From the NCBI GenBank assembly GCA_021813585.1, contig JAKAJV010000061.1, forward strand, positions 1 to 35,293: a DNA stretch of 35,293 nucleotides, in the 5' to 3' direction. Under the pieces are notes generated by a model that saw nothing but the letters and a program-made list of their open reading frames with translations, had not been told where the DNA came from and did not search any database. Position 1 is the stretch's first letter; every line of letters starts with the position of its first letter. Positions 1-35,293 of this stretch are shown here, in pieces. The position numbers and the translations under genes were made by a program. The stretch comes from Bacteroidota bacterium (GTDB taxonomy: Bacteria; Bacteroidota; Ignavibacteria; Ignavibacteriales; Ignavibacteriaceae).

Positions 1-129
1 ATACATTTTGATGTCCGCATTGTCATTCCCACGAAAGTGGGAATCCATTTTTTATCATATTTTCGCATCTTGGATACCCGCTTTCGCGGGTATGACACTC
101 AAGCTTTATAATTTTGCGTAACATGAGCT
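1..129 (-). repeat. 147-bp MITE-like dispersed repeat, copy 1 (cut by window edge)
   Basis: This is the reverse-complement orientation of the repeat at 15999-16145 and 27712-27858. The visible 129 bp match the other copies except for one base in the terminal repeat (GAGCT instead of GAGTT at 125-129). About 18 bp of the far end lie outside the window. It contains both internal palindromes, ATTCCCAC..GTGGGAAT first and ATACCCGC..GCGGGTAT second in this orientation. It ends 85 bp before the start of the acyltransferase-like gene. No coding sequence is present. Confidence 0.9.
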
Positions 130-214
130 ATTTAATCTTCCGTTCACCGTTTTTCTGTTTAATTATTTACTGCGATTATTTATTTTACGCAACCAAATTT
201 TAAGAAGCTAGTAA

Positions 215-1309
215 ATGACTCCGAGCTCGAAAAAAAGCAGAATTATATTTATAGACCTTATGCGCGCCTTTGCAGTTCTTCAAATGGTGCAAGGGCACAC
301 TACCGATGTGCTGCTCTCGAACAACTATAGGAATATGGATTCGACTATATTTTCGTTCTGGTTCTTTATGAGAGGCATGACCGCGCCGATTTTTTTATTC
401 ACTGCTGGCACGGTATTTATGTACTTGTTCAGACTTGTGAATGAGCCTTTCAACTCTAATCCCAGGGTTAAGAAAGGCATAAAACGTTTTTTACTTTTGC
501 TTGCCATTGGATACCTGTTAAGATATCCCACCCCGACTTTATTTGATTTCTCTAACGTTACGCCTGAAGAATGGAAAACTTTTTTTGCGGTAGATGTCTT
601 GCACTTAATCGGGTTCGGAATATTTTTTCTGATGGTTATTGCATTCATTTCCGAAAAATTTAGCCTCAACGATTACGTTACTTTTTCGTTGGGTGCATTA
701 CTGTTCTTCGGGCTTTACCAGCCCTTCAGTACAATTAACTGGTTGAGGTACTTCCCCGAACCAGTTGCAGGGTATTTTTATCAAGGCAGCGGATCGAACT
801 TCCCGTTATTTCCTTGGGCCGGTTATGTACTGGCGGGCGGTGTTCTGGGCAGCTATCTAGCCAAGCACCCGCTTATTTTTAAATCGATCAGGTTTAGTAT
901 TAGTCTTGTGGCCTTTGGAATAGGATTTATAATTTTAGCCCTTTTAGGAAACGAGCTTGAACTGCTGATTTACGGACAAACAAATTTTTGGACCACAAGC
1001 CCCAATTTAATTTTTTACAGGCTGGGAATAGTGCTTGTATTGAATTCAATTGTCTCGTTTATCTCTCTAAAGGTTGAATCTATCCCGAGAATTTTTATTT
1101 TAATTGGCAGGAATACTTTGCTGATCTATGTGGTACATCTGGTAATCCTATACGGCAGCGCCTGGAACCCGGGCTTAATTGCAATTCTGGATAAAAGCTT
1201 AAATGTTTGGCAAACCGTTAGCATGGCCCTGCTTATGATAACAACCATGACGGCAATGGTAATAGTAATCCACAAACTTAAGCTGCGCAATAAGCAGCTT
1301 GTTACTTAA
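215..1309 (+). CDS. Multi-pass membrane acyltransferase-like protein (DUF1624/acyltransferase-3 type)
   Basis: A 364-residue, very hydrophobic protein with about ten membrane segments. The N-terminus, after a short basic stretch, reads RIIFIDLMRAFAVLQMVQGHT. This is the layout of membrane acyltransferases of the DUF1624/heparan-glucosaminide N-acetyltransferase and acyltransferase-3 groups, where an R-x-(A/F)-x9-H pattern in the first helix carries the proposed catalytic histidine (here His28). By family, such proteins move acyl groups from a cytoplasmic donor to a sugar or other acceptor across the membrane; the substrate here cannot be told. It stands alone: the 147-bp repeat lies upstream and ruvB starts 62 bp downstream on the same strand. 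The ATG has no clear Shine-Dalgarno sequence. The class is fairly sure, the exact family less so. Confidence 0.72.
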   Translation: MTPSSKKSRIIFIDLMRAFAVLQMVQGHTTDVLLSNNYRNMDSTIFSFWFFMRGMTAPIFLFTAGTVFMYLFRLVNEPFNSNPRVKKGIKRFLLLLAIGYLLRYPTPTLFDFSNVTPEEWKTFFAVDVLHLIGFGIFFLMVIAFISEKFSLNDYVTFSLGALLFFGLYQPFSTINWLRYFPEPVAGYFYQGSGSNFPLFPWAGYVLAGGVLGSYLAKHPLIFKSIRFSISLVAFGIGFIILALLGNELELLIYGQTNFWTTSPNLIFYRLGIVLVLNSIVSFISLKVESIPRIFILIGRNTLLIYVVHLVILYGSAWNPGLIAILDKSLNVWQTVSMALLMITTMTAMVIVIHKLKLRNKQLVT

Positions 1310-1371
1310 GACTTATAATTTGTTTGGAATATAATTAGTAAATTACGGTAGATAAAACCATAAAGTATTTA

Positions 1372-2400
1372 ATGCGAAAATCTTCTACAACGAATCCGGA
1401 AATATCGGACGAAGATAAAAAATTCGAGCAGTCGCTTCGCCCTTCAAAATTATCGGACTTTGCCGGTCAGCCCAAGATAACCGATAATTTAAATGTATTC
1501 ATTTTTGCGGCGCTAAAGCGCGGAGACTCTTTGGATCATGTTCTTCTTACCGGCCCGCCTGGACTAGGTAAAACTACGCTTGCACATATTATTGCGCACG
1601 AAATGGGAGTAAAGCTAAAAATTACTTCCGGTCCGGTTCTGGAAAAGCCGGGTGATCTGGCCGGACTGCTTACAACGCTTGAGGAAAATTCAGTCCTCTT
1701 TATTGATGAGATACACAGGCTTAGTCCGGTTGTGGAAGAATATCTTTATTCCGCAATGGAGGATTATAAATTAGATATAATGATAGACAGCGGTCCTAAC
1801 GCCAGATCGGTTCAGTTAAAGCTTCCTAAATACACTTTAATTGGCGCAACAACCAGGGCAGGCATGCTTACATCGCCGCTGCGGGATAGGTTCGGAATTA
1901 AATTCAGGCTTGATTATTACGCCTCGAATACGCTTCACAAAATTGTAGAGCGCTCCGCGAGAATATTAAATCTCTCGATAGACGAAGAGGCCTCTCTAGA
2001 GCTGGCAAAGCGTTCCAGAGGTACTCCGCGTATTGCAAACCGTCTGCTTAGAAGAACGCGGGACTTTGCTGATTTTGAAGATAAAAAAATTATAGACCTG
2101 GCTGTGGCAAAAAAAGCTTTATCCGCGCTCGAAGTAGACGAGTACGGGCTGGATGAAATGGATAAGGAAATCATCCTGGCGATTATAGAAAAATATAAAG
2201 GCGGCCCGGTTGGTCTGGGAACCCTGGCCGTGGCTGTAAATGAGGATCCCGGAACAATTGAAGAAGTATACGAGCCGTTCTTAATTCAGCAGGGCTTTAT
2301 ACAAAGAACGCCTCGCGGCAGGGAAGCCACAGACCTTGCTTACAAACGATTCGGAAAGACAAAATTTAATACTGATACAGCCGGCTCATTATTTGATTGA
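1372..2400 (+). CDS. ruvB: Holliday junction branch migration DNA helicase RuvB
   Basis: This is the hexameric AAA+ motor that, with RuvA, drives branch migration of Holliday junctions in homologous recombination and repair. The 342 residues match the usual RuvB length. Visible motifs are the N-terminal [13 protein letters not shown] segment, Walker [10 protein letters not shown] (about 61-69), Walker [10 protein letters not shown] (about 109-117), sensor-1 GATTRAG, and an arginine-rich [13 protein letters not shown] segment. The C-terminal winged helix ends in the usual [15 protein letters not shown]. No ruvA or ruvC is adjacent. The next gene is convergent, 29 bp away. Nothing looks broken. 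Confidence 0.98.
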
Positions 2401-2429
2401 AACTTCCCCTTTTAGTTGCAAGCTTGTTA

Positions 2430-2894
2430 TCAGCTTATTGAACCGGGAATTAATTCTTTCGGCACTGGCTGGGTAAAGTTCTTATATATTAAAGAAATTT
2501 GATCGTGCATACTCTTGGAGCCGAAATATTGTTTAGCCACCAGCGGAATAACTTCCCACAGAATATCTTCCTTTATGGCGCTCGAAAATCTTTTTATTAC
2601 TGCGTCGTCCTTTTTGATGCATTCATGTAAAATGCTCGGCGTATTTTTTAATAATTCCGGTTTGTCTGTTTGGGCGGAAAAGGATGGTATTCTTAACGCG
2701 CCGCCAAGTCTCTTAACTTCCGCTTCAAGCTTTATAATCTGTTCATTCTTTTCATTTGTATATTTATGAAAGGTCTGCTTTAAGTTTTCATCTTCTATCT
2801 TCCTTAAAGCTGTTTTAAATAATAAATATTCGTCCCTGCAAACCTCTATAAGGTCATTTAAAACGGAGATCGTGTATTCTCTCATATGTTCCAT
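2430..2894 (-). CDS. DUF2383/PA2169-like four-helix-bundle protein
   Basis: A 154-residue, highly helical, charged cytoplasmic protein. The N-terminal half (LNDLIEVCRDEYLLFKTALRKIEDENLKQTFHKYTNEK) fits the DUF2383 domain of the PA2169 family, a ferritin-like helical bundle with no firmly assigned biochemical role. The first ATG (2892-2894) is preferred over the in-frame ATG three codons later, because AAGGTGAT lies 7 bp before it on the minus strand. It converges on ruvB and has a long (539 bp) non-coding region upstream, which it shares with the divergent phn operon. The family assignment is likely; function is not inferred. Confidence 0.75.
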   Translation of the reverse strand: MEHMREYTISVLNDLIEVCRDEYLLFKTALRKIEDENLKQTFHKYTNEKNEQIIKLEAEVKRLGGALRIPSFSAQTDKPELLKNTPSILHECIKKDDAVIKRFSSAIKEDILWEVIPLVAKQYFGSKSMHDQISLIYKNFTQPVPKELIPGSIS

Positions 2895-3433
2895 ATTATC
2901 ACCTTAAAATTAATTCAGTAAGATTGTGTCTATTTTTTTCAGTAAAACCCGGATTACTTCTTATAGATGGTTCCGGTTAATTCTGAGAGTCATATCAACG
3001 ATTCTTTTCTCCCCTGCGTAAAGTTACTTACCACTCCTTTCTTTTTTATTTAATTGTACTGCCGGATGGGCAATTTTCCTGCCTTGCCGCCAATTATAAA
3101 TTATGTCCAATTTTATTTTTTAGCAGCTTGTGCAAATGTATTTCGTTTAAAACAAAACCTGAGAAAATTTATTATTTTATAACTTACAGTTGAATGATTC
3201 TTAGCACAGGATTGATAAAAAATGTATGAGAGAAAAATTTTTACATCTATTTTGCAGTAGAATTATTTTTACTGAAATAATTTTTAATGCCTACAGCTGT
3301 TCTAAAGTCGATTATGTTTTGCCGGCAATTCGTTTGTAAATTAATAATCAAAATTTAACAATGAATACGAAATATTTATTTGAATGAATGGATAGTTATT
3401 AGCATATTTACCACTCCCAAATAGTTGTTTTTT
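2895..3433. other. 539-bp non-coding divergent region
   Basis: AT-rich sequence between the divergent DUF2383 gene and the phnD-like gene. No ORF with protein-like composition was found on either strand, and no recognisable RNA gene. It holds small inverted repeats, for example AATTATTT..AAATAATT around 3262-3285 and a GC-rich hairpin-like stretch near 3060-3092. None is strong enough to name. It must contain the promoters of both flanking genes, but I cannot pinpoint them. Confidence 0.6.
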
Positions 3434-4360
3434 ATGAAAATTATTAAATATGTAATTTACCTTTCGCCAATCATAATATTCATCGCAGCTATCTCCATTC
3501 GACAATATAACGAAGGAGCCTTAGGTACTTATTCAAATCCAATAAGAATTTATTTTACCCCGTCTGTAGATGCCAAGAGAATTTCTTTTAATGCGGTTGC
3601 ACTTACGGATTATCTTCACAAGAAGACCGGCTACTATTTTACAACAGCTGTCCCGGCAAGCTATGTTGCAGTTGTTGAAGCGTTCGGCTCGGACAAGGTT
3701 GATATTGCTGCAATAAATACTTTCTCATATTTAATGGCCAATGCCAAATACGGTGCCGAGGCTAAGCTGAGAGTTGTAAGGGAAGGCAACCAGACCACAT
3801 ATAAAGGTCAAATAATTACTAGATACGATTCCGGGATAAATACATTAAAAGATATAAACGGAAGAACCATGGCATATGTTGATCCTTCTTCAACTTCTGG
3901 TTATATACTTCCCAAGGCTATGCTGGATTCAATGGGTGTTAAACCTAGCGAAACGGTCTTTGCTATGAGGCACGATAATGTGGTAACTATGGTTTACCAG
4001 GGGCAGGCAGCCGCAGGGGCTACTTACTACGCGCCGCCCGATACCGAGACCGGCGAGATAATGGACGCTAGAATGCGCGTGCTTAAACAGTTTCCGGATG
4101 TTGCCCAGAAGGTAAAGATTATCGGTTTTACTCAGGATATACCCAACGATCCATGGGTCTTTAGAAAAAGTCTGAACGAAACGATGAAGGAGAAAATAAT
4201 AGACGCCCTGCTGGACTTTGTAAAAACTCCAGCTGGCAAAAAGGCTCTATTTGATATTTACGATATTACCGGACTTGTCCGTACAAAAGACAGCGACTAC
4301 GACGGGCTTAGGAAACTATTGGAACAGCAGCACATTTCCTTTGAAAAACTAGTGAAGTAA
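3434..4360 (+). CDS. phnD: PhnD-like phosphate/phosphonate ABC transporter substrate-binding protein
   Basis: The periplasmic receptor of a phosphonate/phosphite/phosphate-type ABC importer (PhnD/PtxB family). After an N-terminal hydrophobic helix (IIKYVIYLSPIIIFIAAISI) the protein has the family signatures: a first strand IRIYFTPSVDAKRI, then DKVDIAAINTFSYLMA, GQIITRYDSGINTLKDINGRTMAYVDPSSTSGYILP, and VYQGQAAAGATYY. There is no lipobox cysteine, so the helix may be a signal peptide or an uncleaved anchor. The ATG at 3434 is preferred over the upstream TTG at 3425, giving 308 residues starting MKIIKYV. The stop is 2 bp before phnC, so this is the first gene of a tight four-gene operon. The true ligand cannot be read from sequence. 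Confidence 0.9.
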   Translation: MKIIKYVIYLSPIIIFIAAISIRQYNEGALGTYSNPIRIYFTPSVDAKRISFNAVALTDYLHKKTGYYFTTAVPASYVAVVEAFGSDKVDIAAINTFSYLMANAKYGAEAKLRVVREGNQTTYKGQIITRYDSGINTLKDINGRTMAYVDPSSTSGYILPKAMLDSMGVKPSETVFAMRHDNVVTMVYQGQAAAGATYYAPPDTETGEIMDARMRVLKQFPDVAQKVKIIGFTQDIPNDPWVFRKSLNETMKEKIIDALLDFVKTPAGKKALFDIYDITGLVRTKDSDYDGLRKLLEQQHISFEKLVK

Positions 4361-4362
4361 AA

Positions 4363-5124
4363 ATGATATTGGAAATTAAAAATCTACACAAAATATACGA
4401 TAACGGTACCCATGCGCTTAAAGGTGTTAGCTTTAGCGTTAAAGAGGGAGAATTTCTAGTCGTCATCGGATTAAGCGGTTCTGGAAAATCTACTTTGCTA
4501 AGAAGTATAAACCGGCTGATTGAACCGACCTCCGGTAATGTCTTTTTCCTCGGCAAGGATATAACTCATATTAAAGGTGAAGAGCTTAGGAAGGTGAAGA
4601 CTCAGATCGGTATGGTCTTCCAGCAGTTTAATCTTATTAAGAGAAGGTCTGTCTTGTCCAATGTAATTAACGGCAAGCTGGGCTCTCTGGGCACATTCGA
4701 ATCGATAATAGAAAAATATTCGGACGGAGTTTACCAGGAGGCCTACAAATGCCTGGAGACTGTGGGCATCTTTGATAAAGCGAAAGTAAGAGCAGACTCA
4801 TTAAGCGGCGGCCAGCAGCAGCGCGTTGCAATTGCACGTAGCTTGATGCAGAACCCGAAGCTTTTATTGGCAGATGAACCGGTGGCTTCTCTCGATCCTG
4901 CAACATCCAACTCGGTTATGCAGTATTTCGAAAAAATAAATAAAGAGCTCGGAACAACGGTTATCTGCAATCTTCATTTTTTAAGCCTTGTAAGAAGATA
5001 TGCATCCAGAGTAATAGCACTAAAGGCTGGTGAGATTGTTTACCAGGGCCTGCCTTCCGACATTGATGAAACCTGGTTCAAAACTATTTACGGAGAAGAA
5101 GCCGAAGAGGTGGAAATAAGATGA
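4363..5124 (+). CDS. phnC: PhnC phosphonate ABC transporter ATP-binding protein
   Basis: The cytoplasmic ATPase that powers the PhnDE-type importer. The 253 residues show Walker A GLSGSGKST (about 36-44), the Q-loop in GMVFQQFNLIKRRSVLSNVINGKLG (the NxxxG-L pattern is typical of PhnC), signature LSGGQQQRVAIARSL, and Walker B LLLADEPVASLDP. The H-loop appears as NLHFLSL instead of the THxxxxA of many ABC proteins, which is common in PhnC. It starts 2 bp after phnD and its ATGA stop overlaps the phnE start, so it is translationally coupled. Family assignment is firm; substrate is inferred only from context. Confidence 0.95.
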   Translation: MILEIKNLHKIYDNGTHALKGVSFSVKEGEFLVVIGLSGSGKSTLLRSINRLIEPTSGNVFFLGKDITHIKGEELRKVKTQIGMVFQQFNLIKRRSVLSNVINGKLGSLGTFESIIEKYSDGVYQEAYKCLETVGIFDKAKVRADSLSGGQQQRVAIARSLMQNPKLLLADEPVASLDPATSNSVMQYFEKINKELGTTVICNLHFLSLVRRYASRVIALKAGEIVYQGLPSDIDETWFKTIYGEEAEEVEIR

Positions 5125-6197
5125 TTGAAAATCCCGAGCTGGAATTGCATCCGCAGCAGTTGATTGAAAAGAACAAGAAGTTGGAAGACAAGTTTAATTT
5201 TATTAAAGCCGTTATGCTCGATATATTTTTCGTCTATTACAGCATACTCGTCTTGCAGCGCGCAATTTATTATAAGTTCTTCCTCGATTTAAGAGAACTC
5301 CCGTTCTCGTGGCTGCAGGTAACTGTCCTTTTTGCTGTAAGTGTGGTAATCGGTATTAGCTGGGCTTCCACAAGGACTTCTTTATCTTGCAGGCTATTCG
5401 GAATTGCAAAGGATAACAGAGTTTCGAAGTGGACGACTGAAATCTTTGGCTGGTTCTTATTCGATATTACTTTTATTGCCGGGTGGATAGTTACTAAAAT
5501 TTCAATTGTAAGTCTTTTCAGCCCTGAAGGATTAAACGGAGCCGAGCGGCTATTCAGTGCGCTCTTCCAGCCGAACTTCGGTATTTTTGATGATGCTTTG
5601 TTCGCCATGATCGAAACAATTTACATTGCACTGGTTGCCACTTTAATTTCAATTCCCCCCACTCTTTTAATAAGCTTTTTTACCGCAAGAAATTTAATGA
5701 AGGAGAATAAATTATCTTTTACGGTTTATTATATACTCAGAATCATTCTGAATTTTATCAGGTCAATCGAGCCTCTTATCTGGGCAATTATATTTTCGGT
5801 ATGGGTCGGAATAGGCCCGTTCGCCGGAATGATTGCACTTCTTGTCCATACTATTGCATCGAATGCAAAGCTATATTCCGAAGCGATAGAAAGTATTGAG
5901 CAGGGCCCGGTAGAAGCAATCTCGGCCACCGGCGCAGATAGAGTTCAGGTAGTTTGGCATGCGGTTGTTCCGCAGATTGTTCTTCCGTTCCTTTCATTTA
6001 CAATTTACAGGTGGGATATAAACGTAAGAATGGCAACTATAATCGGTCTTGTTGGCGGAGGCGGTATAGGAACGATGCTGATGCAGTACCAGGGGCTGGC
6101 CAGGTGGCGGGAAGTAGGACTTATTGTTATTATGATTGCGTTTGTAGTCTGGGTAATGGATTATATAAGCGCAAAAATTCGCGAAGCAATTTATTGA
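5121..6197 (+). CDS. phnE: PhnE-type ABC transporter permease with extended N-terminus
   Basis: The inner-membrane permease of the Phn-type importer. The C-terminal 250 residues carry the PhnE core, including the ATPase-contacting EAA loop [22 protein letters not shown] and the [18 protein letters not shown] segment. At 358 residues it is longer than the roughly 260-290 usual for PhnE. The extra N-terminal 90 or so residues hold a charged lead ([16 protein letters not shown]) and two more hydrophobic stretches. The start overlaps the phnC stop by 4 bp, and the stop TGA at 6195-6197 overlaps a TTG start for the following pstB-like gene. It probably works as a homodimer. Confidence 0.93.
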
Positions 6198-6958
6198 TCT
6201 CTGAAGCAAATAAAATATTAACGGAGAACTTGAATCTTTTTTACAGCGGGAAGCAGGCGCTTAAAAATATTTCAATTGAAATCCCTTCCCAAAAGGTAAC
6301 CGCGTTAATCGGTCCTTCCGGCTGCGGCAAGTCTACATTCCTGCGCACGCTAAACAGGATGAACGATTTAATACGCGGAGTTAAATTAAATGGCAAGGTA
6401 ATAATCGGCGGGGAAGATATTTATACCGGCAATATAGATGTTGTTAACCTTAGGAAAAGAATAGGGATGGTATTCCAGAAAGCGAATTTGTTTCCCAAAA
6501 GCATTTATGATAATATAATTTACGGACCAAAGCTAAACGGCATACGGAAGAAAAAAATTCTTGATGAAATTGTAGAGAGGACTTTAATACAGGCGGCTAT
6601 ATGGGACGAAGTTAAAGACAGATTGAATGCCAATGCATTAAGCTTTTCCGGAGGGCAGCAGCAGAGGCTTTGCATTGCCAGGGTTCTTGCCGTAGAACCC
6701 GATATTATACTTATGGACGAGCCGGCAAGCGCTCTCGACCCGATAGCAACTTCCAAAATCGAAGAGCTTATCCACAGTCTGAAAGATAATTTTACGATTA
6801 TTATTGTAACTCATAATATGCAGCAGGCTGCGCGCGTAAGCGACAAGACGGCCTTTTTCTACCTGGGTGAATTAATTGAATTCGATTCGACCAGGAAGAT
6901 TTTTACTAATCCTACCAAAAGACAGACTGAAGATTATATCTCTGGCAGGTTCGGTTGA
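6194..6958 (+). CDS. pstB: PstB-type phosphate ABC transporter ATP-binding protein
   Basis: An ATPase of the PstB class, which normally energises the PstSCA phosphate importer. Walker [10 protein letters not shown] (about 40-48) is followed by the PstB hallmark [29 protein letters not shown]. Then come [21 protein letters not shown], the signature [15 protein letters not shown], Walker [14 protein letters not shown] and H-loop VTHNMQQA. The only sensible start is TTG at 6194, overlapping the phnE stop as TTGA. It gives 254 residues, the usual PstB length, and the first downstream ATG would fall after Walker A. The frame stays open upstream to an ATG at 5954, but that stretch reads as an out-of-frame copy of phnE and is not coding. 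No pstS, pstC, pstA or phoU lies nearby. Confidence 0.92.
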
Positions 6959-6965
6959 TTAAATC

Positions 6966-7023
6966 AAATAATTCTGAATTTCTCTAAGACTGAAAAAAAT
7001 TTATTCCTCAACAAGAATTATTT
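6966..7023. terminator. Possible shared terminator between convergent pstB and tetR genes
   Basis: A 10-bp perfect inverted repeat (AAATAATTCT at 6966-6975 and AGAATTATTT at 7014-7023) with a 38-base loop lies in the convergent spacer. A T-run (7021-7027) follows on the plus strand. The stem is AT-rich and the loop long, so the call is weak. Confidence 0.3.
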
Positions 7024-7025
7024 TT

Positions 7026-7604
7026 TTACTGAAGCTTGTAGGAGCTTATTAACTTCATAAGCAGATTTTTAGTATCGATACTTTCCTGATTGTTTACCGA
7101 AGCGCTAATCTTTCTTCCTAAAAATAAGCCCCAGCTCTGCATAACTATTTCAGATGCATTAAGCATTACTTCCTGCTCGCTTCCCGCAGAAGAAATATTT
7201 GATAATTCTTTTCTGATTATTTCTTCCTCCGCCGATAACAGGTTCTTGAAAAATGTATGCTCGTTTTCAAATGCCTTTTCTCCCACTATCTGAATTAGCG
7301 TATCCTGGATAAGCTTGTATTTTAACGGAATAGATTCCTTAAGATCGAAATAATTTAAGAAGCGCTCGCGTATAGGCATTCCTTCGCTGCCGAATATTGT
7401 TTTTATATCCTCTAGATACAAAGAGCCTTCCCAGTCTAAAGCGGCAAAGTACAATTCCTCTTTTGATTTAAAATAGCCGTATATGGTAGCCTTGCCTATA
7501 CGCAAGTCCCTGGCAATTTCGTCAAGAGTTGTTTTATTTGGACCGTGCTTATCAAATCTTTTTACAGATGCTTTGATAATCTGAAGCTTTCTTTCCTTTT
7601 CCAA
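7026..7604 (-). CDS. TetR/AcrR family transcriptional regulator
   Basis: A 192-residue regulator with an N-terminal TetR DNA-binding domain (about residues 5-55: IIKASVKRFDKHGPNKTTLDEIARDLRIGKATIYGYFKSKEELY). The helix-turn-helix recognition segment GKATIYGYFKSKEEL is clear. The C-terminal helical half is the ligand/dimer domain and is not conserved enough to name an effector. The start is TTG (no ATG is available near the domain start), with GGGCGGAA just upstream. It is transcribed in the same direction as the PIG-L deacetylase gene, whose stop lies 60 bp upstream. A near-perfect 22-bp palindrome in that gap could be its own operator. Confidence 0.93.
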   Translation of the reverse strand: MEKERKLQIIKASVKRFDKHGPNKTTLDEIARDLRIGKATIYGYFKSKEELYFAALDWEGSLYLEDIKTIFGSEGMPIRERFLNYFDLKESIPLKYKLIQDTLIQIVGEKAFENEHTFFKNLLSAEEEIIRKELSNISSAGSEQEVMLNASEIVMQSWGLFLGRKISASVNNQESIDTKNLLMKLISSYKLQ

Positions 7605-7628
7605 TTCCGCCCAATTTTGTTATGAATG

Positions 7629-7650
7629 AATTAATCAAATTTAATTAATT
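7629..7650. promoter_or_regulatory. Candidate TetR autoregulatory operator (palindrome)
   Basis: A 22-bp AT-rich palindrome, with half-sites AATTAAT and ATTAATT around a central AAATTT, has only one mismatched pair. It lies 25 bp upstream of the TetR start codon, between it and the preceding gene. TetR proteins usually bind palindromes in their own promoters. The AT-rich composition makes chance symmetry possible. Confidence 0.35.
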
Positions 7651-7664
7651 TCATCATAAATATA

Positions 7665-10196
7665 CTAATTAGCCGGGGCGGCTTTGCCTGCAGAAATTAG
7701 GTTAACAAAAATTCTATAAGCGCCGGGTACTCCGGCCGGCAGTTCTCTAAACCAATCGTAGCCGGTATAAACGAAGACACCCTTCCCGTAATGCGCATAA
7801 ATTATTCCGCCTTTAAGCGGCTGCTCGCCGGGGTCGCTGCATTCAATTACCGTTTTGTATTCCGGATCCCATGTATCCGCAAAGTAAACTCCGCGCTCCT
7901 GTATCCAGCCGTCAAAGTCCTTTCCGGTAATCTTATTCGGATAATTTAATAAAGAGCTTTCCGGATCGGTAAAGGTTACTTTTGATGTTTCGTCTGTAAC
8001 TCGCTCGGCTGAGATATGGAACGGGTATGGTCCGATGTTGTTTGTTACGAGATCAAAATTTTTATTGTATTGAACGACCAGCGTACCGCCGTCTTTAACA
8101 TAATTTAAAAGCTCCGGCTGTTCAAATTCCATTTGCGGATTTGTATTATACAACCGGATGCCGGTTATTATCGCATCAAACTTAGAAAGGTTTGCAGTTG
8201 CCAAATTGCCGGGCTTTAGCATTGTAACATTATATCCCAGCTCCGTTAAGTTATTCGGAACTTTATCGCCCGGCCCCATTATGTAGCCGATGTTGTTAAT
8301 TACTTTTTTAATATCAAGACGGATTAGCTTTGTCTGCGCTTTTGGAAATAAAGTCTGAATAGGGATATAAGAATGGTTTATCGAAACCATTCCAACATCA
8401 ATGGTCCTGCCGCCGATTACTGCTTCGGCAGAAAGTTCGGCTACTGAAGCTGTCTTAGGCGGCTTTACCGAAAAGGTTAAAGGCAGCTCATCATTTTTAT
8501 TTTTCAACGTAAAGGATTGTTCAGAAGGGGCAACTTCCCAACCTTGCGGAACATTTAATTTCAACATGCCGGAAACATTGCTCTCATTAGCTGTTAAAGT
8601 AATGTTGATTTTTCTTTCGCCGTCGCTCGGAAATAAGTAAACCTTATCCTCAATATTTATTGCTGCCGGAGGAACGATTACAACATCCCTAAATTCCTCG
8701 CCGTTTACCGGATCGGTCCATCTGTATATTACCGGAGTATTAAATTTCAATATCTCGTTCCCGGCTTCAATATAAAAAACCGCGGTCAGTGCCGGATCGT
8801 TTTCCGGCTTGCCTATCAGCGTCTGGTCATCCACAACATAGTCGCCCGGTCCATGCGGCTTTCTAAGCCAGTATGGCTGCGAGTATTCAGCATCGTCTGG
8901 AATTTCAATCTCCGATTTTACTTCGGCCATTTCATTGTCGGTTAGTTTTATGTTTTCGTCCTTGCTGTTCTTTTGATATGTGACCTCAACCTTTTTTAGT
9001 GTAAAAGGGAAAGACGAGCGGTTAATAATGTGTGAGTTAATTTCAACTTTTTCGCCCGGCACTGCCGAGTAATCGTCTGCGAACGATTCAATCCAAATAC
9101 CCGCGCACGAACGGATTACATTAAGCAGTTCCTTTTCTTTTACCGGTATCCAGTAATTGTTTTTTAGGTTCTGCATTTCTTTATAAGCTTTAAGAAGAAC
9201 CGGAATTATTTCTTCAGGCTTTGAGGGATTGAATTTTTCATCCGCCTCCTTAAGCAGGGCGCCAATCATCTTACCGCCGGTAACGCGGCTCCAAGTTAAA
9301 TTTATTCCTTCAAAAATGTCATGCCCGGCAGGCTTGCCGTTGATAGGCACAAAGTAATCCGGCATATTACCCAGCCGCGCTCTTGAACCGAAGCCCTGGC
9401 TTTTATGCATGCTGCGTGCCTTGGCCGCAATTTCGGTATAAGACTCTCCCAGCATCGGGTTGTAGGCTCCTACATTTATCTTCACCAGCTTAGAAAGGTC
9501 GGTGTTGTGTCTCTTAAGGATTGGAAGCCATGCGTTCCATACAATCCGTTTAGCCTGCCACGGCTTTACGTATTTTTCAGCCAATGGCTGATGAGCCTTT
9601 GGCTCAAGCTGTTCGGGGAATTTTGTAGAGTCGCCGGAAATTTTAAAAGCTTCGGCAGCTAGAATTTCGGATGCAGTATGGTTGCCATGCCCGTCCTCCT
9701 TTGTTCCCTGGAACCTAGTAATTATAACATCCGGCCGGAATTTCCTAATTATCCAAACAATGTCCGAAAGAATTTTTTCTTTTCCCCAGAAGTCGAGTGT
9801 TTCCTTTGCAGACTTCGAAAATCCGAAATCTATAGCCCTGGAAAAGAATTGTTCAGCGCCGTCAATTCTTCTTGCCGCAAGTAGTTCCTGCGTTCTTAGT
9901 ACACCCAGCATGTCTCCTTGTTCCGTGCCTACCAGATTCTGCCCGCCGTCTCCGCGAGTTAAAGATAAATAACCTGTCCTCAGCTTTCTGTCTTTTGCTA
10001 GGTAGGCAAGCAGGGCATTGTTCTCGTCGTCCGGGTGGGCGGCAATGTAAAGAACGCTGCCCAGCACGTTCAATTTATCGAGCGCCAATTTTAATCCAGA
10101 AGAGTTCATCACCGGGTTTGGCTGGCAAAAAGAATAACTGCCGGTTAAAAAGAATATAAATACAAAAAATAATCCGGTTCTAAAATTGTTTTTCAC
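7665..10196 (-). CDS. Secreted PIG-L (LmbE-like) family deacetylase, multidomain
   Basis: A large exported protein (843 residues from the GTG used here). A signal peptide (FRTGLFFVFIFFLTGSYSFCQ) is followed by a PIG-L/LmbE N-deacetylase domain with the zinc motif AHPDDE (about 53-58) and the second motif DGHGNH (about 168-173). PIG-L enzymes remove acetyl groups from GlcNAc-like sugars. The middle holds beta-rich, NEW3-like sequence (VSGMLKLNVPQGWEVAPSEQSF). The C-terminal region (FDAIITGIRLYNTNPQ..LLNYVKDGGTLVVQYN) resembles a glutamine-amidotransferase-like fold. GTG at 10194-10196 is chosen because GAGAG sits 9 bases before it; an in-frame TTG at 10200-10202 is the alternative. The substrate is unknown; a periplasmic or surface polysaccharide is likely. 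Confidence 0.88.
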   Translation of the reverse strand: MKNNFRTGLFFVFIFFLTGSYSFCQPNPVMNSSGLKLALDKLNVLGSVLYIAAHPDDENNALLAYLAKDRKLRTGYLSLTRGDGGQNLVGTEQGDMLGVLRTQELLAARRIDGAEQFFSRAIDFGFSKSAKETLDFWGKEKILSDIVWIIRKFRPDVIITRFQGTKEDGHGNHTASEILAAEAFKISGDSTKFPEQLEPKAHQPLAEKYVKPWQAKRIVWNAWLPILKRHNTDLSKLVKINVGAYNPMLGESYTEIAAKARSMHKSQGFGSRARLGNMPDYFVPINGKPAGHDIFEGINLTWSRVTGGKMIGALLKEADEKFNPSKPEEIIPVLLKAYKEMQNLKNNYWIPVKEKELLNVIRSCAGIWIESFADDYSAVPGEKVEINSHIINRSSFPFTLKKVEVTYQKNSKDENIKLTDNEMAEVKSEIEIPDDAEYSQPYWLRKPHGPGDYVVDDQTLIGKPENDPALTAVFYIEAGNEILKFNTPVIYRWTDPVNGEEFRDVVIVPPAAINIEDKVYLFPSDGERKINITLTANESNVSGMLKLNVPQGWEVAPSEQSFTLKNKNDELPLTFSVKPPKTASVAELSAEAVIGGRTIDVGMVSINHSYIPIQTLFPKAQTKLIRLDIKKVINNIGYIMGPGDKVPNNLTELGYNVTMLKPGNLATANLSKFDAIITGIRLYNTNPQMEFEQPELLNYVKDGGTLVVQYNKNFDLVTNNIGPYPFHISAERVTDETSKVTFTDPESSLLNYPNKITGKDFDGWIQERGVYFADTWDPEYKTVIECSDPGEQPLKGGIIYAHYGKGVFVYTGYDWFRELPAGVPGAYRIFVNLISAGKAAPAN

Positions 10197-10381
10197 TTTC
10201 AACTACTCTCGGTTTTTTCTAAAATAATATTTACACCTGTCAAGGCGGGAAACTTTCCACTTTCTATTATAACATATAAAAATTAAAATTTAAAGAAGAC
10301 CGGCAAGCCAAACTTTTCCCTGAAATCTATATCACAATTTTTTACATGAATGCAATTCATTAGCCGGTTATAAGCATTGTT

Positions 10382-10410
10382 TTGTTAACATGTTCAGGCG
10401 TTCTTAAAAT
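10382..10410 (+). promoter_or_regulatory. Candidate promoter of the kdsA-lpt operon
   Basis: TTGTTA (10382-10387) and TAAAAT (10405-10410) are separated by 17 bp, a good sigma-70-like arrangement about 80 bp before the kdsA start. The -35 box overlaps a partly symmetric GTTAAC sequence. It is the best match in the 296-bp gap; no experimental support. Confidence 0.4.
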
Positions 10411-10492
10411 TCACTTAATATTTGGGATATGTAAAATTAAATATTTCTTTTAATTATATTTAACAAGTTAAATTCATAATAATGTCTAAAGT

Positions 10493-11308
10493 ATGGTAGT
10501 AGAGATAAATGATATAAAAGTTGGCGGCGGTAATCCTTTTGTTTTAATTGCCGGTCCCTGTGTTGTTGAGAGCGAAGAACTTGTAATGCGGACTTCGGAA
10601 GAGATTAAAAAAATTACCGGCGAGCTGGGCATTCCGTTTATCTTCAAATCCAGTTATAAGAAGGCCAACAGAACAAGCAAGGATTCTTTTATAGGGATAG
10701 GCGACGAAAGAGCACTTAAGGTTCTAGAAAAAGTTAAGTCGGAATTCGGGCTTACTCTGCTTACGGATATTCATTCTGTGGAGGAAGCAGAAGGCGCATC
10801 ACCCGTAGCAGATGTTCTGCAGATACCGGCTTTCTTATGCCGCCAGACTGATCTGCTTATTGCAGCAGGCAGGACAGGCAGAGCTGTTAATATAAAGAAG
10901 GGGCAGTTCCTCGCCCCGGATGATATGAAATTCGTGGCCGAAAAAGTTGCCTCGACAGGGAACAGTAAAATCCTTTTAACTGAGCGCGGCTCAACCTTCG
11001 GGTATCATAACCTGGTAGTCGATATGCGGTCGTTTATTATTATGAAAGAATCCGGCTACCCGGTTGTAATGGACGCTACACATTCGGTGCAGCTGCCGGG
11101 TAAAGGCAGTACAAGCGGCGGTGAGCCGAAATTTATTAAGCCGCTTGCAAGAGCCGCTGCCGCGGTCGGTATTGATGCGCTGTTCCTTGAAGTCCACCCG
11201 AATCCTAAAGAAGCATTGAGCGATGCAGACAGCCAGCTGCCGCTTGATGAACTGAGTGATCTTCTGATCGAAGTAAAGAAAATAGACAGCGTGGTTAAAA
11301 AATTGTAA
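10493..11308 (+). CDS. kdsA: 3-deoxy-8-phosphooctulonate (Kdo-8-P) synthase, metal-dependent class
   Basis: A cytoplasmic enzyme that condenses phosphoenolpyruvate with arabinose 5-phosphate to make Kdo 8-phosphate, the precursor of the Kdo core sugar of LPS. The 271 residues match the family throughout: FVLIAGPCVVES, FKSSYKKANRTS, LLTDIHSVEEA, VLQIPAFLCRQTDLL, VNIKKGQFLAP, LTERGSTFGYHNLVVDMRS and VMDATHSVQLPG. A cysteine (Cys23, in AGPCVVES) replaces the asparagine of E. coli KdsA. With the later His (DATHS), Glu (LEVHP) and Asp (DADSQ) it forms the metal site, so this is the metal-dependent class. It is the first gene of the LPS operon; the next starts 44 bp later. Confidence 0.98.
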   Translation: MVVEINDIKVGGGNPFVLIAGPCVVESEELVMRTSEEIKKITGELGIPFIFKSSYKKANRTSKDSFIGIGDERALKVLEKVKSEFGLTLLTDIHSVEEAEGASPVADVLQIPAFLCRQTDLLIAAGRTGRAVNIKKGQFLAPDDMKFVAEKVASTGNSKILLTERGSTFGYHNLVVDMRSFIIMKESGYPVVMDATHSVQLPGKGSTSGGEPKFIKPLARAAAAVGIDALFLEVHPNPKEALSDADSQLPLDELSDLLIEVKKIDSVVKKL

Positions 11309-11352
11309 AACAGCCAGCGGATAAATTTTTTCAATTATAATTTTTTGTTAAA

Positions 11353-12111
11353 GTGAGCGGCGGAAGCAATCAAATAAATAAGAGCGGCACGGGAGTATTT
11401 CCTAGAGAGCTAACAAGTCTCGAAAAGGATTACTTGTTTTATTTACTGCCGGAAGATAAGCCGGGTTATAAAATTTACAGGGATAAAATAAACAATATGC
11501 TTGCTGCGGGCCTCGGCACCTCCGGCCAAGGCAGTTTAGTTTTATCATCGAGCCCGGCCGCAATTGAAGGCGCTGTTTCTTTTTCACCGGTTTTTGCCGC
11601 AGGCACTATAGAATTTGACGGCTATGAAATTGATATAATTATTCACGAGGAAATTGACGGAGAAATTGAGATAGAAATATCCAGACTGGCAGAGGTATCG
11701 GCCGCAGCCAGAGAGATAAAGAGATGGACTTACTCCCTCTGGACCCCGGGGTGTAAAGCTCCCGGCGATAATACCTGGGTAAGAGAAGAAATTCTCTCGC
11801 CCGGAAGATTTGTCTTTGTTATTGCACCGGCTCATAAAAAGCTGTGGGTATATGAATACCAAACGGGAGTAAATCATATAATTCCCGTTAGCAATTACTA
11901 CAACCATCTTATGCTGGTAAAAGGCATCAGACAGCCGGATGTAGTACTAAAGCCGGCTTTATTGTTTGATGATCTGCCAAAATACAATTCGGAAGAAATA
12001 GTTTCGGCTTTCTTCCTTTACAACAAGTACATGAAGCATATAAGCCTTGTGGACAACGATATGGCAGCTGGGCAAGCGAAGGGGAAAAAGTTTTTAAAAT
12101 TTTTCAAATGA
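11353..12111 (+). CDS. Conserved-looking protein of unknown function in the Kdo/Lpt operon
   Basis: A 252-residue protein that I do not recognise. It starts with GTG (11353) and has no signal peptide, lipobox or membrane segment, so it is probably cytoplasmic. Composition and codon use match its neighbours. A recurring acidic stretch (IIIHEEIDGEIEIEISRLAE) and a central WTYSLWTPGCKAPGDNTWVREEI segment stand out. It has no HAD-type DxDxT motif, so it is not an obvious stand-in for the missing Kdo-8-P phosphatase KdsC. It lies 44 bp after kdsA and 9 bp before kdsD, clearly inside the operon, which suggests a role linked to LPS synthesis or export. Confidence 0.85.
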   Translation: MSGGSNQINKSGTGVFPRELTSLEKDYLFYLLPEDKPGYKIYRDKINNMLAAGLGTSGQGSLVLSSSPAAIEGAVSFSPVFAAGTIEFDGYEIDIIIHEEIDGEIEIEISRLAEVSAAAREIKRWTYSLWTPGCKAPGDNTWVREEILSPGRFVFVIAPAHKKLWVYEYQTGVNHIIPVSNYYNHLMLVKGIRQPDVVLKPALLFDDLPKYNSEEIVSAFFLYNKYMKHISLVDNDMAAGQAKGKKFLKFFK

Positions 12112-12120
12112 GGTTAAAAA

Positions 12121-13098
12121 TTGACATCAGACGAAATAATTAATAAGGGGAAAGAAGTAATCCGGATTGAAGCGGAAGCCGTTTCCAACCTGATGGACAG
12201 CATAGATGGTGAATTTGTAAAAGCCGTTGAAGTAATTTTTAACTGCAATGGGCGGGTTGTCTTAACTGGTATGGGCAAATCCGGACTGATAGCGCGTAAA
12301 ATAGTAGCCACGCTTAATTCTACCGGTACGGCCGCAATCTACCTGCACCCCACAGACGCGCTGCACGGGGATTTGGGGATGGTTAGAAAGGAGGATGTTG
12401 TTATCCTAATTTCTAAAAGCGGCAACACCGAAGAAGTACTTAATCTTCTTCCGATGTTAAAGAGATTAAAGGTAACATTAATTGCAATGTCGGGAATTAA
12501 GAACTCGAAGCTGGGCAGGGAATGCGATATCTTCCTAAATATTGATGTGAAGGAAGAAGCCTGCCCTTACGACCTTGCGCCTACGGCATCCACTACTGCT
12601 ACGCTTGCAATGGGTGACGCGCTTTCTATTGCGCTGCTGCAGATGCGGAACTTTACAGCAGAGGATTTTGCATTCCTGCATCCCGGCGGAAGCCTGGGTA
12701 AACGGCTTTCCCTGGAAATAAAAGAGATAATGATTAAAGGCGAACATATTCCCGTTGTAAATGAAAATACTTCCATAAAGGATGTAATTTGGGAGATAAC
12801 CAGTAAGAGACTTGGTATTACAACCGTAGTTGGTTCCGATGGATTTTTAGCCGGCGTAATTACAGACGGCGACTTGAGGAGGCTTCTTGAAAGGACTCTC
12901 GACATAAAAGATCTATCGGCAAAAGATATAATGACGAAAAATCCCAAGGTAATGAAACCTAATTATCTTGCTTCGTTTGCTCTTCAGCAGATGGAAAATT
13001 TTAAGATTACCGCAATGATAATAGTAAGCGAAGACAGTAAACCGATCGGTATTATTCATCTGCACGATTTAATTAACTTGGGCCTGCGCCAAAGATGA
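12121..13098 (+). CDS. kdsD: Arabinose-5-phosphate isomerase (KdsD/KpsF family)
   Basis: Interconverts ribulose 5-phosphate and arabinose 5-phosphate, supplying the substrate of KdsA. The 325 residues comprise an N-terminal SIS sugar-isomerase domain (VVLTGMGKSGLIARKIVATLNSTGT, then HGDLGMV and ISKSGNTEEVLNLLP) and two C-terminal CBS domains (about 205-325), as is typical of KdsD/KpsF/GutQ. The start is TTG at 12121 with GAGG 7 bases upstream. The stop overlaps the lptC start as ATGA, so the two are translationally coupled. E. coli places kdsC between kdsD and lptC; here it is absent. Confidence 0.96.
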   Translation: MTSDEIINKGKEVIRIEAEAVSNLMDSIDGEFVKAVEVIFNCNGRVVLTGMGKSGLIARKIVATLNSTGTAAIYLHPTDALHGDLGMVRKEDVVILISKSGNTEEVLNLLPMLKRLKVTLIAMSGIKNSKLGRECDIFLNIDVKEEACPYDLAPTASTTATLAMGDALSIALLQMRNFTAEDFAFLHPGGSLGKRLSLEIKEIMIKGEHIPVVNENTSIKDVIWEITSKRLGITTVVGSDGFLAGVITDGDLRRLLERTLDIKDLSAKDIMTKNPKVMKPNYLASFALQQMENFKITAMIIVSEDSKPIGIIHLHDLINLGLRQR

Positions 13099-13634
13099 AA
13101 TATATTTTTGTGTTATTTATTTTCCTTACAGTTGCTGGCTGCAGCGGCGAAAAAGTTAAGCCGGTTGTCAATTCAACGCTGCAGGTAGCTAAGCTTCCCG
13201 AATACGAAGGGTGGGACGAAACTGTCTTCTTTAGCGACTCCGGCAGAACAAAAGCCATTTTATATTATAACCATCTGCGGAAATACGACCAGCCGCCTGA
13301 GACACTCCTGGATACTATTAAGGTTAGATTTTTTAACGACCGCGGCACTCAGACTTCGGTATTGACCGCATTGAAGGGAAGAGTAAACGACCTTACAGAT
13401 GACTTATATGCCATTGACAGTGTTGTAGCGGTTAGCGACAGCGGTGTTACATTAAGAACTCAGGAATTAATGTGGAGAAACAAGGATAGAAAAATTGTAT
13501 CCGATAAATTTGTTACCATAATTTCTCCCAAGGAAAAAATTCAGGGTTACGGCTTCGAATCGGATCAAAGCCTGAGCAATTATGTTATCAATAATATTAC
13601 TTACGTAACCAGACTGGATACAACAAAGAATTAA
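13095..13634 (+). CDS. lptC: LptC-like LPS export lipoprotein
   Basis: The LptC component links the inner-membrane LPS extractor to the periplasmic LptA bridge. The 179 residues begin with a short signal ending in a lipobox (LTVAGC, Cys16), so it is predicted to be a lipoprotein, as LptC-like proteins of the FCB group often are, whereas E. coli LptC keeps a membrane anchor. The body shows the YDQPPETLLDTIKVRFFNDRGTQTSVLTALKG pattern of LptC/YrbK domains, with alternating beta strands. It overlaps kdsD by 4 bp. A tandem AT-rich heptamer begins at its stop codon, and the OstA-like gene follows after 98 bp. Confidence 0.9.
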   Translation: MKYIFVLFIFLTVAGCSGEKVKPVVNSTLQVAKLPEYEGWDETVFFSDSGRTKAILYYNHLRKYDQPPETLLDTIKVRFFNDRGTQTSVLTALKGRVNDLTDDLYAIDSVVAVSDSGVTLRTQELMWRNKDRKIVSDKFVTIISPKEKIQGYGFESDQSLSNYVINNITYVTRLDTTKN

Positions 13635-13664
13635 AAATTAAAAATTAAAAATTAAAAATTAAAA
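13629..13664. repeat. Tandem heptamer repeat (ATTAAAA, about 5 copies)
   Basis: About five perfect copies of a 7-bp unit start at the last sense codon of lptC and include its TAA stop. They are followed by a small hairpin, TCTACC (13670-13675) and GGTAGA (13680-13685), with a 4-base loop. Such short AT-rich tandem units are prone to copy-number change. Confidence 0.85.
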
Positions 13665-13732
13665 GCCAGTCTACCGTCAGGTAGATTAAAAATTGTTTTA
13701 AGCCGCTGTTTGAGGAAAGTTAATAATTCAGA

Positions 13733-15211
13733 ATGAATAAGAATTTTAAAATTATTTTTTTTTGCGGGATACTTTTTTTTACTGTGTCGAATGTTTTAGC
13801 ACAGCAGCAGGAATATATTACCGTTACCGGCGAAAAAGGAATAGGCAAAACCGTAAACGGTGAAATGGTTCGCGAGTTTGTAGGCAACGTCGTTTTAACT
13901 CAAGGCAATATTAGGGTAACGTGCGATCAGGCTATCCAGTATATTTCGCGCAACGATGCCGAGCTGATCGGGAATGTGGTTGCAACCCAGGATACTCTTA
14001 CGATTACCACTTCGCACGCATTTTATTACGGCAACCAGAAAATGGCGGAATCTAATTCAGGCGTAATGCTGAATGATAAAAAAGTAATCCTTACCGCGGA
14101 TACAGGCATTTATTACTTCGATCTGAACAAAGCGATATTTAACAGCAACGTTAAGCTGTTCGATACCGCCTCTACACTTACTTCCGACAAGCTGACTTAT
14201 TTTAAAGAGGACGGCAAGGCAATTGCAGTTAGACGGGTTAAGATTGTCGAATCGAAAAATATAATAAAAGCCGACAGCCTTATACATTTTAGAGACTCTA
14301 GGATTACCTATGCCTTTAACAATGTAAGGATAAGCGATACATCAAAAAGCTCGTTTATTTACGGAGATCATCTTGAAGATTATCCTTCTAAATCTTATTC
14401 ATTGATCGACAAGAACCCGCTGTACATTCAAATAGATACATCTTACGTAAAAGAAGTCGACACTCTTTCACCCGGTAAAAATGATACTTCAATTGTAATG
14501 CAGCTAGATACGCTTGTAATTAAAGCAAAAAAAATGGAAGCCTACCGGGATACGATAAATATTTTTAAAGCGGAAGACTCGGTTGAGATAGTAAGAGGAG
14601 CCTTCGCCTCAAGGAATGACTATACGGTTTACTACCGCAGCAAGCAAGAGATTGTTACCGATAGACTGAACCGCGAGTCCCCCCAGCCCATCATCTGGTA
14701 CGAGAACTCGCAGTTAACCGGCGATTCTGTTACCATAACTTTAAGAGAAAATAAAATAAGGAAGCTTACGGTAAATAGGAATGCCTTTTTGCTTTCGCAA
14801 AATGAAAAATACAGGAAAAGGTTCGACCAGCTTTCCGGAAGCAAGATAATAATTTACTTTAACGATAACGGTATAGACCTGACGGAGGTTTTCGGCGGAG
14901 TGCACAGCATATATTATTTGTACGAGGATAATTCCCCAAACGGTTTAACCAAGTCTTCCGCCGAATCGGCAAAGATTTTTTTTGAAAATAAAAAGGTTAG
15001 CACCGTAAAATTATTCGGAACTCCGACTAGCGAGTACTATCCCGAAAACAAAGTTGAAGGCAGCGAATTGGCTTTTACTCTGCCGGGATATATTCTTTAT
15101 AATAACAGGCCGCAAAAGAACGAGTTACTCTCAACGCTTAAGGATAAAGAAAATTTTATAATGAATTCAAAAGCAAATTCATTTAAATTAAGACATACAA
15201 TTAACAAATAG
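13733..15211 (+). CDS. lptA: OstA/LptA-like periplasmic LPS transport protein
   Basis: A 492-residue exported protein with signal peptide (FKIIFFCGILFFTVSNVLAQ). The first 250 residues are repeated OstA/LptA beta-jellyroll strands, with the usual pattern of GNVVLTQGNIRVTCDQAI, LIGNVVATQDTLTITTSHAFYY and NVKLFDTASTLTSDKLTYF. LptA-type proteins form the periplasmic bridge that carries LPS to the outer membrane. It is far longer than E. coli LptA (about 185 residues), as OstA-like proteins of this group often are, so it may form a longer bridge or fuse functions. It lies 9 bp before lptB, consistent with lptC-lptA-lptB order. Confidence 0.88.
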   Translation: MNKNFKIIFFCGILFFTVSNVLAQQQEYITVTGEKGIGKTVNGEMVREFVGNVVLTQGNIRVTCDQAIQYISRNDAELIGNVVATQDTLTITTSHAFYYGNQKMAESNSGVMLNDKKVILTADTGIYYFDLNKAIFNSNVKLFDTASTLTSDKLTYFKEDGKAIAVRRVKIVESKNIIKADSLIHFRDSRITYAFNNVRISDTSKSSFIYGDHLEDYPSKSYSLIDKNPLYIQIDTSYVKEVDTLSPGKNDTSIVMQLDTLVIKAKKMEAYRDTINIFKAEDSVEIVRGAFASRNDYTVYYRSKQEIVTDRLNRESPQPIIWYENSQLTGDSVTITLRENKIRKLTVNRNAFLLSQNEKYRKRFDQLSGSKIIIYFNDNGIDLTEVFGGVHSIYYLYEDNSPNGLTKSSAESAKIFFENKKVSTVKLFGTPTSEYYPENKVEGSELAFTLPGYILYNNRPQKNELLSTLKDKENFIMNSKANSFKLRHTINK

Positions 15212-15220
15212 ATTAAACAA

Positions 15221-15961
15221 ATGAGCGCCACTACTTTAAGAAGCGAAGATTTAGTAAAAATTTATAAGAAGAGAACAGTCGTTAACAAGGCCTCTGTTCA
15301 GGTTTCCAAGGGAGAAATAGTCGGCCTTCTCGGCCCTAACGGCGCAGGCAAGACGACTACATTCTACATGATAGTCGGGATGATAAAGCCGGAAAAAGGA
15401 AAAGTTTTTTTGGACGATGCTGAAATTACCAAGGTACCGATGTACAAAAGAGCAAGAATGGGAATTGGCTATCTACCCCAGGAAGCCTCGGTGTTCCGCA
15501 GACTTTCAGTAGAGGATAATTTAATGGCCGTGCTGGAAATGACCGGCCTGGACGCTAAAGCAAGAAAAGAAAAATGCGAGGCTCTGCTGGAAGACCTGAG
15601 TATTACAAATATCAGAAAGAGCCTGGGCTTTCAATTAAGCGGCGGCGAAAGGAGACGGACAGAAATTGCGCGCTCGCTTGCAACCGATCCGAGCTTCATT
15701 CTGCTAGACGAGCCATTTGCCGGGGTAGATCCCATAGCAGTAGAGGACATTATGTCCATCGTTGCCAACCTTAAAAACAGGGGAATAGGAGTTCTTATTA
15801 CCGACCACAATGTTCATGAGACGCTAAGCATAGTAGACAAAGCTTACATACTGATAAACGGCACTATCTTTAAGCAGGGAAGAGCGCAGGAGCTTGCAGA
15901 CGACACGGAGGTAAGGAAACTTTATTTGGGTGAAAAATTTAAGCTTGACAGGTACTCGTAG
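15221..15961 (+). CDS. lptB: LptB LPS export ABC transporter ATP-binding protein
   Basis: The cytoplasmic ATPase that powers LPS extraction from the inner membrane through LptFG. The 246 residues show Walker A GPNGAGKTT (about 38-46), the LptB-typical GIGYLPQEASVFRRLSVEDNLMAVLE, signature LSGGERRRTEIARSLA, Walker B FILLDEPFAGVDPIAV, and H-loop ITDHNVHETL. It ends with the common YLGEKFKL tail. It is the last gene of the operon; a 147-bp repeat copy begins 38 bp after the stop. The permeases LptF and LptG are not in the window. Confidence 0.97.
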   Translation: MSATTLRSEDLVKIYKKRTVVNKASVQVSKGEIVGLLGPNGAGKTTTFYMIVGMIKPEKGKVFLDDAEITKVPMYKRARMGIGYLPQEASVFRRLSVEDNLMAVLEMTGLDAKARKEKCEALLEDLSITNIRKSLGFQLSGGERRRTEIARSLATDPSFILLDEPFAGVDPIAVEDIMSIVANLKNRGIGVLITDHNVHETLSIVDKAYILINGTIFKQGRAQELADDTEVRKLYLGEKFKLDRYS

Positions 15962-15998
15962 GAGCTAGAAAATTAATAACTCATGCTGTATTGTTATT

Positions 15999-16145
15999 AA
16001 CTCATGTTACGCAAAATTATAAAGCTTGAGTGTCATACCCGCGAAAGCGGGTATCCAAGATGCGAAAATATGATAAAAAATGGATTCCCACTTTCGTGGG
16101 AATGACAATGCGGACATCAAAATGTATTCCTGCGTAACATGAGTT
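15999..16145 (+). mobile_element. 147-bp MITE-like dispersed repeat, copy 2
   Basis: The element has 15-bp perfect terminal inverted repeats (AACTCATGTTACGCA and TGCGTAACATGAGTT). A possible 3-bp ATT target duplication flanks it (15996-15998 and 16146-16148). It has no ORF. Inside are two palindromes, ATACCCGC-GAAA-GCGGGTAT (16035-16054) and ATTCCCAC-TTTC-GTGGGAAT (16084-16103), lying in inverted orientation to each other inside 27-bp units at 16031-16057 and 16081-16107. It is identical to copy 3 (27712-27858) except for one terminal base. It sits in the gap between convergent lptB and the esterase gene and could also act in transcription termination there. Confidence 0.85.
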
Positions 16146-16160
16146 ATTAAGATAAAGTAG

Positions 16161-16206
16161 TGGAGTAATGGAGTAGTGGAATTTACTCCATTATTCCATT
16201 ACTCCA
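16161..16206. terminator. 20-bp hairpin of GGAGTAATGG repeats, possible bidirectional terminator
   Basis: Left arm 16161-16180 and right arm 16187-16206 pair over 20 positions, with two G-T wobbles and a 6-base loop. The arms are built from degenerate TGGAGTAA units. It lies between convergent genes (lptB and the esterase), where a two-way terminator is expected, but there is no clean T-run right after either arm, so the function is only suggested. Confidence 0.45.
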
Positions 16207-16268
16207 ACACTCCAAAGTTTATTTTTGTATTGGACGACTAAATAAAATTTAATCTCAAACTATGTTTT

Positions 16269-17420
16269 TTACTTTCCGAACAAGAACTCCAGATATCTCC
16301 AATTTCTCTTTGCCCAGGCGGCTTCGTTGTGTAAAGCGCCTGCGGCAATATAATATTTAAAATCTTTTCCCTGAACATATCCTTTCGACTCCAACGCCTT
16401 AACCATTTCGTCCAGGCCGGGTTTAAGCCTTGATTCAAGCCCCAGTGTGCCGATATCAAAATAAACACGTATATTTTTTTTCGGACCGGCATAATTAACT
16501 ACATCGGGTACAAAATCTATATCTTCAATATGGAATGCAGGCGATAGGCACGCAGCTTTTGAGAAAACTTCGGGATATTCCCAAAGCAGCATAAAAGAAA
16601 TTAATGCCCCGGCAGAGGAGCCGCCCACAGCAGTATTCTGTCTTTCCGGTAATGTGCGAAAATTTTTGTCTATAAATGGTTTTAAAATATCGACAACAAA
16701 TTTCATATATGCATGTCCCTGCTTGGAGTCGATGTATTCTTCATTCCTGTCAATGGTGTTGTATATCCCCACGATTATAATTTCTCGAATGGCTCCTGCT
16801 TTAATCAGGCTATCGGCGCTTTCATCAAGCTGCCAATCAACGCCGAATGAAGAAGTTTGCGGATCGAAAAGGTTTTGCCCGTCCTGCATATAAAGTACGG
16901 GGTACCTTCTAGTCTTATTAGTTTCGTAGGAAGGCGGGAGCCAGACAATAACATCTCTCGGCTTTATGCCTTGGCCTTTCATCCCACGGAAATATTTTAC
17001 CGTGCCGGTAATCTGTCCTTTAAATGAAGATTTGTTTTGGTCTGTTACTCCGTTCTTCCATTTTGAAATTGAAATTTTTACAACGGTATCTTTTTCAACT
17101 TTTAAACTGCTGTTGCCTGGTACCGATCCGTTAGGCGCAAGTGCTTCGTTATTCCATGAGCCCTTAGTAAATTTATATTCGATTTCGGTTTCAGTGTTAA
17201 AAGGAATGATCTTTTCGAAAGTGGAGTCGTTCAATTTAATAAGTGGAACGGCAGAGGGATTCCAATTTCCCAACTCCGGGCAATTGCCGGTAATATACAC
17301 CAGTGAATCTCTTTTAATGCCTGGTGCAGTAACTTCAAAAGTTACCTTTTCTTTTTTAACCTGGGAATGAATTGAGGTAAAGCATAAAAAGACAATCAGC
17401 GGGATAAAAACTTTTTTCAT
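16269..17420 (-). CDS. Secreted esterase with N-terminal CBM20 starch-binding-like domain
   Basis: A 383-residue protein with signal peptide (KKVFIPLIVFLCFTSIHSQ). Residues about 25-121 form a CBM20-like domain (VTFEVTAPGI..LVYITGNCPELGNWNPSAVPL..EYKFTKGSW). Residues about 135-383 form an esterase-D/Fes-type alpha/beta hydrolase: VIVWLPPSYETNKTRRYPVLYMQDGQNLFD, then the nucleophile elbow GGSSAG with Ser269 and a likely catalytic histidine in GALHNEAAW (about 364). Enzymes of this type cleave esters of siderophores or of acylated sugars; with the CBM20 domain a carbohydrate ester is a reasonable guess. It is a single gene, convergent with lptB and divergent from the CPBP-like gene. Confidence 0.9.
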   Translation of the reverse strand: MKKVFIPLIVFLCFTSIHSQVKKEKVTFEVTAPGIKRDSLVYITGNCPELGNWNPSAVPLIKLNDSTFEKIIPFNTETEIEYKFTKGSWNNEALAPNGSVPGNSSLKVEKDTVVKISISKWKNGVTDQNKSSFKGQITGTVKYFRGMKGQGIKPRDVIVWLPPSYETNKTRRYPVLYMQDGQNLFDPQTSSFGVDWQLDESADSLIKAGAIREIIIVGIYNTIDRNEEYIDSKQGHAYMKFVVDILKPFIDKNFRTLPERQNTAVGGSSAGALISFMLLWEYPEVFSKAACLSPAFHIEDIDFVPDVVNYAGPKKNIRVYFDIGTLGLESRLKPGLDEMVKALESKGYVQGKDFKYYIAAGALHNEAAWAKRNWRYLEFLFGK

Positions 17421-17569
17421 TTGTTATAGTGCTATTTAAAGATATTTCCGGATTTTGATTTTTTATTTTTTGTTGTCGGTAAAAATAACAATTTTGCAGT
17501 GTAATTTTTTATATGCGCTATAAATTACAATTTATGTTTGGCTAAAGATAACCGTACTTACAATTTTTT

Positions 17570-18367
17570 ATGCAGAACAAAAAGTTTAAAATAAAAGATG
17601 AAGCCGTTGAGCTTTTTAACTTAATAAAGACGCTCGACAAGAAAGTAGTTACGGTGCTGCTTTCGGTTTCTGTACTTCAGACTGTTTCTTGGTATTATAC
17701 CTCGCGTACTTTTTTCAGGCAGAATTTCTTTAATCTACTGAGCTCAAATCCGGCTGTACTGTTTTATGAGTTCGGCTATTGGTATGCGGGAGATTTTTTT
17801 ACGCTGTTCATACTCCCGTTTTTAATTATCAAATTTATACTGAAAGACAGAGTTGCCAATTACGGAGTTACAGTGGGGGATTATAAAGCGGGCTTAAAAT
17901 TGTCGGCCGTGTTCATAATTATAATGGTTCCGGTAATCTGGTTTGCATCTTCCGAGCCGGCTTTTATCATCACTTATCCGCTGCTGGTCTCAGCCAGGAA
18001 TTCCTGGACGATCTTTTTCATTTACGAGCTTGGGCTTATTGTTTATTTATTCGCGTGGGAATTCATATGGCGCGGATTTATGCTTTTCGGTTTAAAAGAA
18101 AAATTCGGATATTACGCCGTGATTATTCAGATGATTCCGTTTTTAATTTTGCACAACGGCAAACCGCCTGCCGAAACTTTCGGTGCTATAATAGGCGGAA
18201 TAGCGCTCGGTATTTTAGCATATAGAACAAGGTCTATCTATTATTGCGTAATTACTCACTCCGGTGTTATGTTTACCATAGACATATTCTCAACTCTGCG
18301 CTACCGGGCGGGTGAATTCGGTACAGGGATAAATTCTTTTATACATGTTTTAAAACAAATTGTTTGA
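17570..18367 (+). CDS. CPBP (CAAX/bacteriocin-processing) family membrane protein, variant active site
   Basis: A 265-residue protein with about seven membrane segments. The C-terminal half matches the CPBP/Abi family: FAWEFIWRGFMLFGL stands where the EExxxR motif lies, FLILH (His195) gives motif 2, and ITHSGVMF (His230) gives motif 3. The first glutamate of the EE pair is replaced by Trp163 and the asparagine of HxxxN is missing, so intramembrane protease activity is uncertain. The HNGKPPAETFGAIIGG stretch hints at a subgroup with its own pattern. It starts upstream of pdxJ with a 9-bp gap and is probably co-transcribed with it. Confidence 0.78.
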   Translation: MQNKKFKIKDEAVELFNLIKTLDKKVVTVLLSVSVLQTVSWYYTSRTFFRQNFFNLLSSNPAVLFYEFGYWYAGDFFTLFILPFLIIKFILKDRVANYGVTVGDYKAGLKLSAVFIIIMVPVIWFASSEPAFIITYPLLVSARNSWTIFFIYELGLIVYLFAWEFIWRGFMLFGLKEKFGYYAVIIQMIPFLILHNGKPPAETFGAIIGGIALGILAYRTRSIYYCVITHSGVMFTIDIFSTLRYRAGEFGTGINSFIHVLKQIV

Positions 18368-18376
18368 GGTTAAGAA

Positions 18377-19087
18377 ATGAAATTTTCTTTGAACATAGAT
18401 CATATTGCCACTTTAAGAAACGCCAGAGGCGAAGACCAGCCCGACCCGGTTACCGCTGCTCTTATTGCAGAGCAGTCCGGGGTAGACGGCATAGTAGTTC
18501 ATTTAAGGGAAGACAGGCGGCATATAAACGAAAGGGACGTCCGGCTTCTCCGTGAGTTGATTACTACTAAGCTTGATCTGGAAATGGCTGCTACTGATGA
18601 AATAATCAGGATCGCATGCGATGTAGGTCCCGAGCTTTCTACAATAGTGCCGGAGAAAAGACAGGAGCTTACTACAGAAGGCGGGATTAACGTTATCGAT
18701 AATATAACAAGGCTTAAGGAAGCTATTAAAGACTTGCACAACTCGGAGATACTTGTATCTTTGTTCATCGAGCCCAACCTTGACCAAATTGATGCCGCCG
18801 CAGAAATTAGTTCCGATTTCATAGAAATTCATACCGGCGTGTTTGCCAATGCAATTACTGAAGAAGAACAATTTGACGAGCTTGAAAAAATTAGAATAGC
18901 AGTTAAGCATGCAAAGAAGCTTGGCCTTGGCGTTAATGCTGGTCACGGTCTGGATTACCAAAACATAAAAATATTCAGAGAAGTTCCGGACATAGATGAA
19001 GTAAGCATTGGCCATGCAATTATTGCCAGAGCAGTGTTTACCGGCTTAAAAGAAGCTGTGCGGGAAATGATTAGACTTATTAGATAA
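18377..19087 (+). CDS. pdxJ: Pyridoxine 5'-phosphate synthase PdxJ
   Basis: Catalyses ring closure of 1-deoxyxylulose 5-phosphate with 3-amino-2-oxopropyl phosphate in the DXP-dependent vitamin B6 pathway. The 236 residues match the usual length and contain LNIDHIATLRNARG, DGIVVHLREDRRHINERDV, LDLEMAATDEI, IVPEKRQELTTEGG, FIEPNLDQIDAAAE, IEIHTGVFA, GLGVNAGHGLDYQN and EVSIGHAIIARAVF, all standard PdxJ signatures. GAGG lies 8 bases before the ATG. The next gene starts 1 bp after the stop. No other B6 genes are present. Confidence 0.98.
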   Translation: MKFSLNIDHIATLRNARGEDQPDPVTAALIAEQSGVDGIVVHLREDRRHINERDVRLLRELITTKLDLEMAATDEIIRIACDVGPELSTIVPEKRQELTTEGGINVIDNITRLKEAIKDLHNSEILVSLFIEPNLDQIDAAAEISSDFIEIHTGVFANAITEEEQFDELEKIRIAVKHAKKLGLGVNAGHGLDYQNIKIFREVPDIDEVSIGHAIIARAVFTGLKEAVREMIRLIR

Positions 19088-19088
19088 A

Positions 19089-20699
19089 ATGAAACCCGGT
19101 TGGATTAAAAATTATTTCTGTGCGATAAAATTCTTTTCCGCACTTACTTTTTTATTTTTCGCATATACTGCCGATGCACAATATAAAAATGTAAGAGTGG
19201 ACAGGCCGGGTACTAGGGATGCCGAGGAAGTTTCAATTTCTATAAATCCTGTTAAGCCCGAGTTTTTGGCAGCAGGCGCAAACTTAAATTATTTTTTTAG
19301 CTCCTCGAATAACGGTTTGGTCTGGACGCAGAGCAGCATGCAGTCTGCATTCGGTGTGTGGGGCGATCCGTGTCTGCTGTACGACGGTCTGAGTAATTTG
19401 TATTTTGTACATCTATCCTACCCGCCGCCGGCTGTAGGCAGCTGGATCGACCGGATAGTCGTTCAAAAATCTACGGACAACGGATTAACTTGGAACAGCG
19501 GCATTGGTGTAGGACTGAATCCGCCGAAGCAGCAGGATAAAGCCTGGTTGGGCGTTGATCTTTCCAGCCAAAAATATAAAAATAATTTATACCTGGCCTG
19601 GACTCAATTCGACAAATACGGCAGCAATTCACCGCAAGACAGCAGCGTAATTTTATTTTCACGTTCAACCGACCAAGGAATAAACTGGTCTAGCCCGGTA
19701 AGAGTAAGCGACCGTGCGGGGGATTGTCTGGACAGCGATTCCACCGATGAAGGCGCAGTTCCGTGTGTCGGACCGAATGGAGAAGTTTATTTGAGCTGGG
19801 CTGGTCCGTTGGGAATTATGTTTGATAAGTCTACCGACGGGGGAGTAACTTTCGGCAAGGATATCTACGTAACCGATCAGCCGGGAGGATGGGATTTTAA
19901 TGTTGCCGGAATTTTCCGGTGCAACGGTCTGCCAGTTACTGCCTGCGATACAAGCCATTCGGTTTATAGAGGGAATATCTATATCCTTTGGTCGGATCAA
20001 AGGAACGGCGAGACCAATACAGATGTTTTTTTAATTAAGTCTACCGACGGCGGAAACACTTGGGGTAAAACCGTAAAAGTAAATAATGATAATTCGGATA
20101 CGCAGCAGTTTTTTCCGTGGATGGCAATTGATCAAACTACCGGGTTTATTTATGTGGTCTTTTACGACAGGAGAAATACGATGCATGCCGCTACGGATGT
20201 TTATCTAGCAAGGTCATCTGACGGCGGGGACAGCTTCCAGAATTTCAAGATCAGCGATTCGTCTTTTACTCCCGATGCAAGTATTTTTTTCGGCGATTAC
20301 ACAAACATTGCAGCTTACAAAGGAAGAATATATCCTATCTGGATGAGAATGGATGTCGGCTCTTTAAGCATCTGGACGGCACCGCTGAGCGATTCGGATT
20401 TGGTAACGAGCGTATCCGGTTTGAATCCGTCAGTTAATAATTTTGAGCTTATGCAAAACTATCCCAATCCGTTCAATCCGGCTACAAAATTGTCATTTGT
20501 CATTGGTCATTCGTCATTTGTTTCATTAAAAGTTTATGACGTTTTGGGAAGAGAAATTGAAACGATTGTAAATGAAGAAAAGCCTACGGGAATTTACCGA
20601 GTTGATTTCGACGGCAGCAAGCTTGCAAGCGGAATATATTTTTATAGAATTGAAGCCGGAGAGTTTATACAAACTAGGAAAATGTTATTGATCAAATAA
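19089..20699 (+). CDS. Exported sialidase-like (Asp-box/BNR) protein with T9SS sorting domain
   Basis: A 536-residue secreted protein. A signal peptide (FFSALTFLFFAYTADAQ) leads into a beta-propeller built from Asp-box repeats: SSSNNGLVWTQ, KSTDNGLTWNS, RSTDQGINWSS, KSTDGGVTFGK, KSTDGGNTWGK and RSSDGGDSF. This is the sialidase/BNR fold, though no sialidase catalytic set is evident, so hydrolase activity is unproven. The last 85 or so residues, from NFELMQNYPNPFNPATK to TRKMLLIK, are a type A sorting domain that sends the protein through the type IX secretion system to the surface. Its start is 1 bp after pdxJ. Part of the sorting domain is encoded by a heptamer repeat (20491-20527). Confidence 0.9.
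   Translation: MKPGWIKNYFCAIKFFSALTFLFFAYTADAQYKNVRVDRPGTRDAEEVSISINPVKPEFLAAGANLNYFFSSSNNGLVWTQSSMQSAFGVWGDPCLLYDGLSNLYFVHLSYPPPAVGSWIDRIVVQKSTDNGLTWNSGIGVGLNPPKQQDKAWLGVDLSSQKYKNNLYLAWTQFDKYGSNSPQDSSVILFSRSTDQGINWSSPVRVSDRAGDCLDSDSTDEGAVPCVGPNGEVYLSWAGPLGIMFDKSTDGGVTFGKDIYVTDQPGGWDFNVAGIFRCNGLPVTACDTSHSVYRGNIYILWSDQRNGETNTDVFLIKSTDGGNTWGKTVKVNNDNSDTQQFFPWMAIDQTTGFIYVVFYDRRNTMHAATDVYLARSSDGGDSFQNFKISDSSFTPDASIFFGDYTNIAAYKGRIYPIWMRMDVGSLSIWTAPLSDSDLVTSVSGLNPSVNNFELMQNYPNPFNPATKLSFVIGHSSFVSLKVYDVLGREIETIVNEEKPTGIYRVDFDGSKLASGIYFYRIEAGEFIQTRKMLLIK
20491..20527 (+). repeat. Degenerate TCATTTG heptamer repeat inside a coding region
   Basis: About five units of the form TCATT(T/G/C)G lie back to back within the sorting domain of the preceding gene and encode LSFVIGHSSFVSL. 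Because 7 is not a multiple of 3, the successive units are read in different frames. Confidence 0.7.
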
Positions 20700-20715
20700 A
20701 ATTTTGAAAAATATT

Positions 20716-20755
20716 ATTCAACCAAATAGGTTGAATATTAACGCCCCGTTTTTTA
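20716..20755 (+). terminator. Weak hairpin after the T9SS cargo gene
   Basis: ATTCAACC (20716-20723) and GGTTGAAT (20729-20736) form an 8-bp stem with a 5-base loop, followed 13 bases later by a T-rich run (20749-20755). The gap to the T-run makes this a weak terminator call. Confidence 0.35.
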
Positions 20756-20783
20756 TTTTGGCACAAACAAAGAATGCGGTCTA

Positions 20784-21395
20784 ATGAACTAGATAGTTTT
20801 AATCGGCGATATAGTGGGCTCTAAAAATATTAAGAGCCGCGCTGCCGTTCAAAAAAGACTTAACAAGCTTTTAAGCAGCATAAATGAAAACAGCAATTCG
20901 CTGGATTCGCCCTTTACCATAACTTTAGGGGATGAATTTCAGGCGCTGTATAAAGAGGCGGATAAAATTTTTAACGATATATGGAAAATTATGTTCGCAT
21001 TGTATCCCGAACGCGTAAGGTTTTCAATCGGTGTGGGCAAATTAAATACAAAGATAAACCGCTGGCAGGCAATCGGTATGGATGGTCCCGCATTCTACAG
21101 CGCAAGAGAAGGTCTTAACCGGCTGAAAGCTAATTCATATCTGCTGTGTATAAGCGGTAAGGATCTGGATAACAGCGAGCTGATAAACCAGATACTATTC
21201 TTCGTTTCTTTTTCAATTAAAAAATGGAAATATACCAGGATGAATATTTTTAACTTCCTATTGGAAGACATGCCGGTAAAAAGCATTGCACGGAAATTAA
21301 GAATGTCCGATAAGGCGGTTTATAAGAATATTGATACCGGCGGAATGTACTTAATGATAAATATTTTCGATGAAATAACTAAAGGGCACTTCTAA
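20784..21395 (+). pseudogene. SatD-family protein gene with in-frame TAG at codon 3 and altered 3' end
   Basis: Reading from ATG at 20784 gives M-N-stop-IVLIGDIVGSKNIKSRAAVQKRL. With the TAG (20790-20792) read as TAT, the start would be MNYIVLIGDIVGS, the standard SatD-family N-terminus. The rest is intact: FTITLGDEFQALYKEAD, RVRFSIGVGKLNT, and AIGMDGPAFYSAREGLNRLK. The C-terminal part is HTH-like (KSIARKLRMSDKAVYKNI), suggesting nucleic-acid binding; the family's function is not established. The only standard start after the TAG is GTG at 20814, which would delete the conserved GDIV. The 3' end is interrupted by a 98-bp MITE-like element that supplies the final GHF and stop. A sequencing error at codon 3 is an alternative. 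Confidence 0.7.
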
Positions 21396-21481
21396 AAACT
21401 CTTAAATTCTTCATGTACCTTGTGAAATCTTTTCGCTTTCTACGTTTTAGGTTTTAAATTAGGCCGTTTTTAGAAGTGCCC
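21384..21481. mobile_element. 98-bp MITE-like element with 16-bp inverted repeats
   Basis: Perfect 16-bp terminal inverted repeats, GGGCACTTCTAAAAAC (21384-21399) and GTTTTTAGAAGTGCCC (21466-21481), enclose 66 bp with no ORF. Direct TAAA repeats flank it at 21380-21383 and 21482-21485, which fits a 4-bp target-site duplication. The left repeat overlaps the last codons and the stop of the SatD-family gene. It is unrelated in sequence to the 147-bp repeat. The parent transposase is not in the window. Confidence 0.72.
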
Positions 21482-21543
21482 TAAATCTTTAAATGCAGCC
21501 GGAAGGAAAGCTTAATGCTGCAATTTTATTTTTTATTTCCTAA

Positions 21544-22323
21544 ATGACTCTTAAACAAAAGCTAGACTATCATTATAAAGCCTTCGACAAAACAAAAATC
21601 TCACCCGACCCGCTTCAGTTCCTTCATCTGTTCGCCGATGAAAAAGATATTGAAGCTGCCGGGTTTATATCTTCAATATTTGCCTACGGCAACGTTAAAC
21701 AAATAATTAATACGCTGGATAAAATATTTTTAATAGCAGGTAAAAGTCCGTTCGATTTTATTTTTAATTTTCATAAAATGGGAATCCCCGGCGGGATGAA
21801 AACCTTGAAGCACCGTTTCTACACAAGCGAAGATATAACCGTCTTGTTTACCGTGCTGAACATGATTTACAATGAGTACGGAATGCTTAAATACCTCTTC
21901 CTAAAATTTTATAAACCGGGCGAGCCCGATATAAAAAATACTCTTTCGAGGTTTTCAAATTTCTTTTTAGAATCTGTACAGAAGGTGAATGAGGGAAATT
22001 TAACGCAAGGATTAAGATTTATGTTTCCTCTTCCCGAGCTTGGAAGCGCATGCAAGAGGATGAATTTATTTTTAAGGTGGATGATTAGGGAAGACGAACT
22101 AGATTTCGGAATCTGGAATGAAGTACCGAAAAATAAACTAATAATTCCAGTAGATACACACGTTGCCAGGATATGCCGGACTCTCGGCTTAACGGAACGC
22201 CGTAACGTAAGCTGGAAGATGGCCGAAGAAATTACACAAAGCTTAAAGAAGTTCGATCCGGCAGACCCGGTTAAGTACGATTTCGCAATTTGTCATATCG
22301 GTATGCGCAAATTGGCATTTTAA
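21544..22323 (+). CDS. TIGR02757 family protein (HhH-GPD-like, DUF2400)
   Basis: A 259-residue soluble protein. It carries the family landmarks FLHLFADEKDIEAAGFISSIFAYGNVKQI near the N-terminus and, at the C-terminus, ELGSACKRMNLFLRWMIR, then LIIPVDTHVARICRTLGLTERRNVSWKMAEEITQSLKKFDPADPVKYDFAICHIG. The PxDTHVxR segment resembles the helix-hairpin-helix DNA glycosylase superfamily, so a nucleic-acid role is often proposed, but none is established. Length is normal for the family. No clear Shine-Dalgarno sequence precedes the ATG. It stands alone between the SatD remnant and the OPT gene. Confidence 0.9.
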   Translation: MTLKQKLDYHYKAFDKTKISPDPLQFLHLFADEKDIEAAGFISSIFAYGNVKQIINTLDKIFLIAGKSPFDFIFNFHKMGIPGGMKTLKHRFYTSEDITVLFTVLNMIYNEYGMLKYLFLKFYKPGEPDIKNTLSRFSNFFLESVQKVNEGNLTQGLRFMFPLPELGSACKRMNLFLRWMIREDELDFGIWNEVPKNKLIIPVDTHVARICRTLGLTERRNVSWKMAEEITQSLKKFDPADPVKYDFAICHIGMRKLAF

Positions 22324-22415
22324 ATTTTGGTGAATAATAAGTTTGTATTTATAGCAATTTATTCAAATATTTACCTTCAATTTTTCTCTATATAATTTTT
22401 AAGGAGTAATCCAAT

Positions 22416-24434
22416 ATGGCAGAAAACAAGTCCCCTGCTGAAGAGTTCAAGCCTTATATTTCCCCAAAAGATTTCATACCGGAATTTACTTTAAAAGCAA
22501 TAATCCTCGGCGGAATCTTCGGTATTATATTCGGTGCTTCTTCCGTTTACTTAGGATTAAAAGTGGGAATGACTGTTAGTGCATCAATACCTATTGCAGT
22601 ATTAGCCATTTCGGTTTTTAAGAAATTTGGAAATGCTACCATTCTTGAAAACAATATTGTTCAGACAATCGGTTCGGCCGGAGAGTCGGTTGCAGCCGGT
22701 GTTGTATTTACTATACCCGCGCTGCTTTTTCTACCGGGCGGCATGGCATACTTTAAATATTTTCAGATTTTTGTTCTTGCATTAGCCGGAGGTGTTCTAG
22801 GTGTTCTTTTTATGATTCCCTTAAGAAGAGCCTTGATTGTTAAAGAACATGGTGTCCTTCCTTATCCCGAAGGAACTGCCTGCGCTGATGTTCTTGTAGC
22901 CGGTGAAAAAGGCGGGAACCTTGCAAAGAAAGTTTATTACGGTTTGGGAATTGCTTTCCTTTATAAATTTTTAATGTCAATTCTGGGGTTGTGGAAAGAT
23001 GTACCGACGTATGTATTCGCCAGAAAATCAGCTTTGCCTAACGCTACTATTAACGGCGAAATAACTCCTGAACTTTTAGGCGTGGGTTATATTATCGGTC
23101 CCAGGATTGCAGGCATAATGGTTGCCGGAGGTGTGTTATCTTGGATTGTACTTATTCCGCTTATAACACTTCTCGGCGATCAGTTAACTTCTATCTTTCC
23201 ACCTGGAGCTAAGCTTATTTCGCAGATGTCGCCGAGTGAAATATGGAATAACTATATTAGGTACATCGGTGCGGGTGCGGTAACATTCGGTGGATTAATT
23301 ACATTAATTAAATCCATCCCTACAATCGTCAGCGCCTTCTCGGATTCATTTAAAGATATAAAAGCCAATAGAGCCAACAAGCAAAATAATGTAGCAGGAA
23401 ATGTTGAAAGAACCTCGAAAGATATTCCTTTATCAATCGTATTAGGCGGAAGTCTGTTGCTGGTTATTTTCATGGCGATAATACCTTCTATACCTACAAA
23501 CTTTCTGTCGTCTGTTATGGTTGTAATTTTCGGATTCTTCTTCGTAACGGTTTCATCAAGGATTGTAGGGCTTATAGGCTCATCTTCCAATCCGGTATCG
23601 GGAATGACCATTGCGACTTTAATGGCAACTTCATTGATATTTGTCGGCATTGGCTGGACCGGAAGCTTTTATGAACCTCTTGCACTTGTCGTTGGTTCGG
23701 TTGTTTGTATTGCTGTAGCAAACGCCGGTTCAACATCCCAGGATTTGAAGACCGGATTTTTAGTAGGTGCTACTCCGGTAAAACAGCAGGTCGGGTTGAT
23801 AATCGGTGTGCTTGTTTCTGTAGTAGCAGTAGGGTTTACACTCTTACTACTTGAGCGTACTGTAGGAGTAGGACAAATCACTCCACAGCATCCCGAACCC
23901 TTACCGGCTCCGCAGGCAATTTTAATGGCAACAGTAATAAAAGGACTGCTAAGCCAGAATCTTCCGTGGGCGCTCGTGCTTATCGGGATGGGGCTTTCGC
24001 TTGTTATGGAGCTGTCCGGAGTATCATCTTTAGCATTTGCGGTTGGAGCTTATCTTCCTTTATCAACCACTACTACAATTTATGCAGGCGGACTGATAAA
24101 ATGGATTGTAGATAAGAGGAAAAAAACCGGCAAAGAAGAATCAGATATCGGACCGGGTGCTTTGTTCAGTTCGGGTTTAATTGCAGGCGGAACAATTACA
24201 GGAATTTTAGTCGCGGTATTAATCGGCTGGACCGTTGGGCATGATTCCTCAGGGAATGCAATTACTTTTATCGACAAAGTACATCAGACAGTGCTTGGTA
24301 TTTTCTCCAGTGGAGCTACCGGAACTTTTGCAGATTCCCTGGGCGGCTGGGGCGATATTCTCGGCTTAATATTCTTCGGACTGCTTTCATTCTTATTATA
24401 TAAGGTTGCAATGAGCAAGGAAGACAAGATTTAA
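22416..24434 (+). CDS. OPT family oligopeptide/metal-chelate transporter
   Basis: A 672-residue inner-membrane transporter with about 14-16 hydrophobic segments. It shows the OPT-family start EFTLKAIILGGIFGIIFGASSVYLGLKVGMTVSASIPIAVLAISVF, the NNIVQTIGSAGESVAAGVVFTIPALLFL block and the PYPEGTACADVLVAGEKGG motif. The family imports oligopeptides or metal-siderophore/chelate complexes with a cation gradient; the bacterial branch's substrates are mostly untested. A strong AAGGAG lies 9 bases upstream of the ATG and a TATAAT at 22391-22396. It is followed 26 bp later by an MFS gene, perhaps co-transcribed. Confidence 0.95.
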   Translation: MAENKSPAEEFKPYISPKDFIPEFTLKAIILGGIFGIIFGASSVYLGLKVGMTVSASIPIAVLAISVFKKFGNATILENNIVQTIGSAGESVAAGVVFTIPALLFLPGGMAYFKYFQIFVLALAGGVLGVLFMIPLRRALIVKEHGVLPYPEGTACADVLVAGEKGGNLAKKVYYGLGIAFLYKFLMSILGLWKDVPTYVFARKSALPNATINGEITPELLGVGYIIGPRIAGIMVAGGVLSWIVLIPLITLLGDQLTSIFPPGAKLISQMSPSEIWNNYIRYIGAGAVTFGGLITLIKSIPTIVSAFSDSFKDIKANRANKQNNVAGNVERTSKDIPLSIVLGGSLLLVIFMAIIPSIPTNFLSSVMVVIFGFFFVTVSSRIVGLIGSSSNPVSGMTIATLMATSLIFVGIGWTGSFYEPLALVVGSVVCIAVANAGSTSQDLKTGFLVGATPVKQQVGLIIGVLVSVVAVGFTLLLLERTVGVGQITPQHPEPLPAPQAILMATVIKGLLSQNLPWALVLIGMGLSLVMELSGVSSLAFAVGAYLPLSTTTTIYAGGLIKWIVDKRKKTGKEESDIGPGALFSSGLIAGGTITGILVAVLIGWTVGHDSSGNAITFIDKVHQTVLGIFSSGATGTFADSLGGWGDILGLIFFGLLSFLLYKVAMSKEDKI

Positions 24435-24460
24435 TTTTAATTTATGAAACGGGGACCACA

Positions 24461-25732
24461 ATGATTCAAAACAGTTTGAAGAAAGAACCATCTGCCTTTT
24501 TTAGGTGGGTGGTTCTTTTGTTTGTTAGTCTGGCAATGTTCGGCAACTATTATGTGTACGATAGTATAAGTCCGCTAGCCGATCTTCTTGCCAAACAGCT
24601 TCATTTTTCCGATTCCAATATCGGGCTGCTGAATGCTATTTACAGTATTCCCAACGTATTCATGGTATTGATCGGCGGAATTATAATTGATAAAATCGGG
24701 ACGCGGGTTTCAACATTCGTCTTTGCGCTGCTTTGTCTTTTAGGCGCAGGCACTACGGCTTTGGGCGGAAGCTTAATTGTGATGGCTTCAGGGAGATTAA
24801 TATTCGGGTTGGGTGCCGAGTCTTTGATTGTTGCGGTAACCACTATCATCGGAAGATGGTTTAAAGGCAAGGAACTGTCGTTTGCATTCGGATTGAATTT
24901 AACCCTTGCACGCCTCGGCTCGTTTGCCGCTCTTAATTCTCCATCGTGGGGAAAGGAGTTTTACAATAACTGGCAAATGCCATTAATTATTTCTGTAATT
25001 GCTGCGGTCATCTCTGTTGTTTCGGTAATTATCTATTGGGGATTGGATGTCCATGCAGCCAAGAGTTTTTCTCTCCGCCAGGTTCCTAAGCAGGATGAAA
25101 TCCGCTTCAGGGAAATTTTTTCTTTCTCCAGGTCCTATTGGTATGTAGTGCTGCTTTGCGTTACATTTTATTCAGCAGTATTTCCCTTTCAAACATTCGC
25201 CGTTAAGTTTTTTATGGAACTTCACGGTGTAAGCCGTGAATTCGGCGGATTTCTTTCCAGTATGCTTACGCTATCAGCCATGGTGCTTACTCCGTTGTTC
25301 GGATTATTTGCAGATTATTTCGGCAGGCGATCGATGCTGATGATGTTCGGCTCGCTTCTTTTAATACCTGTTTACCTGCTTATGACTTATACGCAAATCA
25401 ATTTATTTATACCAATGGCTGCAATGGGATTGTCGTTTTCGCTTATCCCGGCAGTTATGTGGCCCTCGGTTGCTATAATTGTTGATGAGTCGAAGCTTGG
25501 TACGGCTTACGGCTTGATGACGATGATTCAGAATATCGGACTTGCAGCATTTAATTTAACTATCGGTCTGGCAAACGATGCTAGCGGCAGCTACACTATG
25601 GGAATGTGGATCTTTTCAGTTCTGGGATTTCTAGGAGTAGCTTTTTCTATACTTTTAAGGAAAGTCGAAACTGAACCCGGCGCTCACGGACTGGAAATGG
25701 GAATAGGAAAAAAAGTTCAAGATCAAGTTTAA
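24461..25732 (+). CDS. MFS transporter
   Basis: A 423-residue inner-membrane protein with twelve predicted helices. The loop between helices 2 and 3 carries the major-facilitator motif (GGIIIDKIGTRVSTF), and the second-half counterpart reads GLFADYFGRRSMLMMFG. The N-terminus (FRWVVLLFVSLAMFGNYYVYDSISPLADLLAKQLHFSDSNIGLLNAIYSIPNV) resembles anion/organic-acid and sugar MFS groups, but no substrate can be named. It starts 26 bp after the OPT gene. Its last five codons and the stop lie in a tandem AAGATCAAGTTT repeat that continues past the gene, so the C-terminal tail (VQDQV) is probably repeat-derived. Confidence 0.93.
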   Translation: MIQNSLKKEPSAFFRWVVLLFVSLAMFGNYYVYDSISPLADLLAKQLHFSDSNIGLLNAIYSIPNVFMVLIGGIIIDKIGTRVSTFVFALLCLLGAGTTALGGSLIVMASGRLIFGLGAESLIVAVTTIIGRWFKGKELSFAFGLNLTLARLGSFAALNSPSWGKEFYNNWQMPLIISVIAAVISVVSVIIYWGLDVHAAKSFSLRQVPKQDEIRFREIFSFSRSYWYVVLLCVTFYSAVFPFQTFAVKFFMELHGVSREFGGFLSSMLTLSAMVLTPLFGLFADYFGRRSMLMMFGSLLLIPVYLLMTYTQINLFIPMAAMGLSFSLIPAVMWPSVAIIVDESKLGTAYGLMTMIQNIGLAAFNLTIGLANDASGSYTMGMWIFSVLGFLGVAFSILLRKVETEPGAHGLEMGIGKKVQDQV

Positions 25733-25757
25733 GTTTAAGATCAAGTTTATGTTTATA
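25717..25757. repeat. Degenerate tandem repeat spanning the MFS stop codon
   Basis: Units of the type AAGATCAAGTTTAAGTTT occur about twice in tandem, with a third degraded copy (ATGTTTAT). The first unit encodes the last residues of the MFS protein and its TAA. Confidence 0.65.
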
Positions 25758-25890
25758 TAGTTCAAACGGGATCAGTTTTTTGTTCATGCTTAATTGAAGT
25801 ATTAAGAATGACCTTTTAGAGTTTCCGTTTATTGTTTAATTTTTATAAAAGCTAATAAAGTTGTTCGGATAAAATTATCTAATTTATTCT

Positions 25891-26859
25891 ATGCCTGTTA
25901 TTGAAACTTACGAATTAAGAAAAGAATATGATGGCTTGGTGGCTCTGGAAAGCCTGAACCTTCAAGTTGAAAAGGGAGAAATATTCGGGCTGCTAGGGCC
26001 TAACGGCGCCGGCAAGACTACTACGCTAATGACTTTGACCACGTTGATTAAGCCTACACGCGGTACCGCAAGTGTTAACGGGTTTGATATTGTAAAGCAG
26101 CCTTCACAAGTCCGTAAGTCGATTGGCATTGTTTTCCAGGATCCCAGCTCGGACGACATATTAACCGGCTATGAGAATTTGAAACTCCACGGTATGCTTT
26201 ATTCTATGCCTGCTTCGCTTAGAGAAGAGAGAATACGTGAGGTGCTGGAGCTAGTCGATCTTGCCGACCGCAAAGACGATATGGTAAAAAAATATTCCGG
26301 CGGAATGAGAAGAAGACTAGAAATTGCCAGGGGACTTATGCACCGCCCGAAAATCCTTTTTCTGGATGAGCCGACACTCGGTCTCGATCCACAGTCGCGC
26401 GAAAATATTTGGAAGTATATAGAAGATTTATCCAGGCAGGGACAGATGAGTATTATTATAACCACGCACTATATGGAAGAAGTAGACCGGCTGTGCAGCA
26501 GGCTGGCGATTATAGATAAAGGAGTGGTGGTTGCTATGGATACCCCAGCCAGCTTAAAAAAAATTATCGGCGGTGAAGTAGTAGTAATGAAAATAAATAA
26601 TCCCGATGTGGAAGCTGTAAGGGAACTCAACTTCGTTAAGAAAATAGAAATTAAGAACGAGCTTGTTTACCTTACTGTTGAAGATGCCGGGCAAAACCTG
26701 CAGCAAATTCTGCACGTAGCAGGCAAAGTCGATTCGGTAGAAATACATTCTCCCACTTTAAATGATGTCTTTCTGCATTTTACAGGAAGAGAAATAAGAG
26801 AAAATTCGCCCGAAGGCGGATGGGGGCAAAGAGTAATGAACTTAAGGTCAAAGAAATGA
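25891..26859 (+). CDS. ABC-2 type exporter ATP-binding protein (DrrA-like)
   Basis: The ATPase of an ABC-2 export system, 322 residues. Walker A is GPNGAGKTT (about 38-46); then IGIVFQDPSSDDILTGYENLKLHGMLY, signature YSGGMRRRLEIARGLM, Walker B ILFLDEPTLGLDPQSRENIW and H-loop TTHYMEE. The C-terminal extension after about residue 230 is the DrrA-type accessory domain. Proteins of this group export drugs, antibiotics, polysaccharides or lipids; the substrate here is unknown. Its TGA overlaps the permease start as ATGA (26856-26859), so the two are translationally coupled. Confidence 0.93.
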   Translation: MPVIETYELRKEYDGLVALESLNLQVEKGEIFGLLGPNGAGKTTTLMTLTTLIKPTRGTASVNGFDIVKQPSQVRKSIGIVFQDPSSDDILTGYENLKLHGMLYSMPASLREERIREVLELVDLADRKDDMVKKYSGGMRRRLEIARGLMHRPKILFLDEPTLGLDPQSRENIWKYIEDLSRQGQMSIIITTHYMEEVDRLCSRLAIIDKGVVVAMDTPASLKKIIGGEVVVMKINNPDVEAVRELNFVKKIEIKNELVYLTVEDAGQNLQQILHVAGKVDSVEIHSPTLNDVFLHFTGREIRENSPEGGWGQRVMNLRSKK

Positions 26860-27626
26860 GCGAGCTAAACGGCATAGCCGCAATATGGTATAGAGAGATT
26901 AAAGTTTTCTTAAGAGAAAAATCCCGTATTGTCGCATCAATAGTTAATCCTATCCTTTGGCTGTTAATTTTTGGCGGTGGATTGGGCGCCAGCATTTCAA
27001 TATCCGGGATAAACTACCAGACATTTATATATCCCGGAATCTTAATACAGGCTGTGCTTTTCTCATCTATCTTTTTCGGCGTGTATATAGTTTGGGATAG
27101 GAAAATAGATTTCTTAAAGGAAGTACTGGTTGCGCCTATTTCGCGCACTTCAATCTTCATCGGAAAGATAATCGGCGGGGCAACCGACTCGCTTATTCAG
27201 TCTTTAATATTGTTATTCATCGGATTAATTCTGGGAAAGCTTGGTGTAATACCCGGGCTCCATCTCGGTTTTATTGAAATCGTAACTTCACTTGTAGTTT
27301 TATTTTTTACTACTACTTCCATGGTTAGTATCGGATTGATTATCGGTTCGAGGATGGAAAGCCCGGAAGGCTTTCAACTTATAACAAGCTTTTTATTGTT
27401 TCCTATATTTTTCCTTTCAGGCGCGCTGTTCCCCATAAATAAACTGCCGGTTTGGCTGGCATCCCTAACCTTTATCGATCCGTTGACGTATTCTGTTGAC
27501 GGGCTTAGGAGCGTTATTCTCGGTGCGTCTCAATTTAACCTTGCGCTAGACCTCTGCGTGATAACCGGTTTTTCAATTGTTGTAATTATTATCGGGACAT
27601 TTGCTTTTGAAAAAATGAAAGTTTGA
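26856..27626 (+). CDS. ABC-2 type exporter permease (DrrB-like)
   Basis: A 256-residue inner-membrane permease with six predicted helices. Family signs are WYREIKVFLREKSRIVASIVNPILWLLIFGGGLG at the N-terminus, YIVWDRKIDFLKEVLVAPISRTSIFIGKIIGG, and LLFPIFFLSGALFPINKLPVWLASLTFIDPLTYSVDGLR. An earlier in-frame ATG at 26820 would overlap the ATPase gene by 40 bp. The ATG at 26856, overlapping the upstream stop by 4 bp, is preferred because it gives the normal N-terminus. It pairs with the upstream ATPase; a 147-bp repeat copy begins 85 bp after the stop. Confidence 0.92.
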   Translation: MSELNGIAAIWYREIKVFLREKSRIVASIVNPILWLLIFGGGLGASISISGINYQTFIYPGILIQAVLFSSIFFGVYIVWDRKIDFLKEVLVAPISRTSIFIGKIIGGATDSLIQSLILLFIGLILGKLGVIPGLHLGFIEIVTSLVVLFFTTTSMVSIGLIIGSRMESPEGFQLITSFLLFPIFFLSGALFPINKLPVWLASLTFIDPLTYSVDGLRSVILGASQFNLALDLCVITGFSIVVIIIGTFAFEKMKV

Positions 27627-27711
27627 ATCCACGATTTAATCAAATCAGCCAAAGCCGGACTTTTAATTTAGAGCATTCAGCTTTACAACCGGAAATAAAT
27701 TCTACCTTTAT

Positions 27712-27858
27712 AACTCATGTTACGCAAAATTATAAAGCTTGAGTGTCATACCCGCGAAAGCGGGTATCCAAGATGCGAAAATATGATAAAAAATGGATTC
27801 CCACTTTCGTGGGAATGACAATGCGGACATCAAAATGTATTCCTGCGTAATATGAGTT
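27712..27858 (+). mobile_element. 147-bp MITE-like dispersed repeat, copy 3
   Basis: Same orientation, length and sequence as copy 2 except for one C-to-T change in the right terminal repeat (TGCGTAATATGAGTT). A TAT triplet flanks both sides (27709-27711 and 27859-27861), a possible 3-bp target duplication. It ends 71 bp before the start of the next gene, so it could influence that gene's promoter. Confidence 0.88.
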
Positions 27859-27929
27859 TATAAATTATGCTGCAATTCCTTTTTAGAAATTTTATTGTTA
27901 TGTTAACATATATATCGATTTAAGGTTAT

Positions 27930-28700
27930 ATGCAAACTAACAGATCAATCTTCATACTGATTGTCGTTGCCGGATTTTTTGTCCAGTCCGATTTTTTAAA
28001 TGCGCAAACATTCGGTTTCGGCTGCTTAGGATTGGTTGGAGGGTACGGAGGCTACAGCTACCAGGTATATAATCCTAAAGGTTTAAACGATTACGTAAAT
28101 AGCTTTAATGCATTGTATAAGGACTCACTATCATCGGCCTTAGGTAATTTCGGTAAAGCACGCGGATACAGAGTGGGGATAAATCTTTTCCGCGCTGATA
28201 TAAAAGGTTTTATTTTAACAACAAAAGGTTTCTACCAGTATTTAATTGAAAAGAATTCAACGGATATTATCTCTTCGAACGGTAAATCGACGGTAATTTA
28301 CGAAGTGGACTTAAAGAACTGGGGAGTAGGAATAGATCTCGGAACTTCAATTTCCGGTGCGCTAAGCTGGAAGGTTATTGATGCGGCTGTGCTTTTTAAT
28401 TACGCCACGTTTACCAATACATTAAATTCACCTGGGCCAACAACTATAGTAGTTAAATATAATAATGAAAAGTCGACGCTCGGCTACACTATAGGTACAG
28501 GCTTTATTCTAGCCGTAATTGATCAGTACATCAGCATCGAAGGGACCGCCGGCTATACGGTCTTTTCAATCGACAAAATGAAAGCCGACGACGGTACGGA
28601 ACTTACTTCCTCGGTCAGTTCAACAGAGCCGATGAGGAATTTTATCTCTAGCGGCGGCTTTAATGCTGTTGTTCAGCTTAATATCGGATTCCCTCTCTGA
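27930..28700 (+). CDS. Exported protein of unknown function, possibly a small outer-membrane beta-barrel
   Basis: A 256-residue protein with a signal peptide (SIFILIVVAGFFVQSDFLNAQ) and then alternating polar/hydrophobic strands rich in Gly and aromatic residues (FGFGCLGLVGGYGGYSYQVY, RGYRVGINLF, NWGVGIDLGTSISGALSWKV, LGYTIGTGFILAVIDQYISIEGTAGYTVF). It ends in an aliphatic/aromatic strand, VVQLNIGFPL. This pattern suits a small outer-membrane barrel, but I recognise no family. A perfect 12-bp palindrome TATGTTAACATA (27899-27910) lies 19 bp upstream of the ATG. It is a single gene after the third repeat copy. Confidence 0.75.
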   Translation: MQTNRSIFILIVVAGFFVQSDFLNAQTFGFGCLGLVGGYGGYSYQVYNPKGLNDYVNSFNALYKDSLSSALGNFGKARGYRVGINLFRADIKGFILTTKGFYQYLIEKNSTDIISSNGKSTVIYEVDLKNWGVGIDLGTSISGALSWKVIDAAVLFNYATFTNTLNSPGPTTIVVKYNNEKSTLGYTIGTGFILAVIDQYISIEGTAGYTVFSIDKMKADDGTELTSSVSSTEPMRNFISSGGFNAVVQLNIGFPL

Positions 28701-29140
28701 CGGATAACCGTTTATAATATTCATCATGAATATGATTAGTCGGCATAATAAAAAAGCCTACGGTTATACTCGACGGAAAAATAATAATGAAGGATGGATC
28801 GCTGGCAGAAGGGATTGGATAAATTCCGGATTTTTAGGATTGCAAGTTGTAATTATTTTTTTTTAGATGCAAAGAATTTTTTTATAAAAAATTTCATCTC
28901 TGTTTATTTGCTTTATTATTAATTTTTTACATACGTTTAGTTCAGTAAACGAAACTCTGTTTCATCATAAATATTATTTATTCTGAATATAATTAACGTT
29001 GACAATAGTTAAAAAAAAGTTTACTTTTTTCATGTAAATTTTATTGAATTAACACACACTAAAAATTGTTTTGTTGAACTTATAAATGCCTGACCGTAGT
29101 ATTATACAAGTCTTTCGGATTAATAAAGGAGTATAAAAAT
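28701..29140. other. 440-bp non-coding region upstream of the outer-membrane receptor operon
   Basis: Contains a 17-bp palindrome ATATTCAT-C-ATGAATAT (28717-28733) nested in a wider inverted repeat (ATAACCGT 28704-28711, ACGGTTAT 28760-28767). It also holds small stems CGTTTA..TAAACG (28934-28951) and GAAAC..GTTTC (28951-28963), and a promoter-like sequence at 28999-29027. A short open stretch at 28736-28819 reads like the tail of a larger protein and is listed under findings. No full gene is seen. Confidence 0.6.
28999..29027 (+). promoter_or_regulatory. Candidate promoter of the TonB-receptor operon
   Basis: A perfect TTGACA (28999-29004) is followed after 17 bp by TACTTT (29022-29027), which keeps the key T1, A2 and T6 positions of a -10 box. 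It lies about 113 bp before the receptor ATG. The A-tract in the spacer and the two small inverted repeats upstream would suit a regulated promoter. Confidence 0.4.
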
Positions 29141-32100
29141 ATGAGGTCATTGTTACTATTAGGCCTGCTAACATTATTTACATTATCTAACCTTTCATTC
29201 GCAGCATCCGGTAAAATTACTGGAACCGTAAGAGATGCTAAGACGCACGAACCTTTAATCGGAGCTAATATAATTATTGAAGGGACATCTCAAGGGGCTG
29301 CTTCTAATATTGACGGTTATTATGTTATTCTAAATGTTCCCCCAGGAACATACTCTCTTAAAGTTTCAATGATTGGGTACGCCGCTCAAGTTATTGAAAA
29401 TGTTAGAGTAAATATAGATCAAACAACAAATCTTGATATATCTCTAGTTGAAAAATCAATTCAAGCTCAAGAGGTTGTTGTAATTGCAAAAGCTCCGGTA
29501 GTTCAAAAAGATGTTGCTGCCAGTAGGGTAAATCTTGATGCAAAGGAGATAGCTAATCTTCCTGTAACTAGTGTTTCTTCTGTTGTAGGTTTACAAGCAG
29601 GAATACAATCAGGTCTGGTTATCAGAGGCGGCAGCTCAGATCAAACCGGTTTTATGGTTAATGGGCAGATGTTGCGCGATGAACGCGATAACACTCCCTT
29701 TACCGGGATAAGCTATACTTCTATCTCCGAAATACAAGTACAAACCGGCGGGTTTAGCGCCGAGTACGGAAACATACGCGCTGGCCTAGTTAACATTGTT
29801 ACAAAAGAAGGCGATAGAAATAAGTATACGTTTAGCATGATTGCCCAAATTAGCCCTCCAACTCAAAAACATTTCGGAAGTTCTCCTAATGCTTTGGACT
29901 CATATTGGATCCGTCCTTATTTGGAACCTGGAGTATCGATGTACGGAACTCAAGCTATTAACCCCGCAACCGGTAAGCCATATTGGGATGCTTATACACA
30001 AGCTCAATATCCTCAATTTGACGGCTGGATTGCAGTTGCCAACAAGACCTTGCAAGACAATGATCCTAGCAATGATTTAACACCTGAAGCCGCTCAAAAG
30101 CTTTTTTTATGGCAGCATAGAAAAGATGTAAATGTTGTTAATCCGGATTATGTGCTTGATGCAAGCTTTGGAGGACCTGTACCTTATGTAGGTGATTATT
30201 TAGGCAACCTAAGGTTTTTTGCTTCATATAGAACTACGCAAACTGAGTATATGATTCCGTTAGCAACTCCAGGAGTTAAAGATTATACCGGTCAGTTGAA
30301 ATTGACCTCTGATATTGGTGAAGGAAAAAAGTTGATGGTTCAAGGGTTGATTGCACAAGTTCAGGGAACAAATAATAACAATGTAGGCCTACCGGGTTAT
30401 TTTTCTTCACCGAACAATGAATCAACTGCTTTGTCCCAGGTTAATTACATTGATGCCAGAATTTTTACAAATGATTATTGGGCGCCGACAACCAAAGATA
30501 TATATTCTTTTGGTGGAAAATATACTCAAGTTTTAAGCCCTAGAGCTTTTTATGAAGTTGAAGCAAATTCATTCACTTCTAAATATAACACAGACCCGGG
30601 TAGAGCAAGAGATACCAGTAAAATATATTTATTCGGAAATAATTATTATACAGATGAAGCTCCCTTCGGCTTTTTCCAATATCCAACTATTGGTGTCGAC
30701 GGTTTAAGAATGAGCGTCGGATTTAGCAATTCGCGCGATACAAGCGTGGTTTCTGATTATAATATTAAATTCAAATTACAGGATCAAGTGGATAGGTATA
30801 ACGAAATTAATACGGGAGCTGAATTCCATTACACAGATAATAATGTGAATTATGGATCAATAGATATTTATCTTCCCTCAGGAAGGTCTTCTTCTCATTG
30901 GCATACTTTCCCTATTAGAGGCGCCTTGTGGGCACAGGATAAATTGGAATTCGAAGGCATGATTGCAACTCTTGGATTGCGTTTGGATTATTCTGACCCT
31001 AACGGATATTGGTATAATTACTCACCATACACATCTGCATTTCAGGCTGCCTCTAGCCCTATAGATTTTGATACGGTTTTAGTTAGAGTAAAAGCAATTA
31101 AACAATTAGATATAAGCCCTAGGCTAGCCATCTCTTTCCCAATTACAGATAATAGTAAGCTTTATTTTAACTACGGACATTTTAGACAAATGCCTACGCC
31201 GGATGATATGTATTTAATTAGGCGATATTCGGATAACAACGCAGTTGTACGAGTTGCAAATCCTGATGCACCCTTAGAAAAAACCGTTGCCTACGAGTTG
31301 GGATATGAACAGAATGTAATGGACCAATTGTTAGTTAGAGTTGCTGGTTATTACAGGGATAATTCATTACAATCTACTACAATTAATTACCAGAGTAGTG
31401 ATAATAAGGTAAATTATAATGTGGTCCAACCGAATAGCTATGGTGATGTGCGGGGTTTTGAAGCGACTTTAACAAAGAATAGAGGCAGCTGGGTTCAAGG
31501 GTTTATAAATTATACTTACATGGTTAGTACCTATGGTAATTTCGGCTTTGGTACTTATTATCAAAATCCGGCAGAGCAAAGAAGATATGAAGCAATTACT
31601 ACTTCTAACTATCAAACTAAACCGGTGCCGGCTCCGTATGCAAGAGCTAATATAGATTTCTTTACCCCGTCCGATTTTGGGCCTATAATTGGCGGGCAAC
31701 ATTTATTGGGCGACTGGAGGATTAGTGTTATAGGTACATGGAACTCTGGACAGTGGATAACATGGACGGGCGGAGGCTCGGTTCCTGGAATATCAAACAA
31801 TCTTCAATGGAAAGATTATTGGAACGTTGATATGAGATTGACGAAGACTCTAAATTTATTTGGTGTAGACTTACAACTTTTCTGTGACATTAGTAATTTA
31901 TTTAATTATAAGTTTATGTCTCAATATGGCTTTTATAATTATGTTGACTATAATAATTATATGATGTCTTTACATTTACCGGCAGAGGTTGCTAACCAGA
32001 TAACAGGTTATAGTAATATTCCGGGCAGTGATAGACCGGGCGATTACCGCGTTGGAGATTATCATTCATGGGCTGAAATTCAAGCTGCGCCTCCGGCTCA

Positions 32101-32221
32101 AAGAGATCAGTGGATTAAAGATAAAGCATATATCGATATGCCTAACTTAACTTATTCTACTTTCCTTAATCCCAGACAAATATTCTGGGGCTTAAAGGTA
32201 ACTTTTGCAATAAATGATTAA
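29141..32221 (+). CDS. TonB-dependent receptor with N-terminal carboxypeptidase-regulatory-like domain
   Basis: A 1026-residue outer-membrane receptor. A signal peptide (LLLLGLLTLFTLSNLSFAA) is followed by a CarboxypepD_reg-like domain (about 24-112: GKITGTVRDAKTHEPLIGANIIIEGTSQGAASNIDGYYVILNVPPGTYSLKVSMIGY). Then comes the plug (about 125-230, with VIRGGSSDQTGFMVNGQMLRDERDNTP and GGFSAEYGNIRAGLVNIVTKEG) and a long beta-barrel ending in an aromatic/aliphatic last strand. The layout is SusC/RagA-like. The cargo could be a peptide, glycan or chelate. A strong AAGGAG sits 9 bases before the ATG. The gene prefers CAA over CAG for Gln, unlike most other genes here, and leads a likely operon with the next two genes. 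Confidence 0.93.
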   Translation: MRSLLLLGLLTLFTLSNLSFAASGKITGTVRDAKTHEPLIGANIIIEGTSQGAASNIDGYYVILNVPPGTYSLKVSMIGYAAQVIENVRVNIDQTTNLDISLVEKSIQAQEVVVIAKAPVVQKDVAASRVNLDAKEIANLPVTSVSSVVGLQAGIQSGLVIRGGSSDQTGFMVNGQMLRDERDNTPFTGISYTSISEIQVQTGGFSAEYGNIRAGLVNIVTKEGDRNKYTFSMIAQISPPTQKHFGSSPNALDSYWIRPYLEPGVSMYGTQAINPATGKPYWDAYTQAQYPQFDGWIAVANKTLQDNDPSNDLTPEAAQKLFLWQHRKDVNVVNPDYVLDASFGGPVPYVGDYLGNLRFFASYRTTQTEYMIPLATPGVKDYTGQLKLTSDIGEGKKLMVQGLIAQVQGTNNNNVGLPGYFSSPNNESTALSQVNYIDARIFTNDYWAPTTKDIYSFGGKYTQVLSPRAFYEVEANSFTSKYNTDPGRARDTSKIYLFGNNYYTDEAPFGFFQYPTIGVDGLRMSVGFSNSRDTSVVSDYNIKFKLQDQVDRYNEINTGAEFHYTDNNVNYGSIDIYLPSGRSSSHWHTFPIRGALWAQDKLEFEGMIATLGLRLDYSDPNGYWYNYSPYTSAFQAASSPIDFDTVLVRVKAIKQLDISPRLAISFPITDNSKLYFNYGHFRQMPTPDDMYLIRRYSDNNAVVRVANPDAPLEKTVAYELGYEQNVMDQLLVRVAGYYRDNSLQSTTINYQSSDNKVNYNVVQPNSYGDVRGFEATLTKNRGSWVQGFINYTYMVSTYGNFGFGTYYQNPAEQRRYEAITTSNYQTKPVPAPYARANIDFFTPSDFGPIIGGQHLLGDWRISVIGTWNSGQWITWTGGGSVPGISNNLQWKDYWNVDMRLTKTLNLFGVDLQLFCDISNLFNYKFMSQYGFYNYVDYNNYMMSLHLPAEVANQITGYSNIPGSDRPGDYRVGDYHSWAEIQAAPPAQRDQWIKDKAYIDMPNLTYSTFLNPRQIFWGLKVTFAIND

Positions 32222-32248
32222 TAAAAGTAATCTCAGATAGAGGAATAA

Positions 32249-34288
32249 ATGAAATTGAAATCTAGAATAAAATTATTTGTAACTATTGCAGCTGTTCTTT
32301 TATCGCTGCCGGTTCATAACATTGCCTATGCTCAATACAACAACAAATGGATGACTGCCGGTTCCTTCCAGGATTGGTATTCGGAAATAGGTTGTGAGAT
32401 TGAAGAGGGATTTGTTAAAAGGCAGCAATACGGAGGGCAATGGCCTGCTTTATACCCATATCAAGATAGTAAAGCAGCACGCGGGTTTTGGATTGGGGCT
32501 AGAAACTTTACAGATGAAACCGGTGCGAAATGGAATTGGAAAGTTGTACACGTTGGTCCTCGTGTAACAGGCGCAGGAGAGTTCTTCCCTCAAGAATTTA
32601 AAATGATAAGCAAGTTTGATTATCCGCAGGTTTTTGTAGACGGTACCCCATCTTACAATAACCCTGCAGAAATTGATGAAGTTGATCCTTCAATTAAACC
32701 GGATTTGGAGCTAGTTAATGTAGTGAATGATCAGCTAGGCCTTACTATGACGCGAAAAATTATGCAGTTTAGCCAACAGTATAATGATAATTATGTTATC
32801 TATGATTATACTTTTACCAATACGGGCAATACTAACGGAGATTCCAAAATCGAGCTTCCCAATAATACATTAACAGGAGTCTATTTTTATTGGCAGTATA
32901 GAAATGCTAGCAACGAAGAGACTCGCGTTGAGATTGGTGACCCTACTGCATGGGGTAAAAACACTATGAATGATGCCCGCGGCGACGGAACCGATAACAT
33001 TGCAAAATATAACGATCCGCCCGATCAGCGCTTTAGGGCGCAATGGTCTTATCATGGTCACTTCCCTCCATTTACAAAATATGACAATATAGGCGGACCA
33101 CTGTGGACTGCTGCTACCTTTGTACCGGCTGGAGATACTGTGGGGAGGTTGTCTGCAATACAATATTATGGTGTAGTTACATTACATGCAGATACATCAC
33201 CTGATGATACTTCAGATGATATAAACCAACCTTCAACTACCAATTATATAATGTCGGATAGCAGCTATGAATCCAACAACGATGCTTTTAACGAATCAAA
33301 GATGTTGGTCGAATACTATGTTATGTCTCGCGGGCACGATACTCCAAGGCATGTTTGGGTCGTTCAACCTGATGGAAAATTTGATCAGCCGACTGGAGAT
33401 CCTTCGTTAAATTCGAGCGGTGGTTATTCCTTTGGTAACGGCTATGGCCCATACACTATTAAACCCGGCCAAAGTGTTCACATTGTAGTTGCAGAAGGTA
33501 TTGACGGTTTAAGCCGGGTAGCTGCTACAAGAATTGGCATAGAGTATAAAAAAGGTTTAATTTCCGCCAAGCAAAAAAACGATTCCGTTTTTACCGGTCA
33601 AGATTCTTTATTCCAAACTTTTAGAAGAGCAATAGAAAATTATAATAGCGGTTATAATATAACTGAACCTCCAAAGCCTCCTAAAACGTTTAATGTTACT
33701 TCCGGCGGTGACAGGATTACATGTTCATGGGATTTATTTGAGTCAGACCCCAACATAGACCATTTTGAACTGTGGCGGGCTACCGGCCAGTACGATAGTA
33801 CTTATCATTTGGTTGCAACAATTCCGGCAAGCGGCACTAGTTACAGTTATGATGATACTTCTCCAATTCGCGGAATATCTTATTATTATTACGTTATTGC
33901 CGTGGGCAAAGATGGTTTAGAGAGCAATAGATATTACACCCAGACGTATGACCCGGCAACTTTAAAACGACCGGCAGGAACCAGCATGGATCAAATAAGA
34001 GTTGTACCAAATCCTTACAATATTTCCGCTGCAAAACAATTAGGCTTTGGTGACCAACAAGCCAACCGGTTGGCATTCTTTAATATACCGGGTCAATGCA
34101 CAATTCGGATATACACTGAAATTGGAGAATTGATTAAAACAATATATCATACTGATGGAAGCGGCGATGCATACTGGGATTCTGTAACTTCCTCAAACCA
34201 GATAGTTGTTAGCGGTATTTATATAGCCGTAATAGATAACAATATTACCGGCAAAAGAAAAATAGTAAAATTTGTAATCATACGATAA
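32249..34288 (+). CDS. Exported FnIII-domain protein with C-terminal sorting-like domain
   Basis: A 679-residue secreted protein of unknown function. The signal peptide is LFVTIAAVLLSLPVHNIAYAQ. The long central region (about 30-470) has no family I recognise. A fibronectin type III domain follows at about 472-560 (PPKPPKTFNVTSGGDRITCSWDLFESDPNIDHFELWRAT..SYYYYVIAVGKDGLES). The last 100 residues (IRVVPNPYNISAA..GQCTIRIYTEIGELIKTIYHTDGSGDAYWDSV..SGIYIAVI) have the layout of a T9SS C-terminal domain. It starts 27 bp after the receptor gene. Such a protein could be a surface partner of the receptor, much as SusD-like proteins are, but it is not SusD-like in sequence. Confidence 0.82.
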   Translation: MKLKSRIKLFVTIAAVLLSLPVHNIAYAQYNNKWMTAGSFQDWYSEIGCEIEEGFVKRQQYGGQWPALYPYQDSKAARGFWIGARNFTDETGAKWNWKVVHVGPRVTGAGEFFPQEFKMISKFDYPQVFVDGTPSYNNPAEIDEVDPSIKPDLELVNVVNDQLGLTMTRKIMQFSQQYNDNYVIYDYTFTNTGNTNGDSKIELPNNTLTGVYFYWQYRNASNEETRVEIGDPTAWGKNTMNDARGDGTDNIAKYNDPPDQRFRAQWSYHGHFPPFTKYDNIGGPLWTAATFVPAGDTVGRLSAIQYYGVVTLHADTSPDDTSDDINQPSTTNYIMSDSSYESNNDAFNESKMLVEYYVMSRGHDTPRHVWVVQPDGKFDQPTGDPSLNSSGGYSFGNGYGPYTIKPGQSVHIVVAEGIDGLSRVAATRIGIEYKKGLISAKQKNDSVFTGQDSLFQTFRRAIENYNSGYNITEPPKPPKTFNVTSGGDRITCSWDLFESDPNIDHFELWRATGQYDSTYHLVATIPASGTSYSYDDTSPIRGISYYYYVIAVGKDGLESNRYYTQTYDPATLKRPAGTSMDQIRVVPNPYNISAAKQLGFGDQQANRLAFFNIPGQCTIRIYTEIGELIKTIYHTDGSGDAYWDSVTSSNQIVVSGIYIAVIDNNITGKRKIVKFVIIR

Positions 34289-34306
34289 TCTAGAATAATA
34301 CAAAAT

Positions 34307-35293
34307 ATGAGTATTATAATGAAAAACAAAATTACGACAGCAGCTTTAGTCTGCATTATATTATTTGTTACTCCTTCAATTTTTAGTCAACAGCAAAAGC
34401 TGGCGCAAACAGGAATGAAATTTTTAAGCTTACCTTTGGATGCAAGAGCCAGCGGATTTGCTAATGCTGCAACATCCGTGGAAGACGGTGCTGCATCTTT
34501 GTTTTATAACCCGGCGGGTATAGCGCGTTTGGAAAATTTTAGCAATGTAGCTTTAGGAAGAGTACAATATATAGCTAATATTAACTATAATTATGGAAGC
34601 ATTGCTATAGCGCCTTTTCAGGGTAATTATGGTGTTATAGGTGTAAGTTTTGAAAGCGTAGACTACGGCGATTTTATGGGAACTGTTCGGGCGGATAATG
34701 AACAAGGATTTGTCGACGTCGGTTCTTTTAGCCCGACTGCCTTTGCCCTAGGCTTAGGATATGCGAAGGCTTTATCTGAAAAATTTGCAGTAGGAGGAAA
34801 TGTAAAATATGTCCATCAATCTCTGGGAACTAGCGTTGTAAATGTTGACGCTTCCGGTAATTATTTAACCGAGGAAAATAAAACAAATGTTATTGCCTTT
34901 GATTTTGGCATTATCTATAAGACTGGTTTTAAAAGTTTGGATTTCGGTATGGATATAAGAAATTTTTCTAGAGAAGTTACTTATAAAAAAGAAAGCTTCC
35001 AGCTTCCTTTGGTGTTTAAGATAGGAATATCTATGAATATTCTAGATTTAATGCCAAATATAAATCCGGATTTGCATTCATTCTTGTTAACTGCTGAAGC
35101 TTCTCATCCAAGAGACTACCCTGAACAATTAAGTATTGGCGGTGAATATACATTTATGAAATTGATTTCATTGCGCGTTGGGTATATAGCACCTACGGAT
35201 GTTGAAGGCGTAAGCGCGGGCGTTGGCATTAAACATTCTTTCTCAGATTTTAATTTTTCTCTAGATTATTCATTTACTTCGTATCAGGTTTTT
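34307..35293 (+). CDS. PorV/PorQ-family outer-membrane protein (partial, runs off window)
   Basis: The reading frame is open for 329 codons to the last base, so the C-terminus is missing. Read from the ATG at 34319, it begins MKNKITTAALVCIILFVTPSIFSQ, a signal peptide. The ATG at 34307 adds MSII and neither start has a clear ribosome-binding site. After the signal comes QQKLAQTGMKFLSLPLDARASGFANAATSVEDGAASLFYNPAGIARLEN, the hallmark of PorV/PorQ-type (FadL-like fold) outer-membrane proteins. In the T9SS, PorV helps deliver cargo and attach it at the surface. It lies 18 bp after the FnIII/sorting-domain gene, so the pair may be a cargo with its own shuttle protein. Confidence 0.85.
   Translation, partial: MSIIMKNKITTAALVCIILFVTPSIFSQQQKLAQTGMKFLSLPLDARASGFANAATSVEDGAASLFYNPAGIARLENFSNVALGRVQYIANINYNYGSIAIAPFQGNYGVIGVSFESVDYGDFMGTVRADNEQGFVDVGSFSPTAFALGLGYAKALSEKFAVGGNVKYVHQSLGTSVVNVDASGNYLTEENKTNVIAFDFGIIYKTGFKSLDFGMDIRNFSREVTYKKESFQLPLVFKIGISMNILDLMPNINPDLHSFLLTAEASHPRDYPEQLSIGGEYTFMKLISLRVGYIAPTDVEGVSAGVGIKHSFSDFNFSLDYSFTSYQVF

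Follow-up and report, generated by a model that had tools for sequence, protein, structure and literature searches.

Introduction

REPINs and their RAYTs are marked by a GTAG tag and an HUH transposase. The CGTC-1 REPs, among them dRS3 of Neisseria, have been described mostly as head-head dimers, and the same survey, in the parts used here, treats CGTC-tagged REPs as apparently without a transposase of their own and leaves it to future work whether a RAYT or some other mover carries them (PMC3733652). CGTC repeats have already been recorded in Bacteroidetes. In H. neapolitanus, CGTC-1 dimers lie inside 41-bp palindromes (PMC3733652), and dRS3 has been given as ATTCCC(N8)GGGAAT (PMC3898611). 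A REP-bearing MITE is known from Coxiella burnetii, where QMITE2 is 150 to 190 bp long, is flanked by 7- to 11-nt duplications, and carries a REP of the GTAG type (PMC5896051). The IS701 family of insertion sequences (IS) has been described with 4-bp duplications and usually without the tyrosine of the YREK signature, and the ISPepr1 subgroup of IS4 with duplications of 7 to 8 bp, a conserved YREK, and lengths of 1500 to 1600 bp (PMC2266710). The published descriptions given here and below are taken from excerpts of the papers cited.

The stretch of DNA analyzed here, called the window, is the entire contig JAKAJV010000061.1 (C20; positions 1 to 35,293, forward strand) of a draft genome of 142 contigs and 4.54 Mb, assembly GCA_021813585.1, from a Bacteroidota bacterium of the Ignavibacteriaceae. 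An earlier sequence-only reading had proposed that the window holds three copies of a recently active MITE, and we followed up that proposal in the whole genome, in congeneric genomes and across the class.

Results

Boundaries, copy number and target duplications

Three near-identical copies had been claimed for the window, and both direct reading of the sequence and a repeat search bore this out. Copies 2 and 3 were recovered as direct repeats of 153 nt with 98% identity, and inverted matches of 99% joined positions 1 to 131 to copy 3 and positions 1 to 130 to copy 2. The unit of 147 bp proposed for the element has to be shortened: the element stands, with a length of 143 bp (CTCATGTTACGCA…TGCGTAACATGAG) and ends of 13 bp (CTCATGTTACGCA), and the AA and TT formerly counted as its outermost letters are part of the target duplication. 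Because these terminal letters are duplicated target, some of the terminal base changes between copies lie in the target, not in the element. From the sequence and the alignment of its flanks, copy 2 is complete at 16001..16143 on the plus strand (143 bp). End-pattern search and the sequence place its left terminal inverted repeat CTCATGTTACGCA at 16001..16013 on the plus strand and the right one at 16131..16143, where CTCATGTTACGCA is read on the minus strand. Flank alignment showed copy 2 between two copies of TTATTAA (15994..16000 and 16144..16150) and copy 3, which is complete at 27714..27856 on the plus strand with one base changed in its right terminal repeat, between two copies of TTTATAA (27707..27713 and 27857..27863). 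The 3-bp direct repeats suggested earlier (ATT and TAT) thus give way to a real duplication of 7 to 8 bp. Copy 1, delimited from the sequence and the repeat search, occupies 1..127 on the minus strand; it is truncated where the contig ends within the repeat, a kind of assembly break seen at many other contig edges as well. No ORF of at least 80 amino acids lies within copy 2 or copy 3, in keeping with the description of the element as gene-less. Two further features border copy 2. An inverted repeat of the GGAGTAATGGA ... TCCATTACTCC type adjoins it at 16156-16211 without TTACGCA ends, and related sequence forms the interior of other MITEs in the same genome (L201, L207). Just upstream, at 15973-15988, TTAATAACTCATG resembles the target plus the first six bases of the MITE end and is possibly a MITE remnant, or a chance likeness.

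The high genome-wide copy number that had been predicted was found. With up to 3 mismatches, the MITE core pattern gave 96 matches (45 + 51) in the 4.54-Mb genome and none for the reversed control. Fifty-five of these are contig-interior, and 41 lie near a contig edge, 2 of them complete and 39 as edge pieces. The copy number is about 77 to 96, the lower figure holding if every two edge pieces belong to one copy and the upper if none pair. With at most 2 mismatches allowed, the end pattern matched 89 + 99 times, against 4 + 1 times for its control. Boundary alignment of 60 distinct copies with both flanks also yielded the consistent duplication expected of a MITE: exact target duplications of 7 bp at 42 copies and of 8 bp at 5, with the remaining 13 off by one base (8 copies) or by two to five (5 copies). 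When flanks were paired at random in 2000 permutations, exact 7-bp matches averaged 7.2 and never exceeded 15, against the 42 observed. The target consensus is TTANTAA, the left-flank letters in the 60 copies being T in 59, T in 45, A in 55, any base, T in 58, A in 46, and A in 59. Eleven of the 60 copies, copy 2 among them, are identical across all 143 bases and most others differ at 1 to 3, and this upholds the proposal of recent activity. In one stretch (L208, G000:C13:37400-38098, bases 74-431), two different MITEs lie head to tail, the second starting within the target duplication of the first.

A candidate insertion sequence from the same genus

A metagenome-assembled genome of a congener (G006) holds an IS of 1,074 bp with ends CTGAAGTTACGCAAA, a transposase of 337 amino acids, and a 7-bp duplication, TAAATAA. 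The transposase matches Pfam DDE_Tnp_1 (2.8e-18) and the NCBIfam model transpos_IS701_2 (1.2e-54; 185.9 bits against a curated cut-off of 250) and has a complete Y-2-R-3-E-6-K signature at residue 255. The IS end, CTGAAGTTACGCA, shares 11 of 13 letters with the MITE end and differs at positions 3 and 5. Protein matches to this transposase were found in 6 of the 17 genomes searched; a contig scan with it confirmed 1 of 35 stretches, at 100% identity, which we take to be G006 itself. A second IS, in another genome (G003), has the CTGAAG end type and a transposase that is 28% identical to the first, carries its YREK tyrosine at residue 272, and passes the transpos_IS701_2 cut-off (328.8 against 250); its flanks showed no clean duplication.

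The source genome contains end pieces of such an IS at the edges of four contigs (C34, C139, C59, and C82), each joined to an CTGAAGTTACGCAAA end. The last 37 to 38 residues of the transposase appear at three contig edges and the first 24 at one. The three C-terminal pieces have different flanks, and therefore at least three copies of the IS must be present, none of them assembled whole. A profile search of this genome with PF01609 gave no match, probably because the assembly contains no more of the IS than its end pieces. The transposase that had been postulated elsewhere in the genome is thus partly accounted for, by an IS in the genus that shares the end type and the length of the duplication and by four of its ends here, none belonging to a complete copy. 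The full transposon with the exact AACTCATGTTACGCA end that had been anticipated did not appear in the source genome in an exact-pattern search that skipped the MITE; the nearest IS end differs at 2 of 13 letters.

Two units in the source genome link the IS to the MITE. One, 143 bp long (L202), carries the same kind of cargo between two CTGAAG ends and has a duplication of 8 bp; the other (L165) has one CTGAAG-type and one MITE-type end, also with an 8-bp duplication. Mixed ends occur in two more copies (L157 and L050), and one copy has CTCAAG-like ends (L148). Beyond the terminal repeat, the right arm of the MITE aligns to the right end of the IS better than 2000 of 2000 shuffles. The left arm reaches a p value of 0.027 as one of four arm comparisons, and the two crossed comparisons were not significant. 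From these sequence comparisons, the burst of MITE copies may descend from a unit with IS-type ends that later changed at two positions. The MITE was very probably moved by the enzyme of another element. We think it unlikely that this enzyme was a different, unseen transposase with IS ends CTCATGTTACGCA of its own, the CTGAAG-ended IS being only a cousin. The two changed positions in the MITE end would suit such an enzyme, as would the second transposase lineage with CTGAAG ends in G003 and the variant ends on both sides of single copies (CTCACC in L151), as if different enzymes used different ends. Against it, the exact-pattern search that skipped the MITE found no CTCATGTTACGCA-type end pair around a transposase in the source genome, only CTGAAG IS-type ends, and L165 unites both types in one element. 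Both ends of one MITE copy sometimes change together, L151 being an example.

A REP dimer, and other cargo, between the same ends

Compared with the CGTC-1 description, the interior of the MITE contains two REP units in opposite orientation with tags facing outward. The first, at 16031..16057 on the plus strand, has a TGTC tag, an 8-bp stem (ATACCCGC/GCGGGTAT), a GAAA loop, and a CCA tail; the second, at 16081..16107 on the minus strand, has a TGTC tag, the stem ATTCCCAC/GTGGGAAT, a GAAA loop, and a CCA tail. Each feature of the published type is present, namely, a CGTC/TGTC tag, an 8-bp stem, a 4-base loop, a CCA tail, and outward tags, and the second arm also fits ATTCCC(N8)GGGAAT. By its sequence, then, the interior matches what has been published on CGTC-1 (dRS3-type) REP head-head dimers. 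A search of the source genome with the REP pattern, allowing up to 3 mismatches, gave 209 matches. Of these arms 100 were listed, and every one falls within the MITE or a piece of it at a contig edge: 93 adjoin the MITE core, and the other 7 either belong to two additional MITE copies (C13, C16) or adjoin a MITE end where a contig begins (C19, C38). In 64 distinct REP contexts, both ends were present in 47, one end in 3, and neither in 5 (4 loci), the rest being near an edge. At four loci of relatives (L076-L079), the dimer is present without these ends. In L078 (about bases 1465-1610), the dimer sits within a different long inverted repeat, of the AAAGAGGCTGTCTCATAAGTC type, which is perhaps a second chassis.

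Many other sequences are likewise bounded by TTACGCA-type ends and matching duplications, both in the source genome and in its relatives. When the count was confined to exact duplications and to distinct places, 80 places in the fetched loci gave 13 interior clusters that share no blastn similarity with one another (E below 1e-3); the REP-dimer cargo accounts for 54 places, and one cluster (L176) is a tandem MITE pair. Folding z-scores below -3 were obtained for 10 of the 13 clusters and for 1 of 25 length-matched flank controls, which are often coding and not matched intergenic DNA. A looser run, which admitted duplications of 6 of 7 and counted repeat-fetched places, gave 134 pairs in 17 clusters, 6 of them represented by 6-of-7 pairs, with 13 of 17 below -3 against 1 of 33 controls. 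Nine of those clusters came from class-wide loci fetched by the end pattern alone, and 6 of the 9 were below -3. The 29 class-wide loci fetched in this way comprised 12 with an exact duplication, 5 with 6 of 7, and 12 with none, several of which are cut by contig ends. Across the class, 82 of 391 genomes, the source genome among them, contain the 15-base end CTSAWGTTACGCAAA, against control matches in 6 genomes, and the presence of a MITE was checked only at the 29 fetched loci; matches to the end span 17 of 31 family labels, some of these with a single match that may be due to chance. One chassis, then, carries unrelated hairpin repeats. Another unit, 43 bp long, has both ends but lacks a hairpin (L206, G000:C106:29700-30200, bases 271-313), and its flanks match at 6 of 7 positions. 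It consists of the two arms of a 113-bp MITE type (L204, L208) whose hairpin lies between two TCTG words, and it is either an unloaded chassis or the result of a deletion between short repeats.

These interiors bear on the idea that the REP dimer is itself what moves, by means of a RAYT or some other enzyme that acts on hairpins, and that the outer ends are a host palindrome it entered. REP dimers inside palindromes are known from A. variabilis and H. neapolitanus (PMC3733652), and the end-free dimers of the four relatives would agree with such a history. We nevertheless judge it highly improbable: it is the outer ends, and not the dimer, that the duplications adjoin; the same outer ends enclose unrelated interiors; every one of the 100 listed REP arms (of 209) lies in the MITE; and the tag is TGTC, not GTAG.

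Siting between genes and the junction at copy 2

Thirty loci were taken and the element was located in 29, in each of them between ORFs as judged by simple ORF calls. The neighboring ORFs are tandem in 22 cases, convergent in 5, and divergent in 1, and the remaining copy is flanked by an ORF on one side only. In 3 of the 29, an ORF of 101 to 205 amino acids might span the site without the element. Copy 2 sits in a convergent lptB-esterase pair with a gap of 307 bp. Among the 12 congeneric genomes searched, 6 show the pair; in the remaining ones, the fetched stretch lacks the esterase, the locus is cut, or only a paralogue is present. The gap measures 1 bp in G001, 40 bp in G008, 26 bp in G005, and 20 bp in G009, and it is 216 bp with a different hairpin in G006 and 499 bp in G004. 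For copy 3, a search with its flank led to a single usable relative, G004. The MITE is therefore absent from this junction in 4 of the 6 congeners, at the level of the gene junction and not as a base-exact empty site. At the G006 junction (L126, bases 1418-1454), the hairpin resembles what the 115-bp MITE of that genome encloses but lacks the ends. The MITE reading itself is sustained by the duplications, the copy number, the intergenic siting, and these congeneric junctions without room for the element. Still less credible than a mobile REP dimer is a regulatory hairpin or terminator that selection retains at its sites and that was mobile only in the past, which the strong fold of the MITE (z -8.4 as DNA), the orientation of the neighboring genes (22 of 29 tandem, 5 convergent), and the 10 hairpin-rich clusters of 13 would suit, but no Rfam family reached its gathering threshold in the window, and the duplications, the near-identity at unrelated loci, and the congeners without the MITE at the copy 2 junction point to recent insertion. 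The MITE may have a side effect on nearby RNA.

Discussion

We regard it as probable that the element is a 143-bp MITE whose 13-bp ends are recognized in trans by a DDE transposase of the IS4/IS701 group, with insertion at TTANTAA and a REP dimer as passenger. The enzyme would insert the MITE with a stagger of 7 to 8 bp, mostly between genes, presumably by cut-and-paste transposition, and the transposase of the candidate IS would be the one that acts. The CGTC-1 REP dimer, which is free of these ends in some relatives, may have come between them as a passenger and then been amplified together with them. The family is recently active; its mechanism is ordinary and its freight unusual. A bolder suggestion, which we advance only tentatively, is that the TTACGCA-core end type with its TTA-rich duplication of 7 to 8 bp could be a class-wide chassis for unrelated palindromic repeats and the missing vehicle of CGTC/dRS3-type REP dimers in these bacteria, with hairpins favored for a mechanistic or host-tolerance reason. 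It is this chassis, rather than the three copies in the window, that merits attention: one end type with many mostly hairpin-forming interiors bears on why MITE families share their ends and not their insides. There is also a practical side, since the MITE repeat breaks the assembly of its own genome at many contig edges.

The candidate IS is IS4/IS701-like and is filed in neither family. It resembles the ISPepr1 subgroup of IS4 in its 7- to 8-bp duplication, its complete YREK, and its ends, which have 7 of the 8 letters of the consensus YT-AA-YTT---A (a chance of 0.004 for random 13-mers), but it is 1,074 bp long rather than 1500 to 1600 bp, and its best NCBIfam model is instead IS701_2. Its likeness to IS701 is that transpos_IS701_2 is the best-scoring model for both transposases, from G006 and G003, whereas IS701 makes 4-bp duplications and usually has no YREK tyrosine and the candidate makes a 7-bp duplication and has the tyrosine. 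The model in question, NF049921, here scores best for transposases of elements with 7- to 8-bp duplications and YREK, unlike IS701 as characterized in the excerpts of PMC2266710.

In the open-access literature searched, itself seen in part, we met no example of a duplication-flanked MITE that encloses a CGTC dimer and has a matching IS, and none of a single end type shared by so many unrelated hairpin interiors. QMITE2 is similar in being a REP-containing MITE with target duplications, which occupies intergenic and 3' regions. It carries a GTAG-type REP, whereas the present MITE holds a CGTC-1-type dimer, can be paired with a candidate IS, and shares its ends with many other interiors. REPINs likewise combine two inverted REPs into one hairpin-rich multicopy unit, but they have the GTAG tag and an HUH transposase, in contrast to the TGTC tag, outer terminal inverted repeats, and target duplications of the MITE. 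A gonococcal stretch in the excerpted text of PMC7593972 shares its layout with the MITE interior, and the second arm is identical. Most dRS3 copies in Neisseria lie in large clusters (PMC3733652), unlike the dimers here. With CGTC-1/dRS3 repeats in general, the interior shares the TGTC/CGTC tag, the 8-bp stem starting with AT, the 4-base loop, the CCA tail, and the head-head arrangement. Those repeats have been described without a transposase; here a MITE with target duplications encloses the dimer and a candidate transposase is available, which makes the question of the mover directly testable in one clade.
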